The notes beneath the pieces are model-generated. The model ran no database searches and was not told the origin of the DNA. It worked only from the letters and a program-made list of their open reading frames with translations. This document shows, in pieces, positions 1 to 64,000 of a stretch of DNA of 64,000 nt. The translations under genes and the position numbers were made by a program. The first letter of the stretch is position 1. Each line of letters begins with the position of its first letter. The stretch comes from Aequorivita aurantiaca (GTDB lineage: Bacteria > Bacteroidota > Bacteroidia > Flavobacteriales > Flavobacteriaceae). The DNA is taken from positions 124,001 through 188,000 of the forward strand of contig NZ_JAUGQQ010000004.1 of NCBI RefSeq assembly GCF_030410135.1, read 5' to 3'.

Positions 1-2468
1 TCGGGACAGGCGGGATAACCCGGCGCGGGACGGATTCCTTTATATTTTTCTGAAATCAACTCTTCGTTGGAAAGAATTTCTTCGGAAGCGTAGCCCCAAT
101 AGTTGGTGCGGACTTCTTTGTGAAGATATTCCGCAAACGCTTCCGCCAAGCGGTCTGCCAAAGCTTTTACCATTATAGCATTGTAATCATCGTGATCCGC
201 AACATATTTGGCGGCCAATTCCGCAGTTCCAAAACCGGCGCTCACGCAGAAACAGCCCACGTAATCTTGGATTCCAGTTTCTTTGGGCGCAATGAAATCT
301 GCCAAAGCAATATTGGGTTTTCCTTTAGCCTTTTGGGATTGTTGGCGAAGAGTTCTAAAAAAATTCTGAATTCCGAATTCTGAATTCTGAATTATTATAT
401 CATCATTTACAGAATTCGCCTCAAAAATTCCAAAGACAGCGCGCGCTTCCAACAATTTTTCAGAAATTATTTTGTCGAGCATTTGTTGTGCATCCTTAAA
501 TAATTCCGAAGCTTGTTCGCCCACCACTTTATCGGTTAAAATATTGGGATATCTTCCGTGCAGCTCCCAACTTCTAAAAAAAGGCGTCCAATCTAAATAA
601 TCCAACAATAGATTTAAATCGAAGACTTTTAGAATGTGAACTCCCAACTGATTCGGTTTAACTATTTCAGAAGTTTTCCAATCTATTTGAAATTTATTTT
701 TCCGTGCTTCGGAAATTGGGAGATATGTTTTTACCTTTTGGCGTTTTAAAAAATCCTTTCGGAATGTATCATATTCCTGTTTTATATTTTCTTTATAGGA
801 AGTCGAAGTTTCCTTTTTCAGCAAATCGCCAACAACGGTAACCGCGCGGGAAGCGTCGTTTATATGTACGACTGCGCATTCATATTCGGGATCAATTTTA
901 ACTGCCGTGTGCGCACGGCTCGTAGTTGCACCGCCAATCAATAAGGGAACCTTAAAATTTTGCCGCTGCATTTCTTTCGCTAAAAAAACCATTTCGTCCA
1001 ACGAAGGCGTAATTAATCCGCTTAAACCGATGGCATCCACATTTTCCTCTTTTGCGGTGGCGATTATTTTTTCCGGCGGCACCATTACGCCCAAATCGAT
1101 TATTTCATAATTATTGCACGCCAAAACAACGCCGACAATGTTTTTACCGATGTCGTGTACATCGCCTTTCACAGTTGCCATCAATATTTTTCCCGCGTTT
1201 TTGGAATCCGTAATCTGTGGGTTTTTCAACTTTTCCTCCTCAATAAAGGGGAGCAAGTACGCCACTGCTTTTTTCATAACCCGCGCGCTTTTTACCACTT
1301 GCGGCAGAAACATTTTTCCGCTGCCAAAAAGGTCGCCGACCACATTCATCCCAATCATTAAATTCCCTTCAATTACTTCAATTGGTTTATTAGCGGCTTG
1401 TCTTGCTTCTTCAATATCTTCTAAAATAAATTCATCAATTCCTTTTACCAACGCCCTTGTAATACGGTTTTGCAACGATTCTTCGCGCCAAGAGAGATCA
1501 ATTTTACTTTCCTTTGCACTTCCTTTTACGGTCTCGGCAAAATCGAGCAAACGTTCCGTTGCGTCTTCACGTCGGTCGAACATAACATCTTCAACGCGCT
1601 CCAATAAATCCTTCGGAATATTATCATAAACCTCCAGCATTGATGGGTTTACAATCCCCATATTCATCCCGGCTTGAATTGCGTGGTACAAAAACACGGA
1701 ATGCATCGCCTCGCGGACGGGATCATTACCCCGGAAACTAAAGGAAACATTGCTCACCCCACCGCTTACGCTCACATGCGGCAGATTTTCCCGAACCCAG
1801 CGCGTGGCCTCGATAAAATCAATAGCGTTTTTTCGGTGCTCATCCATTCCCGTTGCAACGGGAAAAATGTTTAAATCGAAAATAATATCCTCGGGCGCGA
1901 ATTTCACTTTGTTCACCAAAATGTCATAGGAGCGTTTGGCGATTTCTATCCTTCTGTCGTAATTATCGGCTTGGCCCGTTTCGTCAAACGCCATCACGAT
2001 TACCGCCGCGCCGTAGCGTTTTATAAGTTTTGCGTGATGGATGAATTCTGCCTCACCTTCCTTTAAACTGATGGAATTCACAACACATTTTCCCTGCACA
2101 ACCTGCAAACCGGCTTCAATAATTTCCCATTTACTACTGTCAATCATAATAGGAACACGGGAAATATCGGGTTCGGCAATCACAAGATTTAGGAATTTCA
2201 CCATCGCTTCCTTTCCATCAATCAAACCATCGTCCATATTGATGTCAATGATTTGTGCGCCGTTTTCAACTTGATCCCGCGCAACGGCAAGCGCAGCTTC
2301 AAAATTTCGTTCTTTTATAAGACGAAGAAACATTTTTGAACCGGCGACATTGGTGCGTTCCCCCACGTTAATGAAATTACTTTCGGGGGTGATGACGAGC
2401 GGTTCAAGACCGGATAATTTCAGGTATTTTGGTTGTTGGTTGATAGTTGTTGGTTGATGGATTTTCAT
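1..2468 (-). CDS. metH: Methionine synthase, cobalamin-dependent, C-terminal part (partial)
   Basis: Transfers the methyl group of methyltetrahydrofolate to homocysteine through cobalamin. This gene carries the pterin, B12 and reactivation modules; the homocysteine module is encoded separately at 3920-4933. Visible in order: pterin-binding domain opening with [12 protein letters not shown] near residue 35, a helical B12 cap, the cobalamin-binding motif [11 protein letters not shown] near residue 436, and the SAM-dependent activation domain, which runs off the left edge. The ATG at 2466-2468 overlaps the TGA of the four-helix gene (ATGA). Residues 2-13 ([12 protein letters not shown]) are translated from a short repeat, and the family sequence resumes at [12 protein letters not shown] second repeat, at 362-393, is read in frame inside the activation domain near residue 695. 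Family assignment is very secure. Confidence 0.97.
362..393. repeat. Reiterated GAATTCTGAATTC tract in frame inside metH
   Basis: Three to four tandem, slightly diverged copies of GAATTCTGAATT(C). The tract is translated on the minus strand as part of MetH ([13 protein letters not shown]). The same word (GAATTCTGAATT) occurs at 19985-19996 at the end of the GSCFA gene, so this is a repeat family and not a chance MetH sequence. It falls where MetH homologues normally carry a variable surface loop just before the conserved LRQQ...KPN..LADFIAP segment. Confidence 0.75.
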
Positions 2469-2984
2469 AATAATTTTTTGTAATAATTTATAAATCCGTT
2501 CAACAGTTTTTTACAACTTTCAATTTGAGAAATGATTTCCTTCAATTGATTTTCATTTATAAAATTTTGATCCAATGCAAGCAATAATTGCGTTTCCAAT
2601 TCATAAAGTGAACCTCTTGAAATATATAAAAATTGAATTGTGTCTTTCGAGGTTCTTCTTCCACAGCCTTCGGCGATATTTGACGGTATGGAAACAGCAC
2701 ACCTTCTTATTTGATTCGTCAATCCATATATTTCCTCCCTCGGAAAACTTTTTGTCAACTCATAAATTGAATTGACCAGCTTTCGAGAAAATTTCCAAAC
2801 ATCCAAATCTCTATATTCCATATGGTTGTTAGTTCTTAGTTGATGGTTGATGGACTTTTCTTGTTATTTTTTGATATTGATAAATTCATTTTCCGTTTTC
2901 AATTTTCAAATTGCCATTTATAAAGTTTATTTGGTTTTATTGAATGCTTTTAACCATCAACTATCAACCAACAACAATCAACTA
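2431..2984 (-). mobile_element. IVS-like cassette 1: four-helix gene between inverted repeats, at the metH start
   Basis: Left arm GTTGTTGGTTGATAGTT (2432-2448) and right arm AACTATCAACCAACAAC (2959-2975) are perfect 17-nt reverse complements enclosing the four-helix gene. A third, direct copy of the repeat lies at 2823-2852, immediately upstream of that gene. The left arm is inside the metH coding region and encodes its new N-terminus. The right arm supplies the TAG stop of the upstream threonine-dehydratase-like gene (2982-2984). No transposase is present. The structure resembles intervening sequences of bacterial 23S rRNA, which also carry a four-helix ORF between complementary arms. Calling it a mobile element is inference. 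Confidence 0.5.
2465..2821 (-). CDS. Four-helix bundle protein (23S rRNA IVS protein family)
   Basis: A 118-residue protein of the four-helix-bundle family first known from intervening sequences of 23S rRNA and related to the Avd accessory protein of diversity-generating retroelements. Diagnostic features are the N-terminal [14 protein letters not shown], the central [17 protein letters not shown] and the later [10 protein letters not shown]. It is basic and entirely helical in appearance. Its TGA overlaps the metH ATG by four bases (ATGA), so translation is probably coupled. It sits within the met operon in the same orientation, flanked by the repeats of cassette 1. The biochemical role of stand-alone members is unknown, although RNA or DNA binding is likely. 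Two relatives lie in this window at 48938-49345 and 50118-50492. Confidence 0.9.
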
Positions 2985-3923
2985 AAATGGTAAATTCTTT
3001 AAATCCACATTTCCTCCGGAAATAATAATTCCAACTTTTTTATTTTTAAACCGTTCTTTTTTCCGAAGCAAACCTGCAAAAGCTACCGCACTGCTTGGCT
3101 CAACTATAATTTTCATCCGTTCCCAAATAAGTTTCATTGCTGAAATGATTTCGGTTTCTTCAACACGAATTATTTCTGAAACATATTTTTTTATTATCGG
3201 AAAATTGACATCGCCGAGGAAGGTTTTAAGTCCGTCGGCAATTGTATTTGTGGTTTCATTGAATTCTATTTTTCCACTTTGAAGACTTCGAAATGCGTCG
3301 TCAACTCCAAATGGTTCGCCGCCGATTGTTTGGCAGTTATTTCCGAAATAATTCACAGAAAGGGAAGTCCCCGCAATCAATCCGCCGCCGCCAACGGGCG
3401 TGAAAACATAATCCAAATCCGGGTGCGTTTGCAGCAATTCCGCGGCTGAAGTTGAGTTGCCAAGAATTACATTTCTGTCATTTGATGGATGAATAAATGT
3501 TGCACCTGTTTCTTTTTGGATTCTTTCCGCTTCGGTTTCACGGGCGATTGGAGTAGATTCAGATTCCGTGATTATTCCGCCGTAACCTTTTACTGCTTCC
3601 TTTTTTACTTGTGGCGCATTTTCAGGCATAACGATATATGCTTTTACGCCAAGATTTCTCGCCGCCAAAGAAAGTGCCTGCGCAAAATTTCCTGAGGAAT
3701 GTGTTACAACCCCAGCTTTTTTCTGTGCTCGCGAAAGTTGTAAAATAGCATTCGTCGCACCGCGCATTTTAAAAGCGCCCATCTTTTGAAAATTCTCGCA
3801 TTTGAAGAAAACTTCGGCACCGGAAAGTTCATTTAAAAATGCAGATTTCAGAACGGGCGTGTTGTGAACATACGGTTTAACGCGATTGCACGCCTCTTCA
3901 ACTTCTTGTTTTAATGGAATCAT
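2982..3923 (-). CDS. PLP-dependent threonine dehydratase / serine racemase-like enzyme
   Basis: Fold-type II PLP enzyme of 313 residues. The PLP lysine lies in FKMRGATNA (about residue 52), the phosphate-binding glycine loop is VGGGGLIAG, and the C-terminal IIISGGNVDL is typical of the threonine ammonia-lyase / serine racemase / threo-3-hydroxyaspartate dehydratase group. There is no C-terminal ACT domain, so it is not the feedback-regulated biosynthetic IlvA. Its ATG overlaps the TGA of the upstream homocysteine methyltransferase gene (ATGA at 3920-3923), so it is translated as part of the split-metH operon. Its stop codon comes from a repeat arm. It may feed serine or threonine carbon or control their levels. 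The exact substrate cannot be told from sequence. Confidence 0.88.
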   Translation of the reverse strand: MIPLKQEVEEACNRVKPYVHNTPVLKSAFLNELSGAEVFFKCENFQKMGAFKMRGATNAILQLSRAQKKAGVVTHSSGNFAQALSLAARNLGVKAYIVMPENAPQVKKEAVKGYGGIITESESTPIARETEAERIQKETGATFIHPSNDRNVILGNSTSAAELLQTHPDLDYVFTPVGGGGLIAGTSLSVNYFGNNCQTIGGEPFGVDDAFRSLQSGKIEFNETTNTIADGLKTFLGDVNFPIIKKYVSEIIRVEETEIISAMKLIWERMKIIVEPSSAVAFAGLLRKKERFKNKKVGIIISGGNVDLKNLPF

Positions 3924-4933
3924 ACAGCGAGATTTTCAGATTGAAAAACAGGGCGCGGTTTGTATTGGAAAGCAATTTCAGCAATGGCTTTAATATGTTC
4001 TGGAGTAGTTCCGCAGCAACCACCGATTATATTCACCAATTGTTTGTCTAAATATTCCTTAACCTGCGAAGCCATTTGGGTGGGGCTTTCATCGTATTCC
4101 CCGAACGCGTTTGGCAACCCCGCATTTGGATAGGCGCTCACGGCAAGATTGGTGCGGTTTGCAATCACTTCGAGATGGGGCGTAAGTTGTTTGGCGCCCA
4201 AGGCACAATTGAAACCTACGCTCAAAAGTGGAATGTGCGAGATTGAAATCAGAAAAGCCTCTGCCGTTTGACCGGAAAGTGTACGTCCGGAGGCGTCTGT
4301 AATTGTTCCACTTATCATTATTGGAATGTCGAGATTTCTTTCTTCTTTTATTTCATCGATTGCAAAAAGTGCGGCTTTTGCGTTCAGTGTATCAAAAATA
4401 GTTTCTACCAAAAGTAAATCCACGCCTCCGTCAATCAAAGCTTCGGCTTGTTGTTTGTAGGCTACACGCAGTTCTTCAAATGAAATTGCCCGAAATCCAG
4501 GATCGTTTACATCGGGGCTCATACTTGCGGTTTTGTTTGTCGGACCCATCGCTCCAGCTACAAACCGTGGTTTGTGTGGCTCTTTGGCGGTAAATTCTTC
4601 GGCTACTTTTTTTGCTATTTTGGCGGATTCATAATTAAGTTCATAAACCAAATCCTTCATATCGTAATCGGCCATCGCGATTGTGGTACTGGAAAATGTA
4701 TTTGTTTCCACAATATCAGCGCCTGCAGCGAAATATTTTGAATGGATTTCAGCAATTGCCTGCGGTTGCGTTATTGAAAGCAAATCGTTATTTCCTTGAA
4801 CCGATTTATGAAAATCCTTAAAACGTTCTCCACGGAAATCCTCTTCGGAAAATTTATAGCGCTGCAACATCGTGCCCATTGCGCCGTCGAGGATTAATAT
4901 TCGGTTTTGAAGTGCTTGTTGTATTTTATTCAT
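3920..4933 (-). CDS. metH: Methionine synthase homocysteine-binding module (split MetH N-terminal part)
   Basis: Homocysteine S-methyltransferase domain of 337 residues, matching the first module of cobalamin-dependent MetH. It starts with the typical RILILDGAMGTMLQRY and carries the zinc-ligand cysteines in VGFNCALGA and IIGGCCGTTPEHI. The protein ends after this domain, so methyl transfer needs the partner encoded at 1-2468. Split MetH genes are common in Flavobacteriia, but here two other genes (3 and 2 above) stand between the halves. The gene is preceded by a SAM-I riboswitch at 5108-5211, and high SAM should therefore switch the unit off. Confidence 0.95.
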   Translation of the reverse strand: MNKIQQALQNRILILDGAMGTMLQRYKFSEEDFRGERFKDFHKSVQGNNDLLSITQPQAIAEIHSKYFAAGADIVETNTFSSTTIAMADYDMKDLVYELNYESAKIAKKVAEEFTAKEPHKPRFVAGAMGPTNKTASMSPDVNDPGFRAISFEELRVAYKQQAEALIDGGVDLLLVETIFDTLNAKAALFAIDEIKEERNLDIPIMISGTITDASGRTLSGQTAEAFLISISHIPLLSVGFNCALGAKQLTPHLEVIANRTNLAVSAYPNAGLPNAFGEYDESPTQMASQVKEYLDKQLVNIIGGCCGTTPEHIKAIAEIAFQYKPRPVFQSENLAV

Positions 4934-5073
4934 TTCTTGATTTTTGATTGAAATTCAAATTTGCGTGAGGGATTGAGGCTTTGTTTGAGCTCTTTATTTT
5001 TTTGAAAATAAAAATAAAAGCGAGTGCCGAAAGCCCGACCCGTTTTTCGCGGGGCACGCCATAAAAAAAATTA

Positions 5074-5086
5074 TATCAAGAAAAGG
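5074..5086. other. Inverted copy of the S-box 5' strand, possible alternative-pairing element
   Basis: Read on the plus strand, TATCAAGAAAAGG repeats the conserved 5' strand of the SAM-I aptamer. On the minus-strand transcript it is therefore complementary to the aptamer's own TATCAAGAAAGG (12 base pairs with one bulge). In the transcript it lies downstream of the aptamer and is followed at once by a run of eight U. It may form a competing helix with the aptamer 5' strand, or be a remnant of an inverted riboswitch copy (the plus strand continues GTGAAGG, also S-box-like). Confidence 0.45.
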
Positions 5087-5107
5087 TGAAGGAAAAACCT
5101 ATTTGTT

Positions 5108-5211
5108 GTTATCTATTCCGCAAAAAACGGATAGAATGTAGCACCTTTTCCGAAAGTTCGGGAGGTTGCTAAGGCGTCAAAGGGTCTATTCCCTCGGCCT
5201 TTCTTGATAAC
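5108..5211 (-). ncRNA. SAM-I (S-box) riboswitch in front of split metH
   Basis: On the minus strand the S-box signature is plain: GTTATCAAGAAAGGCCGAGG at the 5' end, GACGCCTTAGCAACCT in the core, AAGGTGCTACATTCTATCC in the 3' half, and closing P1 strands GTTATC/GATAAC at 5206-5211 and 5108-5113. A TTACTTTG promoter-like box lies upstream at about 5240. The aptamer sits between the osmC stop (5283) and the homocysteine methyltransferase start (4933) and so controls the metH unit. The 349-bp gap 4934-5282 holds this element, the inverted S-box fragment at 5074-5086, and no gene. Confidence 0.95.
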
Positions 5212-5282
5212 ATTTAACTATGAATATGAACTTGAACAAAGTAACGGTATAAATTTATAAATTCAAAAAAAGATTTGAATCT

Positions 5283-5702
5283 TTATAATTGTTTTCCGTT
5301 AAGTATAATGCTGTATGTAATTTTCACCGAAGCCTCCAATGTGATCGAAACTGAACAGTATTTTTTAAAACTGAGATCTGCAGCGCGGATGGCTTTGGCT
5401 TCGTCAATTTTGCCTTCCAAATAAAGTGTTACGTGTATTGCCTCAAACGGTTTTGCATCCCGCACTTCCTTTCGCAAACCTTCAACTTCCATTTTATAGG
5501 AAGTGATTTCCTGTCGCTGTTTATTCAAAATCATTACAACATCAATCGCGCTGCAACCGCCCACGCCCATCAATAAAAGTTCCATTGGGCTCGCGCCTTT
5601 TGAGGGTTCATCAGTTTTGTTGTCAATAAAAACGGATACGCCGGAAGCGCCCTTTGCTTCAAAAAGATAGTTGTCGTTTATTCTGTTTAGTGAGACTTTC
5701 AT
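5283..5702 (-). CDS. OsmC/Ohr family protein
   Basis: A 139-residue OsmC-fold protein. The two conserved cysteines are in GVGGCSAIDV and FKKYCSVSITL, the pair that acts in thiol-dependent peroxide reduction in the family. The order ...GASPMELLLMGVGGCSA... is canonical. It follows homoserine dehydrogenase on the same strand with 47 bp between, containing a hairpin repeat (5718-5744). Placement in a SAM-regulated sulfur amino-acid operon suggests protection of a thiol intermediate or sulfur handling, which is inference. Cytoplasmic, with no signal peptide. Confidence 0.9.
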   Translation of the reverse strand: MKVSLNRINDNYLFEAKGASGVSVFIDNKTDEPSKGASPMELLLMGVGGCSAIDVVMILNKQRQEITSYKMEVEGLRKEVRDAKPFEAIHVTLYLEGKIDEAKAIRAADLSFKKYCSVSITLEASVKITYSIILNGKQL

Positions 5703-5717
5703 TGTAGTAATTTTAAA

Positions 5718-5744
5718 CCTACAAGGTTTTTTAAAACCTTGCAG
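5718..5744. repeat. CCTACAAGGT hairpin repeat
   Basis: Near-perfect inverted repeat: CCTACAAGGTTTT facing AAAACCTTGCAGG. A second copy with the same arms and a longer loop is at 46292-46323. Located between homoserine dehydrogenase and osmC. It can act as a transcript hairpin but lacks a clean U tract for a terminator on the minus strand. Confidence 0.7.
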
Positions 5745-5749
5745 GAAGT

Positions 5750-6895
5750 TTAGTTTTCTTTGTCGCTAATTCTCAAAATATCCCCAAAAACACCTCTTGC
5801 CGTAACAGCTGCTCCAGCTCCTGCTCCTTGGATTACAATTGGATTATCACCATAGCTTTCGGTATAAATTTCAAAAATTGAATCACTGCCTTTTAGCGCT
5901 CCTAACACACTATTTTTGGGAACCGACACCAAACTTACATCCAAAAGCGCACCCGTTTCTTTTGATAAATCGCCGTGCAAATCTGCAACATATCTGAAAA
6001 CAAAATCTTTCGATTGATTTTTCTTTTTTATTTGAAACGGAACGTCCAATTCCTGTACTCGAGTTAAAAATTCCTCTTTTGAAACGCTTCGCAAATCCTT
6101 TGGAATCAGGTTTTGAATCGAAATATCGGCAAACTCATTGTGCAAATCCAATTCACGAGCCAAGATAAGCAATTTCCGCCCAACGTCATTGCCACAAAGG
6201 TCTTCGCGCGGGTCCGGTTCGGTAAATCCTTTGTCGATTGCCGACTTTAAGACTGAACTAAATGATTTTTCTTCTTCCGAAAAAGTATTGAAAATATAGC
6301 TTAGCGAACCTGATAATACACCTCGAATTCGCGTGATATTTTCTCCCGAAAGATGCAAAAGTTTAATTGTATCAATCAACGGAAGCCCAGCGCCAACATT
6401 GGTTTCATATAAATACTGGCGTTTTTTTGACGTCAGCTTTTGACGAAGTTCTTTATAAAAATTCAAATCCAACGTATTTGCAATTTTATTCGACGAAACC
6501 AAATGAAAATCATTGTCAACAAAGGCTGAATAATTTTGAACAAACCCAGAATCGGCCGTATTATCCACTAAAATCAGGTTTTGCAGGTTGTTGGTTTTTG
6601 CAAAGGAAATCACTTCTTCGGGATGATAGTCTTTTCCCGATTTAATTTTTTCTTCTATCCAATTTTTGGTCAATCCATTTTGCTGAAGCAATACGGTTTT
6701 CGAATTCGCAATTGCGAAAATATTCAGTTCCAAATCGCGTCTTCGGGAAATTTCTTCTTTCGAGGAGATTATTTGATTTACCAAATGGCTGCCCACATTT
6801 CCGTGGCCGAAAATGGCAATGTTTATCTTTTTCTTTTTAATCTTTTCCAGATTTATCAATTGTTCCAAAGGAAGGTCTATTGTTTCTGCACTCAT
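5750..6895 (-). CDS. hom: Homoserine dehydrogenase (monofunctional)
   Basis: Reduces aspartate semialdehyde to homoserine. It has 381 residues: an N-terminal Rossmann motif INIAIFGHGNVGSHLV, then the homoserine dehydrogenase catalytic domain with TNVGAGLPLIDTI, RIRGVLSGSLSYIFNTF, GFTEPDPREDLCGNDVGRK and the C-terminal GAGAGAAVTARGVFGDILR. There is no aspartokinase domain and no obvious ACT domain. It lies ten bases downstream of the cystathionine gamma-synthase gene and belongs to the same SAM-I-controlled transcript, so homoserine is made together with the enzyme that uses its acylated form. Confidence 0.93.
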   Translation of the reverse strand: MSAETIDLPLEQLINLEKIKKKKINIAIFGHGNVGSHLVNQIISSKEEISRRRDLELNIFAIANSKTVLLQQNGLTKNWIEEKIKSGKDYHPEEVISFAKTNNLQNLILVDNTADSGFVQNYSAFVDNDFHLVSSNKIANTLDLNFYKELRQKLTSKKRQYLYETNVGAGLPLIDTIKLLHLSGENITRIRGVLSGSLSYIFNTFSEEEKSFSSVLKSAIDKGFTEPDPREDLCGNDVGRKLLILARELDLHNEFADISIQNLIPKDLRSVSKEEFLTRVQELDVPFQIKKKNQSKDFVFRYVADLHGDLSKETGALLDVSLVSVPKNSVLGALKGSDSIFEIYTESYGDNPIVIQGAGAGAAVTARGVFGDILRISDKEN

Positions 6896-6905
6896 ATTTT
6901 TCTAT

Positions 6906-8075
6906 TTAATAAGTTAAAATTTCCTTGGATTTTTCAATGGTTCTAAAGGCTTCGGAAAGATCGCTTATCAAATCCTCGGCATCCTCAATTCCGCAGGAAA
7001 GGCGGATTAGCGAATCATTGATTCCGGCATTTAAACGAATTTCACGCGGAATGGAGGCGTGCGTCATTTGTGCGGGATGGCAAAGCAAACTTTTAACGCC
7101 TCCAAGACTTTCGGCCAATTTGAAATAGTCTGTACTGGTCACAAATTTCACGGCAGCTCCCTGCGTATCATCTTTGAGACTGAAAGAAATTATTCCGCCG
7201 AACAAACCATTTTGCTGCTTTTTTGCGATTTCGTGATTTTTGTGGGCTTTTAAACCTGGGTAATGCACTTTTTCAACAGCATCTTGGCTTTCCAAAAACA
7301 AGGCAACTTTCAGCGCATTTTCACATTGTTTTTTATAGCGAATATCCAACGTTTCAATTCCGCGAATTGTAAGGAAACAATCCCACGGACCTAAAATTCC
7401 GCCGGAAGCATTTTGAACAAATTTGATTTTTTCTGAAAGCTCTAGTGTATTTGTAATTACCAAACCAGCAACCAAATCGGAATGTCCGCCGATGTATTTT
7501 GTGCCACTGTGAATAACGATATCTGCACCCAAATCAATTGGTTTTTGGGCAATTGGCGAAGCAAAAGTATTATCAACAACCAAAAGCGCATTTACGCTTT
7601 TCGCCACTTTTGAAATCGCTTCAATGTCTGAAATTTTCAAGGTTGGATTTGTTGGCGATTCAATCCAAATCAACTTTGTTTTTTTAGAAACAGCGTTTGC
7701 TACGTTTTCAACTTCGGTGGCATCAACGTAGTTTACTTTTATTCCCAATTTTTCGTAAACATGGGTGAAAAGTCTATACGCACCGCCGTAAATATCGTCA
7801 ACCGCTACGATTTCATCTCCCGCAGAAAGCAATTTCAAAACCGAATCAATTGCCGCTAAACCTGTTGCAAAGGCAAATCCGGAATGACCGTTTTCAAGAT
7901 TTGCGACCACGTCTTCCAACACTTTGCGGGTTGGATTGTTACTTCGGGCATAATCAAAACCTTTGTTTACACCCGGCGCCTCTTGGATAAAGGTCGATGT
8001 TTGGTAAACCGGAACGGAAATAGCTCCTGTTAGCGGATCACTTGGAATGGAATGGATAATTTTTGTTGCACTCAT
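6906..8075 (-). CDS. metB: Cystathionine gamma-synthase / O-succinylhomoserine (thiol)-lyase family
   Basis: PLP-dependent trans-sulfuration enzyme of 389 residues (Cys/Met metabolism family). The PLP lysine is in HSGTKYIGGHSDLVAG. Other family motifs are YARSNNPTRKVLE, ATGLAAIDSV and the C-terminal SLGGVKSLLCHPAQMTHAS...IRLSCGIED. It is the first gene of a leftward operon (metB-hom-osmC) led by the SAM-I riboswitch at 8203-8318. It could use an acyl-homoserine with cysteine or with sulfide; the sequence does not decide which. Confidence 0.92.
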   Translation of the reverse strand: MSATKIIHSIPSDPLTGAISVPVYQTSTFIQEAPGVNKGFDYARSNNPTRKVLEDVVANLENGHSGFAFATGLAAIDSVLKLLSAGDEIVAVDDIYGGAYRLFTHVYEKLGIKVNYVDATEVENVANAVSKKTKLIWIESPTNPTLKISDIEAISKVAKSVNALLVVDNTFASPIAQKPIDLGADIVIHSGTKYIGGHSDLVAGLVITNTLELSEKIKFVQNASGGILGPWDCFLTIRGIETLDIRYKKQCENALKVALFLESQDAVEKVHYPGLKAHKNHEIAKKQQNGLFGGIISFSLKDDTQGAAVKFVTSTDYFKLAESLGGVKSLLCHPAQMTHASIPREIRLNAGINDSLIRLSCGIEDAEDLISDLSEAFRTIEKSKEILTY

Positions 8076-8175
8076 TTTTCTAATTTTTTTGAGTTAATAA
8101 ATAGATTAAAACAAAAGATCAATCCCGAACTAAATTCGGAACAATAGAAAAATGTTAAAAAGAAAAAATGAAAAG

Positions 8176-8195
8176 CAATTTCAGAAAAGAAATTG
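8176..8195 (-). terminator. Hairpin with U-rich tail, probable expression platform of the SAM-I switch
   Basis: In the minus-strand leader, CAATTTC and GAAATTG form a 7-bp stem with a TTTTCT loop, followed by CTTTTCATTTTTTCTTTTT. It lies just after the aptamer and before metB, where a SAM-induced terminator is expected. The stem is weak and AT-rich, so the assignment is tentative. Confidence 0.5.
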
Positions 8196-8202
8196 TCTTG
8201 TC

Positions 8203-8318
8203 GTTATCTATCGTCAATTCCGAAAATTTCAGAATCGTTGTAGAATGTAGCACCTTCTTTCCGGAGAAAGGGTTGCTAAGGCGTCATAGGGTCTATTCCC
8301 TCGGCCTTTCTTGATAAC
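8203..8318 (-). ncRNA. SAM-I (S-box) riboswitch in front of metB-hom-osmC
   Basis: The minus strand shows GTTATCAAGAAAGGCCGAGG, GACGCCTTAGCAACCC, AAGGTGCTACATTCTACAAC and closing P1 strands at 8313-8318 and 8203-8208. It is nearly identical in its first 30 nt to the copy at 5108-5211 and differs mainly in the variable P3/P4 arms. It begins about 30 nt after a TATATTTG -10 box (8349-8356). Confidence 0.95.
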
Positions 8319-8348
8319 ATTTCAATAAAGTTTTGAACTTTGTGAGAG

Positions 8349-8377
8349 CAAATATAGCGTCGGAAAAATTTAATAAC
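8349..8377 (-). promoter_or_regulatory. Promoter of metB-hom-osmC
   Basis: On the minus strand, TTG (8375-8377), an 18-bp spacer, then TATATTTG (8349-8356), a full match to the Bacteroidota TAnnTTTG consensus. Transcription would start around 8343 and run into the SAM-I aptamer. Confidence 0.7.
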
Positions 8378-8408
8378 CAAATTATTTGTCAAAAAACTTC
8401 AAATAAAA

Positions 8409-8437
8409 TTGCCATTCGTTTAATTTTTTTACTTTTG
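8409..8437 (+). promoter_or_regulatory. Promoter of metK
   Basis: TTG at 8409-8411, an 18-bp spacer and TACTTTTG at 8430-8437, a full TAnnTTTG match. The predicted start near 8443 lies about ten bases before the SAM-II-like element. Confidence 0.7.
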
Positions 8438-8452
8438 CCCAAGACAATTTTA

Positions 8453-8499
8453 GAGGAAAAATTTGATTGATTGCAACCTCAATAAAAAATGCTAAAGGC
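8453..8499 (+). ncRNA. SAM-II-like riboswitch upstream of metK
   Basis: Leader with GAGG (8453-8456) pairing with CCTC (8477-8480) as P1, a loop containing GATTGATTGCAA, then AATAAAAAATGCTAAAGG. The segments TTGCAA-P1-ATAAA...GCTAAA-GG match the conserved core of the SAM-II (metA motif) pseudoknot, in which loop ATTGC pairs with the downstream GCTAAA. It lies on the metK transcript, 67 nt before the ATG. The 490-bp gap 8076-8565 holds two divergent promoters, the SAM-I element and this one; no gene is seen there. Confidence 0.7.
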
Positions 8500-8565
8500 A
8501 GTGAAAACTACCCTTCGGCGCTCTCGTCAAATCTTCTGTAAAATATAAATTTTTAAAACCATTTT

Positions 8566-9819
8566 ATGGCCTATTTATTTACTTCGGAAAGTGTTTCCGA
8601 AGGACACCCAGACAAAGTTGCGGATCAAATTAGCGATGCGCTTTTGGATAATTTCTTGGCTTTCGATCCCGAAAGTAAAGTTGCTTGCGAAACTTTGGTT
8701 ACCACCGGACAGGTTGTTCTGGCGGGTGAAGTGAAAAGCAATACGTATCTCGACGTTCAAACTATTGCGCGCGATGTGATCAATAAAATTGGTTATACAA
8801 AGGGCGCTTATAAATTCAGCGGCGATTCTTGCGGCGTAATTTCATTAATTCACGAACAGTCACAAGATATCAACCAAGGTGTGGATCGTGAAAACAAAGA
8901 AGAACAGGGCGCTGGTGACCAAGGGATGATGTTCGGATATGCCACAAAGGAAACCGAAAACTATATGCCGTTGGCGTTGGATATTTCGCATAAAATCTTG
9001 ATTGAATTGGCTGCGCTGCGCCGTGAAGATTCTGAAATAAAATACTTACGTCCGGATGCGAAAAGTCAAGTAACTATTGAATATAGCGATGACAATGTTC
9101 CTCAGAAAATTGTTGCAATCGTAGTTTCTACACAGCACGACGATTTTGATGAAGATGAGAAAATGCTCTCAAAAATCAAAAAGGATATCACGGAAATTTT
9201 AATTCCGAGGGTAAAAAAACAACTTCCGGAATATGTTCAGAAATTGTTTAATGATGAAATAATTTATCACATTAACCCAACCGGAAAGTTTGTAATCGGA
9301 GGCCCACACGGAGATTCCGGACTTACGGGAAGAAAGATTATTGTTGATACTTACGGAGGAAAAGGCGCCCACGGTGGCGGTGCTTTCAGCGGAAAGGACC
9401 CGAGCAAGGTTGACAGAAGTGCTGCATATGCTGCACGTCATATTGCAAAAAACTTGGTTGCCGCAGGCGTTGCGGATGAAGTTTTGATTCAGGTTTCGTA
9501 TGCTATTGGCGTGGTGGAACCAACTTCCATTTTTGTGAATACCTATAATTCCTCAAACGTAAAACTTTCGGATGGGGAGATTGCCAAAAAGGTTTCTGAA
9601 ATATTTAATATGCGCCCAGCGGCCATTGAAAAAAGGTTGAAATTGAGAAACCCAATTTATTCCGAAACTGCTTCGTACGGACATATGGGAAGGGAGCCAA
9701 AAACCATCACTAAAACTTTCGAAAGCCCGTATAACGGAAAAATAGAAAAAGAAGTGGAACTTTTTACTTGGGAAAAGTTGGATTTTGTAGATGAAGTGAA
9801 GAAAGTTTTTGGAATTTAA
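8566..9819 (+). CDS. metK: S-adenosylmethionine synthetase
   Basis: Makes SAM from methionine and ATP. 417 residues with the family signatures SEGHPDKVADQISDA near the start, GAGDQGMMFGYA in the ATP site and the phosphate loop GGGAFSGKDPSKVDRSAAYA. All three structural repeats are present. Transcribed away from the met operon. SAM made here should shut down both SAM-I units and probably its own transcript through the SAM-II-like leader. Confidence 0.98.
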   Translation: MAYLFTSESVSEGHPDKVADQISDALLDNFLAFDPESKVACETLVTTGQVVLAGEVKSNTYLDVQTIARDVINKIGYTKGAYKFSGDSCGVISLIHEQSQDINQGVDRENKEEQGAGDQGMMFGYATKETENYMPLALDISHKILIELAALRREDSEIKYLRPDAKSQVTIEYSDDNVPQKIVAIVVSTQHDDFDEDEKMLSKIKKDITEILIPRVKKQLPEYVQKLFNDEIIYHINPTGKFVIGGPHGDSGLTGRKIIVDTYGGKGAHGGGAFSGKDPSKVDRSAAYAARHIAKNLVAAGVADEVLIQVSYAIGVVEPTSIFVNTYNSSNVKLSDGEIAKKVSEIFNMRPAAIEKRLKLRNPIYSETASYGHMGREPKTITKTFESPYNGKIEKEVELFTWEKLDFVDEVKKVFGI

Positions 9820-9863
9820 ATTTTAAATAATAAGCACCAAATTATTAATAAATTACCAAAGAC

Positions 9864-9916
9864 AAAATCCCAAATTTAGATTGCCGCGCTTCGCTCGCAA
9901 TTGGAATTTGGGATTT
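9864..9916. terminator. Long hairpin between metK and the M28 peptidase
   Basis: AAATCCCAAATT and AATTTGGGATTT form a 12-bp perfect stem around an inner TTGCGAGCGAAGCGCGGCAA-type arm (ATTGCCGCGC / GCTCGCAAT). It lies between convergent genes and is suited to stop both. The inner GCGCTTCGCTCGC resembles REP sequences. Confidence 0.75.
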
Positions 9917-9938
9917 ATATTTTTGTGATTTAAAAAAT

Positions 9939-11477
9939 TTACATTCCTCCCTTTCTTTCGGGAACCCTAGGCGTAGGCCAAGTTTCACGTTCTCCAGTTT
10001 TATGGTCAATGGGCAAAATAACTTGCTCTCGCGAAGTTTTCGACTCATCCTCTGAAGCCATATACGCCATTATTGCAGTGAGAATTACGTTGCTCTGCAC
10101 GTCGTCAAAAACAATTTTATCATAGGTATCGCGGTTTGTATGCCACGTATAATTCCAATAATCCCAGCTCAACGAACTTAAACTAAATGCAGGGGCGCCG
10201 GCGGCCGCAAAACTCGCGTTATCAGATCCGCCTCGTGAGGGCAAGCCAGGGAATGTGGTTTCAATATGCTTGCTGATGGTGTCTGGCACTGCTTCTAACC
10301 ATCGCGAAATATAATCGTAGGAATGCAGGAAACCCGCCCCGTTAATTTTTGTAACTCGGCCGGTGCCATTATCTTGGTTGAAAACCGCCTGAATATTGCT
10401 TACAATTTCAGGATGGTCTTCGACGAATGCCGATGAACCGTTCAAACCTTGCTCTTCACTTCCCCAATGACCAACCAAAATAGTTCTTTTTGGATTTGGA
10501 TATACTTTTTTCAGAATGCGCATGGCTTCCATCATAACCAAGGTTCCCGTTCCGTTGTCGGTGGCTCCCGTGCCGCCATCCCAAGAATCGAAATGTGCGG
10601 AAAGAATTACATATTCCTCAGGTTTTTCAGTTCCTTTTATTTCGGCAATTGTATTAAATGTTGGCACAACCCCTAAATCCTTGGATTCTGCCACCACGTG
10701 TATTTTCGGTTTGTCGCCGTGTTCCACCATTCTAAAAAGCATGGTGTAATCTTCCAATTCAAGATCGACAGTTGGGATTTTTTTGGTTCGGGCGCCGAAG
10801 ATTTTATTCACCCCAAAACCTTTGGACCAATACGAATCCACAATTCCAACGGCTCCGGCTTCTTCCAATGCTGGAATAATGCTTCTTCTATCGTAACCGC
10901 TTCGTTTTATATTTTCGTCCCACGCTTTGGTCTGTGCCTCCCGTTCCTTTTTCATTTTTTCGAATGACTCGGGGGTTGCCCATTCTTTCCAGTTATCATC
11001 TGGTCTTCCAGTGGATTGGTTCATTGCAATCATAACGAATTTTCCCTTCGCATTTGGCAACCATTTTTGAAATGACAACGAATCTTTTATTTCCGGTAGT
11101 ACTATCAATTCCGCAGTTACACCTTTTGAAGAAGTACCAGGATTCCACGCCAATTGCGTTCCATCCAAAGTCTGAACACGAGGATGTACCATATCAATAT
11201 GCGTGATGCCCCGCTCCCAGCCTTTCCATTGGCCATATTGTTGGTTTTCTGCGGAAATTCCCCAGCCCTTATATTTTGCCACTGCCCAATCGTGGGCTTG
11301 CTGCATTTGTGGGGTACCCACTAATCTAGGACCGATATCGTCCAATAGTTCATGGGCAAGAATTTTTAGTTGTGAATTTTCGTAAGCTTCCTTTTGGATG
11401 TTTTCAATTACGGTATTTTGTGAAAATAATGTAAGGGTTGAAAATAATAAGAAGGTAAAGGAGAATAGTTTTTTCAT
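9939..11477 (-). CDS. Secreted M28-family metallopeptidase with PA domain
   Basis: Exported zinc aminopeptidase or carboxypeptidase of 512 residues. A signal peptide (MKKLFSFTFLLFSTLTLFSQ) is followed by an inserted PA-type region and the M28 domain. Candidate zinc ligands are SAHFDSWD (H), GATDNGTG (D), SEEQGLNGS (catalytic and ligand E), FNQDNGTG (D) and the late WHTNRDTYD (H). Overall it resembles carboxypeptidase Q-like proteins of Bacteroidota. No type IX sorting domain is seen at the C-terminus. It stands alone between metK and the response regulator. Confidence 0.92.
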   Translation of the reverse strand: MKKLFSFTFLLFSTLTLFSQNTVIENIQKEAYENSQLKILAHELLDDIGPRLVGTPQMQQAHDWAVAKYKGWGISAENQQYGQWKGWERGITHIDMVHPRVQTLDGTQLAWNPGTSSKGVTAELIVLPEIKDSLSFQKWLPNAKGKFVMIAMNQSTGRPDDNWKEWATPESFEKMKKEREAQTKAWDENIKRSGYDRRSIIPALEEAGAVGIVDSYWSKGFGVNKIFGARTKKIPTVDLELEDYTMLFRMVEHGDKPKIHVVAESKDLGVVPTFNTIAEIKGTEKPEEYVILSAHFDSWDGGTGATDNGTGTLVMMEAMRILKKVYPNPKRTILVGHWGSEEQGLNGSSAFVEDHPEIVSNIQAVFNQDNGTGRVTKINGAGFLHSYDYISRWLEAVPDTISKHIETTFPGLPSRGGSDNASFAAAGAPAFSLSSLSWDYWNYTWHTNRDTYDKIVFDDVQSNVILTAIMAYMASEDESKTSREQVILPIDHKTGERETWPTPRVPERKGGM

Positions 11478-11556
11478 AATAGTAGGTTTATTCTTCCGAA
11501 GAGATTTTCGGAAATAAAAACCCTAAAATTACAACTATTTTCAGGAAGTAAAAACC

Positions 11557-12204
11557 TTAAATAATATTGTGGTTTCGCGCCTTTTGAACGGCTTCAATCT
11601 TGCTGTGCACTTGCAATTTTTTGTAGATGTTTTCAATGTGTTTACGCACGGTGCTTGGCGAAAGGAAAAGATGGTCGGCGATCACGGTATAACTCAATCC
11701 TTTGCTCAATTGTTCCAAAACCTCCACCTCGCGCGAGGAAAGCGATATTTCCTCTTGGTCGCGTGGGTTTTGGATATTTATTGGATTTCTGAGAAGTTTC
11801 AAGGTTTTCATTGCAATGGAAGGGTTCATCGCCGCGCCGCCGTTCAGTGTTTCCACGATTCCTTCATATAGATCTTTTGGATTTATTTCCTTCAGCAAAT
11901 AGCCATCCGCGCCGGCTTTTATTGCGTTGAAAATATGTTCGTCGTTATCAAAAGCTGTGAGCATTATTATTTTGATGTGCGGATATTTCTGCTTTACTAT
12001 TTGCGTAGTTTCGATTCCATTTAAAACCGGCATTTCAATATCCATCAAAATCAAGTCGAGGTTATGGTTTTCCTGCAGTTTTGTGAGCAATTCGCTGCCG
12101 TTCAAAGAAGTGTGCTTCACAGCTATGTCATCAAAAAAAGAGAGTTTTTCCTTAATGGCGTGAATGAGGAAAGAGTTGTCGTCAACGATTGCGATCTTTA
12201 GCAT
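11557..12204 (-). CDS. LuxR/NarL-family response regulator
   Basis: 215 residues. The N-terminal receiver domain has acidic pocket DDN (8-10), phosphoacceptor D in LILMDIEMP (about 55), T in MLTAFDND and K in YLLKEINP. The C-terminal LuxR helix-turn-helix is LSSREVEVLEQLSKGLSYTVIADHLFLSPSTVRKHIENIYKKL. Its partners are probably the two HisKA_3 kinases at 12851-14806 and 15139-17118, since such kinases pair with NarL-type regulators. Its own promoter carries the palindrome TAGGGCATATGTCGTA at 12265-12280, also found before three neighbouring genes, which suggests autoregulation. Confidence 0.93.
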   Translation of the reverse strand: MLKIAIVDDNSFLIHAIKEKLSFFDDIAVKHTSLNGSELLTKLQENHNLDLILMDIEMPVLNGIETTQIVKQKYPHIKIIMLTAFDNDEHIFNAIKAGADGYLLKEINPKDLYEGIVETLNGGAAMNPSIAMKTLKLLRNPINIQNPRDQEEISLSSREVEVLEQLSKGLSYTVIADHLFLSPSTVRKHIENIYKKLQVHSKIEAVQKARNHNII

Positions 12205-12264
12205 CTCCAGTAGGTTAGTTGTTTTAAAGATACTGAAATTAGCTTATAAAAGACTACCAAAAAA

Positions 12265-12280
12265 TAGGGCATATGTCGTA
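12265..12280 (-). promoter_or_regulatory. Palindromic site upstream of the response regulator
   Basis: TAGGGCATATGTCGTA, an imperfect palindrome. A -10-like TAATTTCA (12234-12241, minus strand) lies exactly 23 bp downstream, and a better TATCTTTA (12225-12232) lies 32 bp downstream. It is one of four related sites; see 15113, 19169 and 19943. Confidence 0.55.
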
Positions 12281-12360
12281 TATCGAAATTTCAAAAATAA
12301 TTTTTCACATTTTCAAAAATTGAGATACTTTCGCGCCGATTGTAACATAAACCAACTATT

Positions 12361-12759
12361 ATGAAAGTTCTAAAACAACTTACCCTTTTACTTTTGTTAA
12401 CCACCGTTTTTATTGGTTGTAATAAAGATGATGACGACAATAACGAGCCTACGCTCTTCGACTCTTGGAAAATAACCAGCGCCAAAAACAACAACCTACC
12501 GGAAGAACTTGATGCTTGTGACCTTAAGTTCACCATTACCTTTACCGAAACCAATATGAGTTTCAACGAGTATTACGGTGAAAATTGTGATTCCAACTAT
12601 GGCTATACCATGGCCTATACCCGTAATGGAAATACGCTGATTGTAGGTACCGGATCGGATGCCGAGTCTATGGAAATAACCAAATTGACCGATACTACGC
12701 TGGAAATTACGGATGTGGACGGAACCGATATTTACGTAGAAACCTATACAAGACAATAG
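12361..12759 (+). CDS. Small lipocalin-like lipoprotein
   Basis: 132 residues. A lipoprotein signal peptide ends at FIGC (cysteine near residue 20), followed by an acidic NKDDDDNNE spacer typical of surface-exposed Bacteroidota lipoproteins. The rest is beta-rich, starting LFDSWKITSAK, as in lipocalin-like domains. No enzyme motif is seen. Transcribed divergently from the response regulator with a TACTTTCG box about 40 bp upstream, and closed by a strong terminator. Role unknown. Confidence 0.8.
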   Translation: MKVLKQLTLLLLLTTVFIGCNKDDDDNNEPTLFDSWKITSAKNNNLPEELDACDLKFTITFTETNMSFNEYYGENCDSNYGYTMAYTRNGNTLIVGTGSDAESMEITKLTDTTLEITDVDGTDIYVETYTRQ

Positions 12760-12776
12760 TCTGTTCAAACCTAAAT

Positions 12777-12810
12777 AAGCCGCTGACTATTTAAATCAGC
12801 GGCTTTCTTA
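12777..12810. terminator. Terminator between convergent lipoprotein and kinase genes
   Basis: AAGCCGCTGA and TCAGCGGCTT form a 10-bp perfect stem with a CTATTTAAA loop, followed by TTCTTA on the plus strand. Placed between convergent ends (12759 and 12851). Confidence 0.9.
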
Positions 12811-12850
12811 TGGAAAATTTTTAGGTGTGGTATCTTTAATACCTAACAGT

Positions 12851-14806
12851 TTAGTTAGAAAGTCTTAACGAAATGCGAGTTCCTTTTTTGGAAGAGATAA
12901 CTTGGAGTATGCCATCAATCTCCCGAGCACGTTTTTTCATATTGTTAAGGCCGTTGCCTGCATCGATAGTCTCTAGATTAAAACCTTTTCCGTTATCGGC
13001 AATCTCGATTTGGTATTGCTCGTGTTCTTTTAAAATATTCACCTCGATCTCGTCGGCGACGGCGTATTTCAGTGCATTGTTCACCGCTTCCTGAATTATT
13101 CTATAAATATTCATTCCTTCCACGGATGAAAAGACGTGGCCTTCATCAACATTTTCGTCAATGCTGAATGAAAAATCGGTTTTTTCCGAAGCGTTTTTGG
13201 CGTGCTCAATAAAGTTTGCAATTCGCGCCTGAAGGTCTTCAAAAGTGATGTTTTCCTTATTCATCGCCCAAATGGTATCGCGCAATTCATAAATAGTTTG
13301 GGAGGTGAAATTGCTGATACTTGTGAGTTTATTTCCCAATTTTTCGCCTATGTCCGAAAATCCATATTTAAGATTGTCGATGCTGGAAATGATGAACGTG
13401 AGCTGCGCGCCAATGTTATCGTGAAGGTCGCGCGATATTCGCAAACGCTGCTCTTGTAATTTGTTTTGGGTTTCAATTCTTGCCAAAGCGGTTTTCAACT
13501 CGCCCTCCTTTTGAAGTTGGCGGTTCTTTAATTTTTGTTGATTGTACAACAAATAGCCCAACAATCCCAAAACCAGAGCAAGACCTAAACTTCCAAAAAT
13601 AAATGTGTTTTTTCGGCGCACCTCCAAATCCTTTTCGGCCAATTGTGCGCGTTGTTGCAGGATTTGGTTTTCCTTTTTTTCCGATTCGTATTTCTCCTCA
13701 AGTTCATTGGTGATTTTCAGGGCTTCCTCACCCACCATTTCCTCTTGAATTTGGGCATATTTTTTAGTGTAATATTGGGCACTGTCGGGTCTCTTTTCAC
13801 TTGCGAAAACAGTAATATATTGCAGATAAAGTCTTGAAAGTTTTTCCTTTATACCTTCCTTCTTATAGAATGGCCTAATTTCATCCAACAACAATCGGGC
13901 CTTGGCATATTCACCTAAGGTGTTGTGAATGCCCGCCAATGTGAGTTTGGAGCTCATCAAATCCGCAATCATATTTGAATTGGCGCGATATTGAATTGAT
14001 TTTGAAATGGCCTCTTTGGCTTGGTCGATTTTATTTTCAGCCATAAAAACTTCGCCAAGATTGTTATATGCCGAACCCAGCGTTTCAACATTATTGATGG
14101 CTTCCGAAATCTTAATACTTTCATTCAAAGTTTTGATGGCCGCCAAAGTATCTTTCATTACCAATTGAATGCTGGCCTTATTTACCAGCGCATTGCCCAG
14201 AAGTTTGTCTTCCTTGGTTTTTCTGAAAAATTTGATATTTTGTTCAAAATATCGCATCGCTTCGCCATAATTTTGTTGATTGAAATGCAAGGCCGCGATG
14301 TTGCTCTGGGCAGAATTGGCCAAAACCTCATTGCCCGTATCTTCATAATATTTGAGTGCTTTTAGATAATAGATCATCGCACTGTCCAACTGGGTTTTTT
14401 TGTGGTAGGCAGTCCCCATTTTGTAATGAAGTGAAGCTATTCCCGCGGAATCTGCCTGTTTTTTCCTAATTGCAAGCGACTGGTTGTATAAATTGATTGC
14501 ATTTTTAAGATCTCCTTTTCCGTAATTTACAACGGCAAAATCGCTCAAGGCCTGGGCAATGAGGGTTGAATCGCCAATCTTTTTTGCAAGTTTTAGTGAT
14601 TTTTCGCCATATACAAACGCTGAGTCTGTGTTGACCATGCTGTAATACCAGGTTAGATCTGCCACAATTTTTGCTTTATCAACGTTGGAAGTTGCTTGTG
14701 GAAGTTTGTTTTTAAGACTATCGATTATTTGTACAGGATCTTGCGAAAATGTTTTTCCGCCAAGAAAGAAGCAAAAGATTATTGGCAACAATACCCTATA
14801 TATCAT
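12851..14806 (-). CDS. TPR-containing sensor histidine kinase (HisKA_3)
   Basis: 651 residues: signal peptide (ends TFSQ), about eight TPR repeats (residues 25-350), a coiled segment, one transmembrane helix (FIFGSLGLALVLGLLGYLLY, about 400), then a HisKA_3 dimerisation box with the phospho-histidine in RISRDLHDNIGAQL and a C-terminal HATPase with DNGKGFN and GNGLNNMKKRA. Periplasmic TPRs probably sense a protein or peptide signal. It overlaps the small membrane-protein gene upstream by 11 bases. The catalytic part is almost identical in layout to the kinase at 15139-17118, indicating a tandem duplication. Confidence 0.93.
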   Translation of the reverse strand: MIYRVLLPIIFCFFLGGKTFSQDPVQIIDSLKNKLPQATSNVDKAKIVADLTWYYSMVNTDSAFVYGEKSLKLAKKIGDSTLIAQALSDFAVVNYGKGDLKNAINLYNQSLAIRKKQADSAGIASLHYKMGTAYHKKTQLDSAMIYYLKALKYYEDTGNEVLANSAQSNIAALHFNQQNYGEAMRYFEQNIKFFRKTKEDKLLGNALVNKASIQLVMKDTLAAIKTLNESIKISEAINNVETLGSAYNNLGEVFMAENKIDQAKEAISKSIQYRANSNMIADLMSSKLTLAGIHNTLGEYAKARLLLDEIRPFYKKEGIKEKLSRLYLQYITVFASEKRPDSAQYYTKKYAQIQEEMVGEEALKITNELEEKYESEKKENQILQQRAQLAEKDLEVRRKNTFIFGSLGLALVLGLLGYLLYNQQKLKNRQLQKEGELKTALARIETQNKLQEQRLRISRDLHDNIGAQLTFIISSIDNLKYGFSDIGEKLGNKLTSISNFTSQTIYELRDTIWAMNKENITFEDLQARIANFIEHAKNASEKTDFSFSIDENVDEGHVFSSVEGMNIYRIIQEAVNNALKYAVADEIEVNILKEHEQYQIEIADNGKGFNLETIDAGNGLNNMKKRAREIDGILQVISSKKGTRISLRLSN

Positions 14807-15059
14807 TATAACTTTCCATTAGAATTATTTCAGGCTGGACTACCAAAGCTTCCTCCAAATTATATTTTTGAAAGTCGTATCGATTCAGGTTTTCATTTCT
14901 AAAATTCAATTGAAAACGGGTGATGGAAATAGCATTTTCCAAAGTCAAAATATAGTGATTATGCGTTTTCGAAAGTGTATCTTTCGCATTAAAAAACCAT
15001 ACTAAAAGTCCGATGACCGCAATGGATAAGACTATAGTTATGGCAATTTGAAAAATCAT
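14796..15059 (-). CDS. Small single-pass membrane protein upstream of the kinase
   Basis: 87 residues: an N-terminal membrane helix (IFQIAITIVLSIAVIGLLVWFF) and a short, probably extra-cytoplasmic, domain. No family is recognised. It overlaps the kinase start by 11 bases. A promoter-like TATCTTTA (15082-15089) preceded by a 16-bp perfect palindrome lies just upstream and would place the transcript start about 15 nt before this ATG. That argues it is a real first gene of the kinase operon, perhaps a co-sensor. It could still be only leader. Confidence 0.55.
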   Translation of the reverse strand: MIFQIAITIVLSIAVIGLLVWFFNAKDTLSKTHNHYILTLENAISITRFQLNFRNENLNRYDFQKYNLEEALVVQPEIILMESYNDI

Positions 15060-15112
15060 ATATAAAATTGGAATTAAAACTTAAAGATAGTTGAATTCTA
15101 TCCTTGAAAATA

Positions 15113-15128
15113 TAGGGCAATTGCCCTA
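15113..15128 (-). promoter_or_regulatory. Perfect palindrome TAGGGCAATTGCCCTA upstream of the kinase operon
   Basis: 16-bp perfect palindrome, 23 bp upstream of TATCTTTA (15082-15089) on the minus strand. Best member of the four-site family. Probable binding site for the nearby LuxR-type regulator, centred at about -45. Confidence 0.6.
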
Positions 15129-15138
15129 ATTATTTAAT

Positions 15139-17118
15139 TTAAAAAACAAGTTCAACGGTGGTTCCTTTTCCTTCCTTTGAAATTATTTCAACCTTACCAC
15201 CCAAATCATTTGCGCGTTTTTTGATGTTCGCAATACCGTTGCCGAAACTGGAATTTTCCAAATTGAAACCCTTTCCGTCGTCGTATATTTTTATTCTATA
15301 TTTCCGAATATCGCCACCAGTTCCCTCTATTGGAAAAGCATCTTTTTCAATAGATAATTCAATGTTTTTTGGTTCAGCATATTTTAGCGCATTATTCACG
15401 GCTTCTTGAATAATTCTATAAATATTCATTCCTTCAACGGAAGTAAAATGTGCGTCAATTAAAACATCTTTATTCACATTAAAATGAAAATTGACATCGC
15501 TCGCCGCTCTTGCTTTTTCAATGAAATTTGAAATGCGTACCTGCAAATCTTCAATAGAAATATCGGTTTTGTTCATCGCCCAAATTGTGTCGCGAAGCTC
15601 ATAAATAGTCTGCGATGCAAACTCGCTAATCTTGCCCAATTTTGTGGTCACATTATTGGCTGCGCCTTCCAAACCAAATTTTAAATTATCTATGGATGAA
15701 ATAATAAAAGTGAGCTGCGAACCAATATTGTCGTGAAGATCGCGCGAAATTCGAAGCCGCTGCTCTTGCAATTCGTTTTGGGTTTCTATTTTTGCCAGCG
15801 CGGTTTTCAGTTGGCTTTCCTTTTGTAATTGGCTGTTTTTCAGTTTTTGCTGTCTGTACACCAAAAATCCTAATATTCCCAAAAAAATTGCCGCAGTAAT
15901 TGCTCCAAAAATAAAAATGTTTTTCTGTTTTACTTCCAATTGGGTTTCGGCAAGATTGGCACGGGTTTCGGCTAAATTTCTTTCATTTTCCGAAACCTTG
16001 AATTTCGTTTCCAAATCGGCAGTTTTCTCCGCATTTTCGGTTGAAAAAATACTGTCTTTTGCAGCCAACGTTTTTTCAAAATAAGCATTTCCTTCCTTAT
16101 AATTTTTATCCCTAAAATATGCCTGGGAAGCGGCACTATAAAAATCGACGGCGGAAACTTTCAACTCTGGGAATTCAACCAAAAATGCATTTCCCTTTTC
16201 AATGTAATTTTTCGCGGCATTTAACTGCCCATTTCGGGAATATGCAATTATAAGATTGGCAATGGCTGAAAGATTGGACCTTCGGTCAATATTGAGTCTA
16301 TCTCTTTCTTTTATTGAAGTTTCCAAAATATGAATGGCCTTTTGATGCGTTCCATTTAAAATATAAAGCTCCGCCAATCCGTTTGACGCACTGTATAGAA
16401 TGCCAAATTCGTTAACTTCCTTTGCAGTTTTTATGGCTTCCAGAAAAGATTTTTCAGCTTCTTTATAATTTTTTTTCAGCGTAAGACTAACTCCAATATT
16501 GTTAAGTGAAATGGCAACATCCTTTTTATTACCAATACCTCGCCGTATTTGTAACGCCTCATTATGATACTCCAATGCTTTTTCGGGCAATCCCATTTCT
16601 TGGTAAATGAGACCAATATTACTGTAGTAGGTATCGGCTGCCGATTTTGAAAGTTTGCTTTTGTTAATCTCCAGCGCTTGAAAAAAATAATCCAACGCTT
16701 CCTGATAATTGCCTTTGTTCCAGTGGAACATCCCGAGATTGTTTATTACCATTACGGTAATTATTTCGTAGTTGTTCTTTTTACTGATGCTCAGCGCTCT
16801 TTCGAAATAATATTTTGCGGAATCGGATTTTCCCGAAACGTCATAGTAAATTCCATAAGTGTTTACTAGCTCTGCTTCAGAAAAAGGAATTTTTTTCTTT
16901 TGGGAAAGCGCTATTCCTTGAACCAATAATTTTTTTGCACGTTCGGGTTCGTTGAAAATATAATAAAAGCTTATTCTATTGTAATGCCTCAGTTTAATGG
17001 AATCGTTTGAAGTTTCCGCAACCTGCATTAGGCTGTCCATTTTTTTTGCTGCTGACTGGGAAAAGAGTGTTGAAAGTCCAAAAGTTAAAAACAGAAAAAC
17101 ACTTAAAACACTTTTCAT
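15139..17118 (-). CDS. TPR-containing sensor histidine kinase (HisKA_3), second paralogue
   Basis: 659 residues from the ATG at 17116-17118, which begins a signal peptide (MKSVLSVFLFLTFGLSTLFSQ). The open frame extends to 17310, but that extension runs through the terminator of the upstream gene. Order: TPR repeats, a helical stretch with repeated NLAETRANLAETQ, a membrane helix (IFIFGAITAAIFLGILGFLVY), HisKA_3 with RISRDLHDNIGSQL, and HATPase with DDGKGFN and GNGIANIKKRA. A TACTTTTA box (17141-17148) can serve as its own promoter. The response regulator at 11557-12204 is the only candidate partner in view. Confidence 0.93.
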   Translation of the reverse strand: MKSVLSVFLFLTFGLSTLFSQSAAKKMDSLMQVAETSNDSIKLRHYNRISFYYIFNEPERAKKLLVQGIALSQKKKIPFSEAELVNTYGIYYDVSGKSDSAKYYFERALSISKKNNYEIITVMVINNLGMFHWNKGNYQEALDYFFQALEINKSKLSKSAADTYYSNIGLIYQEMGLPEKALEYHNEALQIRRGIGNKKDVAISLNNIGVSLTLKKNYKEAEKSFLEAIKTAKEVNEFGILYSASNGLAELYILNGTHQKAIHILETSIKERDRLNIDRRSNLSAIANLIIAYSRNGQLNAAKNYIEKGNAFLVEFPELKVSAVDFYSAASQAYFRDKNYKEGNAYFEKTLAAKDSIFSTENAEKTADLETKFKVSENERNLAETRANLAETQLEVKQKNIFIFGAITAAIFLGILGFLVYRQQKLKNSQLQKESQLKTALAKIETQNELQEQRLRISRDLHDNIGSQLTFIISSIDNLKFGLEGAANNVTTKLGKISEFASQTIYELRDTIWAMNKTDISIEDLQVRISNFIEKARAASDVNFHFNVNKDVLIDAHFTSVEGMNIYRIIQEAVNNALKYAEPKNIELSIEKDAFPIEGTGGDIRKYRIKIYDDGKGFNLENSSFGNGIANIKKRANDLGGKVEIISKEGKGTTVELVF

Positions 17119-17146
17119 ATATAATTTTTGCGGTTTTTTTAAAAGT

Positions 17147-17181
17147 ACATAAAAAATAAACCCCATAGTTGAATATGGGGC
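17147..17181 (-). terminator. Terminator downstream of the beta-propeller gene
   Basis: On the minus strand CCCCATA-TTCAAC-TATGGGG is followed by TTTATTTTTTAT. It lies 60 bp after the stop of the gene at 17240-19111 and before the second kinase. Confidence 0.88.
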
Positions 17182-17239
17182 TTCAAAACTGCAAATGCTC
17201 CTCACTTCATCTGCGGTTTGGGATAATTTGGTTAGGAGA

Positions 17240-19111
17240 TTATTTTTTAAGATCGTATGCGAAAATCGAATTGGTATCTGCCTTATAATAAAGTATTCCG
17301 CCAATTTCATCCACTATATATTCGGGCTGTTTATCTTTCAGGACAATTTCCTTATCGACTTTTCCGGTGTCTTTGCTCAATTTTACAAGCCCCACACCGT
17401 CATCAAGTTTTGTTAATATGAATTGGTCATTTTGTGTGGCGGCGGTAGCCTTGAAACGTTTCAACATTTCTGAAATTGAAGCGCCCGTAGCCATTGCAAG
17501 CCCGCCGGCCAATTCGGCTTCGCGATCGGCCTGACTGTCGTACCCTTGCAATCTATTGTTCATTGACGAATTTGCGGCGGCAGTGGCAGCAGCGGCAGAG
17601 GCCACCGCAGAAACTCCGGCTAAGATTGCGCCCATAGCACTTTTACCCGGCGCACGGTAATATTCCTGCCATTGCTTTCCTCCATTCCAATCCATTAAAA
17701 GCATATTTTGTTCGCTGGTCAATAAAATTCCGCCGTTGCGAATTTCTACATGCGATGGCGCTTCCTTGCCATCAAATTTTGATTCTGCCAAAGTGCTCAC
17801 TTCGCCGGAAGTTGCATCAACGGCGTACAGAGTTTCGTCTGCGCTGATTAAGTACCGATTGTTTTTACTGTCCAAAGTTGAACTTACTGCACCTGCTCTT
17901 TTGTATTTTAAGGGTTTATCCCAGACCTGCTCGCCTGTTTTTAGGTTTACAATATTGGCGTCTTCGGAAGTGATATAAATCAGTCCTTGTGGAGTTTCGG
18001 CCATCGTTAAAATATTCTCGCCAGTTTTCAATGGTTTTTTGAAAAGTGTTTGCCCATCAAAAGAAATTTTGTTGATTCCGCCTTGATAAATTCCGAAAAG
18101 AATTCCGTCTTCCATTACATAAAAATGTTGAACGTAGCCTTTCGTTTTTGGTGCTTTTTCCCAAAGATCTTCCCCGCTAGAAGCGTTTAAAAATGCAATA
18201 TTAGATTCGTTGCTTGCCGCAAAAACACTATTGCTGCCGCCATCGCTTTGGTTGCTCACAACCGCAATTCCATTGGGAAGAATTTCAAAATTCACCACCT
18301 GGCCTTTTACTTTTTTGTCGTCTTTCCAAAGCTCTGCCCCGCTAACTCCCACTTTGTGGATGCGGGTATTCTTTCCTTGGTTTACACTTTCAAAACCGTA
18401 AATTTCCTTTTCATCGGCACTTGCAACCATCCAGTTGATGTCCTTTATTTCATTTTGCCAAAGAGTTTCGCCTGTTTGTGCTTTTTTAGCAACAATTCCC
18501 TTGGTAGTTGGAATAAGCAAATGGTCCTTTAATAGTAACGGTGTTCCCGAAACGGTCATTCCCGTTCCGCCCACGGTAACTTTGTTTGGGTCGGTAATAT
18601 GAAAACGGTAGTCTTCCTTTCCAGTGTTTAGGTCATAAACCCCAAGGTCATAAGCAAACTTTTCTTCGGAACGGCGCTGCCCAATTACTACCAATTTATT
18701 TTGTGGCATCATAACATCGCAACTATAAACAGCCTTCCAACCATTACCCTCTGTGGAAAAAAGGGTTTTTCCCGAAATGTAATCTATTACTGTTTTTTTC
18801 GAAGTTATTCCCGCAAAACCTCCTTGCGATATCATTACGTAAGGCGCCTTTGGAATGAAATAAAGTTCTTCTGGCTTCACCCTGCCATATTCTGTAAAAT
18901 TAAACAACAGTTGGTTGCTACCTGGTTTTATCCCCACAAGACCATCGTTGGTAGCAACCACCATTGTTCCTCCTTGCGTTAAAGACATTTCGTTTATTTT
19001 GGCACCGGTATCATAGCGATAATCCGGTTGCTCTGCTTTTTGTGCAATAATGGAGCTCGTCATAAAAAAAGCGAGACAGGCCATTGCGTAAAATTTTGTT
19101 GAAGTTTTCAT
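17240..19111 (-). CDS. Exported PQQ/quinoprotein-like beta-propeller protein
   Basis: 623 residues from the ATG at 19109-19111, opening a signal peptide (MKTSTKFYAMACLAFFMTSSIIAQ). The frame continues upstream to 19207 but crosses the promoter. The body contains repeated blades of the type 'DLNTGKEDYRF', 'TSSGEDLWEKAPK', 'NLKTGEQVWDKPL' and 'DATSGEVSTL', as in PQQ-binding-like repeats, interrupted near residue 500 by an alanine-rich stretch (AILAGVSAVASAAAATAAAN) that may span or bind membrane. No catalytic PQQ ligands are evident. It is preceded by the palindrome at 19169-19184, so it is a likely target of the local two-component system. Confidence 0.8.
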   Translation of the reverse strand: MKTSTKFYAMACLAFFMTSSIIAQKAEQPDYRYDTGAKINEMSLTQGGTMVVATNDGLVGIKPGSNQLLFNFTEYGRVKPEELYFIPKAPYVMISQGGFAGITSKKTVIDYISGKTLFSTEGNGWKAVYSCDVMMPQNKLVVIGQRRSEEKFAYDLGVYDLNTGKEDYRFHITDPNKVTVGGTGMTVSGTPLLLKDHLLIPTTKGIVAKKAQTGETLWQNEIKDINWMVASADEKEIYGFESVNQGKNTRIHKVGVSGAELWKDDKKVKGQVVNFEILPNGIAVVSNQSDGGSNSVFAASNESNIAFLNASSGEDLWEKAPKTKGYVQHFYVMEDGILFGIYQGGINKISFDGQTLFKKPLKTGENILTMAETPQGLIYITSEDANIVNLKTGEQVWDKPLKYKRAGAVSSTLDSKNNRYLISADETLYAVDATSGEVSTLAESKFDGKEAPSHVEIRNGGILLTSEQNMLLMDWNGGKQWQEYYRAPGKSAMGAILAGVSAVASAAAATAAANSSMNNRLQGYDSQADREAELAGGLAMATGASISEMLKRFKATAATQNDQFILTKLDDGVGLVKLSKDTGKVDKEIVLKDKQPEYIVDEIGGILYYKADTNSIFAYDLKK

Positions 19112-19168
19112 AATTGTGGTTTTAAACGTTGACGGTTCAAAGATGCTTCCGAATAAAAGTGAAATCAA

Positions 19169-19184
19169 TAGGGCAGTTGACGTA
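19169..19184 (-). promoter_or_regulatory. Palindromic site upstream of the beta-propeller gene
   Basis: TAGGGCAGTTGACGTA, 23 bp upstream of CATCTTTG (19138-19145, minus strand), a near match to TAnnTTTG. Spacing is identical to that at 15113. Confidence 0.6.
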
Positions 19185-19194
19185 TTTGGCGTCT

Positions 19195-19262
19195 CTCGAC
19201 TACCCAAAGGGGAAGAATACTATTTCTGTGGAATTTCCCCTTTGGGGGTAAGGGGGCTAAAA
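19195..19262. repeat. Palindromic CCCCTTTGGGG repeat
   Basis: CCCAAAGGGGAA (19202 on) faces TTCCCCTTTGGG about 40 bp later, followed by GGTAAGGGGGCT. This is the family of C-rich palindromes seen again at 53033-53051 and, in frame, inside the phenylalanine hydroxylase gene (54251-54271). The 230-bp gap 19112-19341 holds this and the promoter site. Confidence 0.65.
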
Positions 19263-19341
19263 AAAACCGGAAGCCAAACTTGCGTTTCGCCCCCGGCCCA
19301 CGTAAAAACCCCAACTCTGAGATTTTCTTAAATGCTTGTGG

Positions 19342-19860
19342 CTATTGAAAATTTACATCGAATAAACCTTCTGTAATTTCCTTAAAGCTTCCGTCTGCAT
19401 TTTTTCCTTTAAAATTAAAAGTACCCTTAATATTTGTAGTCGAAACTTCTGAAACATTTATTTCACCGGCTACGCTCTCATCATAAGGTGCTGACCAAAT
19501 TTCGGCATCCATAGGGTTTGAAACATCCACTTCAGTGTAACTAGCGTTTACAAAAACATTCGCTCCACCGCCAATATTATAAGAGCCTACACCTTCAAAT
19601 CCTGAAATAATTGACAAGCTAATATTTTTGCCATTCATAGTGTTCGCGGTAATCGTCACGCTACTGGTGCCACTTGCATCTGTGCGGATTGCGCTGGTTA
19701 ACGAGGCGTCCGACTCATAATTTGCTCCTGCAACCTTCGCCTTTACCGTGCCCGAAGTTGCGCCTCCGCCTCCGCCGCCATCGTCATCTTTTTTACAAGA
19801 AGTTAAACTTATGGCCATTACCGCCATTAAAACTAAAATTGAGTTTTTGAAAATTTTCAT
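19342..19860 (-). CDS. Lipoprotein of the DUF6252 type
   Basis: 172 residues: lipoprotein signal with lipobox LTSC (residue about 22), an acidic then glycine-rich linker (KKDDDGGGGGG), and a beta-rich domain containing VKAKVAGANYESD near the start and GTFNFKGKNADG near the end, as in DUF6252 outer-surface lipoproteins. Function unknown. It is preceded by the palindrome at 19943-19958, so it is probably regulated together with the beta-propeller and kinase genes. Confidence 0.8.
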   Translation of the reverse strand: MKIFKNSILVLMAVMAISLTSCKKDDDGGGGGGATSGTVKAKVAGANYESDASLTSAIRTDASGTSSVTITANTMNGKNISLSIISGFEGVGSYNIGGGANVFVNASYTEVDVSNPMDAEIWSAPYDESVAGEINVSEVSTTNIKGTFNFKGKNADGSFKEITEGLFDVNFQ

Positions 19861-19942
19861 AATGTTTGGTTTTATGTTCCGCGCTTGGCGAATACGTGAT
19901 TAATGTTGAAGCAAAATTGCCCCAAACCTTAAGTTTTCACAA

Positions 19943-19958
19943 TAAGGCATTTGACGTA
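19943..19958 (-). promoter_or_regulatory. Palindromic site upstream of the DUF6252 lipoprotein
   Basis: TAAGGCATTTGACGTA, 23 bp upstream of CAATTTTG (19912-19919, minus strand), which matches AnnTTTG. It shares TTGACGTA with the site at 19169. Confidence 0.55.
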
Positions 19959-19994
19959 TTCTGTAATTATGAATGGAGAAGTAAGAATTCTGAA

Positions 19995-20978
19995 TTAAAA
20001 TTTTATCTGTGGAAAACGCTTTTCAATTGAAGCGATTTTCTGCTGCAGTTTTTCAGAAAATTGAAGATGTTCCGCGCTTTGCGGATTAAAAGGCCTGTGA
20101 AGCAAACCGGCTTGGATAACTGCTATTTCCTTTTGAAGCGCAATTGTTTCCGAAGAAATCCACACTTCCGAAAATTTCTGCCAGATTATTTCGATCGCTG
20201 TTCTGTTTGGGTGAAGCATATCCTCCGCATAAAAACGGTAATCGCGAAGCTGGTCCACCATAATTTCAAACGACGGAAAATATTTGGGTTGATGGTTGAT
20301 AGTTGATTGTTGTTGCCCTTCGACAGGCTCAGCGTGACATATTGTTTTGTGAATTGCAGAAATGAGATGTGCTTTGCTTAACGAATTTTCCACAAAACCA
20401 TCCTTTATATGCCGAACTGGGGAAACGGTATTTATGATAATCGCTTTCGGATTTATTTCAGAAATTCTAATGAAGATATTCTGCATGCTTTTTGAAATAT
20501 CTTCGATGGAAAGCAATTCCTTTGTAAAATTTTGCTGTGGAATTTTATGGCAATTGGCCACAATTTCATTGGATTTTATATTCCTATAAACCCACGAAGT
20601 CCCGAAGGTGAAAATAATGTGTGTGGATGAAAAAAGTGCTTCGCGTAAATTTTGAAGTGCGGCATTTAAAATTTGAAGAAATTCATCTTTTTCCAACCTA
20701 GAAATTTCTGAATGCGTCTCAAAACATTTCCAAATTCCATTATGCTGAAAAATATCTTTTTCTGAAAAAGTTTCGTTTTCAACTGCTCGAACAACAAGCT
20801 TTTCAATGGAAACAGGATTGAAAATTATACCAAAAGGATTTTGTAGATTCTGAAATTTAAAATACTCAAACTTCGCCCCAATATTTTCCGAAAAACAACT
20901 TCCCAACAAAAGTACTTTTGAAGAATAATCTATTTGATTTTCTTCGGGTTTTAGAGGTATTTCGGTTTGTAGTTTCAT
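19995..20978 (-). CDS. GSCFA-domain protein (SGNH-hydrolase-like)
   Basis: 327 residues. The family-naming motif is visible as LLLGSCFSENIGAKF near residue 28, with FGIIFNPVSI following. GSCFA proteins are predicted SGNH-fold hydrolases; the late DQLRDYRFYAEDMLHPN supplies the usual D/H pair. Substrate unknown. Around residues 213-232 the protein contains HAEPVEGQQQSTINHQPKY, which is the in-frame translation of two unrelated short repeats (20286-20339), so this segment is an insertion. Downstream of alaS on the same strand, with 59 bp between. Confidence 0.9.
   Translation of the reverse strand: MKLQTEIPLKPEENQIDYSSKVLLLGSCFSENIGAKFEYFKFQNLQNPFGIIFNPVSIEKLVVRAVENETFSEKDIFQHNGIWKCFETHSEISRLEKDEFLQILNAALQNLREALFSSTHIIFTFGTSWVYRNIKSNEIVANCHKIPQQNFTKELLSIEDISKSMQNIFIRISEINPKAIIINTVSPVRHIKDGFVENSLSKAHLISAIHKTICHAEPVEGQQQSTINHQPKYFPSFEIMVDQLRDYRFYAEDMLHPNRTAIEIIWQKFSEVWISSETIALQKEIAVIQAGLLHRPFNPQSAEHLQFSEKLQQKIASIEKRFPQIKF
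20286..20339. repeat. Two repeat units in frame inside the GSCFA gene
   Basis: A GGTTGATGGTTGATAGTTG tract (same family as at 2431, 2823 and 2954) abuts CCCTTCGACAGGCTCAGCG (same family as at 47553 and 48382). Both are translated without interrupting the frame. Confidence 0.8.
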
Positions 20979-21037
20979 TCATTAATATTCAGTTGGAAGT
21001 AGCAGTTGGCAGCACTGTATCTTGAAACTGCCAACTA

Positions 21038-23650
21038 CTACTTCAAAAACTCTTTCGCTTTTTCCAAAGCTCCCTCAATTCCCGCAGGATTTTTACCGCC
21101 CGCGGTTGCGAAGAATGGTTGTCCGCCGCCGCCTCCTTGAATGTATTTACCCAAATCACGAATAATTTTTCCAGCATCGAGGTTTTTTTCCGAAGCCAAT
21201 TCCTTTGAAATATAGCAGGCCAGCAACGCTTTTTCGTTTTGTTCGGCACCAAAAACCACAAACAAATTTTCCGTTTCGCCGCCCATTTCAAAAGCCAAAT
21301 CCTTCATTCCGCCGGCATCCAAATCAATTTTTTTGGCTAAGAAATTAACCCCATTTATTTGTACGATTTCGGCTTTTAATTCCCCTTTTAAATTCTTCGC
21401 TTTGTCCTTCAACAATTGCTGAATCTGTTTTTGCAGATTGCTGTTTTCTTCCTGCAAACTTTCCACAGCTTTCACAGGGTCCTGCGCATTGTTCAACGCC
21501 TTTTGTAGCGATGCAAAAGATTCACTTCTATCAATAAAATATTGTTTTGCGGCATCGCCAGTTATTGCTTCAATCCTTCGAATTCCAGATGCAACCGCGC
21601 CTTCGGAAGTAATGATAAAATGCCAAATATCATTCGTATTTTGAACGTGCGTTCCGCCGCACAGCTCCATGGATTTTCCAAATTTTATCGCTCGCACGGC
21701 ATCGCCATATTTTTCTCCGAAAAGCGCAATGGCACCTTCGTCAATGGCCTGTTGGTACGGAATATTTCGTTTTTCTTCCAAAGCGATTCCTTCGCGGATT
21801 CTTGCATTCACAAAATCCTCAACCTGTTTCAATTCCTCATCGCTCACCTTTGCGAAATGTGAAAAATCAAAACGCAAGTTTCGGCTGTGGACCATACTAC
21901 CCTTTTGTGCCACGTGTTCACCCAAAATATTTCGCAAACCTTGGTGAAGCAAGTGGGTTGCGGTGTGATTTGATGCGGTTCGGCTTCGTTGATTTTCGTC
22001 GACTACTGCCTTAAAAGTAGCTTCAGGATTGCGCGGAAGATTTTTTGCGAAATGAATAATTAAATTGTTTTCCTTTTTGGTGTCAACAATATAAGTAACG
22101 CCCCCATCGGCTGCCTCCAAATAGCCTTTATCGCCCACTTGCCCGCCGCCTTCGGGATAAAATGGCGTAAGGTTGAAAACGAGTTGGTACATTTCGCCCT
22201 CCTTTTTGCTTTCAACTTTTCGGTAACGGGTTATTTTTACATGGGTTTTCAACGTATCGTAGCCCACAAATTCCTCATCATCGTCCTTTTCCAAAACCAC
22301 CCAATCACCGGTTTCGACTTTTGTCGCGGCACGGGAACGGTCCTTTTGTTTTTGAAGTTCTTCATCGAATTCCTTTTCATTTAACGAATAACCTCGTTCG
22401 CGAAGAATCAATGCCGTTAAATCTATTGGGAAGCCGAAGGTATCGTATAATTCAAAAGCCTTTTTTCCCGAAATTTCTTTGGAATCGGCAGTTTCTATCA
22501 CATTTTCAAGCAGCACCAAACCTTGATCGAGTGTTCGTAAAAAAGAATTTTCCTCTTCGCGAATTACATTCGTAATCAGGTTTTTCTCATTTATTAATTC
22601 TGGGAAAGCCTCGCCCATTTGCGCGCTCAGAGTTTCAATCAATTTATAGATGAAAGGCTCTTTTTTGTCCAAAAACGTAAATCCATAGCGGATTGCCCTT
22701 CTCAAAATTCTTCGGATTACGTAACCCGCACCCGTATTACTGGGAAGTTGTCCGTCAGCAATTGAAAATGCCACGGCGCGAACGTGATCTGCAATCACTC
22801 TCGTGGCAATATCTTTCTTTTCGTCTTTTCCGTAGGTTGTATTTGTAATTACTCCTATTTCACGAATCAATGGTGTGAAAACATCGGTGTCGTAATTGCT
22901 TGTTTTATTTTGGAGCGCCATGCACAAACGCTCGAAACCCATTCCCGTATCCACGTGCTGCGCCGGTAATTTTTCAAGGCTTCCATTGGCTTTTCGGTTG
23001 AACTGCATAAAAACCAAATTCCAAATTTCCACAACTTGTGGATGGTCATTGTTCACCAAATCTTTCCCAGGAATTTTCGCTTTTTCTTCCGCAGATCGAA
23101 TGTCAACGTGAATTTCGCTACACGGCCCGCACGGACCTTGGTCGCCCATTTCCCAGAAATTATCTTTTTTGTTTCCGTTTAAAATTCGGTCTTCGGGTAC
23201 AAATTGTTTCCAAAGATTGTAGGCTTCGGTATCGCGCTCCAATCCTTCACTTGCATCGCCTTCAAAAATGGTTACGTATAGTTTGTCTTTATCAATTTTA
23301 TAAACTTCGGTTAAAAGTTCCCACGCCCACTCGATGGCTTCTTTTTTAAAATAATCGCCAAAGCTCCAATTGCCCAACATTTCGAACATAGTGTGGTGAT
23401 AGGTGTCCATTCCCACCTCTTCCAAATCGTTGTGTTTTCCGCTTACGCGAAGGCATTTTTGGGTGTCGACAATTCGGTTATTTTTGGGTTTCCCATTTCC
23501 TAGAAAATATTCCTTAAAGGGCGCCATCCCACTGTTGATGAACATTAACGTGGGATCGTTCTTCACAACCATCGGCGCGGATGGCACGATTAAATGTTGC
23601 TTCGACTTGAAAAATTCTAAAAATTGGGAACGGATTTCCTTGGAATTCAT
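21038..23650 (-). CDS. alaS: Alanyl-tRNA synthetase
   Basis: 870 residues, full length. The class II catalytic core starts at [22 protein letters not shown], with [19 protein letters not shown]. The editing domain has [11 protein letters not shown] and [12 protein letters not shown] zinc-site residues. The C-Ala domain ends [20 protein letters not shown], which matches the family glycine-rich motif. Cytoplasmic and essential. Divergent from the M23 peptidase gene, a pairing common in Flavobacteriia. Confidence 0.98.
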
Positions 23651-23679
23651 TTCTTATAAAATTATGCTAAAATTAAGGG

Positions 23680-23711
23680 TTGGTCGCGGTGGCAAACAAT
23701 TTCTATATTTG
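23680..23711 (+). promoter_or_regulatory. Promoter of the M23 peptidase gene
   Basis: TTG at 23680-23682, a 21-bp spacer and TATATTTG at 23704-23711, a full TAnnTTTG match, about 55 bp before the ATG. Confidence 0.65.
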
Positions 23712-23773
23712 TAAAAACGTTACCTTTACTTCGCGCGAAAAAACAATGCGCAAAAATAGCAATTTTTTAATGC

Positions 23774-24751
23774 ATGTCTAAGGTTAAATATTACTACGAT
23801 AGCGAAACGCTTTCGTACCAAAAAATAGAGAAGAAGAAAGGTAGAAGACTGAAAATTTTTGCCCTCAGCCTTTTGGGAATGTTTTTAAGTGGCTTCCTCT
23901 TGTTATTGGTATATATAAATCTTCCCGCCGTACAAACACCCAAAGAACTGGCGCTTCAACGCGAGCTTCACAATATGGAGCTTCAATTTGAACTTTTGAA
24001 CAAAAAGATGAACCAGGCGCAAGCCGTGCTTGCTGAAGTTGAGGAACGCGACAATAACTTGTACCGTGTTTATTTTGAAAGTAATCCCATTCCGGAAGAA
24101 CAACGAAAAGCAGGTTTTGGAGGTATTAATCGCTATAAGGATTTAGAAGGTTTTGACAATTCAAAATTGATTATAAATACTACCCGCAGCTTGGATATAT
24201 TGACAAAACAGATTGTGGTTCAGTCAAAATCATTGGATGAAATTGCCAAACTCGCAGAAGAAAAAGAAAAATTATTGGCTGCTATCCCAGCGATCCAACC
24301 TGTGAAAAATGAAGACCTTACGCGAATGGCTTCGGGTTTTGGATATAGAACAGATCCATTCACCAAAGCAAGAAAATTTCATTATGGAATGGATTTTACC
24401 GCCCCTCGCGGGACGCCTATTTACGCCACCGGTGACGGGAAAGTAATTCGTGCCGATAACAATGCCACAGGCTACGGAAATCACGTGGTTATTGATCACG
24501 GTTATGGCTATGAAAGCTTGTATGGCCATCTATATAAATATAATGTACGGCCCGGGCAAAAGGTGCAGCGGGGCGACATTGTAGGATTTGTGGGCAGCAC
24601 TGGAAGAAGTGAAGCCCCTCATTGCCATTATGAAGTTTCGAAGGATGGAGAGCGCATAAACCCAATAAATTTTTATTACGGAAGTTTAACGGCGGAGGAA
24701 TTTTCTGAGGTCTTGAAAAAATCACAGGAAGAAAACCAATCTTTAGATTAA
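23774..24751 (+). CDS. M23-family peptidoglycan endopeptidase, membrane anchored
   Basis: 325 residues: cytoplasmic N-terminus, one membrane helix (FALSLLGMFLSGFLLLLVYI, about 30-50), a coiled-coil stretch (70-110), and a LytM/M23 domain with zinc-site motifs HYGMDFTA, YGHL and HCHYEV. It is likely to cut peptidoglycan crosslinks or to be a cell-division or elongation factor. Followed by MerR, lemA and TPM genes in the same direction. Confidence 0.93.
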   Translation: MSKVKYYYDSETLSYQKIEKKKGRRLKIFALSLLGMFLSGFLLLLVYINLPAVQTPKELALQRELHNMELQFELLNKKMNQAQAVLAEVEERDNNLYRVYFESNPIPEEQRKAGFGGINRYKDLEGFDNSKLIINTTRSLDILTKQIVVQSKSLDEIAKLAEEKEKLLAAIPAIQPVKNEDLTRMASGFGYRTDPFTKARKFHYGMDFTAPRGTPIYATGDGKVIRADNNATGYGNHVVIDHGYGYESLYGHLYKYNVRPGQKVQRGDIVGFVGSTGRSEAPHCHYEVSKDGERINPINFYYGSLTAEEFSEVLKKSQEENQSLD

Positions 24752-24868
24752 AAGTTTCAAAATAAAATGAATGGCAAATACCAATCTCTTCTGTCGTCAA
24801 ATTGAATGCAGTCGAACGGAAAAAACAAAAAACCATAACCCTTAACCCATTACTCATAACGAAGCCAA

Positions 24869-25198
24869 ATGCATATCGAATTGCCCGAAAAACTATATTA
24901 CAACATTGGCGAGGTTGCTGGGGCTTTTGGCGTTAACACTTCACTGATACGTTTTTGGGAAAAGGAGTTTGACGTTTTAAAGCCAAAAAAAAATGCCAAA
25001 GGCAATCGAAAATTTACCCCCCAGGATATTAAAAATCTCGAATTAATTTATCATTTGGTGAAAGAACGCGGCTTTACCTTGGAAGGGGCGAAAATTCATT
25101 TAAAGGAAAACAAACAAAAAACACTGGACCAATTTGAAATTATCCGCAAATTGGAATCGGTAAAAGCAGAACTAATAAAAATAAAAGAACAACTCTAA
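24869..25198 (+). CDS. MerR-family transcriptional regulator
   Basis: 109 residues. The N-terminal winged helix YYNIGEVAGAFGVNTSLIRFWEKEFDVLKPKKNAKGNRKFTP has the MerR RxWE and R(K)F(Y)T signatures, followed by a coiled-coil dimerisation helix. There is no effector domain or cysteine cluster, so it is a short, ligand-free type. It lies between the M23 peptidase and lemA. A reiterated ACCCTTAACCCATTACTC-like tract directly precedes it. Confidence 0.9.
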   Translation: MHIELPEKLYYNIGEVAGAFGVNTSLIRFWEKEFDVLKPKKNAKGNRKFTPQDIKNLELIYHLVKERGFTLEGAKIHLKENKQKTLDQFEIIRKLESVKAELIKIKEQL

Positions 25199-25211
25199 AA
25201 ACAACCTCATC

Positions 25212-25817
25212 ATGAAAAAATGGTTACCCATTATTATTATCCTTGGCATTATTCTCCTTATCGGCGCCTATATGGCGAGTCTAAACAACAAATTGGTAGT
25301 TTTGGACCAGAAGGCAACCGCGCAGTGGGCTAATGTGGAAAGCTCCTACCAGCGTCGGGCAGACCTTATCCCAAACATTGTTAGCACCGCAAAAGGCTAT
25401 GCAGAATTTGAGCAATCAACCCTAATTGCCGTTACAGAAGCACGAAGCAAGGCAACGTCCGTAAATATTGATCCTTCTAATATTACTCCGGAGCAACTTG
25501 CGCAATACCAAGAGGCACAGGCGGGAGTAACCTCCGCCCTTTCGCGTCTTTTGGCAGTTTTTGAAAGATATCCTGACCTGAAGGCGAATGAAAATTTTAA
25601 GGAATTAATAAATGAGCTGGAACGAACAGAGAACCGCATAAACGTTGAGCGAAACAGATTTAATGAAGAAGCTCGCCTGTTCAATACCGAAATCAACCAA
25701 TTCCCCACGAAAATGTTTGCCGGAATGTTAGGTTTCAATGAAAAAGCATATTTCAAGGCCGATGCGGGCAGCGAAAAAGCACCGGAAGTAGATTTTGATT
25801 TCGGGAAAGATAAATAA
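25212..25817 (+). CDS. lemA: LemA family protein
   Basis: 201 residues with an N-terminal membrane helix (WLPIIIILGIILLIGAYM) and the LemA core: YQRRADLIPNIVSTAKGYAEFEQSTL and AENFKELINELERTENRINVERNRFNE-type helices. LemA commonly sits with TPM-domain genes, as here, and the set is thought to act at the cell envelope. It starts 13 bp after the MerR stop, so they are probably co-transcribed. Confidence 0.95.
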   Translation: MKKWLPIIIILGIILLIGAYMASLNNKLVVLDQKATAQWANVESSYQRRADLIPNIVSTAKGYAEFEQSTLIAVTEARSKATSVNIDPSNITPEQLAQYQEAQAGVTSALSRLLAVFERYPDLKANENFKELINELERTENRINVERNRFNEEARLFNTEINQFPTKMFAGMLGFNEKAYFKADAGSEKAPEVDFDFGKDK

Positions 25818-25895
25818 ACCGGATGGAAGGTTTTTTGACATTTAGCATAAGAATATCCTTTGTCAAAAGTCTTACCGTCTTAAGTCAATAATAAT

Positions 25896-26357
25896 ATGTC
25901 AAAAGTTGAAAAATTTCTTTCTTCGGAAGAAGAAACCGAAATAATTGATGCCATTCGGAGTGCCGAGAAAAATACCTCCGGAGAAATTCGGGTACATTTG
26001 GAACCCACATCCGTTTCCGCAGAAGAGCCCAATGAACCTATTGATGCCTTTGACCGTGCTGCCGAAGTATTTGAAATGCTTAACATGGATAATACAAAGG
26101 AACGCAACGGAGTGCTAATTTATGTTGCGGTGGAAGACAGAACGCTAGTTATAATGGGCGATAAAGGCATAAACGATATTGTTGGGCAGAATTTCTGGGA
26201 AAGCACTAAAGATATTATCATCGCGCATTTTAAAAATGGAGATATGGGGCGAGGTTTGGTAGAAGGTATTTCAAAAGCCGGTGAGCAATTAAAAAAACAT
26301 TTCCCTTTTAAAAAGGATGACACGAACGAACTGCCGGATGATATTTCCGTTGGCTGA
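25896..26357 (+). CDS. TPM-domain protein, soluble form
   Basis: 153 residues without a signal peptide. The TPM (YgcG/TLP18.3) domain is seen as IIDAIRSAEKNTSGEIRVHLEP, RNGVLIYVAVEDRTLVIMGDKGIND and GLVEGISKAGEQLKKHFP. Second TPM gene next to lemA; likely partner of the membrane TPM protein that follows. Function in the family is unclear. Confidence 0.92.
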   Translation: MSKVEKFLSSEEETEIIDAIRSAEKNTSGEIRVHLEPTSVSAEEPNEPIDAFDRAAEVFEMLNMDNTKERNGVLIYVAVEDRTLVIMGDKGINDIVGQNFWESTKDIIIAHFKNGDMGRGLVEGISKAGEQLKKHFPFKKDDTNELPDDISVG

Positions 26358-26419
26358 AATTTGGTTGAAGGTTGCAAGTTGCCGGTTGAATATTCCGAAT
26401 TCCAGTTTTAGAAAAAATG

Positions 26420-26490
26420 GTTTTTAAACTTCTAAACCTATAAATTTTTAAACCTTTAATTTTTAAACTTTTAAACTCTTAAACCTCTAA
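26420..26490 (+). repeat. TTTTTAAACCT word tract before the second TPM gene
   Basis: Six or more diverged tandem units of the type TTTTTAAACCTNTAA fill the gap between the two TPM genes and end directly at the N-terminus of the second. A sister tract lies at 31162-31242 before hutU. Confidence 0.75.
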
Positions 26491-26500
26491 TCTCATCAAC

Positions 26501-27295
26501 ATTCTAAAAAAATACCCTTTTTTACTTTCGTTTCTTGCGATAATAATTTTTGCTGAAAATGTTTGGGCGCAGTATGAAATTCCGCCAAAACCTTCGGTGC
26601 AGACTTCGGTTTATGATTATATAAATCTGCTCACGCCACAACAGAAATCTTCACTTGAGAACAAATTGCTGCGCTATGCAGACTCTACTTCCACACAGAT
26701 AGTATGTATCATTATCGGCTCAACGAATGGCGAGGATATTTCTATACTTGGGGCGGAATGGGGACAAAAGTGGGGCATTGGTCAAGGCGGGGAAGATAAC
26801 GGAATTGTTATAACCCTCGCCAAGGACGACCGAAAAGTGGATATAAACACTGGCTACGGCATTGAATATAGAATTACCGATTTAATGGCCGAACGAATAA
26901 TTAATAGAATAATGATTCCGGAATTCAAAACTGGGAATTATTACGCTGGGCTCAATAACGGAAGTGATGCAATATTTGCGGCACTAAAAGGCGAATTTAA
27001 GGAAGAACGTGATTTTGGCGAAAAGGGAGGTTTTAAAATTCCATTTTTTATCATCTTTATTTTTATCATTATTATCATCGCCCTAATTCGTAAAGGGGGA
27101 AAAGGAGGAAATGGCGGGCGCAATAGCGGCGGTGGTTTGCTCGATATCCTAATTCTTAGCAGTTTGGGTCGTGGCGGTTTCGGCGGCGGCGGTGGAAGTT
27201 TTGGCGGTGGCGGAAGTTTTGGCGGTGGCGGCGGCTTTGGCGGAGGTTTTGGTGGCGGTGGCTTTGGTGGCGGTGGTGCTAGCGGTGGTTGGTAA
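26501..27295 (+). CDS. Secreted TPM-domain protein with glycine-rich tail
   Basis: TPM domain (LTPQQKSSLENKLLRYADSTSTQIV ... RKVDINTGYGIEYRITD), then a membrane helix (IPFFIIFIFIIIIIALI) and a long FGGGG-repeat tail ending GGASGGW, as in YgcG-like proteins. The frame clearly encodes a signal peptide, LKKYPFLLSFLAIIIFAENVWAQ, before the TPM domain, but no ATG, GTG or TTG precedes it; only ATT (26501) or ATC (26495) is available. The first GTG (26597) would remove the signal peptide. I place the start at ATT 26501. The missing start codon abuts a repeat tract, so it may have been overwritten, or the sequence may contain an error. Confidence 0.75.
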   Translation: MLKKYPFLLSFLAIIIFAENVWAQYEIPPKPSVQTSVYDYINLLTPQQKSSLENKLLRYADSTSTQIVCIIIGSTNGEDISILGAEWGQKWGIGQGGEDNGIVITLAKDDRKVDINTGYGIEYRITDLMAERIINRIMIPEFKTGNYYAGLNNGSDAIFAALKGEFKEERDFGEKGGFKIPFFIIFIFIIIIIALIRKGGKGGNGGRNSGGGLLDILILSSLGRGGFGGGGGSFGGGGSFGGGGGFGGGFGGGGFGGGGASGGW

Positions 27296-27378
27296 ACTAT
27301 GGATTAGAAATAAGCCACAATTACTTTTAAAACCATTTCTAATTTGCGAAGTTTGCCAAAAATTTTCAATGCTTTTCC

Positions 27379-28029
27379 ATGGACCAATCTAATGCCCGCA
27401 GCGCGCAAAAATTAATTAGATATACATTTTATTTTTTGGGACTTATTTGCTTTGGCCTGGGCGCAGCGATTACCGTGAAAGTACAATATTTGGGATTGCA
27501 TCCGTGGGATGTTTTAAACGTAGCGCTATTTGAAAAAATTGGATTTTCCATTGGCACTTGGAGTATACTGGTTGGCTTGGTTTTAATTTTGATTTCATTG
27601 CTTTTCAGCAAGAAATATGTTAACCTCGGTACATTTTTAAACGCGTTGCTCATAGGTCCGATAATGGATTTCTTTCTGTGGTGGGACGTTCTTCCAAATG
27701 CAACTAATAGCTGGATAGATTATTTAATACTTTTGACAGGCATTTTTTTAATCGGAATTGGTGGAGGACTTTACGTTTCGGGTGGAATTGGAGCGGGACC
27801 GAGAGATGGATTTATGCTTTCCATTTCAGAAAAAACTGGATTGTCCGTTAGTCGTGCCCGGATTATGGTAGAAAGTCTAGTGCTGGTAATTGGGTATTTT
27901 TTGGGCGGACCGGTTTTTTGGGTAACGTTTATCTTCACTTTTGTGTTAAGCCCCATATTTCAGTTTTCACTAAAATACTTTACCCAACTTCGCTATTCTT
28001 TAGAAGGAAAACCATTTCTGAATAAATAG
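27379..28029 (+). CDS. YitT/YczE-family integral membrane protein
   Basis: 216 residues with five or six membrane helices. The family hallmark is the LGLHPWDVLNVALFEKIGFSIGTWSILVG segment and the later GGIGAGPRDGFMLSISEKTGLSVSRARIMVE. Members are found widely; transport or regulatory roles are proposed but unproven. Convergent with der. Confidence 0.85.
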   Translation: MDQSNARSAQKLIRYTFYFLGLICFGLGAAITVKVQYLGLHPWDVLNVALFEKIGFSIGTWSILVGLVLILISLLFSKKYVNLGTFLNALLIGPIMDFFLWWDVLPNATNSWIDYLILLTGIFLIGIGGGLYVSGGIGAGPRDGFMLSISEKTGLSVSRARIMVESLVLVIGYFLGGPVFWVTFIFTFVLSPIFQFSLKYFTQLRYSLEGKPFLNK

Positions 28030-28083
28030 AAAATGTAACTCATTCCTTCCTGGCAAGCACAAAAAATTTAATTGTTGGCTAAA

Positions 28084-29388
28084 TTACTTCTTTCTGAAAT
28101 AAACCGTAATAGGAACCCCCGAAAAATCAAAATTCTCCCGTAATTTATTCTCAATAAAACGTTTGTACGGATCTTTCACATATTGCGGAAGGTTACAGAA
28201 AAACGCAAAACTTGGGTACGGCGTCGGTAACTGCGTACAGAATTTAATTTTCACATATTTCGCCTTATAAGCCGGCGGTGGGTAGGCTTGGATTATAGGA
28301 AGCATCACCTCGTTCAACTCGCTTGTCTTCACTTTTTTGCTTCGGTTTTGATAAACCTCGACAGCAGTTTCAATGGCTTTAAAAATTCGCTGTTTTGTCA
28401 ATACGGAAATAAACACAATGGGCACATCCACAAAAGGTTCAATTTGCTGGCGGATGTATTTTTCATAATCCTTTACGCTACTGCTCTCCTTGTCCTCTAC
28501 CAAATCCCATTTGTTGGCAAGTATCACGATCCCTTTATTGTTGCGTTGCGCGAGCCAAAAAATATTTTCAACCTGCCCATCAAAACCGCGGGTGGCGTCA
28601 AAAATAAGAATAATAACATCGCAATGTTCAATGGCGCGAACGCTTCGCATTACGGAATAAAATTCTAAATCTTCCTTTACTTTGCTCTTTTTACGAATTC
28701 CGGCGGTATCCACTAAATTAAACTCAAACCCAAAACGGTCGTATTTCGTATCGATGCTATCTCGTGTAGTGCCTGCAATATCAGTAACAATATACCTGTC
28801 CTTTCCAATTAAAGCATTGATGAAAGAAGATTTTCCGGCATTCGGGCGGCCAACCACCGCAAAACGTGGCAATTCGCTATTGTCTTCCTCTTCGCGTTCC
28901 GGCAAGGCTTTTACTAAATCATCGAGTAATTCGCCAGTTCCGCTACCATTAATACTGGAGATATTGTATTGATTTTCAAACCCAAGGGAATAAAATTCCA
29001 AGGCATCATTTACTCGTGAGGCAGCATCTACTTTATTGATGGCAAGAAAAATGGGTTTTTTAGAACGGCGTAATAGCTTCGCAACATCTTCATCCATTCC
29101 GGTTACGCCACTTTCCACATCTACCATAAAAATTATTGCATCCGCTTCATCAATGGCAAGTTCTACTTGTTTGTCAATTTCGGCTTCAAAAATATCATCG
29201 CTTCCTTTTACATATCCGCCTGTATCAATCAACGAAAATTCCTTTCCGTTCCAATCGCTTTTTCCATAATGGCGGTCGCGTGTAACGCCACTCACCGCAT
29301 CAACAATGGCCTCACGGCGCTGTATCAATCTGTTGAAGAAAGTGGATTTCCCCACATTCGGTCTTCCTACCACGGCAACAATGCTCAT
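28084..29388 (-). CDS. der: Ribosome-assembly GTPase Der (EngA)
   Basis: 434 residues from the ATG at 29386-29388 ([19 protein letters not shown]); a frame extension of seven codons upstream is unlikely to be used. Two tandem GTPase domains: first [18 protein letters not shown]; second [18 protein letters not shown]; then a C-terminal KH-like domain ([24 protein letters not shown]). Needed for 50S subunit maturation. Confidence 0.97.
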
Positions 29389-29471
29389 AATCTCTTTTTT
29401 AGGGTGCAAAAATAGGTTTTAGTTGGCAGAAAAAATACTATTTTAACCCCTTAAAAAATAAAAGCCAAGGA

Positions 29472-29969
29472 ATGCTTCCAAATGAAATAATTTTAAGACC
29501 CCGATTCAAGCTGGAAGTTGAACAGCCTTGTTCACACTTGTTTGCAAAATTTTCCGAAATAAAAAAATCGCAAAGAAGGTTTGTGGTTTCTTGTATTGAC
29601 GATCATATTTTCATCAAACTTCCCAATGGACAACAGCATTTTTGGTCGCCCCAATTGCATTTGGAGCTATCAGATTTAGCCCGAAACAAATGTTTGCTGC
29701 AAGGTTTTTTCGGGCCAAACCCCACTGTATGGACCATGTTTATGTTTTTGCACGTAGCCGTGGGAATTCTGTTTATGGTGAATTTGACGTGGCTTTATTC
29801 CAATTTCAATCTGGGAAATTCATTTGGGTTACAAATTGCTATTACCGTGATTTTAATCCTCCTCTGGATTCTGCTTTACGTTGCCGGAAGAATTGGCAAG
29901 AAAAAAGGGAAACCGGGAATGCGCGATTTGTATGATTTTATGGACGAAATTATAAATTCTGAAACTTAA
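29472..29969 (+). CDS. Conserved two-helix membrane protein between der and era
   Basis: 165 residues: a soluble N-terminal half (CSHLFAKFSEIK ... VSCIDDHIFIKLP) followed by two membrane helices (TMFMFLHVAVGILFMVNLTWL and LQIAITVILILLWILLYVAG). I do not recognise a named domain. The position between the GTPase genes der and era looks conserved in Flavobacteriia to my recollection, but it is not itself a GTPase: no P-loop is present. Confidence 0.75.
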   Translation: MLPNEIILRPRFKLEVEQPCSHLFAKFSEIKKSQRRFVVSCIDDHIFIKLPNGQQHFWSPQLHLELSDLARNKCLLQGFFGPNPTVWTMFMFLHVAVGILFMVNLTWLYSNFNLGNSFGLQIAITVILILLWILLYVAGRIGKKKGKPGMRDLYDFMDEIINSET

Positions 29970-29984
29970 AATTGGGCAAATGGC

Positions 29985-30869
29985 TCATTGATTATATCCA
30001 AATCTGCGCAATTGCCTTTCATTACTGCGCCAATCTTTGTTCACTTTTACATATAGTTCGAGATGGATTTGCTTTCCGAAGAATTTTTCCAAATCCTTTC
30101 TCGCCTCAATCCCCACGCGCTTTAAGGCTGAACCTTTGTGGCCGATAATAATTCCTTTTTGGGTTTCGCGTTCAACCATAATTACGCTACGGATGCGGAT
30201 GATGTTTTCTTCCTCAAAAAACTCCTCCGTATCAATTTCTACGGAATATGGAATTTCCTTTTTATAGTGAATTAATATTTTTTCGCGAATCGCCTCATTT
30301 ACGAAAAACCGCTCGGGTTTGTCAGTCAATTGATCTTTTGGATAAAATGGTGGCGATTCGGGCAGCAATTCAATTATCCGATTGAAAACTTCAGAAACGC
30401 CAAAATTTTGAAGTGCCGAAATAGCAAAAATCTCAGCATTCGGAACTTTTTCCTGCCACATCTTTAAAGCTTCGGAAAGCAGCTCCTCATTGCCTTTGTC
30501 AATTTTATTTATAAGAAGTAAAACGGGAATTTTGGAGTTTGTAATTTTGTTGAAAAACGCTTCATCCTTCAATTCCTTTTCGCCCAATTCAACCAAATAC
30601 AGCAAAATATCGGCATCTTCGAAAGCAGATTTTACGAAGTCCATCATACTTTCCTGAAGCTGATACGCAGGTTTAATAATTCCCGGCGTGTCGCTCAATA
30701 ATACTTGAAAATCATCGCCATTCACAATGCCCAAAATTCGGTGGCGCGTGGTTTGCGCTTTGGAAGTGATAATGGAAAGCCGTTCGCCTACAAATGCATT
30801 CATCAGCGTACTTTTACCAACGTTTGGATTTCCTATTATGTTCACAAATCCGGCCTTGTGCTTCGTCAT
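29985..30869 (-). CDS. era: GTPase Era
   Basis: 294 residues. G1 GNPNVGKST, G2 T in TSKAQTTRHRI, G3 DTPG, G4 NKID, followed by a C-terminal KH domain with GIIIGHKGSALKRVGIEARKDLEKFF. Binds 16S rRNA in small-subunit assembly. It ends 16 bp from the convergent membrane-protein gene. Confidence 0.97.
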   Translation of the reverse strand: MTKHKAGFVNIIGNPNVGKSTLMNAFVGERLSIITSKAQTTRHRILGIVNGDDFQVLLSDTPGIIKPAYQLQESMMDFVKSAFEDADILLYLVELGEKELKDEAFFNKITNSKIPVLLLINKIDKGNEELLSEALKMWQEKVPNAEIFAISALQNFGVSEVFNRIIELLPESPPFYPKDQLTDKPERFFVNEAIREKILIHYKKEIPYSVEIDTEEFFEEENIIRIRSVIMVERETQKGIIIGHKGSALKRVGIEARKDLEKFFGKQIHLELYVKVNKDWRSNERQLRRFGYNQ

Positions 30870-30956
30870 AACTGTATTGTTTTATTACAAATTTAAGGCA
30901 TAAATTTCTAACCCGTGGATTTGCTCTCTTTTTAAAACTTTCAATATTGAAATCCT

Positions 30957-30964
30957 TACTTTTG
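30957..30964 (+). promoter_or_regulatory. -10 box TACTTTTG directly before the DUF5522 gene
   Basis: A full TAnnTTTG match ending five bases before the ATG at 30969. The transcript would start at or within a few bases of the start codon (leaderless). Confidence 0.55.
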
Positions 30965-30968
30965 TGAA

Positions 30969-31130
30969 ATGCTTTTTCCAAAGAAAAATATACCCCTCGA
31001 AGAAGGCGATTATTACCTTACGCCCGAAGGCTACAAATGTTTTACGGCGCAGTATCATTTAAAACGTGGCTATTGCTGCCAAAGCGGTTGCCGCCACTGC
31101 CCGTATGGGTTTGATAAAAGTAGGCTGTAG
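30969..31130 (+). CDS. DUF5522-type small cysteine-rich protein
   Basis: 53 residues: MLFPKKNIPLEEGDYYLTPEGYKCFTAQYHLKRGYCCQSGCRHCPYGF and a short tail. The CCxxxCxxCPYG cluster with preceding YHLKRG is the DUF5522 signature, probably a metal-binding knuckle. Function unknown. The last four residues and the TAG stop come from the 7-bp tandem repeat at 31120-31153, so the native C-terminus was probably altered. Confidence 0.82.
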   Translation: MLFPKKNIPLEEGDYYLTPEGYKCFTAQYHLKRGYCCQSGCRHCPYGFDKSRL

Positions 31131-31153
31131 GCTGTAGGCTGTAGGCTGTAGGC
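31120..31153 (+). repeat. GTAGGCT tandem repeat (period 7)
   Basis: Nearly five perfect copies of GTAGGCT. It overlaps the 3' end of the DUF5522 gene and supplies its stop codon. Perfect copies suggest recent expansion and possible length variation between strains. Confidence 0.9.
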
Positions 31154-31161
31154 AAAAATAT

Positions 31162-31242
31162 TTCTTATAAACTAAACTTTTAAACGCATAAACTTTTAAA
31201 CTTAAAATATCAACTCATAAACTAATCGACTCATTGACTACT
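31162..31242 (+). repeat. TTTTAAAC / CTCATAAACT word tract before hutU
   Basis: Reiterated ACTTTTAAAC, AACTCATAAACT and GACTCATTGACT words fill the gap up to the hutU ATG. Same style as the tract at 26420-26490. No clear promoter is visible in it. Confidence 0.65.
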
Positions 31243-31243
31243 A

Positions 31244-33226
31244 ATGACTTTTAAAGAACAAATACAACAAGGAATTCCTTCGGTTTTACCTGAAAAGAAA
31301 TCTTACGATCCAAACATAAACCACGCGCCAAAACGCAAGGAAATTCTTTCAAAGGAAGAAAAGGAACTTGCGCTTCGCAATGCGCTTCGCTATTTTGAAC
31401 CAAAACATCACGCCACGCTCCTCCCCGAGTTTCGTGAGGAATTGGAGAAATACGGACGTATTTATATGTACCGTTTCCGTCCCGATTATAAAATTTACGC
31501 CCGGCCAATTGAGGAATATCCCGGAAAATGTGACCAAGCAAAGGCAATAATGCTGATGATCCAAAACAATCTGGATTATGCAGTTGCACAACATCCGCAC
31601 GAATTGATTACTTACGGAGGAAATGGAGCAGTTTTTCAAAATTGGGCGCAATATCTTTTGGTGATGAAATACCTTTCGGAAATAACCGATGAGCAAACTT
31701 TAGCTGTGTATTCGGGCCATCCGCTCGGGTTGTTTCCTTCGCATAAAAATGCGCCAAGGGTTGTGGTTACAAATGGAATGATGATCCCGAATTATTCAAA
31801 ACCGGACGATTGGGAAAAATTCAATGCTTTGGGAGTAACCCAATACGGACAAATGACGGCGGGAAGCTATATGTACATCGGTCCGCAGGGAATTGTTCAC
31901 GGCACGACGATTACGGTTTTGAATGGTTTCAGAAAAATAAAAAAAGAACCAAAAGGTGGTCTTTTCGTAACGTCCGGACTGGGCGGAATGAGCGGCGCGC
32001 AACCAAAAGCCGGGAATATCGCTGGCTGCGTAACGGTGTGCGCCGAAGTAAATAAAAAAGCTACTGAAACGAGGCACAGCCAAGGTTGGGTTGACGAAGT
32101 GATTTCAGATTTGGATGCACTTTCCAAACGTGTGAAAGAAGCAATGGCGAAAAAAGAAACCGTTTCAATAGCTTACGATGGAAATGTGGTTGAAGTTTGG
32201 GAAAAGTTTGATAAAGATAATATTCATATCGATTTGGGAAGTGATCAAACTTCGCTTCACAATCCCTGGGCTGGCGGTTATTATCCAGCGGGATTGACGT
32301 ATGGGGAAGCCAACGAAATGATGGCAAACAATCCAGAGCAATTTAAAAAAGAAGTGCAAAAAAGCTTGCGCCGCCAAGTGGAAGCAATCAATAAACACGC
32401 AGCAAAGGGAACTTATTTCTTCGACTATGGAAATGCGTTTCTTTTGGAAGCTTCGCGTGCCGGGGCCGATGTTCTGTCCGAAGAAAAAAACAAAGAATTT
32501 AAATATCCATCATACGTTCAAGACATAATGGGCCCGATGTGTTTTGATTACGGCTTCGGACCATTTCGCTGGGTTTGTGCTTCCGGAAAACCTGAAGATC
32601 TTCAAAAAACCGATGAAATAGCTTCCGAAGTTTTGGAACGATTAATGAAAAACTCGCCAAAGGAAATCCAGCAACAAATGCAGGATAACATTACTTGGAT
32701 TAAAGGTGCTCAGGAAAATAAATTGGTCGTGGGTTCGCAAGCACGAATACTTTATGCAGATTCTGACGGGCGGGTGCAGATTGCTTCGGCTTTCAACAAA
32801 GCCATTTCCGAAGGAAAAATTGGCCCGGTTATTTTAGGACGCGACCATCATGACGTTTCCGGAACTGATTCGCCCTACCGCGAAACTTCAAATATATATG
32901 ACGGTAGCAGATTCACGGCCGATATGGCGATACAAAATGTAATTGGCGATAGCTTCCGCGGCGCTACTTGGGTGAGCATTCATAATGGCGGCGGAGTTGG
33001 TTGGGGCGAAGTAATAAACGGAGGTTTCGGAATGGTTCTTGATGGTAGTGAAGATGCGCAACGACGTTTGGAAAACATGCTTTTCTGGGATGTAAATAAC
33101 GGAATCGCAAGACGCAGTTGGGCACGAAATGATGAAGCTGTTTTCGCCATAAAGCGCGCGATGGAAAACAATCCGCAGTTAAAGGTTACGCTTCCTAATT
33201 TCGTTGACGACAATCTTTTCAAATAA
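31244..33226 (+). CDS. hutU: Urocanate hydratase
   Basis: Converts urocanate to imidazolonepropionate in histidine degradation. It has 660 residues, the long Bacteroidota form compared with about 557 in Proteobacteria. Signatures: TYGGNGAVFQNWAQY near residue 120, NAD-site VTSGLGGMSGAQPKA, DQTSLHNPWAGGYYPAGL, and FGPFRWVCASG. No other hut gene is in the window, so the pathway must be completed elsewhere. Confidence 0.96.
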   Translation: MTFKEQIQQGIPSVLPEKKSYDPNINHAPKRKEILSKEEKELALRNALRYFEPKHHATLLPEFREELEKYGRIYMYRFRPDYKIYARPIEEYPGKCDQAKAIMLMIQNNLDYAVAQHPHELITYGGNGAVFQNWAQYLLVMKYLSEITDEQTLAVYSGHPLGLFPSHKNAPRVVVTNGMMIPNYSKPDDWEKFNALGVTQYGQMTAGSYMYIGPQGIVHGTTITVLNGFRKIKKEPKGGLFVTSGLGGMSGAQPKAGNIAGCVTVCAEVNKKATETRHSQGWVDEVISDLDALSKRVKEAMAKKETVSIAYDGNVVEVWEKFDKDNIHIDLGSDQTSLHNPWAGGYYPAGLTYGEANEMMANNPEQFKKEVQKSLRRQVEAINKHAAKGTYFFDYGNAFLLEASRAGADVLSEEKNKEFKYPSYVQDIMGPMCFDYGFGPFRWVCASGKPEDLQKTDEIASEVLERLMKNSPKEIQQQMQDNITWIKGAQENKLVVGSQARILYADSDGRVQIASAFNKAISEGKIGPVILGRDHHDVSGTDSPYRETSNIYDGSRFTADMAIQNVIGDSFRGATWVSIHNGGGVGWGEVINGGFGMVLDGSEDAQRRLENMLFWDVNNGIARRSWARNDEAVFAIKRAMENNPQLKVTLPNFVDDNLFK

Positions 33227-33293
33227 ATTTCTTTAACTTTAAAAGAAAACGACAGTTATAAAAATTGTTCGTTTCAACTTAAAAAATTGCATT

Positions 33294-33833
33294 ATGAAAG
33301 CACTTAAATTTCTACCCCTATTATTGCTTTTTGTGTTCGCCTCCTGCTCCACCGTTCGCGTGGCGACAGATTTTGACAAAGAAGCAAATTTTACCCAATA
33401 CAATTCCTTCGCATTTTATAAGCCCGGAATTGACAAAGCCGAAATCAGCGATCTCGACAAAAAACGAATTCTTCGCGCTATTGAGGAAAACCTTACTTTG
33501 AAGGGAATGTCAAAATCTGAAACGCCAGATTTACTTGTTAGTATTTTCACTAAAGAACGCGAACGTGTGGATGTTTACAATAACAATTTTGGCTACGGCT
33601 GGGGTTGGAATCCTTGGTATTACGGAGGATATTACGGAAGTAGCAGTGTTTCTCGAACCGCTGAGGGTACACTTTTCATTGATTTAATTGATGCTAAAAC
33701 CAACAGTTTAGTTTGGCAAGGTATGGGAAGTGCCGATTTGGTAACTGCCGATATGGAAAGAAAAGAAGAGCGAATCCGCGAAATAGTGATGAAAATTTTA
33801 GCGGAATACCCACCGGGGGCGATGAAAAAGTAA
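33294..33833 (+). CDS. DUF4136 lipoprotein
   Basis: 179 residues: lipoprotein signal with lipobox FASC (residue 19), then the DUF4136 domain beginning VATDFDKEANFTQYNSFAFY, and an aromatic glycine-rich stretch YGWGWNPWYYGGYYG before the conserved EGTLFIDLIDAKTNSLVWQG. Probably outer-membrane anchored; role unknown. 67 bp after hutU. Confidence 0.92.
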   Translation: MKALKFLPLLLLFVFASCSTVRVATDFDKEANFTQYNSFAFYKPGIDKAEISDLDKKRILRAIEENLTLKGMSKSETPDLLVSIFTKERERVDVYNNNFGYGWGWNPWYYGGYYGSSSVSRTAEGTLFIDLIDAKTNSLVWQGMGSADLVTADMERKEERIREIVMKILAEYPPGAMKK

Positions 33834-33955
33834 GCCCGAAAAAATCCTCAACCAACAAAATATTCTTCTGAAAAAATTCAGGTTCCCAAGAGCTTACTTG
33901 TGGAACGAACTGTAACAATCTACCTCATCGATTTAAAAATTAAAAAGAAAAAGGT

Positions 33956-34867
33956 ATGAAAACATTTAAATTAGTATTGCTGGTATTGCTCACAAGTTTT
34001 GGAATACAGGCACAAGAACTCGTTAGTGGAAAAGCTACTTTAACAAAAGTAAAAGAAGGAATATTCGAAATAAAAATAGAAGGTGGCCCAATAAAAGAAA
34101 TTGATATACGACCCAATGTTGAAGAACATCTTCAGGGCACCTTGGCTGTTCTTTTTAAAGATTGTGAGGAAATAAGACAATCGGTTTTTGATCTAAAATT
34201 TATAACGGAAACCGATTTGATAAATACCGTGCAACAATACAATACCTGCAATTACACGCCCTTTGAGCCTACAGAAAATGAAGTGGAGCGAGCTGAAAAT
34301 TTTCAGGAAGATAAATATAGATTCTTTGCAAGCATTGGCGCTTCCATGAATCGTATCAGTTTTTTCAATTTGGACGATTATGAAAATTTGGCCCAAGGTC
34401 AATTAAGTTTCGGGCTGGCTGCGACACCGGGTTTTTTGGGATCGCTGCAGGAAAATTTATATTTTACTTTGGAGGCGAGCGCAGCTTTTTCGGGCGATAA
34501 GGATTTTGGCAATTCGCCCTTCGCAACAAATTTTAATAAAAATTCTTTCAGGACAAATTTGGGAACCGAGTTTCATTTCAACAAAAAGGGTTCTATAAAT
34601 CCACTAATAGGTATTGGCATTGGCCTTGTTCGCGATCATTACGATGGAAATTATAACGATTTCAAAATTAATCAAACGGAAGGAAGTGTTTATTGGACGC
34701 CAAAAGCCGGGGTATTGTTCAAGTTGGATAACAAAAAATCGCTGGGTGTAATTGTAAGTTATATTCCCGAATATGAAAACGATCTTTCATTTCTCGCAAA
34801 TGACGAAATAGTACCTTTGATTATCGATACGTATTATATTAATGCAGGTTTGTATTTCTATTTCTAA
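33956..34867 (+). CDS. Exported outer-membrane beta-barrel-like protein
   Basis: 303 residues: signal peptide (MKTFKLVLLVLLTSFGIQAQ), a soluble region with two cysteines, and a C-terminal half of alternating amphipathic strands (KYRFFASIGASMNRISFF ... LGVIVSYIPEYE ... TYYINAGLYFYF) ending in an aromatic residue, as in outer-membrane barrels. No specific family recognised. Confidence 0.7.
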   Translation: MKTFKLVLLVLLTSFGIQAQELVSGKATLTKVKEGIFEIKIEGGPIKEIDIRPNVEEHLQGTLAVLFKDCEEIRQSVFDLKFITETDLINTVQQYNTCNYTPFEPTENEVERAENFQEDKYRFFASIGASMNRISFFNLDDYENLAQGQLSFGLAATPGFLGSLQENLYFTLEASAAFSGDKDFGNSPFATNFNKNSFRTNLGTEFHFNKKGSINPLIGIGIGLVRDHYDGNYNDFKINQTEGSVYWTPKAGVLFKLDNKKSLGVIVSYIPEYENDLSFLANDEIVPLIIDTYYINAGLYFYF

Positions 34868-34880
34868 AAACTCACAAAAT

Positions 34881-34912
34881 GAAAAGCCTCCAGATTATAG
34901 AAGCTTTTCATA
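34881..34912. terminator. Terminator between convergent barrel-protein and E1 genes
   Basis: GAAAAGC and GCTTTTC form a 7-bp stem, extended by TC/GA. On the minus strand it is followed by ATTTTGTG. It lies in the 72-bp convergent gap. Confidence 0.7.
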
Positions 34913-34939
34913 AAAGCATAGTTTAATAAAGATTTTTAA

Positions 34940-37066
34940 TTAATAGTTTAACACTTCCAAAATCTTCTTCTTCACCTTTTCCGTGGAAGGAATCATCGTT
35001 TCCTCAAGCGTTGAATTAAGTGGAATTGCGGGCATATTTTCAGAACCAATCAACATCACCGGTGCATCCAATTGCTGAAAGCATTCCTCTTGGATTCTTC
35101 CCTGCAAACCGCGTGAGAATCCATTTTCTGAAGGTTCTTCGGTTACAACGAGACATTTTCCACATTTTTTTACAGATTTGAAAACTGTTTCATAATCCAA
35201 AGGATGAAGTGTTCGAAGATCGACAACTTCAATTTTATCCTGCATTCCAAGCTCTTCGGAAGCATTCATAGCCCAATGCACACCCATTCCGTAGGTAATA
35301 ATTGAAAGGGTTTCCTCCTCTTCCTGTTTCCAGATTTCCTGCAAAACCCAAGCTTTTCCGAATGGTAAAACATAATCTTCTGCGGGCATTATAGACGTGG
35401 CGCCTTTGGTTCCTTTCACTTTACTCCAATACAAACCTTTATGCTCAAAAATCACAACCGGATTTGGATCGTAATAAGCGGCTTTCAACAATCCTTTTAA
35501 ATCTGCGCCATTGCTTGGATAGGCAATTTTAAGTCCGCGAATATTTGTAACTACACTTTCCACGGAAGAAGAATGGTACGGCCCGCCGCTGCCATAAGCT
35601 CCGATGGGAACTCGCAGTATCATTGAAACCGGCCATTTTCCGTTCGAAAGATAACAGCTTCGGGAAACCTCGGTAAAAAGCTGATTGAGCCCTGGCCAAA
35701 TATAATCGGCAAACTGAACCTCAACAATCGGTTTCAAGCCAACAGCACTCATTCCAACGGTGCTTCCAACGATAAATGCTTCTTGAATTGGCGTATTAAA
35801 AACGCGATTATCACCAAATTTCTGAGCTAGTGTCGCGGCTTCACGAAACACGCCGCCCAATCTTCCACCAACATCCTGGCCGTACAATAAACATTCTTTG
35901 TGTTTCGACATCAATTCCTCAATGGCGAAAAGTGCACAATCCACCATCACCACTTTTTCACCACCTTTGGGAGAACGTTCGCCCTTTTCTTCGGTAATTT
36001 CCGTTGGAGCAAAATCATGCGTAAAAAGATCTTCGGGTTTTGGGTCTTCCGCTTTTAGCGCTTTTTCCAACGAATTTTCAACTTCGATTTTGATTTCGCT
36101 TTCGATTTCTGAAAGTTCTTTGTCTTTAAACCCATTGTCCAATAACAATTTTTTCAATTTCGGATACGGATCCCGACTTCGCGCTTCCTCCAAATCATCC
36201 CGATAAAATTCCATGCGCACCCCCGAAGTGTGATGGTTCAATAATGGAACTTTTGCGTGTACTAAAAATGGTCTTCTTTCGGTTCTGATTTTTGAAATTA
36301 TATTTTGAATGGTATTGTAACTTTCCTCAAAATCGGTTCCATCGATTGTAACAGCTTCCAAACCGTGAAAACCTGCGGCGTATTCAAAAGCATTTTGCGC
36401 CCGTGTTTCCGCCGCATTTGCTGAAATATCCCACCCGTTATCCTGCACTAAATACAAAATGGGCAATTGTTTTAAAGCTGCCATTTGAAAAGCTTCAGCG
36501 ACTTCGCCTTCGGTCACCGAGGCATCACCTAAACTACAAACCACAATCCCGCGAAGGCGGGATTCTGTCGAACTGGAAGAAATATCATTTTTTTCAAAAT
36601 ATTCAGCAACCGCATTTCTATTAGCGTTTTTAGTTTGATTCATAGGATTACCGCCTTCGCGGTAATGCAACCCCATAGCAACACCCGTTGCCGGAATAGC
36701 CTGCATGCCGGTGGCCGAACTTTGATGTGGAATTTTTGGTTTATCATCATCCTTCAAACTTGGATGGGAATAATAGGTTCTACCGCCCGAAAATGGGTCA
36801 TCCTTTTTAGCTAAAACCTGCAGCATAAGCTCATACGGTTTCATTCCAATGGAAAGCAACATAGAATCATCGCGATAATATGGAAAAGCGTAATCCTGCG
36901 GCAAAAGCTGCATTCCCACGGCTATTTGAATTGTCTCGTGTCCGCGTGAAGTTGCGTGCACGTATTCTGAAACGGTTTTAAAATTTTCTTCATAAATCTT
37001 TGTCATTGCTTTTGCAGTGACGAGGGTTTTGAAGGCCTTCTTTAATATATCTTTTGAAATATTCAC
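34940..37066 (-). CDS. Fused alpha/beta E1 of a 2-oxoacid dehydrogenase complex (branched-chain type)
   Basis: ThDP-dependent decarboxylase of 708 residues in which alpha (1-330) and beta (370-708) subunits are one chain. Alpha part: HATSRGHETIQIA, PHQSSATGMQAIPATGVAMG and the ThDP motif SLGDASVTEGEVAEAFQ...DNGWDIS. Beta part: LLYGQDVGGRLGGVFREA, QEAFIVGSTVGMSAVGLKPIVEVQFADYIW, GPYHSSSVE. Residues 133-175 form a low-complexity insertion containing two in-frame DNA palindromes (36545-36564, 36647-36666). It lies 45 bp after the E2 gene. Branched-chain rather than pyruvate specificity is inferred from the fused layout. Confidence 0.9.
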   Translation of the reverse strand: MNISKDILKKAFKTLVTAKAMTKIYEENFKTVSEYVHATSRGHETIQIAVGMQLLPQDYAFPYYRDDSMLLSIGMKPYELMLQVLAKKDDPFSGGRTYYSHPSLKDDDKPKIPHQSSATGMQAIPATGVAMGLHYREGGNPMNQTKNANRNAVAEYFEKNDISSSSTESRLRGIVVCSLGDASVTEGEVAEAFQMAALKQLPILYLVQDNGWDISANAAETRAQNAFEYAAGFHGLEAVTIDGTDFEESYNTIQNIISKIRTERRPFLVHAKVPLLNHHTSGVRMEFYRDDLEEARSRDPYPKLKKLLLDNGFKDKELSEIESEIKIEVENSLEKALKAEDPKPEDLFTHDFAPTEITEEKGERSPKGGEKVVMVDCALFAIEELMSKHKECLLYGQDVGGRLGGVFREAATLAQKFGDNRVFNTPIQEAFIVGSTVGMSAVGLKPIVEVQFADYIWPGLNQLFTEVSRSCYLSNGKWPVSMILRVPIGAYGSGGPYHSSSVESVVTNIRGLKIAYPSNGADLKGLLKAAYYDPNPVVIFEHKGLYWSKVKGTKGATSIMPAEDYVLPFGKAWVLQEIWKQEEEETLSIITYGMGVHWAMNASEELGMQDKIEVVDLRTLHPLDYETVFKSVKKCGKCLVVTEEPSENGFSRGLQGRIQEECFQQLDAPVMLIGSENMPAIPLNSTLEETMIPSTEKVKKKILEVLNY
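36545..36564. repeat. Palindrome AATCCCGC-GAAG-GCGGGATT in frame inside the E1 gene
   Basis: Perfect 8-bp arms with a GAAG loop, read on the minus strand as ESRLRGI. REP-like. Its sister is 83 bp away in inverted orientation. Confidence 0.85.
36647..36666. repeat. Palindrome ATTACCGC-CTTC-GCGGTAAT in frame inside the E1 gene
   Basis: Perfect 8-bp arms with a CTTC loop, the complement of the loop of the palindrome at 36545. Read on the minus strand as HYREGGN. Confidence 0.85.
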
Positions 37067-37086
37067 TTTTTTATTCTTAACGAGGT

Positions 37087-37110
37087 CTCGACTGCGCTCG
37101 ACCTGACATT
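37087..37110. repeat. CTCGACTGCGCTCGAC REP-like unit between E2 and E1
   Basis: TCGACTGCGCTCGACCTGACA. Member of the family TTCGACTGCGCTCAGGGTGACA, seen at 47553-47577 and 48382-48406 and, as a variant, at 20316-20339. The same core in pieces occurs at 24804 and 59749-59797. Lies in the 45-bp gap between E2 and E1. Confidence 0.75.
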
Positions 37111-37111
37111 A

Positions 37112-38404
37112 TTAAATTTTTCTGTTAGTATCAAACTGTTCCATATAATCGGCGATTCTTCTTAAAAAAGAACCGGCCAAATAACCATCAACTATTCTAT
37201 GATCGAAAGAGAGCGATAGATACATCATTTGTCTAATTTCAATTGTATCGCCTTCTTCTCTTTCCATTACTTCGGCGCGTTTTTTAATGATTCCCGTTGC
37301 CAAAATTGCAGCTTCGGGTTGGTTGATTATGGGTGTGCCCATTAAACTTCCAAAGGTTCCCACATTGCTAATTGTGAAAGTGCTTCCTTTTGTTTCATCG
37401 GCCTTTAATTTATTATCTCGGGCTTTTCCAACCAAGTCGTTTGTCGCAGCAGCCAATTCATTTAAATTCTTTTTATCGGCATTTTTAACAACGGGCACGA
37501 TTAAATTTCCCGACGGAAGTGCAGTTGCCATCCCTATATTTATATCGTCCTTTACAATAATATTTTTTCCATCCAAAGTGGAATTAATCATTGGAAAATC
37601 CTGGATTGCCTTCGCCACACATTCAATAAAAAGCGGGGTAAATGTTAGTTTTTCATTGTACTTTTTTTGAAAAGCTTCTTTATTTTTATTTCGCCAATGT
37701 ACCATTTCGGTTAAATCTGCTTCCACATATGCTGTAACGTGCGGCGCAGTGCTAGCGCTGAAAACCATATGGTCTGCAATCATTTGGCGCATACGGTCCA
37801 TCTCTACGATTTTGCCTTTTCCTTTGTCGAATTTTAAATCTGGAACCTGAAATCCTGAAACTTCCGGAACAGCTTGCGCAAACTGAAACGGGCGTCCATT
37901 TACTAAATAATTTGAAACATCACTTTTTCGTAAACGGCCATCTTTTCCGGTACCTGAAATTCGAGCTAATTCTTCGTAACTAATGTGATTTTTTCGGGCA
38001 ATGCTATCAACCAAAGGGGAAATGAAAACGTTTTCGTTTATTTTAAATGATTTCGAAGATGAAGAAGAAGATTTTTCTATTTTTTTCTTTTCTGCAGATG
38101 TTGAAGTTTTTGAAATTGCTTTTTCTGAAGATTTGTTCGAAGGTTTTGCAATTCCCTTTTCTCCCGAAAGCTCTAAAATCGCAATCACTTCCCCAACGGG
38201 AACAACATCCTGCGCCTTAAATTTATGTTCCAGCATTTTTCCGGACGCTGGGGCGGGTACTTCGTTATCTACTTTATCGGTTGCAACCTCTAAAAGAATA
38301 TCGCCTTCTTCAAAAGTTTCGCCCTCGTTTACCAACCAATTGATAATCGTTCCTTCGGAAATTGATTCGCCCATTTTGGGCATTTTGAATTCTGTATTCG
38401 ACAT
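37112..38404 (-). CDS. Dihydrolipoamide acyltransferase (E2) of the 2-oxoacid dehydrogenase complex
   Basis: 430 residues: one N-terminal lipoyl domain with the lipoylated lysine in EVATDKVDNEV (about 44), a serine/lysine-rich linker, an E1/E3-binding domain (ISPLVDSIARKNHISYEELARISGTGKDGRLRKSDV) and the acyltransferase core ending SLSFDHRIVDGYLAG with the catalytic histidine. Immediately upstream of the E1 gene on the same strand, so they form one complex. No E3 gene is in view. Confidence 0.94.
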   Translation of the reverse strand: MSNTEFKMPKMGESISEGTIINWLVNEGETFEEGDILLEVATDKVDNEVPAPASGKMLEHKFKAQDVVPVGEVIAILELSGEKGIAKPSNKSSEKAISKTSTSAEKKKIEKSSSSSSKSFKINENVFISPLVDSIARKNHISYEELARISGTGKDGRLRKSDVSNYLVNGRPFQFAQAVPEVSGFQVPDLKFDKGKGKIVEMDRMRQMIADHMVFSASTAPHVTAYVEADLTEMVHWRNKNKEAFQKKYNEKLTFTPLFIECVAKAIQDFPMINSTLDGKNIIVKDDINIGMATALPSGNLIVPVVKNADKKNLNELAAATNDLVGKARDNKLKADETKGSTFTISNVGTFGSLMGTPIINQPEAAILATGIIKKRAEVMEREEGDTIEIRQMMYLSLSFDHRIVDGYLAGSFLRRIADYMEQFDTNRKI

Positions 38405-38412
38405 AGTTGTCT

Positions 38413-39018
38413 CTATTCTTTGTTCTCTTTTCTATATTCAGAAATGGTTTTATAAAAATCTTCCTGCACAGGTCGGTTCTTCGGAATTTCCCGTAACGGT
38501 TCCACTTCCCGCAAACTTTCGTGGCAATCGCTGGGTAATTGTTGGTATAATCTTGTTCCGGCTGTTTTCCAGGCAATCATTTCATCTGAAATATTCTTTA
38601 TTGCTTTTGCAGGATTTCCAACAATCAGTTTTCGTCTTGGAAATTTTTCATCTGCTTTCACAAAACTCATTGCCCCTACGATGCATTCATCGCCAATTTC
38701 GGCATCGTCCATAATTACGCTGTTCATTCCAATCAAACAATTTCTGCCCAAATTCGCTCCGTGAATTATTGCTCCGTGGCCCACGTGCGCGCCTTCTTTC
38801 AAAACAATACTTTTTCCCGGAAACATATGCACAGTGCAATTTTCCTGCACATTTACGCCATCTTCGAGAATAATCTCACCCCAATCGCCGCGAATTGCCG
38901 CGCCGGGACCGATATAGCAATTTTTCCCAATAATCACATTGCCCGTAACGGCAGCGAGGGGATGTACAAAACTACTTTTATGAATTACCGGGATATGGCC
39001 CTTAAAACTAAAAATCAT
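38413..39018 (-). CDS. paaY: PaaY-like hexapeptide-repeat protein (gamma-carbonic-anhydrase fold)
   Basis: 201 residues of left-handed beta-helix repeats (PLAAVTGNVIIGKNCYIGPGAAIRGDWGEIILEDGVNVQENCTVH) with metal-site histidines in HMFPG, HVGHGAIIHGA, and a C-terminal helix as in PaaY/CaiE. PaaY is a thioesterase that relieves dead-end CoA esters in phenylacetate degradation, which fits the paa cluster 1 kb to the right. It ends 9 bp before the E2 gene. Confidence 0.75.
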   Translation of the reverse strand: MIFSFKGHIPVIHKSSFVHPLAAVTGNVIIGKNCYIGPGAAIRGDWGEIILEDGVNVQENCTVHMFPGKSIVLKEGAHVGHGAIIHGANLGRNCLIGMNSVIMDDAEIGDECIVGAMSFVKADEKFPRRKLIVGNPAKAIKNISDEMIAWKTAGTRLYQQLPSDCHESLREVEPLREIPKNRPVQEDFYKTISEYRKENKE

Positions 39019-39091
39019 TTTTTAATATTTTGCTAAGACAAAACTAAGCCCAAGTTGATTTACTTTATACGTGATTTCAAACAAAAATACT

Positions 39092-39688
39092 ATGAAAATT
39101 GTAGTTTATGACCTTAACCAAACTTTATATAAAAAATCGTCGAAGGATTCTTTTTTTAAGTTCGTTTGCTATAAACGTGAACTGAAAATTTTTTATCTGT
39201 TCCAACTATTTTGGATCCAGTTTCTGCACAAAACCAATATGATTGGAAAAACTACTTTTAAAGAAAATTTTTACAATTATTTGAACGGATTGCCGCCGGA
39301 AAAAGTTCAAAAATATGCTGAACAGTTTTGGAATATGGAATTTCCAGAATTATTCAATTCGAAAATGTTGGCTGACATTAAAAAGTTTGATTCAGAAGGA
39401 ATTAAAGTATTCATTGTTACAGGCGGATTTGAAGTCTATATCAAATATTTGGAAAAAATTTTGCCGGTGAAAGTGATCGGAACCAAAGCAGAATATCGCG
39501 ACGGAACCTATAAAGTTATCGGGGAAGCCTGTAATGGCGAAGAAAAAATTAAACGTTTAAATGCCGAGATTAAGGAAGATTATGAAATAATCGAAGCCTA
39601 TTCCGATGAAAAAGAGCCCATTCTATTCAAAGCAAAAAAAGGGTATTATATTGATGGGGAGAAAATAACCCTCATTCATCAAAAGTAG
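39092..39688 (+). CDS. HAD-superfamily phosphatase
   Basis: 198 residues from the ATG at 39092; an in-frame GTG seven codons earlier is less likely. HAD motif I is YDLNQTLYKKSS (DxNxT, with N in place of the common D), motif II VFIVTGGFE, and the motif IV region EAYSDEKEPILFKAKKGYYI. It resembles the PSP-like HAD-IB group, acting on small phosphoesters. It is the only plus-strand gene between the E2/PaaY and paa genes. Substrate unknown. Confidence 0.8.
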   Translation: MKIVVYDLNQTLYKKSSKDSFFKFVCYKRELKIFYLFQLFWIQFLHKTNMIGKTTFKENFYNYLNGLPPEKVQKYAEQFWNMEFPELFNSKMLADIKKFDSEGIKVFIVTGGFEVYIKYLEKILPVKVIGTKAEYRDGTYKVIGEACNGEEKIKRLNAEIKEDYEIIEAYSDEKEPILFKAKKGYYIDGEKITLIHQK

Positions 39689-39700
39689 TTTTGCCAATAA

Positions 39701-40453
39701 TTATTCAAACCTCTTCAAAGTGTTTTTAGTAAATTCTGAAAGTACTAATCTTCCGGAAATCACGGCACGTTCCGCAAGTAATTCATCCCAATTTTCTGTG
39801 CCGCTCCAAAATACTTTTTTCATTTCCTTCATCGCTTCGGGATTGTAATTGCACAGATTTTCAGCAAATTTTTGAACCGCTTCATCCAATTCCTCTAAAG
39901 AATCAAAAACCTGATTGTACAATCCTTTTTGGCGGGCCCATTCGGCTTCGTAAAAGGAATTTGCATCGATGGCTATTTGGCTCATAGCACTCAAACCCAA
40001 TTTGCGTTCAACGGCGGGACCAACCACAAATGGGCCAATTCCCACATTTAATTCGCTTAATTTAATCGAAGCAAATTTTGTGGCCATACAATAATCTGTA
40101 GCCGAAGCAACCCCAACGCCACCACCAACGGTTTTTCCTTGAATTCTTCCGATGATGAATTTTGGGCATTTGCGCATTGCGTTTATAACGTTTGCGAATC
40201 CGCTGAAAAAAACCTTTCCGGTTTCGGCATCATTAATACTTATAAGTTCATTAAAGCTTGCACCGGCACAAAAAGTTCTGTCGCCGCCACTTTTCAGAAT
40301 AATAACATTTACTTCGTCATTGTTACCAGCTTCAGTAATTGTATTTGCGAGTTTCGCCAACAAATCTCCCGGCAAACTATTGTGTGCTGGATGGAAGAAT
40401 TCGATAGAGGCAATTTTGTTTTCGGTTTTTATGTTTACGTATGGTTGTTCCAA
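39701..40453 (-). CDS. Enoyl-CoA hydratase/isomerase, probable PaaF role
   Basis: 250-residue crotonase-fold enzyme: oxyanion-hole GGDRTFCAGASFNELI and GRIQGKTVGGGVGVASATDYCMA, with KLSELNVGIGPFVVGP in the active-site region. It closes the paa gene row 13 bp after paaZ, so hydration of 2,3-didehydroadipyl-CoA (PaaF role) is the likely job. Methylglutaconyl-CoA hydratase activity is an alternative by similarity. Confidence 0.85.
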   Translation of the reverse strand: MEQPYVNIKTENKIASIEFFHPAHNSLPGDLLAKLANTITEAGNNDEVNVIILKSGGDRTFCAGASFNELISINDAETGKVFFSGFANVINAMRKCPKFIIGRIQGKTVGGGVGVASATDYCMATKFASIKLSELNVGIGPFVVGPAVERKLGLSAMSQIAIDANSFYEAEWARQKGLYNQVFDSLEELDEAVQKFAENLCNYNPEAMKEMKKVFWSGTENWDELLAERAVISGRLVLSEFTKNTLKRFE

Positions 40454-40465
40454 AATATTTTAAAT

Positions 40466-42964
40466 TTAAATTATTCCAAACTGTTCAAAGTGATGGTTCA
40501 AATGCTTTCGCTCCAGTAAATACCACTCGTAGCGATTCATTTCGCCAAAAACCAGATTGTTCAATTTGGCATCGGGATTTTCTTTGAAATAGTTTTTATA
40601 TGCTTCCCGTTCTTCCAGAAATTTCTCTTTCGCCGTTCCTAAATCGGGATGCTTCAGTTCATCTAAAGTATCTTTTTCCAATTGCGGAAAATTCGTGTTC
40701 CGCGGAAATTTATCGTAATTGTAAAGGCTCGCGTGTACTTTTTCCAAAATCTTTTCTGGCGTCGCAACATCAAAATCCTGAATTTTCCCCGAAGCAATTT
40801 TATAGGTATATTCCAAATGTTCCAACATATGTTGGGGCGTCATAATACCCCATTTCGGTTTGGAATCTTCGGATAATTTATTCAACGATTCCTGAATTTT
40901 TTCATCGGTCATTTCAACAAAGGTTTCTTGCTTCTTTTGAACCATGGTGAGAATTGTTGCCACTGCCACCAATTCGTCCTCCGCATCAAAAACCTCTACA
41001 AACCATTTTACGATTCCGCTGGGATGTTCAGCCGAAGCGACATCGCGATCTACTTTTTGCTTGCACGTTAACCGTACATAAATTGTATCGTTATGATATA
41101 GCGGACGCAAAAAACGACAGTCTTCCAAACCGTAATTGGCTGCAACCGGCCCTTTGTTGGGATAAACGAAAAGTCCCGCTGCCGCCGCGATGATAAAATA
41201 TCCGTGAGCAGTGCGCTTTTCAAAAATATTTCCGTCGAGCGAGGTGATATCGGTATGTGCATAAAAATGATCCCACGTAAGATTTGCAAAACTTATAATA
41301 TCTGAATCCGTTAACGTGCGCTTGTGTGTTTTTAGCGACATTCCGGGTTTTATATCTTCCCAGTGATATTTAAACGGATGCTGTTCTGCCTCTTTATATT
41401 TGGCATTTGCCTGATAAATTCCGGTGATTTCAGTTAAGGTAGTTGGCGAACCTTGAATTGCAGTTCGTTGCAAATAATGCTTTATGCCGCGAACGCCGCC
41501 CATTTCCTCACCGCCACCCGCACGTCCCGGACCGCCATGGACCAAACTTGGTAATGGCGAACCGTGGCCTGTACTTTCCTTTGCGCTTTCGCGGTTTAAC
41601 ACTAAAATGCGACCGTGATGCGAAGCTGCATTAATTACATATTCTTTTGCAATTTTATCGTCATTTGTAGCGATTGAAGAAACCAAAGATCCTTTCCCCA
41701 TTTGCGCCAAAGTAATGGCCTCATCTAAATTTTTGTACGGCATAATTGTGCTCACCGGTCCAAATGCCTCAGTTTCGTGAACAGACAAGTTCTTAAACGG
41801 ATTGTTTTCGCGAAGTAAAATGGGAGCCAAGAAAGCACCTTTTTTTGCATCGGCGCCAATTACTTCTATTTTATCTAAATCGCCATACACGATATTTGCA
41901 GTTTTTGACAATTTCTGCACGCGCTCCCGGACTTCTTTTACTTGGTCTAAACTTACCAATGAACCCATACGCACTTCCTTTAAACGCGGATCGCCGATGG
42001 TTACTTTTGAAAGGGCATTTCCGAGGGCAATTTGCACATCTTCAACTAAATTTTCAGGAACGATTACACGACGGATGGCGGTACATTTTTGGCCGCATTT
42101 TACCGTCATTTCATTTCGGACTTCTTTTATAAAAATATCGAATTCGGGAGTTCCGGGAACAGAATCTTCGCCCAAAACCGACGCGTTTAAACTATCGGCT
42201 TCCATTGTAAATGGCACGGCTTCTTCAATAATTCTTTTATGCGATTTCAGCATTCTTCCCGTCGTTGCAGAACCGGTAAAGGTTACCACATCCTGCGATT
42301 CAACGCTATCTAAGATAGTTCTAGCCGAACCTGTAATCAATTGCAAGGCGCCTTCGGGCAAAATTTTGGAAGCAATTATTTCACGAACTACGGCTTCAGT
42401 TAAAAAGGAAGTATTTGTAGCTGGTTTTACCACCGCTGGCACACCCGCCATCCAGTTTACCGCACATTTTTCCAACATTCCCCATACCGGGAAATTAAAC
42501 GCATTTATATGAATGGCAACCCCACGTTTTGGTACCATTATATGATGCGCCATAAAACGACCGCCTCTTGACAAATCTATAGGATCGCCTTCAACGTGGT
42601 AGGATTGATTCGGAAATAATTTCCGAAGGGAAGCGTTTGCAAAAAGATTTCCGAAACCGCCTTCAATATCAATCCAACTATCAACTTTTGTGGCGCCGGT
42701 GCGGTAGCTTATTTCATAAAAATCGGCTTTCTTTTTCACCAAATGGAGGGCTAAGGATTTTAGCATATTGCCACGCTCCTGAAACGTCATTTTCCGAAGT
42801 ACCTCTCCTCCTTTTGTTCTTCCATAATGCAGGATTTCGGCAAAATCAAGACCCTCGGTATCCGAAAGCGCAATGACTTCACCAGTAATGGCATCGTGCA
42901 TCGGTACGCCTTCGCCACTTCCTTGAAGCCATTGTCCTGTTACGTAGTTATGTAGTTTTTTCAT
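40466..42964 (-). CDS. paaZ: PaaZ: oxepin-CoA hydrolase / semialdehyde dehydrogenase with an extra DinB-like domain
   Basis: 832 residues. The aldehyde dehydrogenase domain (1-515) has the catalytic cysteine in [11 protein letters not shown] and glutamate in [11 protein letters not shown]. The MaoC-type hydratase domain (535-680) has [11 protein letters not shown] and [13 protein letters not shown]. PaaZ of Proteobacteria stops near 680; here about 150 more residues follow, with [17 protein letters not shown] and [13 protein letters not shown], the histidine pattern of DUF1569/DinB-like domains. Ring opening of oxepin-CoA and oxidation of the semialdehyde are its pathway steps. Confidence 0.93.
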
Positions 42965-42970
42965 GGATAA

Positions 42971-43303
42971 TCAATATTTTATTATTTTATCAAGTCCTTC
43001 TTTTACAAAATTAAAATCGGACTTTGAAATTGAGCCCATCTTTTTCAAAAATCGTTCTTTTGACAAGGAACGAATGTGAATTATCATAACTTCCGATGTT
43101 TTTGATAATCCATTATTGACAGATGGCTTCAAAATTAAATTGCCATGGTAGTTTTTTAGTTTCGAAGTTAGAGGACAAGCAATTAATGTTTTCAGATTAG
43201 AATTTGCCAAATTTCCAGATACGATTAAGGCAGGACGTTTTCCTGCCTGTTCACTTCCCAAGACTGGGTCAAAGAATACTTCCCAAATTTCACCTTGTTT
43301 CAT
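42971..43303 (-). CDS. MazF/PemK-family toxin (endoribonuclease)
   Basis: 110 residues with the PemK/MazF fold: MKQGEIWEVFFDPVLGSEQAGKRPALIVS, LIACPLTSKL and SEVMIIHIRSLSKERFLKKMGSI. Family members cut mRNA at short motifs. Its start overlaps the stop of the antitoxin gene by four bases, the usual toxin-antitoxin arrangement. The pair sits inside the paa operon, between paaJ and paaZ and co-directional with them. Confidence 0.9.
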   Translation of the reverse strand: MKQGEIWEVFFDPVLGSEQAGKRPALIVSGNLANSNLKTLIACPLTSKLKNYHGNLILKPSVNNGLSKTSEVMIIHIRSLSKERFLKKMGSISKSDFNFVKEGLDKIIKY

Positions 43304-43545
43304 TCGGCTTCCAAATCTTCTAACTGTTTGAAATAGTCCGCCATGCCTTCTTCGGCCAAAGCAAGTATATCAGGATCATTCGCCATTTTCCTATAGCTTT
43401 TCAAATATGCTGCCTTGTCCAATTGTTCCAAATAAATTTTAAGAGCTTTTTCTAAAATTTTGTTTTTAGGCATTTTAAGCTCTTTGGCCATTTTTGAAAG
43501 ATCTTCGAGAAGATCGTCCGGTAAAGATGATGTGAATGTTGCCAT
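43300..43545 (-). CDS. Ribbon-helix-helix antitoxin
   Basis: 81 residues: an N-terminal RHH motif (MATFTSSLPDDLLEDLSKMAKELKMPKNKILEKALKIYLEQ) and an acidic C-terminal tail (YFKQLEDLEAE) for toxin neutralisation. Immediately upstream of and overlapping the MazF-like gene. It probably autorepresses its promoter in the 64-bp gap after paaJ. Confidence 0.88.
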   Translation of the reverse strand: MATFTSSLPDDLLEDLSKMAKELKMPKNKILEKALKIYLEQLDKAAYLKSYRKMANDPDILALAEEGMADYFKQLEDLEAE

Positions 43546-43609
43546 AATATATTTATAAAACGTAAATATAAAACATATTTCAATTTAAAAAAAATTGAAA
43601 ATCGAAAAC

Positions 43610-44818
43610 TTATAGGTTTACATTCTCAATAATAGCAGCATAACCTTGCCCCACGCCTACGCACATTGTGATTAGCGCATATCTTTTATTTTGAAGTTGC
43701 AGTTCCAACGCTGCCGAATAGGCAAGTCGCGCACCAGTAACACCGAGTGGATGACCGATGGCGATAGATCCGCCGTTTGGATTGATACGAGGGTCATCAT
43801 CTTTCAATCCCCATTCGCGAATGCACGCCAAAGCTTGGGAAGCAAAAGCTTCGTTCAATTCAATCACATCCATATCTTCCATTTTCAAACCTGCTTTTTC
43901 GAGTGCTTTATTGGAAGCCTCCACGGGACCAATGCCCATTATTCGCGGTTCTACGCCGACAACCGCTGAACTTACAATGCGCGCCATGGGCTTCAAATTA
44001 TATTTTTTTACAGCCTCTTCTGAGGCAATTATGGTCGCGGCGGCGCCGTCATTCAAGCCTGAGGAATTTCCCGCGGTTACGCTCCCATCTTTTTTGAATG
44101 CCGGACGCAATTTGGCCAAAACTTCTTTTGTGGTTTCGGGACGTATAAATTCATCCTCAGAAAAAATTACAGCCTCGGCTTTGCGCTGTGGAATTTCAAC
44201 CGGAACGATTTCCTTTTGAAAGCGCCCCATTTGTTGCGCTTTGTGCGCCTTCATTTGTGAATTGTAGGCAAACGCATCTTGGTCTTCCCGAGAAATATTG
44301 TGCTTTTCAACCAAATTTTCAGCGGTATTTCCCATTCCATCCGTACCGTACATTTCGGCCATTTTAGGATTTACGAAACGCCAGCCGAAACTGGAGTCGT
44401 ACATTTTTGCATCGGTCCCGAAAGCGGAAGATGGTTTTGCAACAACGTATGGGCCGCGCGTCATATTTTCAACGCCACCCGAAATAAAAAGGTCGCCATC
44501 GCCAGCCTTTATCGCACGGTTAGCGTGAATGATTGCTGAAAGTCCGCTGCTGCAAAGTCGGTTTACGGTTTCACCGGGAACTGTTACCGGCAAACCTGCC
44601 AAAAGTGACGCCATTCGGGCCACGTTTCGGTTATCTTCACCTGCTTGGTTTGCGCAACCGAGAATTACATCGTCATACGCTTCTTTTGGGATGTTTGGAT
44701 TCCGTTTTACAATTTCGGCAATTACCAAAGCCGCCAAATCATCTGTTCTAACAGCACTGAGCGTTCCTTGGTAACTGCCTATTGCTGTTCGAATTCCATC
44801 TATTATATATGCTTCCAT
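43610..44818 (-). CDS. paaJ: 3-oxoadipyl-CoA / 3-oxo-5,6-dehydrosuberyl-CoA thiolase
   Basis: 402-residue thiolase: acyl-enzyme cysteine in NRLCSSGLSAI (about 89), histidine in GGSIAIGHPLGVTGAR, and the second cysteine in TMCVGVGQGYA. Lys/Ser-rich binding loop features agree with PaaJ/PcaF. It releases acetyl-CoA and succinyl-CoA at the end of the pathway. Same strand as the rest of the paa genes. Confidence 0.92.
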   Translation of the reverse strand: MEAYIIDGIRTAIGSYQGTLSAVRTDDLAALVIAEIVKRNPNIPKEAYDDVILGCANQAGEDNRNVARMASLLAGLPVTVPGETVNRLCSSGLSAIIHANRAIKAGDGDLFISGGVENMTRGPYVVAKPSSAFGTDAKMYDSSFGWRFVNPKMAEMYGTDGMGNTAENLVEKHNISREDQDAFAYNSQMKAHKAQQMGRFQKEIVPVEIPQRKAEAVIFSEDEFIRPETTKEVLAKLRPAFKKDGSVTAGNSSGLNDGAAATIIASEEAVKKYNLKPMARIVSSAVVGVEPRIMGIGPVEASNKALEKAGLKMEDMDVIELNEAFASQALACIREWGLKDDDPRINPNGGSIAIGHPLGVTGARLAYSAALELQLQNKRYALITMCVGVGQGYAAIIENVNL

Positions 44819-44824
44819 AAAGGA

Positions 44825-44893
44825 CTTTTATTATTAATTGATAATTTTTGACGTGAAAAATAATTCGAAAATCAAAAATCGTTAATCTGAAAT
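44825..44893 (-). repeat. AATCGTTAATC word tract between the zinc peptidase and paaJ
   Basis: Reiterated AATTGATAATTTTTGAC, AATTCGAAAATCAAAAATCG and TTAATCTGAAATCGTTAATTC words fill the gap. Same style as the other gene-junction tracts. Confidence 0.5.
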
Positions 44894-44895
44894 CG

Positions 44896-45750
44896 TTAAT
44901 TCAATAATTCTGAAAAGGTATCGCCTTGATTTATATCGCCGGTTTTATAACCTTTCATAAACCATTTCATGCGTTGTTCGGAGCTTCCGTGGGTAAAGCT
45001 GTCTGGCACCACATCGCCCTGTGTTCTTTTTTGAATGGCATCGTCACCCACGGCATTTGCTGCGCTCAGCGCTTCCTCAATATCACCTTCTTCCAGATAT
45101 TCCTTGTTGTAATGCGCCCAAACCCCTGCATAAAAATCTGCTTGAAGTTCCAACGCAACGGAAAGTTGGTTGGCGGCGTTTCTATTTTGTTGTTGCAATT
45201 GTCGTACTTTTTGTGAAGTGCCAACCAAGGTTTGCACATGATGACCAATTTCGTGAGCGGTTACATAAGCAATCGCAAAATCGCCACCCTTTGCACCAAA
45301 CCGGGTTTTTAATTCATCAAAAAAAGCCAAATCCATGTACACTTTTTGATCTGCGGGGCAGTAGAACGGTCCCGAGGCTGAACTTGCATTTCCACAGGCA
45401 GTGCTTACGGCATCTGTGAACAAAACCATTGTAGGTTCTGCATAATCCCCCAGATTGTTATCGGCAAAAATTTGGTTCCAAACATTTTCGGTATCTGCCA
45501 AAACAGTTCCCATAAAATTGCCCATTTCCTTTTCTTGGGCCGTTAGTTCACGTTGCTCCACGGTTTGTGATTGGCTGCCGCCCAATTGCTCTACAATTGG
45601 CGCCAATTGTTGTCCAGTTTCGCCGCCGAAAAACTGCAGGGTCAAAACAATAATTGCAATTACGCCACCGCCGGCGACTAGTTTTCCTTTGCCGCTCATC
45701 CCTCTGCGATCGTCAAGATTTCCGCTTTGTCTTCTGCCTTGCCATTTCAT
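44896..45750 (-). CDS. YpfJ-family neutral zinc metallopeptidase
   Basis: 284 residues: a cytoplasmic RRQSGNLDDRRG start, a membrane helix (LVAGGGVIAIIVLTLQFFGG), and the zincin domain with TAHEIGHHVQTLVG and ELQADFYAGVWAH. This is a DUF1 zinc-protease family of the envelope. It lies in the paa row but has no known role in phenylacetate degradation; probably a passenger. Confidence 0.92.
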   Translation of the reverse strand: MKWQGRRQSGNLDDRRGMSGKGKLVAGGGVIAIIVLTLQFFGGETGQQLAPIVEQLGGSQSQTVEQRELTAQEKEMGNFMGTVLADTENVWNQIFADNNLGDYAEPTMVLFTDAVSTACGNASSASGPFYCPADQKVYMDLAFFDELKTRFGAKGGDFAIAYVTAHEIGHHVQTLVGTSQKVRQLQQQNRNAANQLSVALELQADFYAGVWAHYNKEYLEEGDIEEALSAANAVGDDAIQKRTQGDVVPDSFTHGSSEQRMKWFMKGYKTGDINQGDTFSELLN

Positions 45751-45835
45751 AATTTTCGGTATTAGTTATTTGTTAATGGTTATTTGTTTTAAATGAAATC
45801 GAAATTCAAATCGATTAAATTCATTTAATATTTCA

Positions 45836-46240
45836 TCACTCCCAATCTTTTGAGGTTCTATAAACCACTCCTTTAAATAAAGCTACCAATTCATCGCCTC
45901 GTTTTACCTCAACAATATTAAAGCCCAATTTATTGACCACTTTTTCTATTACGGATTCGGCGGTTAAATAGTCGCCTTCGTTTAAAGCTTCAATATGATT
46001 TATGGATGTTTCAATGGAAACCGCATATTTTCCGTGGGTATTCGCGGCAAAGCCGAATGCGGTATCTGCCAAAGAATAGCTAATTCCGCCATGGGCATTG
46101 TTCATGCTATTGAGCATTTCCTTTCGGATCGTTAATCCAACTTTTACCCTTCCAACCTCACATTCTATAATTTCTATTCCCAACCAACTGCTAAACGCAT
46201 CTTGACTTAACATTTTATGTGGTATTTTCTTACCTTCCAT
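45836..46240 (-). CDS. paaI: PaaI hotdog thioesterase
   Basis: 134 residues from the ATG at 46238-46240 (MEGKKIPHKMLSQDAFSSW); the frame is open ten codons further but only to a TTG. Hotdog fold with active-site segment NNAHGGISYSLADTAFGFAAN (G/D pair). PaaI hydrolyses hydroxylated phenylacetyl-CoA esters and rescues CoA. Next to paaH in the operon. Confidence 0.92.
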   Translation of the reverse strand: MEGKKIPHKMLSQDAFSSWLGIEIIECEVGRVKVGLTIRKEMLNSMNNAHGGISYSLADTAFGFAANTHGKYAVSIETSINHIEALNEGDYLTAESVIEKVVNKLGFNIVEVKRGDELVALFKGVVYRTSKDWE

Positions 46241-46291
46241 ATTTTTATATGTGTTGTTGACCAGTATCAATTTCTTATTGACAAGCTAAAA

Positions 46292-46323
46292 CCTACAAGG
46301 TAGCCTGCGGCAATACCTTGCAG
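46292..46323. repeat. CCTACAAGGTA...TACCTTGCAGG hairpin repeat
   Basis: Same arms as the repeat at 5718-5744, with a GCCTGCGGCAA loop, between paaH and paaI. Confidence 0.7.
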
Positions 46324-46348
46324 GAAATCTCCCGTATTTCTCCATTGT

Positions 46349-47530
46349 TTAGTCAAAAAACCTACTACCTGAATTTTTCATTTTCCGCAACAAAGGCGAA
46401 CAACGATAGCGGTCTTCGTGGTATTCATTGTAAAGTTCGTCCATTTTTTTAACGCACCAATCAATTCCCTTTTCATCTGCCCAGCCCAATAATCCCTTCG
46501 GATAATTTACGCCTTTTGTCATCGCGTTGTCAATATCTTCTGAGGAAGCAATGTTCCAAAAAAGAGCGTCGGCAGCTTCATTTATTAGCATTATAAGAAT
46601 TCTTTCGAAAATCATGTCATTAGATATTTTTTCCTCGGAATTTAAACTCGATTGCAATCGAACTGACATTTGTCCATTTTCAGAGTAATCGTAATACCCT
46701 TTTCCACTTTTTCTTCCCAAATATCCAGCTTCGGCAAAACGCTTTTGGGTAAAAGAGGGTTTGTAGCGTGGATCGAAATAAAAAGCTTCGAAAACGGTTT
46801 CGGTTACTGTATAATTTACATCATTTCCGATGAAATCCATCAATTCAAATGGGCCCATTCGGAAGCCGCCGATTTCTTTCATCGCTTTATCTATTTCTGA
46901 AAACGATGCAATTCCTTCTTCATAAATGCGAAGTGCTTCTCCGTAGAAAGGGCGTGCAACTCTATTTACTATAAATCCGGGTGTATCTTTCGCTACGGCA
47001 ACGGTTTTTCCCCAATCTTTAATAGTTTCCACTGAAAAATTCAGTGTTTCTTCGGAGGTTTGAATGGACGGAATTACCTCGACCAATTTCATCAATGGCG
47101 CAGGATTGAAAAAGTGTATCCCGATACAACGCTCCGGTTTTTGAAGGGATGAAGCGATTGACGCAATTGATAAAGAAGAAGTATTTGAGGCAATAATGCA
47201 ATCATCGCTCACAAATTTTTCGAGTGTGGAGAAGACGTTCTTTTTGATATCGAGATTTTCAACAATCGCTTCAATCGTTAAGTCGGAATCTTTTAATTCC
47301 TTTAGTGAATTAACGTATTTTATATTAGTTTGAATTCGCTGTTTTTCTTCGGAATCGATTTTTCCTTTTTCAACCAAACGGTGCATTATTTTTTCCAAAT
47401 CAGATTTGGCTTTTTCAAGTGCGGCAGTTTTGGTGTCGTATATTTTAACAACGCAGCCGGCTGTGGCAGCTACTTGCGCGATGCCCGCCCCCATTGTTCC
47501 AGCACCTATTATTCCAACTTTTTTAATCAT
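46349..47530 (-). CDS. paaH: 3-hydroxyacyl-CoA dehydrogenase (3-hydroxyadipyl-CoA)
   Basis: 393 residues: Rossmann GIIGAGTMGAGIAQVAA, NTSSLSIASIAS, catalytic GIHFFNPAPLMKLVEV, then GFIVNRVARPFYGEA and a second C-terminal half-domain (FERILIMLINEAADALF...NYPKGLLGWADEKG). Oxidises 3-hydroxyadipyl-CoA with NAD. The length is between the short (about 285) and the E. coli PaaH (about 475) forms. Confidence 0.92.
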   Translation of the reverse strand: MIKKVGIIGAGTMGAGIAQVAATAGCVVKIYDTKTAALEKAKSDLEKIMHRLVEKGKIDSEEKQRIQTNIKYVNSLKELKDSDLTIEAIVENLDIKKNVFSTLEKFVSDDCIIASNTSSLSIASIASSLQKPERCIGIHFFNPAPLMKLVEVIPSIQTSEETLNFSVETIKDWGKTVAVAKDTPGFIVNRVARPFYGEALRIYEEGIASFSEIDKAMKEIGGFRMGPFELMDFIGNDVNYTVTETVFEAFYFDPRYKPSFTQKRFAEAGYLGRKSGKGYYDYSENGQMSVRLQSSLNSEEKISNDMIFERILIMLINEAADALFWNIASSEDIDNAMTKGVNYPKGLLGWADEKGIDWCVKKMDELYNEYHEDRYRCSPLLRKMKNSGSRFFD

Positions 47531-47552
47531 TTTATTTATTTCATATATAAAA

Positions 47553-47577
47553 CCCTTCGACTGCGCTCAGGGTGACA
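47553..47577. repeat. CCCTTCGACTGCGCTCAGGG REP-like unit
   Basis: CCCTTCGACTGCGCTCAGGG followed by TGACA, between paaG and paaH. Identical over at least 23 bases to the copy at 48382-48406. Confidence 0.85.
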
Positions 47578-47579
47578 AT

Positions 47580-48362
47580 TTACTTTCCTTTAAAATTTGG
47601 TTTCCGTTTGTTTACAAAAGCATCAACTCCTTCAGCGTAATCTTCACTCTGGGCGGATTCTATTTGCAATTTGCTTTCTAAATTTAATTGTTCTTCCAGC
47701 GAATTTTGCATGGAATTGTTTAGCAAGCGTTTCGTTAATCCCAATGCTTTGGTGGGCATATTCGCCAAAATAGAAGCGATATTATTCACCTCTTCCATAA
47801 AGTTTTCTGAAGGGACCACTTTGTAAACCATTCCAAGTTTTTCCGCCTCAATAGCCGAAATTTTATCGCCTAACATCATTAATGCCGAAGCCTTTTGAAA
47901 ACCGATCAATCGCGGTAAAAAGAAGGTTCCCGCGCTGTCCGGCACCAAACCGATTTTACTGAATGCCTGAATAAAACTTGCGTTTTCCGAAGCAATTACA
48001 ACATCGCAAGCTAAGGCAATATTTGCACCTGCTCCAGCCGCAACTCCATTGATTGCGCCAATAATTGGCTTTTCAATATTCCGAATTCTTTGAATAATGG
48101 GATTGTAATGTTCTTCGAGAATTTTCTTAAAACCTGGATTTAATTCGGGGGAAGTTACTTCCTTTAAATCCTGCCCTGCACAAAACGCTTTTCCGCTGCC
48201 GATGATAATTATAGCGCGGACTTCTGGATTTTTTTCACAATTGTCCAATTCATCTTGAAGCAACAGTGCCATTTCGCGATTGAAGCTGTTAAAAACTTGG
48301 GGGCGATTAAGGGTTAATCTAGCTACTTTATTTTCTATTTGGGTGGTTATGCTTTTATTCAC
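47580..48362 (-). CDS. paaG: 1,2-epoxyphenylacetyl-CoA isomerase
   Basis: 260-residue crotonase-fold protein: GSGKAFCAGQDLKEV and GAINGVAAGAGANIALACD for the oxyanion hole, then SKIGLVPDSAGTFFLPRL. The aspartate in VPDSAG is typical of PaaG rather than hydratases. It isomerises ring-1,2-epoxyphenylacetyl-CoA to oxepin-CoA and also shifts double bonds later in the route. Confidence 0.9.
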   Translation of the reverse strand: MNKSITTQIENKVARLTLNRPQVFNSFNREMALLLQDELDNCEKNPEVRAIIIIGSGKAFCAGQDLKEVTSPELNPGFKKILEEHYNPIIQRIRNIEKPIIGAINGVAAGAGANIALACDVVIASENASFIQAFSKIGLVPDSAGTFFLPRLIGFQKASALMMLGDKISAIEAEKLGMVYKVVPSENFMEEVNNIASILANMPTKALGLTKRLLNNSMQNSLEEQLNLESKLQIESAQSEDYAEGVDAFVNKRKPNFKGK

Positions 48363-48381
48363 TTTTTATAGATTTAATAAA

Positions 48382-48406
48382 CCCTTCGACTGCGCTCAGG
48401 GTGACA
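48382..48406. repeat. CCCTTCGACTGCGCTCAGGG REP-like unit
   Basis: Second, identical copy, between paaD and paaG. Both gene junctions around paaG carry the unit in the same orientation. Confidence 0.85.
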
Positions 48407-48415
48407 TTTAGAAAT

Positions 48416-48916
48416 TTATTTCAAACATTTAAAATAATCAAATGGTTCGTGGCAATCGTCACATTTAAACAGTGCTTTACAGGCCGTTGAACCGAATTGA
48501 CTCACTAAATGTGTGCTTGTACTTCCGCATTGTGGGCATTTTACCAATTTTTTATCGCCCAACAAAACATCTTTATCGTGCGTTTCGGAAAGCGGACGCG
48601 CAATACCGTATTCCTCCATTTTCTGAAGCCCTTCTTCACTAATCCAATCCGTGGACCACGCTGGGGAAAGTACCAATTCAACTTCTGTCCTTTTTCCAAT
48701 TTCAGAAAAAGCAGCTTTTAAATCGTCTGCAATTACATCCATCGCTGGGCATCCGGAATAGGTTGGTGTAAGTTTTATTTGAACTATCCCATTCACTTCC
48801 ACAGCTTCGCGAATTACACCCAAATCCAAAACTGAAAGCACAGGAATCTCAGGGTCTGAAACGGTTTTCAGAATTGGGATTAAATGTGATTCAATATTTA
48901 AATTTTCAACTAACAA
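48416..48916 (-). CDS. paaD: PaaD, MIP18-type maturation factor of the phenylacetyl-CoA epoxidase
   Basis: 166 residues: MIP18/DUF59 domain (LKTVSDPEIPVLSVLDLGVIREV-like, TPTYSGCPAMDVIADD) and a C-terminal zinc ribbon (CPQCGSTSTH ... CKALFKCDDCHEPFDYFKC). Needed to mature the epoxidase iron centres. The only start before the conserved domain is a TTG (48914-48916) inside the repeat arm of cassette 2; a stop codon lies immediately before it. The original start has therefore been replaced by repeat sequence. Confidence 0.92.
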   Translation of the reverse strand: MLVENLNIESHLIPILKTVSDPEIPVLSVLDLGVIREAVEVNGIVQIKLTPTYSGCPAMDVIADDLKAAFSEIGKRTEVELVLSPAWSTDWISEEGLQKMEEYGIARPLSETHDKDVLLGDKKLVKCPQCGSTSTHLVSQFGSTACKALFKCDDCHEPFDYFKCLK

Positions 48917-49339
48917 TTATCAATACTCAATTTTCAATTATTTTTTCGATTTCGCTGTTAGAATACTTTTTGAGAAAATGGCGATTAATTCCTCGCATTC
49001 TTTTAAACTTTTTTCTGCATTATCAATATCCCTTAAAAGATTGGCTCCATTTTGGATTTTGAGATTTACTCTCGATTCTTTCAGTTCTTTTAAGACAATT
49101 CCCATTTTGTGAATAAAATCTTTCGCAGATTCTGCACCTTGAACCTCTCCATAATTTAAAGCTGCGCCAGTTGAAGATCTTATTAGCTGTTTTGATAAAT
49201 GATCCAATGCATAGTTATATTCAAGTTTCTTAAAGAGATTAATACAAAGAATTGCAAAATCAATTAATCTATCCTCCAAATCAAATTTTCTTTCCACACT
49301 ATTTTTGTATTGAAAATTGTTAATTGTTAATTGAATATT
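48901..49339 (-). mobile_element. IVS-like cassette 2: four-helix gene between inverted repeats, at the paaD start
   Basis: Arms AATTTTCAACTAACAATT (48901-48918) and AATTGTTAATTGAATATT (49322-49339) are reverse complements at 16 of 18 positions and enclose nearly all of the four-helix gene. The left arm contains the paaD start. The right arm is read as the first residues of the four-helix protein (LNIQLTIN). Outside the arms the paaC stop follows directly. Same design as cassettes 1 and 3, with a different arm sequence. Confidence 0.5.
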
Positions 49340-49345
49340 GAGCAT
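48938..49345 (-). CDS. Four-helix bundle protein (23S rRNA IVS protein family), copy 2
   Basis: 135 residues. Family features: FDLEDRLIDFAILCINLFKKL, then LSKQLIRSSTGAALNYGEVQGAESAKDFIHKMGIVLKELKESRVNL. This is the subgroup with RSSTGAALNYGE rather than RRAAxSIxxNIAEG. Residues 1-12 (MLNIQLTINNFQ) are translated repeat. The gene begins three bases after the paaC stop and ends 21 bases before the paaD start. A role in phenylacetate degradation is not expected. Confidence 0.88.
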   Translation of the reverse strand: MLNIQLTINNFQYKNSVERKFDLEDRLIDFAILCINLFKKLEYNYALDHLSKQLIRSSTGAALNYGEVQGAESAKDFIHKMGIVLKELKESRVNLKIQNGANLLRDIDNAEKSLKECEELIAIFSKSILTAKSKK

Positions 49346-49348
49346 TTA

Positions 49349-50104
49349 TTACCAAGTCATATTCGGATATGTGCGCTGCATATATTGCAAATCGGCCAAA
49401 ATATAGCCCATGTGCTCCGTGTGAACGCCTTCTTTTCCGCCTTTGGTGAAATATTTATTTTCGGGAATTGCGAGTGTTGCTTCATTTAAAATTTCGGAAA
49501 CCTCTTCGTAATATTTTTCTTTAAAAGTGGAAACATCTACGCCAACTCCATTCTTAGCCATTTCGGTTTCTGCTTCTGTCATAAAAAAAAGTTCATCCGT
49601 AAATCGCCACAGATCGTCAATTGCTTCCTGCATCTTTTGATTGCTCTCTTCAGTTCCGTCGCCTAAGCGTTTCACCCAATCCGATGAAAATCGTTTGTGG
49701 TAACTTACTTCTTTAATACTTTTTTTAGCAATTGCGGCCAAAGTTTCGTCTGGGCTATTCTGAAGTTTTTCCAATAACATAAAATGGTAAACATCAAACA
49801 GGAATTGGCGACCAATTACATATCCAAAGTGTGTATTGGGCTGTTCAACGAGCAAGCAATTTCTGTATTCGCGTTCAATTCGGAGGAAGGCGATATCATC
49901 TTCTGTTTTTCTGTCGCCAGTTAACTTTGCTGCATATTGATAGTAACTTCGCGTTTGCCCCAATAAATCCAACGAAATATTAGTAAGTGCAATATCGGTT
50001 TCCAAATTTGGGCCGTGACCGCAAAGTTCGCCCAATCGCTGTGCGAGGATTAGGGAATTGTCGGCGATTGTTAGGATGAAATTAAAATTAAAGGAATTAG
50101 GCAT
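49349..50104 (-). CDS. paaC: Phenylacetyl-CoA epoxidase subunit PaaC
   Basis: 251 residues, ferritin-like: LTIADNSLILAQRLGELCGHGPNLETDIALTNISLDLLGQ, VEQPNTHFGYVIGRQFLFDVYH and the late HTEHMGYILADLQYMQRTYP. PaaC is the structural, non-catalytic partner of PaaA. The ATG (50102-50104) lies inside the left arm of cassette 3, and residues 1-4 (MPNS) are encoded by that repeat. Confidence 0.95.
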   Translation of the reverse strand: MPNSFNFNFILTIADNSLILAQRLGELCGHGPNLETDIALTNISLDLLGQTRSYYQYAAKLTGDRKTEDDIAFLRIEREYRNCLLVEQPNTHFGYVIGRQFLFDVYHFMLLEKLQNSPDETLAAIAKKSIKEVSYHKRFSSDWVKRLGDGTEESNQKMQEAIDDLWRFTDELFFMTEAETEMAKNGVGVDVSTFKEKYYEEVSEILNEATLAIPENKYFTKGGKEGVHTEHMGYILADLQYMQRTYPNMTW

Positions 50105-50522
50105 TTGGGATTAGGGATTAGTGGTTTCGTTCTTGAATTTTTTTTCTAAGCGAGGAAAGCATTTTTGTTAATTCAGATAAATACATTCTGTTTTCCTCGT
50201 CTTCTTTCTGAGAAATGTAGTTTCTTCTTTTGGATTTTGTACTGCAAGAGACACATTCATTACAACTATAAATTGAATAGTTAATATGTTTGATAAATTG
50301 CGCGTCACTTCCTGGATATCCTTCTGAAATATTTAGCGCAATTGAATCGGCCGCCCTTCTAAACTGTGAAGAAAGTGCGTATAATTCATGATTAGGAAAT
50401 TTCATTACTAACGTATTTATAATCTCTCCGAAATCCATGGCTTTTTGATAGACTTGTAAACCTTCAAATTTAAAATGATAGTTACTTTTCATACTATTTC
50501 CTAATGCCAAATTCCTAATGCC
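50093..50522 (-). mobile_element. IVS-like cassette 3: four-helix gene between inverted repeats, at the paaC start
   Basis: Arms at 50093-50115 (GGAATTAGGCATTTGGGATT then AGG) and 50500-50522 (CCTAATGCCAAATTCCTAAT then GCC) are reverse complements at 20 of 23 positions. They enclose the four-helix gene exactly. The left arm holds the paaC start codon. The right arm ends five bases from the paaB stop codon (50527). Same layout as cassettes 1 and 2. Confidence 0.55.
50118..50492 (-). CDS. Four-helix bundle protein (23S rRNA IVS protein family), copy 3
   Basis: 124 residues from the ATG at 50490-50492 (MKSNYHFKFEGLQVYQKAMDFG); a TTG six codons earlier lies in the repeat arm. Family features: FEGLQVYQKAMDFGEII, YALSSQFRRAADSIALNISEGYPG and FIKHINYSIYSCNECVSC. 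Copy 1 and this one share the RRAxSIxxNIxEG motif but are clearly diverged, so this is not a recent duplication. Confidence 0.9.
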   Translation of the reverse strand: MKSNYHFKFEGLQVYQKAMDFGEIINTLVMKFPNHELYALSSQFRRAADSIALNISEGYPGSDAQFIKHINYSIYSCNECVSCSTKSKRRNYISQKEDEENRMYLSELTKMLSSLRKKIQERNH

Positions 50523-50526
50523 TCAA

Positions 50527-50817
50527 TTACATATGCTTCACCTCATCCGGTAAATCATAAAAAGTGGGATGTCGGTAAATTTTATCCTGTGCGGGCTCAA
50601 ACATTTCGCCATTGTGTTCGGGGTTTGATGCTGTAATATTTTTGCTTTCCACCACCCAAATACTTACGCCTTCATTTCTGCGGGTATAAACATCGCGGGC
50701 GTTTTCCATTGCCATTTCCGCATCGGCAGCATGAAGGCTTCCGAAGTGTCGATGCTCCAATCCGTTTTTACTGCGGACAAATATTTCCCAAAGGGGCCAG
50801 TTTTTCTTTTCAGACAT
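50527..50817 (-). CDS. paaB: Phenylacetyl-CoA epoxidase subunit PaaB
   Basis: 96 residues, the normal PaaB length: WPLWEIFVRSKNGLEHRHFGSLHAADAEMAMENARDVYTRRNEGVSIWVV. Small bridging subunit of the PaaABC(D)E epoxidase. A CTCACGTCTCACGTCTCAC tandem word (50865-50884) lies in the 73-bp gap to paaA. Confidence 0.96.
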   Translation of the reverse strand: MSEKKNWPLWEIFVRSKNGLEHRHFGSLHAADAEMAMENARDVYTRRNEGVSIWVVESKNITASNPEHNGEMFEPAQDKIYRHPTFYDLPDEVKHM

Positions 50818-50864
50818 TAGATATTAAATTTGGGATGTTAGACTTCAGATTTTAAACGCTTTTT

Positions 50865-50884
50865 CTCACGTCTCACGTCTCACA
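50865..50884. repeat. CTCACGT tandem word between paaB and paaA
   Basis: Three near-perfect copies of CTCACGT (period 7), in the gap between two subunit genes of one enzyme. Confidence 0.7.
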
Positions 50885-50890
50885 TCTATT

Positions 50891-51847
50891 TTAACTTGCT
50901 TTCGCTACTTTTCTTTTTTCATTTTTTTCGGCGTATGCCATTGCTGCGTCGCGTACCCATTCGCCGTTGTTCCATGCACTCACACGGGCGTTCATTCTTT
51001 CTTTATTGCAGGGCCCGTGGCCTTTTACTACTTGCCAGAATTCATCCCAATCAATTTCGCCAAAGTCGTAATGGCCCGTTTCTTCGTTCCATTTCAAATC
51101 TGGATCGGGAACTTTGATTCCCAAAAGATCCGCCTGCGGCACGGTTTGGTCAATAAATTGTTGGCGCAACTCGTCGTTACTTTTTCGTTTCAGTTTCCAT
51201 TTCATGGATTGCTCCGTGTGAATCGATTCCGCATCGGTTGGGCCCAACATCATTAAACTCGGCCACCACCAACGGTTTAGCGCATCCTGCGCCATTGCCT
51301 TTTGCTCTTCGGTTCCGCGGCAAAGCGTTAACATTATTTCAAAACCTTGACGTTGATGAAAACTTTCTTCTTTACAAACTCGAACCATCGCTCGCGCATA
51401 CGGTCCAAAGGAAGTATTGCAAAGCGGCACTTGGTTTATAATCGCTGCGCCATCAACAAGCCAGCCAATCGCACCCATATCTGCCCAAGTGATGGTGGGA
51501 TAGTTGAAAATAGAAGAATATTTCGCCTTTCCGGAATGTAATTGCTCGTACAATTCGTCACGGGAAATCCCCAAGGTTTCGCAAGCCGAATATAAATACA
51601 ATCCGTGGCCGGCTTCATCCTGCACTTTTGCCAATAATGCTGCTTTTCTTCGTAATGAAGGCGCACGGGTAATCCAATTTCCTTCGGGAAGCATCCCAAT
51701 AATTTCGGAATGGGCGTGCTGACTCATCTGCCGAATGTGGGTTTGGCGGTATTTCTCCGGCATCCAATCCTTCGGTTCTATTTTTTCATCGCGCGCAATG
51801 CGGGCTTCGAAAATTTCTTCTAAATTTTTTACTTCCTTTTCACTCAT
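50891..51847 (-). CDS. paaA: Phenylacetyl-CoA epoxidase catalytic subunit PaaA
   Basis: 318 residues. Diiron ferritin-like oxygenase with carboxylate/histidine ligands in [20 protein letters not shown] and [17 protein letters not shown]. Preceded by [36 protein letters not shown], strongly conserved in PaaA. Epoxidises phenylacetyl-CoA with electrons from PaaE. Short spacing (41 bp) after paaE. Confidence 0.97.
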
Positions 51848-51888
51848 CTTTTTATGCTTTAAGCTTTAGGCATTAAGCCGTAAGCTAG

Positions 51889-52962
51889 TTATACATCAAA
51901 ATCTACTTTTACTTTATCTGAAGTTGGCACAGCTTGGCAACTCAACACCAAATTTTGTGAGACTTCTTTATCACTCAATGCGTAATTTATTTTCATTTCA
52001 ACATTGCCTTCCAAAATTTCACATTTGCAGGTGCTGCAAACCCCACCCTTGCAGGCAAATGGCAAATCTGCACCCGCTGCCAAAGCCGCATCGAGTATAT
52101 TGTCAAAATCCTTTGTCATTGTGAATTGAAATTCCTTTCCACCATCCACAATGGTCACTTCAACGCCTTCAACATTCTGCTGCGCCAATCGTTCGGCGCG
52201 TTTTTTATCTTCTTCGGTCAGGCCTGTCACGAACAATTCAAAATGAATCAGTTCTTTCGGCAAACCTGCTTCAATTAAATAGTTGCTCACATAATGCACC
52301 ATTTCCTCGGGACCGCACAAAAACACTTCGCTTGTATCGGGAATGTCGATGAAATTTTTGGTCAACACTTTCATCTTTTCATCATCAAACCTACCGTTGA
52401 AAAGTTCGATATCACGGCGCTCTTTCGTCAGAAAATAATAAATCTCCAATCTTCCAAAGTATGCATTCCGAAGCTGTTCCAAAGCTTCTTTAAAGATAAT
52501 GGATTTCGCGGTTCTATTGGCATAAAACAATTTGCAAGTTGCATTCGGCTCCAATGCCAAATGGGTTTTGATCATTGATAGCACAGGCGTAATTCCACTT
52601 CCCGCGGCGAAAAAGAGATAGTTTTTTGCTTTCCCGGGTTGGATATCCACACCGAACATTCCGCTGGGTTCCATTATTTCCAGGGTATCACCCGCCTTCA
52701 ATTTTGAATTTACAAAAGTTGAAAACGCACCTCCCGGAATTGTTTTTACGGCAACTTGCCATTGTTTTTCCACGGGGCTGGAACACAAACTGTAGCTTCG
52801 GCGGGTGTCCTCGCCATCAATATCAGCTTTCAAGGTTAAATGCTGACCTTGGCGGAAATTGAATTCATCCGCCAATTCTTCGGGAACATCAAAGGTTAAT
52901 ACCGAACAGTCGTCGGTTTCTTTGTGAACATCCTTTACTTTTATTCTATGAAATTTCGCCAC
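51889..52962 (-). CDS. paaE: Phenylacetyl-CoA epoxidase reductase PaaE
   Basis: 357 residues: FAD domain (RRSYSLCSSP), NAD domain (LFFAAGSGITPVLSMIK, FLCGPEEMV) and a C-terminal plant-type [2Fe-2S] ferredoxin with cysteines in FACKGGVCSTCKCEI and VLSCQAVP. Transfers electrons from NAD(P)H to PaaA. GTG start (52960-52962). First gene of the paa operon, directly behind a strong promoter overlapped by a palindromic operator. Confidence 0.95.
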   Translation of the reverse strand: MAKFHRIKVKDVHKETDDCSVLTFDVPEELADEFNFRQGQHLTLKADIDGEDTRRSYSLCSSPVEKQWQVAVKTIPGGAFSTFVNSKLKAGDTLEIMEPSGMFGVDIQPGKAKNYLFFAAGSGITPVLSMIKTHLALEPNATCKLFYANRTAKSIIFKEALEQLRNAYFGRLEIYYFLTKERRDIELFNGRFDDEKMKVLTKNFIDIPDTSEVFLCGPEEMVHYVSNYLIEAGLPKELIHFELFVTGLTEEDKKRAERLAQQNVEGVEVTIVDGGKEFQFTMTKDFDNILDAALAAGADLPFACKGGVCSTCKCEILEGNVEMKINYALSDKEVSQNLVLSCQAVPTSDKVKVDFDV

Positions 52963-52985
52963 GTATTTTTGTCGAATTAGGTTAA

Positions 52986-53016
52986 CAAAACTAACGCTTG
53001 TTAGTTAGAAATGCAA
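52986..53016 (-). promoter_or_regulatory. Promoter of the paa operon
   Basis: On the minus strand: TTG (53014-53016), a 20-bp spacer, TAGTTTTG (52986-52993). A full TAnnTTTG match; start expected near 52980, about 18 nt before the paaE GTG. Confidence 0.75.
52990..53005. promoter_or_regulatory. Probable TetR-regulator operator in the paa promoter
   Basis: ACTAAC-GCTT-GTTAGT, perfect 6-bp arms with a 4-bp spacer. It overlaps the -10 box of the paa promoter and lies next to the tetR gene, as expected for repression relieved by an acyl-CoA ligand. Confidence 0.7.
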
Positions 53017-53057
53017 GGTCCACCCACAAATCCCCTCCAAAAAAGGAAGCGACTTTA

Positions 53058-53627
53058 TTAAATAAGTCCTTTAATTAGTACCGCCACCATATCCCTTTTT
53101 AAAATGTTCATATCCAATTTCCCTCTTTTTTGATACCATAAATAAAGCGTTCGCAAGGTGGAAAGTATTGAAAAAAGGATTACTTCGGGATGATGGGCTT
53201 TTATTTCACCCATCTCAATTCCTTGTTTTATAATTTTCCTAAAATTCTCTTCATAATCTTCCCGCATTTTTACAAAAGCCGATAAATTTGATTTTTCCAA
53301 ATGCATCCAATCGTTGTTCAAAGCAGCAAGCGCTTCGGAATAATTCACCGTAATATCTATGTGCATTTCGATTACTTTTTCCACTTTTTCAATTGCAGAA
53401 ATTTTCTCTGAAACCACGTTTTCCATTCCCACGGTGAATTCCTCCGCGACTTTTAAAATAATTTCGGAAAGTATTTCCTGCTTGCCATTAATGTGATTGT
53501 AAAGGCTCGCAGCCTTTATATCCATTGCCGTGGCGATGTCTCGCATTGACACCGTTTTGTATCCTTTTTCATAAAAAAGACGGGAAGCTACTTGTATTAT
53601 TTCTTCTTTTCGGGAGATTGTTTTCAT
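53058..53627 (-). CDS. TetR-family regulator, probable PaaR-type repressor
   Basis: 189 residues: N-terminal helix-turn-helix (SRKEEIIQVASRLFYEKGYKTVSMRDIATAMDIKAASLYNHINGKQEIL) and a C-terminal ligand domain of the TetR_C type. It sits immediately upstream of paaE with the palindrome ACTAACNNNNGTTAGT between them. Phenylacetyl-CoA is the plausible inducer by analogy with PaaR proteins; that is inference. Confidence 0.88.
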   Translation of the reverse strand: MKTISRKEEIIQVASRLFYEKGYKTVSMRDIATAMDIKAASLYNHINGKQEILSEIILKVAEEFTVGMENVVSEKISAIEKVEKVIEMHIDITVNYSEALAALNNDWMHLEKSNLSAFVKMREDYEENFRKIIKQGIEMGEIKAHHPEVILFSILSTLRTLYLWYQKRGKLDMNILKRDMVAVLIKGLI

Positions 53628-53684
53628 TGTTGCTGCAAGATAGGAATTTTAGTTTTCAAGACTTATTTTAAAAGCAAAAGACAG

Positions 53685-53692
53685 TACTTTTG
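53685..53692 (+). promoter_or_regulatory. -10 box TACTTTTG directly before phenylalanine hydroxylase
   Basis: Full TAnnTTTG match ending four bases before the ATG at 53697, predicting a leaderless or near-leaderless transcript. Confidence 0.55.
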
Positions 53693-53696
53693 AACT

Positions 53697-55538
53697 ATGG
53701 AAAATAAAATTGAAACCAATGAATTGTTGGACCGGTTGCCGCCGCATTTGAAACAGTACATAAAGCCGCAAAATTATGAGCAATACACGCCCATAAACCA
53801 AGCTGTGTGGCGTTATGTGATGCGAAAAAATGTGGATTATCTGGCAAAGGTTGCCCACGAAAGTTATTTGGGCGGACTCCGAAAAACCGGGATTTCCATT
53901 GATGAAATCCCTACAATGTACGGGATGAACCGTATTTTGAAGGAGATTGGTTGGGCCGCGGTCGCGGTGGATGGATTTATTCCGCCGAATGCTTTTATGG
54001 AATTTCAGGCGTATAAAGTGCTTGTAATTGCCAGCGATATTCGCCAACTTGAAAACATAGAATACACCCCAGCGCCCGATATTATTCACGAAGGCGCGGG
54101 CCACGCGCCAATTATTGCCAGTCCGGATTATGCGGAATATTTACGCCGTTTTGGGGAAATTGGCGCAAAAGCAATTTCCAGCGCGCACGATATTGAAATG
54201 TACGAAGCTGTTCGCGAGCTTTCAATTTTAAAGGAAAGCCCACCCCCCAGCCCCCTTCCAAAGGAAGGAGGAGCATTAACTCCTGCGCAAAAGGAATATT
54301 TGCAAAATATCGAAAATGCGGAATTGCGGGTTGAAAAACTGCAAAATAAAAAAGTAAAACCCTCAGAGATTTCATTGATTCGAAATTTGCATTGGTGGAC
54401 CGTGGAATACGGAATGGTTGGAACTGTTGAAAATCCGAAGATTTATGGCGCTGGACTGCTTTCTTCCATTGGCGAGAGCGTTTGGTGTATGAAAGATGAA
54501 GTGAAGAAAATTCCTTATTCCATTGACGCTGCCTACCAAGATTTCGACATTACGAAACCTCAGCCACAACTTTATGTTACGCCAGATTTTGCGTATTTAC
54601 AGGAAGTTTTGGAAGAATTCGCAAACACGATGGCCGTGCGGAAAGGCGGTTGGCGCGGCTTGAAAAAGTTGATAAAATCGAAACAGCTCGGTACGATTGA
54701 AATTAGCACCGGACTTCAAATTAGCGGGCATTTTTCACGAATGATAAAAAATGTCGATAACGAAGTTGTGTATTTTGAAACCGAGGGCGAAACCGCACTT
54801 TCGTACCGAGAAAAGGAAGTGATTGGCCACGGAATACTTCGGCATAAAAAAGGGTTTCGTTCACCTTTGGGAAAACTGAAAGGAATTAATCTCTCCATTG
54901 AAAATATGGGTCCGCGTGATTTGCAGGCTTATAATTTTTACGACGGAAAACCCATTGCTTTTGAATTCGAAAGCGGCATAACCGTAAAAGGTTTGAACGT
55001 TACCGGAATGCGAAATCTTCGTGGCGAATTGATGTTGATTCAATTTACGGACTGCACCGTAAAATATAAAAATGAAGTATTGTTTTCCCCAGAAATGGGC
55101 GATTTTGATATGGCCGTGGGCAAGGAAATTGTTTCAGCTTTTGCCGGGGCGGCAGATTATAATTCCTTTGATTTGGTAAACCATATTTCTTCAAGTGAAA
55201 CTATTAGAGTGGAACTTTCGGACACGGAAAAGGAATTGAACACACTTTATAATTTGGTCCGTGAAATGCGAAATTCAAGAGAATTTAATACGGAAAAACT
55301 AAAATCCATTTTCTATGTTTTAGCTGAAAAACATAGAAATGATTGGCTGCTTCCGCTGGAAATACTTGAATTGGTTTTTGAAAATGAGTCCAATTTTTCA
55401 GAAGAAGTGCGAGAATATCTTTTAAATATGAAAAAAATAAGACCTAAAGTGGCACATTTGATTGAGGGCGGATTGGAGCTAATTGGAGATCAAACCATTA
55501 TGCGAAAGCCGTTTCGGAATAAATCGTTAACCACTTAA
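53697..55538 (+). CDS. phhA: Phenylalanine 4-hydroxylase-like aromatic amino acid hydroxylase, long form
   Basis: 613 residues. The N-terminal half is the iron- and pterin-dependent catalytic domain: iron histidines in DIIHEGAGHAPIIASPDYAEY and glutamate in WWTVEYGMVG, then GAGLLSSIGE. The C-terminal half (about 350-613) is an extra domain seen in Bacteroidota forms, with no assigned function. Residues 183-194 (PPPSPLPKEGGA) are an in-frame translation of a C-rich palindromic repeat (54251-54271). It is divergent from tetR/paaE, and phenylalanine and phenylacetate catabolism are plausibly coordinated. Confidence 0.92.
   Translation: MENKIETNELLDRLPPHLKQYIKPQNYEQYTPINQAVWRYVMRKNVDYLAKVAHESYLGGLRKTGISIDEIPTMYGMNRILKEIGWAAVAVDGFIPPNAFMEFQAYKVLVIASDIRQLENIEYTPAPDIIHEGAGHAPIIASPDYAEYLRRFGEIGAKAISSAHDIEMYEAVRELSILKESPPPSPLPKEGGALTPAQKEYLQNIENAELRVEKLQNKKVKPSEISLIRNLHWWTVEYGMVGTVENPKIYGAGLLSSIGESVWCMKDEVKKIPYSIDAAYQDFDITKPQPQLYVTPDFAYLQEVLEEFANTMAVRKGGWRGLKKLIKSKQLGTIEISTGLQISGHFSRMIKNVDNEVVYFETEGETALSYREKEVIGHGILRHKKGFRSPLGKLKGINLSIENMGPRDLQAYNFYDGKPIAFEFESGITVKGLNVTGMRNLRGELMLIQFTDCTVKYKNEVLFSPEMGDFDMAVGKEIVSAFAGAADYNSFDLVNHISSSETIRVELSDTEKELNTLYNLVREMRNSREFNTEKLKSIFYVLAEKHRNDWLLPLEILELVFENESNFSEEVREYLLNMKKIRPKVAHLIEGGLELIGDQTIMRKPFRNKSLTT
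54251..54271. repeat. CCCCCTTCC-AAA-GGAAGG palindrome in frame inside phhA
   Basis: Arms CCCCCTTCC and GGAAGGAGG with an AAA loop; translated as PLPKEGG. Same family as at 19202 and 53033. Confidence 0.75.
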
Positions 55539-55549
55539 ATAATAAACCA

Positions 55550-55855
55550 ATGGGATTTTTTGATTTTTTATTCGGAAATAAAACGCGGAAAATCGAGGAT
55601 TTTAGAAATCGAGGAGCCGTTATTGTCGATGTTCGCAGTAAAGGCGAATATGAAAGTGGAGCAATTCCAGGGTCCAAGAATATTCCGCTTCAAAATATTT
55701 CTTCAAAAATGGGGGAAATAAAAAGTTGGGACAAGCCCGTTATTACTTGTTGTGCCAGCGGAATGCGCAGCGCGAGCGCAGCCGGAATTCTCAGAACCAA
55801 TGGAGTGGAAGCTATGAACGGTGGCGGCTGGTTCAGCTTAAGCCAAAAACTTTAA
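55550..55855 (+). CDS. Rhodanese-like domain protein
   Basis: 101 residues, a single rhodanese domain: AVIVDVRSKGEYESGAIPGSKNIPLQNI and the active-site loop VITCCASGMRSASAAG with the persulfide cysteine. Cytoplasmic sulfurtransferase of unknown partner. 11 bp after phhA, so probably on the same transcript. Confidence 0.93.
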   Translation: MGFFDFLFGNKTRKIEDFRNRGAVIVDVRSKGEYESGAIPGSKNIPLQNISSKMGEIKSWDKPVITCCASGMRSASAAGILRTNGVEAMNGGGWFSLSQKL

Positions 55856-55965
55856 CTCTTCCCCAATACCTCCATTTAAAGGACGAAAGAATTTTATCCC
55901 TTTTTCAAAGTATTGAATTTCAGTTTTTTGTAGCTTTATAAAATACTAATCAAAAATTTGAAATT

Positions 55966-56292
55966 ATGTATCAATACAAAGCAAAAATTATTGGAGTTTA
56001 CGACGGCGACACCGTAACCGCAATGGTAGATTTAGGATTTTTCCATTTTCAGCAAATGGTGTTTCGTCTCTATGGTATAAACACACCCGAAATTCGAGGC
56101 GAGCAGCGGGAACAGGGATTAATCGTTCGCGATATTCTGCGGGCAATGATTCTCGATAAAGATGTGATTATTAATTCCTATAAAGACAAACAGGAAAAAT
56201 ACGGCAGATATCTAGCAAACATCGTTATTGATGGAGTGGACGTGAACCATTGGCTAGTGCAGAATGGCCATGCCGAGGAATATATGCTATAG
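55966..56292 (+). CDS. Thermonuclease (staphylococcal-nuclease) family protein
   Basis: 108 residues: VYDGDTVTAMVDLGF, RLYGINTPEIRGEQ and KYGRYLANI, the calcium and catalytic residues of SNase domains (D, R, E, R). There is no signal peptide, so it would act in the cytoplasm. Its stop overlaps the convergent DUF4230 stop by six bases. Confidence 0.9.
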   Translation: MYQYKAKIIGVYDGDTVTAMVDLGFFHFQQMVFRLYGINTPEIRGEQREQGLIVRDILRAMILDKDVIINSYKDKQEKYGRYLANIVIDGVDVNHWLVQNGHAEEYML

Positions 56293-56901
56293 TTTCAATT
56301 TCTGTAAATCGGTTTCATCTTCGATTATTTTCGAATTATATTGCAACTTCCAGCCCATGGAATTGGTCAAAATATAAATTTTCTGTAGTTCGGAAATAAG
56401 CCTGTTTTCGGCATTGGTGCGCAATTCAGATGCTTCAATTTTCTTGCGGAGCGATTTCTCTATTCGGCTTTTAATTTTGTTATAATCCGAAGCCGTAAAC
56501 TGGTTCAGATAATCCTGAGTGACATCATAATACTGAATATTAGGGTTGATGGAAAGCTCAGGCTCAGGGATTTTAGTAAGGGTAACGGTGCGCGTGTTTT
56601 CGTCCACAATTTTTTCAACCTTGCTTAAGTCGTACGCAATCGTGGCCTTCGCATTTACTACGACCAACGCCCTTTTTCTCGCATCAAAAAGACCGTACAT
56701 TAAATTTTTGCTATCGCTATAACTGAAAACCTGGGCATAACTTCCTTCGGTGACAATCAATTTGCCCACGTTTTTCAATTCCTTTTGAATGAGGGCCGTA
56801 TTTGCTTCAAGAATTTCACGGTTTTCTTTTTTGTTTTCACAATATCTTAGGCTGAAAACAATTACGAAGGCAATTACAATTCCGAGGAAGATGTTTCTCA
56901 T
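56287..56901 (-). CDS. DUF4230 membrane-anchored protein
   Basis: 204 residues: an N-terminal membrane helix (IFLGIVIAFVIVFSLRYC), a short coiled segment and the DUF4230 domain (VGKLIVTEGSYAQVFSYSDS ... ALVVVNAKATIAYDLSKVEKIVDENTRTVTLTKIPEPEL ... YDVTQDYLNQFTASDYNKIK). Function unknown; possibly a band-7-like periplasmic scaffold. Confidence 0.9.
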   Translation of the reverse strand: MRNIFLGIVIAFVIVFSLRYCENKKENREILEANTALIQKELKNVGKLIVTEGSYAQVFSYSDSKNLMYGLFDARKRALVVVNAKATIAYDLSKVEKIVDENTRTVTLTKIPEPELSINPNIQYYDVTQDYLNQFTASDYNKIKSRIEKSLRKKIEASELRTNAENRLISELQKIYILTNSMGWKLQYNSKIIEDETDLQKLKL

Positions 56902-56965
56902 GGCAGCAATTTTTAGGTGAATTTAGGAAATATTAATGAGAATGGTTCGCTCGCCCAACAGGATA

Positions 56966-59725
56966 CTATAAGTCATATTTCACAACAAACATCACGATTC
57001 GTGGCATCACAAAATATTGTGAAGTTGTGATAAATTGGTCGGTATAACTATCATTGTTGATAGATTTTGTGTCCAAAATATTTGAGGCCTGTACAGAAAA
57101 TTCCCAAGGGCTTTCACCTTTTCTGTAATAAAGATTTGCATTAAAGAAGGAATATGTGTTCTCAACTGTATTGGCCCGGTTGGAATAATTGTAGTAATCC
57201 CATTCCGCAAATAAATTGAAATCCTTCAAAAACCGAATGTTCACATTTGCATATGGCATGTTCGTGTAAAAAACTTGGTTTGCGCCACCATTGTCATAAT
57301 TGTTTATTATGAAACGGTAGCCAACTTCAAAATTGGGAACGTCTTTAAAATTGCTCAAAACACTGGCATTGTAGTTCTGCGTAAAACTTTCGCTTTTCTG
57401 AATTTCACTATTTATGGTGTTATTGGTTTTGCTTAAAAACAATGCTGCATCCAGCTTAAACTGAACCTTTTTTACTGTTTTGCTGAATCTTCCCACAGCC
57501 GAAAATGTTTCGTCAGGAAAGTTGCTGTCATAATTTATTGGGCTGCTAACCTGGCTAATACCCACCAACCTCGTGTTCAACTTTACGGCATCCATACGTC
57601 GCGTATAGCTCAAATTCCCACCAATGTTTGTGTAATTGAAAAGATTGAAACTAAAATAGGTCAGGTTGTAACTGTGCGAAAGCGAATTCTGAAGATCCCT
57701 ATTTCCGCGGAAAAGCTGATTGTAATTGTTGAAAACATAGGCCTGGGCATAATTATTTACATCAGTATATTGTGATGTGATTGCATAATTAAACCGAAGA
57801 TTTTCGCTCTTTTTCATTTCCCAAACCACATTTAAATCCGGCAAAACCATCCATTCGTTTTGGATTGAAGTTGTTCCCAATTGGTCATTTTTCAGGTTAT
57901 AATTGTGAAGCGTGAGGCCTGGCGTAAAAATAAATTTTCCACTTTTCAGTTTATAGTGCAGGCCGAAAAAGGCATCGGTAAAAGAATAGGTCACATCGTT
58001 ATTGAAATCATCGGCTTCAAAATTATTTCTGCTGCCATTGTCCAAAATTTGAAAAATACCCGAATTGAATTCTTGGTTGCTGTAAGTGGCCCCAACCGTA
58101 AAATTAAGATTGCTCAAATTATTGAGAACATAATAATAATCAACCTTTGCGTCCAACTTGTTGCTCTTTACATTCTTGTTTTGGTTAATATTGTACCGAT
58201 CCTCACGTTCCAAAGGATCGAAAATATCGGCATCAATATTAAAGGGATCGGTTTCATCAATTACCGTAAAAACGCCGCGAAAGGGAATATTATCCTGCAC
58301 CGCTTGATAAAAAGGATCCTCATTTTGGTACAAATGCTGCACAGCAGCCGCAAAAATGTTTTTGTCATTTAGTGTATAATATGCATTAACATTTTGATTT
58401 ATGGAGAAGGGTTCGTTCTTCTTTACTTCGGAAATATCGTTTTGATCGTTCCCGACGGTGGAAATTAAAAAATCATTCTCCGATTGCTTTGAAGTTTTGA
58501 TGATCGCGTCATAATCCAATTGAAAATTAGTGTTCGGTTTATAGTTCCCGCTCAACTTGAGCATTCCCAATTGGTTGCGCTGATTGTTTTCCGAATTCGT
58601 TTTTTCAATTATCTGGGTTGTGGTATATTCACGAAGGCTGTGGTTTACTATGTTTGTTTTATTGTCGCTCAGAATTCCGAAGCCGCTGACATCCAATTTA
58701 TCGTTCACGGTATAACTGAAATTGGCCGCTATAAATTTTGCATCAATACTTTTTGCACGGTCATTTTGGGAAACCGCAAACCCGAGATCGCTATTGCTGA
58801 TATTAAAATTTGTCCCGCCGCCCTTGTTAAAATTCTTGAAACCCCCAGTAAAGTTGAAATAATCACGAAATGTGAACGGCACTTCCCCAATATTGTTGAA
58901 ATCGGTAATAATGTTGATGCTATATTTTGGACTGTAATAAAATAGCTTCGGATGCACTAAATATCTACCGTTTTCCTCGCCGTACTCATCTGCCAAACCC
59001 GCTCCCGCAGTCACTTCCCCGAACCAGAAATTCTTTTTTCCTTCTTTTAGCTTTATGTTTATTGCCACATTATCGCGGTCGTTACCGAGGCCTCGCATTT
59101 GGTCCACTTCATTGTAATTCCGAAGCACTTCCACTTTATCCACCGCATCGGCGGGAATATTTTTGGTGGCCAACTTGCTGTCCCCGTCAAAAAAATCCTT
59201 CCCCTCAACCATGACTTTTGAAACTGTCTTTCCCTCAACTTGTATTTCGCCCTCATCGTTCACTTCAACGCCCGGAAGCTTTTTCATCACATCGCCCAAC
59301 TTTCGTTCGTCGCCATTCGTGAAACTGTCGGCGTTGTAAACTATAGTATCGCCTTTAACGGTAACGGGCATTTCGTAAACAATTTCCACATCATCAAGTT
59401 GATTTTCTTGCGGATTTAAAATGAAATCCAATTCCATATTTTCGGCGTTTTGGGGAACATTCACGGTTTGATCCTTAGTTTCATAACCCAAAAAACTAGC
59501 GCGCAAAATATAATTGTTTCCCTTTGGAAGATCGAGTTGGTAACGCCCTTGGTAATTTGTAATTCCGTAGGATTCGGTCTCGCCGGAAGATTTTATGCTG
59601 GCAATAACATTGGCAAATTCCAGTGGATTGCCGATGCTGTCCTTAATTGTGCCTTTCACTTTGATGCTTTGGGCGGAAAGGGAAAAAGAGAATAGAAAAA
59701 GAAATAATATAAAAGGTTCTTTCAT
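56966..59725 (-). CDS. Outer-membrane receptor with CarboxypepD_reg-like domain and beta-barrel
   Basis: 919 residues: signal peptide (ends LSLSAQ), a carboxypeptidase-regulatory-like domain (KVKGTIKDSIGNPLEFANVIA...NYQGRYQLDLPKG), a plug-like domain (YNADSFTNGDERKLGDVMKKLPGVEVNDEGEIQVEGKTVSKVMVEGKDFF), and a long C-terminal barrel ending VMPRIVMFVVKYDL. It resembles TonB-dependent-receptor-like outer membrane family beta-barrel proteins. No SusD partner; the next gene is GLPGLI, a pairing common in Flavobacteriia. Confidence 0.92.
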   Translation of the reverse strand: MKEPFILFLFLFSFSLSAQSIKVKGTIKDSIGNPLEFANVIASIKSSGETESYGITNYQGRYQLDLPKGNNYILRASFLGYETKDQTVNVPQNAENMELDFILNPQENQLDDVEIVYEMPVTVKGDTIVYNADSFTNGDERKLGDVMKKLPGVEVNDEGEIQVEGKTVSKVMVEGKDFFDGDSKLATKNIPADAVDKVEVLRNYNEVDQMRGLGNDRDNVAINIKLKEGKKNFWFGEVTAGAGLADEYGEENGRYLVHPKLFYYSPKYSINIITDFNNIGEVPFTFRDYFNFTGGFKNFNKGGGTNFNISNSDLGFAVSQNDRAKSIDAKFIAANFSYTVNDKLDVSGFGILSDNKTNIVNHSLREYTTTQIIEKTNSENNQRNQLGMLKLSGNYKPNTNFQLDYDAIIKTSKQSENDFLISTVGNDQNDISEVKKNEPFSINQNVNAYYTLNDKNIFAAAVQHLYQNEDPFYQAVQDNIPFRGVFTVIDETDPFNIDADIFDPLEREDRYNINQNKNVKSNKLDAKVDYYYVLNNLSNLNFTVGATYSNQEFNSGIFQILDNGSRNNFEADDFNNDVTYSFTDAFFGLHYKLKSGKFIFTPGLTLHNYNLKNDQLGTTSIQNEWMVLPDLNVVWEMKKSENLRFNYAITSQYTDVNNYAQAYVFNNYNQLFRGNRDLQNSLSHSYNLTYFSFNLFNYTNIGGNLSYTRRMDAVKLNTRLVGISQVSSPINYDSNFPDETFSAVGRFSKTVKKVQFKLDAALFLSKTNNTINSEIQKSESFTQNYNASVLSNFKDVPNFEVGYRFIINNYDNGGANQVFYTNMPYANVNIRFLKDFNLFAEWDYYNYSNRANTVENTYSFFNANLYYRKGESPWEFSVQASNILDTKSINNDSYTDQFITTSQYFVMPRIVMFVVKYDL

Positions 59726-59748
59726 ATTTTATGTTGGTCAAAAAACTT

Positions 59749-59797
59749 CTCGACTGCATTCGAAGAAACAGTCATTGGGCCGGGCAAATGCAGTCGA
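59749..59797. repeat. TCGACTGCATT ... AATGCAGTCGA inverted pair
   Basis: TCGACTGCATT (59749-59759) and AATGCAGTCGAA (59786-59797) face each other across 26 bp upstream of the receptor gene. The same word (GAATGCAGTCGAA) is at 24804-24816. Confidence 0.75.
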
Positions 59798-59809
59798 AAC
59801 CTAATCTTT

Positions 59810-60691
59810 TTATCCGCCGAATCCACCGCCACGGCGGCCATTCCCACCACTATTTTGGAAATTTTCCCGTAACTCTTCCGTTTTTTCCTTTACAATTTTA
59901 TTGTATTCCTCGCGGGTGACTTCCATTCCTTTTTTTGGAGGCTCAATTGTTTCGGCATCTTTTGGGTTCATAACTATTTTGGAACATAAAAGCGTGGTTC
60001 GGTAAACGTTCAATTCCAAAATCAGTCCGGGCAGTCCGGCATATTCCCCCGGCCCGTTGCTTACCGGAATCTGTGGCGTAAACCAAGCCGTAACTTCAAT
60101 TTCCTCCGGAATTTCAATCATATCCATTGGGTCTTGCAACTGTGCTGAATCCTTTTTCACTCCAGAATTTTCCTTTTCATCTTTCTTTTTTGGGCGCGCC
60201 ATGCTGAAATCGTTCGGGTCAACTTTCTTTATCGCAGTGGCCTTAAAGGCAATGTATTGCCCGATAGGTTTGGATTCCTTTGTAATTCGCCAATCCAACG
60301 TTTTAATGGAATCGGTTACCAAAAATTGTTTTCCGAAGAATTCATTTTCCTCAATTATTTTACCGGATTTTAGATTTTTATATTGCGCACCTGGGGTGTA
60401 GCTGTTCAACACCATTTTAAACCTGGGATTCATGGGCGTTGCGTCCAGTTTTTCTTCTTCCTTATAAAGAGATTCTTCTTTATTGAAGGTAAGAATGTAG
60501 GTTTTTTCCAGCGTGCTCTTCATCATTTGGGAAATTGTTTTCTTCATTTCCTCGGTCATTTCACCTCTGCCACCGCCTAGAGCGTCAAGATCTACGGTAG
60601 TTTTGGATTGATAAAAAGCTTGGCCGCTAATGTTCTGGGCATTAATTCCGAAAGAGATAAAAAGTAGAAAAATTAAAATGTATTGATACAT
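59810..60691 (-). CDS. GLPGLI family exported protein
   Basis: 293 residues from the ATG at 60689-60691 (MYQYILIFLLFISFGINAQ, signal peptide); the open frame upstream overlaps the promoter. The family motif is YAGLPGLILELN near residue 220. There is a glycine-rich RRGGGFGG end. GLPGLI proteins accompany outer-membrane receptors, as here, and may be periplasmic partners. Function not established. Confidence 0.92.
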   Translation of the reverse strand: MYQYILIFLLFISFGINAQNISGQAFYQSKTTVDLDALGGGRGEMTEEMKKTISQMMKSTLEKTYILTFNKEESLYKEEEKLDATPMNPRFKMVLNSYTPGAQYKNLKSGKIIEENEFFGKQFLVTDSIKTLDWRITKESKPIGQYIAFKATAIKKVDPNDFSMARPKKKDEKENSGVKKDSAQLQDPMDMIEIPEEIEVTAWFTPQIPVSNGPGEYAGLPGLILELNVYRTTLLCSKIVMNPKDAETIEPPKKGMEVTREEYNKIVKEKTEELRENFQNSGGNGRRGGGFGG

Positions 60692-60754
60692 ATTATATGA
60701 TTTTGAAGTATGTTGATTTTTAGAAATGTTTAAAAATAGAATATTTTGTTTGAA

Positions 60755-60786
60755 CAAAAGTACGAGTTATCCTTAAGATGAACCAA
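60755..60786 (-). promoter_or_regulatory. Promoter of the GLPGLI/receptor unit
   Basis: Minus strand: TTG (60784-60786), a 21-bp spacer, TACTTTTG (60755-60762). Full consensus match; supports the downstream start at 60691. Confidence 0.7.
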
Positions 60787-60850
60787 GGTACAATCTGTTA
60801 CATTATTTTCCGTTCAAATAGTTCGTCCCATTTTGTAACTTGCCATCATC

Positions 60851-61651
60851 ATGAAACAGCTTTTCCTTCTCCTATTATTTTTTTGCCAAATGGGCATTTC
60901 CCAAAGCCTAACTCCGGTAAGTAAAATTCCGTTTACTGCCGATAGATTCATTGGTTTGGATAATTATAAAAACAGCTATTTCATTCGGGATCGGGTGCTT
61001 CAAAAACAAGGACCGGACGGACAATATAGATTTAACGATTTGCAACTTGGGCGAATTACTTCCGTAGATATCATCAATCCGCTAAAGGTGGTGGCTTTTT
61101 TTCAGGATACGAACACTGTGGTGTTACTGGACAACAACCTCAACGAAATTGAACGTATAAACTTCAATAACCTGCCGCAATTCTTAAACGTGAGCACTGC
61201 GACAAATGCGGGCAGCAACAGCCTTTGGCTTTTTAATGTGGACACACAACAATTGGAACTTTACAATTATGGCTCAAAACTGCAAACCGTGGTTTCGCAA
61301 CCGTTTCCGGGGAAATTGATTTCGCAGGCGAGCAATTTTAACTATTGCTTTACGCTGACCGAAAAGAAATTACGCGCATTTAATAGTTACGGAAGCATAT
61401 TGAATGAAATGGATTCGAATGGGTTCGAAAAAATAATTCAGCAGAACGAAAACGTGGTTGCCTTAAAAGAAAATGAACTGTTTTACTTGCCAGATTTCGC
61501 AAGGCGAAACGACGCAGTTTCTCACGAAATAACCAAGCTTCCAATAACTGAAATAAGCATTAAAGACTTGCAGCTTACCAATGATTTCCTTTATATTTAT
61601 GACGGCGAAAATTTGCACACTTTTAAACTAACCCTCCCAATTAAAGAATAG
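60851..61651 (+). CDS. Exported beta-propeller-like protein of unknown function
   Basis: 266 residues: signal peptide (MKQLFLLLLFFCQMGISQ) and repeated beta segments such as VVAFFQDTNTVVLLDNNLNEIERINF and LWLFNVDTQQLELYNY, suggestive of propeller blades. No named family is recognised. It ends two bases before the deoxynucleoside kinase ATG, so the two are co-transcribed; the functional link is unclear. Confidence 0.78.
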   Translation: MKQLFLLLLFFCQMGISQSLTPVSKIPFTADRFIGLDNYKNSYFIRDRVLQKQGPDGQYRFNDLQLGRITSVDIINPLKVVAFFQDTNTVVLLDNNLNEIERINFNNLPQFLNVSTATNAGSNSLWLFNVDTQQLELYNYGSKLQTVVSQPFPGKLISQASNFNYCFTLTEKKLRAFNSYGSILNEMDSNGFEKIIQQNENVVALKENELFYLPDFARRNDAVSHEITKLPITEISIKDLQLTNDFLYIYDGENLHTFKLTLPIKE

Positions 61652-61653
61652 CT

Positions 61654-62268
61654 ATGCACGTTGCAATTGCAGGAAACATTGGTTCCGGAAAAACTACCCT
61701 TACGCGTTTATTGGCAAAACATTACAAATGGCAAGCCCATTATGAGGATGTGGAGGACAATCCATATTTGGATGACTTTTACAACCAAATGGAACGCTGG
61801 TCCTTCAATCTGCAAATCTATTTCTTGAACAGCCGCTTCCGTCAAATATTGGAAATTCGTGAAAAGGGAAAAAGTGTAATTCAGGACCGGACCATTTATG
61901 AGGATGCATACATTTTTGCGCCCAACCTACACGCGATGGGGTTGATGACGAATCGGGATTATGAAAACTATCGCTCTCTTTTTGAACTAATGGAAAGTGT
62001 GACCGAAGGTCCAGATCTTTTAATTTATTTACGAAGCTCTATTCCAAATTTGGTAGATCAAATCCATAAACGCGGTCGCGATTACGAAAACTCTATAAGC
62101 ATTGATTACCTAAGCCGCCTGAATGAGCGTTACGAGGCATGGATACACGGTTATGATAAAGGCAATCTCATTATTTTTGATGTGGATAACATAAATTTTG
62201 TGGATGATCCCGAACATTTAGGACAGGTAATAAATAAAATAGACGCTGAACTGCACGGACTGTTTTAA
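61654..62268 (+). CDS. Deoxynucleoside kinase
   Basis: 204 residues: P-loop AIAGNIGSGKTTLTRLL, substrate-site E in HYEDVEDNPYLDDFY, the DRTIYEDAYIFA motif (DRS-type) and the lid RGRDYENSISIDYL. Matches the dCK/dGK-like deoxynucleoside kinase family of nucleotide salvage. Cytoplasmic. Confidence 0.93.
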   Translation: MHVAIAGNIGSGKTTLTRLLAKHYKWQAHYEDVEDNPYLDDFYNQMERWSFNLQIYFLNSRFRQILEIREKGKSVIQDRTIYEDAYIFAPNLHAMGLMTNRDYENYRSLFELMESVTEGPDLLIYLRSSIPNLVDQIHKRGRDYENSISIDYLSRLNERYEAWIHGYDKGNLIIFDVDNINFVDDPEHLGQVINKIDAELHGLF

Positions 62269-62284
62269 AGAAGGAAAGGTAACT

Positions 62285-63547
62285 TTAGAAATGCCAGCCT
62301 TCAGGCCAAAGCCACATCAATAAAAGGCCCGCCGCTATTGAAAGCACCATTGCGCCGCCCAACCACTTTGCCAATTCCTTACTTCCCAAAATGGCAGCAA
62401 GCACAATTTTAAAGGCAAAATTGGCCAGCACTCCAGTCATTATCAATCGCCACCCCAGCTCAGTTCCCAAACCGCCTTTAATGGATTGCGCGAGTGAAAG
62501 GGTGATTGCATCCTTTTTTGCAAGTCCCCCCACAATGGAAACTATGTATAGGCCACTATTGCCAAATTCCTCCTCCGTATAGGCAACGGCAAGTAAAATA
62601 AGCGCGTACAGAAGACCAAAAATAAAAGCACTTTTAAACTGCGCAGGATTTTTAGGTTCGGGCATTTCTTCTTCATTTTCCTCTTTTGAAATGGTATAGA
62701 AAAGAATAATGGAAAGTACCGACATAAAAACAAAAAGAATTAGAAACGGCACTATTAAGGCCGGCAATTTTTCTGGAACCACAATTCCTATTTCAACAAT
62801 AACCCGAATAATGGAAACGGTGACAGCGGCCATAATAACAAAGGCCGACATTTTGCCAAGGGCCTTATTGCTTTTTGAATTTCGCGCATAGCTAACCGTT
62901 GTTGCGGTACTACTGATTACACCTCCTAAAATTCCGTTGGAAATCATCCCTGCTTTTTTGCCCACCCACTTGTAAACAAAATATCCCAGAATGCTGATTC
63001 CAACAATAAGGGTTACCATGAGCCAGATTTCCCGAGGGTTTAGGACATTTAAGGGGCCAAAAGTTTTATCGGGAAGTATAGGAAGAATGACCAGTGATAT
63101 GCCCACAAAGGTCATAATTGCTGAAATATCCTTTTCCTTCAATTTGTCAATGAAATTGTGGAGCGTTTCCTTCACATAAAGGAGCACAGCGAGCGCGCCA
63201 CCAACAACTACGGCTATAAACTGATTGCCCAAAACGAGATAAGAACCAATTGCAAACATCAGCAATACCGCTACTTCGGTGGTTTGACCCACGTTTGTAT
63301 CGGGCTCCTTCTTAGCTTTTAGATAATTTGCCATTAACATCAACGCCGTGATGGCAATCCCGAAACAGGGCAAAATAAAAGCATTTTCAAAATCTCGAGT
63401 AAGAAAACCGGCAAGAACGCCCAAAATGGAAATAAGGGTAAAGGTCCGCACGCCAGCCATTTCGTGGTCTGATTTCTCACGTTGAAGTCCAACAAGAAGC
63501 CCAAGCCCAAAGGCGATGCCCAATGTAATTAAATCCGGATAGTTCAT
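62285..63547 (-). CDS. MgtC/SapB and DUF4010 integral membrane protein
   Basis: 420 residues with 11 to 13 membrane helices. The N-terminal MgtC-like part has LGIAFGLGLLVGLQREKSDHEMAGVRTFTLISILG. The C-terminal DUF4010 part has GILGGVISSTATTVSYARNSK and GGLAKKDAITLSLAQ. Proposed transporter or regulator of divalent cations; not proven. Convergent with the kinase gene. Confidence 0.88.
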   Translation of the reverse strand: MNYPDLITLGIAFGLGLLVGLQREKSDHEMAGVRTFTLISILGVLAGFLTRDFENAFILPCFGIAITALMLMANYLKAKKEPDTNVGQTTEVAVLLMFAIGSYLVLGNQFIAVVVGGALAVLLYVKETLHNFIDKLKEKDISAIMTFVGISLVILPILPDKTFGPLNVLNPREIWLMVTLIVGISILGYFVYKWVGKKAGMISNGILGGVISSTATTVSYARNSKSNKALGKMSAFVIMAAVTVSIIRVIVEIGIVVPEKLPALIVPFLILFVFMSVLSIILFYTISKEENEEEMPEPKNPAQFKSAFIFGLLYALILLAVAYTEEEFGNSGLYIVSIVGGLAKKDAITLSLAQSIKGGLGTELGWRLIMTGVLANFAFKIVLAAILGSKELAKWLGGAMVLSIAAGLLLMWLWPEGWHF

Positions 63548-63611
63548 AGCAAGGCCTAAGATAGGGAAATTTCAGTATTCAATATTCACAACTCATTATT
63601 CAGAATAAAAA

Positions 63612-63642
63612 AACCTGCAAGTTTCTGGGAAGCCTGCAGGTT
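63612..63642 (-). terminator. Terminator downstream of the gene at the right edge
   Basis: On the minus strand AACCTGCA and TGCAGGTT form a perfect 8-bp stem followed by TTTTTATT. It stops the transcript of the gene that ends at 63672. Confidence 0.85.
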
Positions 63643-63671
63643 GGAACTTAATTTTTGTATTTGGAAATTTG

Positions 63672-64000
63672 TTATTCCTTATCCTTAATCTTAATTTTTA
63701 TTCCGTCAACATCTTTCAACTGGGCGCGTACTTCTTCTTCGGTTCCTGTGAAAGTTTTTGTTTCGGTTGTTTCTACGCCGTCAACCGTTCTAATTATGGT
63801 CACATTTGCTGTTACCCGATCGTTGTTTTCATTCTTCAACATTTCCACAGTTGTTTCAGTTTTATTCTTTAAATCGCGACCTTCTTCAATTGTGGAACCA
63901 GATTCGATATATTGAATTTGCTTGTCAGTGAGAATTGTTTTGTTTCCTTCGGCATCAATGAAATATGAAATTGGCGCTTCGGAATCTTTCGGCGGAACAT
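63672..64000 (-). CDS. Hypothetical protein, C-terminal part (partial)
   Basis: The frame is open from the right edge to TAA at 63672-63674. The visible 109 residues contain PPKDSEAPISYFIDAEGNK, then a charged region with ETTVEMLKNENNDRVTANVTIIRTVDGVETTETKTF and the end KDVDGIKIKIKDKE. Rich in T, E and K, beta-strand-like. No family recognised; the N-terminus lies outside the window. Confidence 0.75.
   Translation of the reverse strand, partial: VPPKDSEAPISYFIDAEGNKTILTDKQIQYIESGSTIEEGRDLKNKTETTVEMLKNENNDRVTANVTIIRTVDGVETTETKTFTGTEEEVRAQLKDVDGIKIKIKDKE

What the first reader, a model, noticed from the sequence alone, without database searches (positions are those of the whole stretch)
12265..19958. 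Four promoters in the two-component island share a 16-bp palindrome at a fixed distance from the -10 box
TAGGGCATATGTCGTA (12265), TAGGGCAATTGCCCTA (15113, perfect palindrome), TAGGGCAGTTGACGTA (19169) and TAAGGCATTTGACGTA (19943) lie upstream of, respectively, the response regulator, the small-protein/kinase operon, the beta-propeller gene and the DUF6252 lipoprotein, all on the minus strand. In the last three the gap between the site and a TAnnTTTG-like octamer is exactly 23 bp; in the first a weaker octamer also fits 23 bp. The placement (centre near -45) is that of a class II activator. I infer that the LuxR-type regulator binds here and controls its own gene, a kinase and two envelope proteins. 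The TPR domains of the kinases may sense the envelope state.
Basis: partly seen in the sequence, partly recalled or inferred. Interest (0 to 1): 0.68.

Follow-up and report, generated by a model that had tools for sequence, protein, structure and literature searches.

The report
Two-component regulon with a hidden RNA
A marine bacterium's sensor-regulator pair appears to switch on its own genes, two exported proteins and a small structured RNA through one repeated DNA site, and in related species the RNA has outlived the protein gene it was attached to.

Summary
The four sites are real, beyond chance and deeply conserved: 7-2-7 inverted repeats 23 bp upstream of a -7 box. In 28 Aequorivita genomes they recur upstream of the lipoprotein (26/26), propeller (13/13), small-protein/kinase (26/27) and regulator (27/28) genes. 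Across 199 family genomes a stringent site+promoter pattern occurs in 26, all among the 52 with the regulator, none among the 147 without. Estimated centre is -43.5, close to NarL's -44.5 at ogt. So this regulator very probably binds them, most likely as activator; binding and direction are untested.

The propeller's 3' end (window 17150-17247, minus) is a covarying RNA of two hairpins plus terminator, with one strong copy in 28 of 28 Aequorivita genomes. Fourteen lack the propeller gene; in 13 of those a site-promoter sits just before the RNA, predicting a 103-107-nt small RNA in ten measured cases (172 nt in two). Propeller presence changes about six times on a gene tree (at least two firmly supported). 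I read the RNA as a CpxQ-like arm of a local, perhaps envelope-related regulon. Its production, targets and signal are unknown.

The parts
11557..12204 (-). response regulator gene, 215 aa (receiver + LuxR-type HTH)
   Evidence: Pfam Response_reg and GerE; orthologue in 28 of 28 Aequorivita genomes
12265..12280 (-). 7-2-7 site of the regulator gene; octamers at 12234-12241 (gap 23, TAATTTCA) and 12225-12232 (gap 32, TATCTTTA)
   Evidence: conserved upstream of 27 of 28 genus orthologues
12851..14806 (-). kinase 1: TPR region, HisKA_3, HATPase_c
   Evidence: Pfam
14796..15059 (-). small 87-aa protein with a hydrophobic N-terminus, overlapping the kinase 1 start
   Evidence: ORF; no Pfam match; conserved beside the kinase in all 28 genus loci
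15113..15128 (-). perfect palindromic 7-2-7 site of the small-protein/kinase 1 operon; octamer 15082-15089 (TATCTTTA, gap 23)
   Evidence: 26 of 27 genus orthologues
15139..17121 (-). kinase 2: TPR region, HisKA_3, HATPase_c; no site of its own
   Evidence: Pfam; site scan
17150..17247 (-). structured RNA element: H1 (loop CUAACCA), H2 (10-nt loop AAGUGAGGAG, 17189-17216), terminator; overlaps the propeller stop codon
   Evidence: fold z -3.15; covariation; one strong copy in 28 of 28 genus genomes
17240..19114 (-). exported beta-propeller protein, 624 aa, BamB-like PQQ_2 match
   Evidence: Pfam PQQ_2 E 9.8e-15; present in 14 of 28 genus genomes
19169..19184 (-). 7-2-7 site of the propeller/RNA transcript; TTG at 19166-19168, octamer 19138-19145 (CATCTTTG, gap 23)
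   Evidence: 13 of 13 genus orthologues
19342..19860 (-). DUF6252 lipoprotein, 172 aa, lipobox followed by acidic residues
   Evidence: Pfam DUF6252 E 1.8e-8
19943..19958 (-). 7-2-7 site of the lipoprotein gene; TTG at 19940-19942, octamer 19912-19919 (CAATTTTG, gap 23)
   Evidence: 26 of 26 genus orthologues

Best explanation
This is a compact, locus-borne regulon of a LuxR/NarL-type two-component system. A dimer of the phosphorylated regulator binds a 7-2-7 inverted repeat that abuts the -33 element of sigma-A promoters (estimated centre -43.5) and helps RNA polymerase to start at its own gene, at the small-protein/TPR-kinase operon, at a DUF6252 lipoprotein gene and at a beta-propeller transcript. 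The propeller transcript ends in a structured RNA that I think acts on its own as a small regulatory RNA: released from the propeller mRNA where that gene exists, and made directly from the same kind of site-promoter where the gene has been lost. Shown by comparison: sites, spacing, conservation, co-occurrence with the regulator, RNA structure, retention of the RNA without the coding sequence. Inferred: binding, phosphorylation dependence, activation, stable RNA production, any trans action, and an envelope role (from the exported nature of the targets).
For: Sites and spacing; genus and family conservation; 26 of 52 genomes with the regulator versus 0 of 147 without; the site core follows the regulator's helix type in 51 of 51 PS loci versus 11 of 63 xG loci; NarL-like placement; RNA covariation; one strong RNA copy in 28 of 28 genomes against the propeller in 14 of 28; 13 of 14 propeller-less species keep a site-promoter before the RNA; repeated loss of the coding sequence.
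Against: No binding, expression or phenotype data. Half of the regulator-bearing family genomes (26 of 52) lack the stringent pattern, many of them with a shifted site. The helix/site link rests on 3 supported independent comparisons and on a tree that still held the helix columns. One propeller-less species (G003) has no site before the RNA and one species (G012) lost the H2 loop. No RNA target signal was found.
Confidence: 0.72

Rival explanations
1. The 3' element is only a terminator with an mRNA-stabilising or protein-binding hairpin; where the propeller gene is gone it is a leftover that has not yet decayed.
For: It sits at the stop codon of the propeller gene and ends in a terminator. 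No target was found. G003 shows a recent-looking loss.
Against: The UGAGG loop is kept in 14 of 14 propeller-less genomes, as against 13 of 14 with the gene; 13 of 14 also keep an intact site-promoter; loss happened more than once.
Confidence: 0.3
2. The regulator binds the sites but represses, or both represses and activates at different promoters (for example autorepression of its own gene).
For: The site lies next to the -33 element, where a bound dimer could also block polymerase (inference). Two promoter classes exist, with and without TTG behind the site.
Against: Fixed 23-bp gap and a centre near -43.5 as for NarL activation at ogt; small-protein and regulator promoters mostly lack TTG, as expected if the regulator stands in for it.
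Confidence: 0.15
3. Another DNA-binding protein, such as a paralogous LuxR-type regulator, uses these sites.
For: Each Aequorivita genome holds many related regulators (16-36 matches to this one at E <= 0.001).
Against: 0 of 147 regulator-less family genomes have the pattern; the 7-2-7 symmetry suits a NarL-type dimer; the site core follows this regulator's helix type.
Confidence: 0.06

Closest known systems
NarL and its 7-2-7 sites at the E. coli ogt and yeaR promoters (PMC7419079; abstract and passages read)
   Same: regulator of the same fold family (NarL is among the closest solved structures); inverted heptamers 2 bp apart; site abutting the -35/-33 element (ogt -44.5, here about -43.5)
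   Different: heptamer TASGNCA instead of NarL's TACYYMT (NarL consensus recalled); Bacteroidetes-type -7 box; small regulon, nearly all in its own locus; kinase with a TPR region
Cpx system with the cpxP mRNA and its 3' sRNA CpxQ (PMC4817254; abstract and section list read)
   Same: two-component system controls an mRNA for an exported protein whose 3' UTR holds an RNA
   Different: unrelated proteins and RNA; no RNA has been observed here; here the RNA persists in species without the protein gene
Conserved small RNAs of Flavobacterium psychrophilum, Rfp1-89, e.g. Rfp18 (PMC9723704; abstract, section list and passages read)
   Same: conserved, structured small RNAs of the same family of bacteria
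   Different: no link to a two-component locus in the passages read; their sequences are in supplements that I could not open, so identity with one of them is not excluded
VraR, NarL, DesR response regulators in the PDB
   Same: full-length sequence relatives (VraR 7ve6 E 2.4e-30, NarL 1a04 E 1.6e-28)
   Different: other targets, hosts and signals

Membership tests
NarL/FixJ (LuxR-type) response regulators | receiver domain plus C-terminal GerE/LuxR helix-turn-helix | tested here: met
   Pfam Response_reg 1.2e-24 and GerE 3.6e-18
NarL-type 7-2-7 operator | two inverted 7-base elements separated by 2 bp | tested here: met
   window sites and base counts over 158 sites; definition from PMC7419079
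NarL-type 7-2-7 operator | NarL heptamer consensus TACYYMT (recalled) | tested here: not met
   heptamer here is TA[ACG]GNCA; only the first letters agree
Activator site next to a sigma-A promoter | site centred about -41 to -45 at a fixed distance from the -7 box | tested here: met
   gap 23 in 131 of 158 sites; box at -12 to -5 in F. psychrophilum; the start sites here are not mapped
Activator site next to a sigma-A promoter | binding raises transcription | not testable with these tools
   needs an experiment
3' UTR-derived or stand-alone small RNA (CpxQ-like) | conserved structured 3' end with an intrinsic terminator | tested here: met
3' UTR-derived or stand-alone small RNA (CpxQ-like) | discrete stable transcript that pairs with target mRNAs | not testable with these tools
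   no expression data; a crude search for loop complements gave no signal
known Rfam family | match to a covariance model of Rfam 15 | tested here: not met
   window 11000-21500 at E up to 1: 0 matches; L160, L172, L164, L137: 0 at gathering score

The most novel reading that the evidence does not exclude
A two-component system of Flavobacteriaceae controls a dual-output transcript (propeller protein plus regulatory RNA) in which the RNA is the part under lasting selection: the protein gene has been lost repeatedly, its promoter and 3' RNA closing up into a stand-alone small RNA, and other genera carry a second, different structured RNA in the same place. It would be an envelope-type regulon with an RNA arm in a phylum where few such circuits are described.
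Probability: 0.55. Interest if true: 0.78.

Novelty: new variant of a known kind. Interest (0 to 1): 0.62.

Why it matters
It gives an exact, testable regulon (sites, spacing, targets, likely binder) for a widespread two-component system for which I found no study, in a family with few mapped regulators. It adds a conserved structured RNA without a match in the Rfam searches made here, and a natural comparison, 14 species with and 14 without the protein gene, that separates what the RNA does from what the protein does.

Tried and rejected
Genome-wide scan with the bare, loosened 16-mer: no excess (22 rows versus 35 reversed control), so dropped in favour of site+promoter patterns. The extra perfect 16-mer at C11:639372 lies inside a long open frame and is not counted as a target; a one-mismatch hit at C33:176270 lies in an ORF on the other strand. 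Target search for the H2 loop: a 9-mer complement in the own genome gave 8 rows versus 7 control, one of them the RNA locus itself; one lay 48 nt before a possible start, none convincing. Complements of the loop inside the 28 loci: no recurring site. Family search with the RNA model: 25 of 199 genomes at E <= 0.01, but most beyond the two Aequorivita and a few propeller loci are weak and elsewhere in their genomes, so not counted; the family RNA evidence rests on reading the stretch after the propeller stop. A hidden small protein in the stand-alone transcript was considered and dropped (longest frames 3-14 codons in ten species, 28 in two). Structure prediction was not used: it would not decide the question. 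For the H2 pair count 6 of 33 sequences were left out because their hairpin is in another register or has lost the loop. Regulators were grouped by helix type after seeing the sites; the grouping was then applied to 80 further loci, some from the same genomes, and all were pooled as 126 distinct proteins.

Not in print, as far as searched: (open-access PMC only) listed nothing on this locus or RNA. Papers: PMC9723704 abstract, section list and passages; PMC7419079 abstract and passages; PMC4817254 abstract and section list; all others search listing only.
Full report
OBSERVATION. In the window the pattern gives 5 matches against 0.30 expected and 0 of 100 shuffles. The site-to-octamer gap is 23 bp for three of them; for the regulator gene the octamer at 23 is weak and a better one is at 32.

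THE ORGANISM. The window lies in a 3.09-Mb genome. Two contigs of its genus-mates agree in length and match position with named records (G001:C63 and NZ_VORT01000006.1, Aequorivita antarctica; G003:C6 and NZ_KE386850.1, A. capsosiphonis), so the genus is Aequorivita, family Flavobacteriaceae.

CONSERVATION IN THE GENUS. All 28 held genomes have the regulator; the other 27 copies are 88-96% identical to it and the next paralogues at most 41%. I took the locus from all 27 relatives. Within 230 bp upstream, a site with at most one mismatch to TAVGNCANNTGNCBTA stands before 26 of 26 lipoprotein, 13 of 13 propeller, 26 of 27 small-protein and 27 of 28 regulator genes for which that much sequence was held. 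In 322,136 bp of these loci TASGNCANNTGNCSTA has 61 perfect hits; six scrambled patterns have none. For the site plus 23 bp plus -7 box in whole genomes, 93 of the 96 zero-mismatch rows shown lie in this locus and 3 elsewhere (24 of 28 genomes; the list was cut off); reversed controls give 0-2 per strand and genome with one mismatch allowed. I read one of the three distal sites (G010): it lies 49 nt before a gene whose product starts like an exported protein, and G006 carries the same 47-mer.

CONSERVATION IN THE FAMILY. In 199 genomes, about one per genus, the regulator passes E 1e-55 in 52. The stringent pattern (site, TTG, 20 bp, CAnnTTTG, one mismatch) occurs in 26, all among those 52, and in 0 of the other 147; the reversed pattern in none (Fisher p 1.9e-18, not corrected for kinship). 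In the 51 family loci read, a site with at most one mismatch stands before 20 of 30 lipoprotein, 16 of 37 propeller, 11 of 14 small-protein and 19 of 51 regulator genes. Many of the remaining genera have a shifted site, TACGTAATTCATCGTA-like, with the same TTG and the same 23-bp gap. The shift goes with the start of the regulator's recognition helix: SPSTVRKHIE versus SxGT[IV]RKHIE. Among 126 distinct regulators, 51 of 51 PS-type with sites have the CA..TG core, against 11 of 63 xG-type with sites. The tree, which still held the helix columns, allows only 3 supported independent comparisons, nearly always agreeing, so this is suggestive, not proof.

GEOMETRY. The sigma-A -7 box of F. psychrophilum spans -12 to -5 (PMC9723704). 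With a 23-bp gap the 16-mer then covers -51 to -36, centre -43.5. NarL binds 7-2-7 sequences and activates ogt from -44.5, next to the -35 element (PMC7419079). Over 158 sites an octamer is at gap 23 in 42 of 46 lipoprotein, 28 of 29 propeller, 34 of 37 small-protein and 27 of 46 regulator promoters; regulator promoters also show gap 32 in 25 of 46. TTG follows the site directly in 44 of 46 lipoprotein and 29 of 29 propeller promoters but in only 2 of 37 small-protein and 5 of 46 regulator promoters. I take this as activation, with two promoter classes.

THE RNA. In many Aequorivita loci a further site-promoter is followed by no gene. Aligning 12 of these gave a conserved non-coding stretch ending in a terminator. 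The same stretch is the propeller's 3' end in the window, 17150-17247 minus, starting at the stop codon. It folds into H1 (loop CUAACCA), H2 (10-nt loop around UGAGGAG) and a terminator; 7 of 8 sequences folded singly score z -3 or lower, one -1.6. The H2 stem changes while its loop stays: 79% of cells paired against 65% in shuffles, 38 double changes against 16.2 +- 3.7, 0 of 500 shuffles (6 of 33 sequences left out). For the whole element 45 double changes against 17.4 +- 4.5, 0 of 500. Related sequences can exceed such shuffles without structure, but partners slid by 1-3 columns do far worse in both counts. Rfam has no match.

A model from 21 Aequorivita sequences finds exactly one strong copy (E at most 3.5e-8) in each of 28 genomes, 7 of them not used in the model; the next hit anywhere is 3.8e-5. 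The propeller protein is found in only 14 of 28. Of the 14 without it, 13 have a perfect site-promoter just ahead of the RNA: ten predicted transcripts of 103-107 nt, two of 172 nt, and the copy of G017, read but not measured; the fourteenth, G003, has none. G003 shows what looks like a decaying propeller end in front of an intact RNA (my reading). On a tree of the regulator gene, propeller presence changes 6 times, at least 2 of them forced by well-supported branches; L053 and L056 (without) are sisters at 100/99. The UGAGG loop is kept in 27 of 28 genomes; G012 has lost it.

Outside the genus, 11 of the 16 family loci with a site before the propeller have GAGGAG soon after its stop; 0 of 22 without such a site do. 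Of those 22, 19 have instead a TTGTTGTTG hairpin loop followed by a terminator (alignment). So a conserved RNA behind the propeller is a family trait, in two sequence types.

HOW IT PROBABLY WORKS. Signal to the TPR kinase(s), phosphate to the regulator, dimer on the 7-2-7 site, activation of its own gene and kinase (positive feedback), of the lipoprotein gene and of the propeller-RNA transcript. Most further targets that I read in other loci start like exported proteins, one of them the propeller itself on another contig (L195). That, and the CpxP/CpxQ parallel (PMC4817254, abstract), suggest an envelope role. The signal, the kinase-regulator pairing and the RNA's targets are untested. In the window, kinase 2 has no site of its own and would need read-through of the RNA's terminator or an unseen promoter.

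STANDING. The regulator belongs to the NarL/FixJ group and the operator has NarL architecture with another sequence. The RNA would work like a 3'-end small RNA if it is made; it is not a member of any family searched. I rate the whole a new variant of a known kind.

Noticed in passing
L149-L175 (family loci), directly after the propeller stop codon: A different, strongly conserved 3' element (AAATCTTGTTGTTGAGATT hairpin plus terminator) in 19 of 22 loci without the classical site; no Rfam match in L160, L172, L164.
   Followed up: partly
the same loci, about 60-250 nt further downstream (alignment): A second apparent non-coding transcript: conserved TCGAAAAATT upstream, ATGCTATTAATCA at its presumed start, and a terminator ending in TTTTTTT.
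   Followed up: no
window 12361-12759 (+): Divergent lipocalin-like lipoprotein gene (Pfam Lipocalin_4) shares the intergenic region of the first site; found beside the regulator in 3 of 28 genus loci (window, L072, L073).
   Followed up: partly
L055, L064, L065, L074 (~500 aa); L135, L137-L139, L141, L142 (~465 aa); L136 at 5137; L050, L138 at 3801, L142 at 6088: Further site-promoters before other genes, mostly with signal-peptide-like starts, including a protein with MORN-like repeats in L136.
   Followed up: partly
L086, L204, L195, L213, L197: Distal sites outside the locus, each 49-57 nt before an ORF with a signal-peptide-like start; L195 is the propeller itself on another contig.
   Followed up: partly
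L234 (G003), just before the RNA element: What looks like a decayed propeller C-terminus in front of an intact RNA element: a recent loss of the coding sequence.
   Followed up: partly
L075 (G012), oriented 7381-7482: The H2 stem is kept but the UGAGGAG loop is replaced by an A/T-rich loop of the same length.
   Followed up: no

Follow-up and report, generated by a model that had tools for sequence, protein, structure and literature searches.

Intervening sequences (IVSs) that carry an S23p open reading frame are known from the 23S rRNA of Leptospira, Coxiella and Xanthomonas, where they occupy helix 9, 25 or 45. The function of the S23 four-helix proteins and the origin of the IVSs have been a puzzle for decades, and intergenic heptamer arrays are so far without explanation. 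The Coxiella IVS has a 28-bp terminal stem that is cut by RNase III, and GACAGAT heptamers, tandemly repeated in variable number, lie just upstream of its S23 ORF (PMC4990558); these heptamers tie the rRNA IVSs to the elements described here, which are found within operons. TAACTGA and other heptamer arrays have been reported between genes, with examples that include Aequorivita and other Bacteroidota, and are absent at the matching junction in relatives (MacGregor 2015, PMC4679880). They have the 7-nt period in common with our arrays, but PMC4679880 connects them neither with four-helix genes nor with inverted pairs and describes no match between protein and repeat, and our search of open-licence papers found nothing that reports an association of heptamer arrays with a four-helix protein. 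REP/REPIN sequences with their RAYT genes are also comparable, in that a small gene lies between inverted repeat units and gene-less copies occur elsewhere; the four-helix elements, in contrast, have no HUH/Y1 transposase domain, and their units are 7-nt arrays whose spelling depends on the protein subfamily.

The window, that is, the whole stretch of 64,000 nucleotides of Aequorivita aurantiaca that was analysed (contig NZ_JAUGQQ010000004.1, positions 124,001 to 188,000), contains three such genes, the first of which lies between paaB and paaC.

50495-50543, minus strand: upstream (left) heptamer array of gene 50118, reading GGCATTA GGAATTT GGCATTA GG on the minus strand
50118-50492, minus strand: four-helix-bundle gene (S23/IVP family) at the paaB-paaC junction (PF05635, 8.5e-26; TIGR02436, 4.8e-26; pI 9.0)
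50073-50120, minus strand: downstream (right) heptamer array of gene 50118, an inverted copy, which holds the paaC ATG at 50102-50104 (TRF period 7 at 50092-50121)

A first-pass annotation had enclosed this gene in complementary arms of 23 nt. The pairing is real, with 20 of 23 positions complementary between 50093-50115 and 50500-50522 and only 1-10 after shifts of 1-3 nt, but the arms are degenerate 7-nt tandem arrays and not simple 23-mers. When loci are scored by the best inverted local match between their 150-base flanks, a score of at least 17 being taken as strong arms, the 50118 gene obtains 20-21. The start of paaC does lie within the right array (ATGCCTAATTCC...), as the annotation had proposed.

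Two more genes of the window, at 2465-2821 and 48938-49345, had been placed in the same family, and both match PF05635/TIGR02436 above the curated cut-offs. They are listed with their arrays and with a pair of arrays that encloses no gene.

49301-49345, minus strand: left array of gene 48938, reading CAATTAACAATTAACAATTTTCAA on the minus strand (TRF period 7 at 49315-49333)
48938-49297, minus strand: four-helix gene at the paaC-paaD junction (PF05635, 2.1e-10), with a GTG start deduced from homologs
48890-48939, minus strand: right array of gene 48938, reading TTGAAAATTGAGTATTGATAATTGTTAGTTG on the minus strand, with the apparent TTG start of paaD inside (TRF period 7 at 48890-48939)
2952-2988, minus strand: left RGTTGWY array of gene 2465
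2822-2853, minus strand: further array beside the start of gene 2465 (TRF period 7 at 2839-2853)
2465-2821, minus strand: four-helix gene of the MEYRDLDVW subfamily (repeat RGTTGWY), located upstream of metH (PF05635, 8.9e-42)
2417-2468, minus strand: right-hand CAACNNN array of gene 2465, which encodes an N-terminal extension of MetH
50819-50889, minus strand: gene-less array pair at the paaA-paaB junction, left AGACGTG and right GTCTAACATC, with weak self-complementarity (self-inverted-repeat score 11)

The ORF 48938-49345 stands as a four-helix gene but not in its full length: its ATG at 49345 lies in the array and, since homologs begin with MERKFDL past the array, the ORF is probably over-extended and the start is likely the GTG at 49297, so that the left array overlaps only the false start of the gene. 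This locus has arrays of reversed polarity, and its arm score with the long ORF start is only 12-13. In agreement with the first-pass annotation, the next gene starts in or beside the arm at all three loci: besides PaaC, PaaD appears to begin with a TTG inside the right array of gene 48938, and the MetH ATG (2466-2468) overlaps the stop of the four-helix gene (ATGA), the array being read as the MetH N-terminus. The paaA-paaB junction, gene-less in the window, holds in sister species a four-helix cassette with AGTATTGAG arms. Arrays of period 7 or 8 also occur at 26422-26490, 31120-31203, 51851-51886 and 362-393, where there is no four-helix gene and, in most cases, no inverted partner, and a palindrome at 48380-48406, CCCTTCGACTGCGCTCAGGGTGAC, recurs at empty paa and metH junctions of sister species. 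The arms match no known RNA family of Rfam, whose matches in the window are SAM riboswitches elsewhere, namely two SAM-I and one SAM-II (5106-5213, 8201-8320 and 8447-8506), which lie in the methionine region, upstream of the four-helix gene linked to metH; defence-system models gave no match.

What these elements share with the 23S IVSs is a homologous four-helix protein, complementary terminal arms and an ORF in the same sense as the host transcript. They are unlike them in that they sit at junctions of protein genes with subfamily-specific heptamer arrays on both sides, reach approximately 5-20 copies per genome, encode a protein under purifying selection and show no indication of excision. 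All three genes of the window lie between protein genes, and the window has no rRNA match; because the 23S rRNA location is lacking, we regard the operon element as a variant, and not a member, of the 23S IVSs. The earlier description of a class of cassettes that resemble IVSs, with arms complementary to each other, the orientation of the operon, a position at its gene junctions and contact with the following start codon, is borne out beyond the window. The best period is 7 in 111 of 170 arms and 8 in 44, and the self-match of the arms reaches 0.51 at a lag of 7 nt and 0.49 at 14 nt, versus about 0.30 at most other lags and 0.37 at lag 8. At 151 of 156 aligned loci it is the left array that is G-rich, with its inverted copy on the right. 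Both neighbours run in the direction of the four-helix gene at 101 of 121 loci and both oppose it at 3, while 45% of ordinary genes are co-directional, and the cassette lies between the stop of one gene and the start of its neighbour.

The homologous protein, the terminal complementary arms and the co-direction are equally what one would expect of a true RNA intervening sequence, a cassette that leaves the mRNA, as in 23S rRNA, after its paired arms have formed a stem and RNase III has cleaved it; the Coxiella IVS, which RNase III does cut and which has heptamers before its S23 ORF, points the same way. Excision from the mRNA, which the first-pass annotation had put forward, is nevertheless not supported, because it would remove start codons, the right array carrying the start and N-terminal codons of MetH, PaaC and PaaD, and because G-U pairs are not enriched among the arm mismatches (132 G-U versus 187 A-C, with 137 versus 182 expected from composition). 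Moreover, a protein-coding mRNA would be severed, not spliced, and we consider this explanation improbable. Gene-less CTCTGTGCCTCTGTGG/CCACAGAGGCACAGAG hairpins occur at the atpA-atpG junction (L160, L163, L165, L172, L175-L178 and L182) and at several metH junctions; their opposite polarity results in many sense-strand A-C mismatches, and the antisense fold is the stronger one in most of them.

That arms should be commoner at four-helix genes than at ordinary genes was confirmed, scores of at least 17 being reached at 67 of 92 Aequorivita loci versus 3 of 125 ordinary genes (Fisher 7e-31). The mean score is 19.9 for the four-helix loci of the genus, 11.3 for the 125 ordinary genes, taken from the window and four stretches of the genus, and 10.1 (99th percentile 17) for control windows that keep the spacing but are displaced along these loci. 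The other 25 of the 92 Aequorivita loci score below 17, that is, stand-alone four-helix genes with weak arms do exist. All 28 genomes of the genus contain four-helix matches, 5-21 per genome; for the genome of the window the count is about 11 genes, including an interrupted one. A four-helix gene broken by a stop and a frame change (L011/L012, G000:C33:116411-116712) has no clear arms, and a divergent one (L009, G000:C3:45731-48922) has GACAACC arrays on both sides that are direct, not inverted. The same layout is found in about 12 other families of Bacteroidota, and 79 loci of named genera, including Flavobacterium, Maribacter, Aquimarina, Chryseobacterium, Polaribacter and Algibacter, have a mean arm score of 18.5 versus 10.1.

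The first-pass annotation had taken the arms of the three genes to be unrelated in sequence. This view had to be abandoned: the arms obey a heptamer specific to the protein subfamily, and those of the window differ because the three genes belong to three subfamilies with different repeats. The notion that arm sequences are locus-specific and arbitrary was likewise dropped once spelling was shown to track subfamily at the loci of named genera. Outside Aequorivita, members of the 2465 subfamily (59-74% protein identity), with 12 kinds of downstream gene, are accompanied by GTTGNNNGTTG in the left arm or CAACNNNCAAC in the right (GTTGN3GTTG / CAACN3CAAC) at 64 of 77 loci, while the same pattern is found in other subfamilies at 1 of 87 and 1 of 29 loci (2/116) and is absent from the neighbouring 400-1400 nt. 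It is present at 38 of 47 metH sites and at 24 of 28 non-metH sites, which have 11 further kinds of downstream gene. The consensus of this subfamily is RGTTGWY, with a modal number of 4 repeats per arm and 4-5 on the right. Among pairs of loci without homologous neighbours, the repeat is shared by 4-6% at 30-50% protein identity and by about 60% above 60% identity, much of the latter value coming from one large subfamily. Distant relatives of the other two window genes have mostly kept inverted arms, several with related spellings; an exception is the MHNFQEL group, which is about 72% identical to MNVLND, the subfamily with repeat AGTATTGAG, and yet has a different repeat. This correspondence between protein and repeat is the central result of our sequence comparison, and it may reflect binding of each protein to its own repeat.

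The arrays also follow the presence of the family. Period-7 arrays numbered 0 in 360 kb from 17 Bacteroidota genomes without four-helix genes, 14 in 400 kb of family-positive genomes and 9 in the window, with hardly any arrays of other periods, although phylogeny confounds this contrast because Aequorivita itself contributes 10 of the 14. Among Flavobacteriaceae genomes, 10 of the 14 that encode the matching subfamily have RGTTGWY arrays, versus 26 of the 135 that do not encode it (p 1e-4); a control pattern, RGTTGWY read backwards, also occurs. One may ask whether these are ordinary slippage-prone intergenic microsatellites among which four-helix genes lie by chance, given that arrays of heptamers have been described from both Bacteroidota and cyanobacteria (PMC4679880) and that copy number varies. 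Such a coincidence is already contradicted by inversion with fixed polarity, by subfamily-specific spelling across genera and by the lack of arrays in the family-negative genomes, and we regard it as very improbable.

Sister species vary at one and the same junction, as the first-pass annotation had led us to expect, with empty, gene-less or alternative states at paaB-paaC, paaC-paaD, atpA-atpG and metH. The paaB-paaC junction holds either a 50118-type gene with ATTAGGC-type arms, a gene of a different subfamily with GAAATC arms, the GAAATC-armed subfamily with an unrelated GAAGTTCAAGATGAA array, a gene-less hairpin or a short junction. In L118 (G025), L120, L127 and probably L105 it is occupied by a GIY-YIG gene between palindromes of the CCCGCGAAGGCGGG / ATTCCCGCGAAGGCGGGAATC type, which, having its own inverted repeats, is a second and unrelated small cassette at this junction. 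Genome G027 has a solo left array there, next to a paaC 95% identical to that of the filled genome G009, which looks like a deletion between short direct repeats. At the atpA-atpG junction, each of the 27 genomes has a cassette or else a hairpin without a gene, of which there are two kinds, and upstream of an acyltransferase gene several subfamilies are found, each with its own repeat. The metH site is filled in five genomes, and most copies at metH sites may be vertically inherited; in G001 it is reduced to an 18-nt gap that retains CCAACC, and because this remnant is kept, loss is more likely than a site that was never filled. Neither a transposition event nor a target-site duplication was seen at the compared junctions, of which the near-clean one of G001 holds the remnant. 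As in mobile elements in general, the same cassette is found at different sites and the occupancy of one site varies. The sequence comparisons thus far support a cassette that would move or be exchanged, use the host operon and have ends matched to its own protein.

The same binding could, however, serve regulation and not mobility, the ring protein recognising heptamers in the mRNA and controlling its own operon and the gene-less hairpins, much as the trp RNA-binding attenuation protein (TRAP) wraps RNA; what we propose here is an analogy only (a ring and regularly spaced short repeats), without homology to TRAP. The subfamily-specific repeats, their tight modal number and fixed polarity, the purifying selection and the recurrence of the elements in metabolic operons (metH, metF, paa, atp) would all be accommodated, as would the finding that many species have a hairpin without a gene at one and the same junction: at atpA-atpG, a gene-less AGTATTGAG hairpin is present in 8 of 10 genomes with the AGTATTGAG-armed subfamily versus 1 of 17, counts that carry no phylogenetic correction. 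Against this, junctions of sister species hold different subfamilies, GIY-YIG cassettes or nothing, there is no conserved regulon, and G-U pairs are not enriched. Regulation in place of mobility therefore seems to us rather unlikely; regulation through the same binding still deserves consideration as an alternative, and it is compatible with mobility.

Same-site orthologs of the protein have a median dN/dS of 0.075 (about 0.08), which indicates purifying selection, and all members of an alignment of ten share the residues Q37, R40, N48, E51 and E74. The four-helix proteins are mildly basic (median pI 8.6), and solved structures of relatives include 2GSC and 2RLD. Xcc0516 (2GSC) has been described as a homopentameric toroid (PMC4990558). 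By analogy, the mildly basic proteins and the ring-shaped relative would fit a ring that binds nucleic acid, and it is tempting to speculate from five subunits and 4-5 repeats per arm that one repeat is taken up per subunit. No recognised catalytic domain is present, Pfam at E<=0.001 matching S23 and bAvd models only. The Avd proteins of diversity-generating retroelements (DGRs) belong to the same structural superfamily of pentameric four-helix proteins, but the window proteins fall below the family cut-offs (bAvd 33.8 of 40 bits; DivGenRetAVD 31.2 of 80 bits), and neither reverse transcriptase, template nor variable repeat accompanies them. This weak similarity could suggest an Avd-like accessory protein that acts with a reverse transcriptase in trans, as part of a retroelement. 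The window's genome, with about 11 four-helix genes, has no RVT_1 match, nor do several other genomes with 6-11 genes; a reverse transcriptase is thus apparently not needed, the proposal is mostly contradicted, and it is to our mind the least credible of those considered here.

On balance we lean towards a small IVS-like element between protein genes, a mobile cassette that inserts between the genes of operons and whose ring protein recognises its own heptamers. The protein, presumably a pentamer, would bind these heptamers in single-stranded DNA or RNA, each subunit taking up about one; such recognition would set the ends of the mobile cassette, which would rely on the host operon for its expression, and arrays without a gene would represent either remnants or trans-mobilised copies. 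A wider and more tentative proposal, which we would not yet back, is that of a phylum-wide class in which a pentameric ring reads a 7-nt-periodic array at one repeat per subunit, spelling and protein co-evolving; the 23S IVSs would then be its ribosomal branch, and the unexplained arrays of Bacteroidota, perhaps also those of cyanobacteria, its footprints.

Since the link between protein and repeat is subfamily-specific, both the function of S23 proteins and the origin of the arrays become testable. The link predicts the DNA or RNA that each protein binds and gives the ends of the element, it would explain the period-7 arrays of those Bacteroidota that carry these genes, and the many natural pairs of protein and repeat could allow a recognition code to be read. 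Four-helix genes of the Flavobacteriia type, with GTTGNNN arms, were also encountered on contigs labelled as metagenome-assembled genomes of Bifidobacterium breve and Klebsiella pneumoniae (L289 and L309), which look mis-binned.
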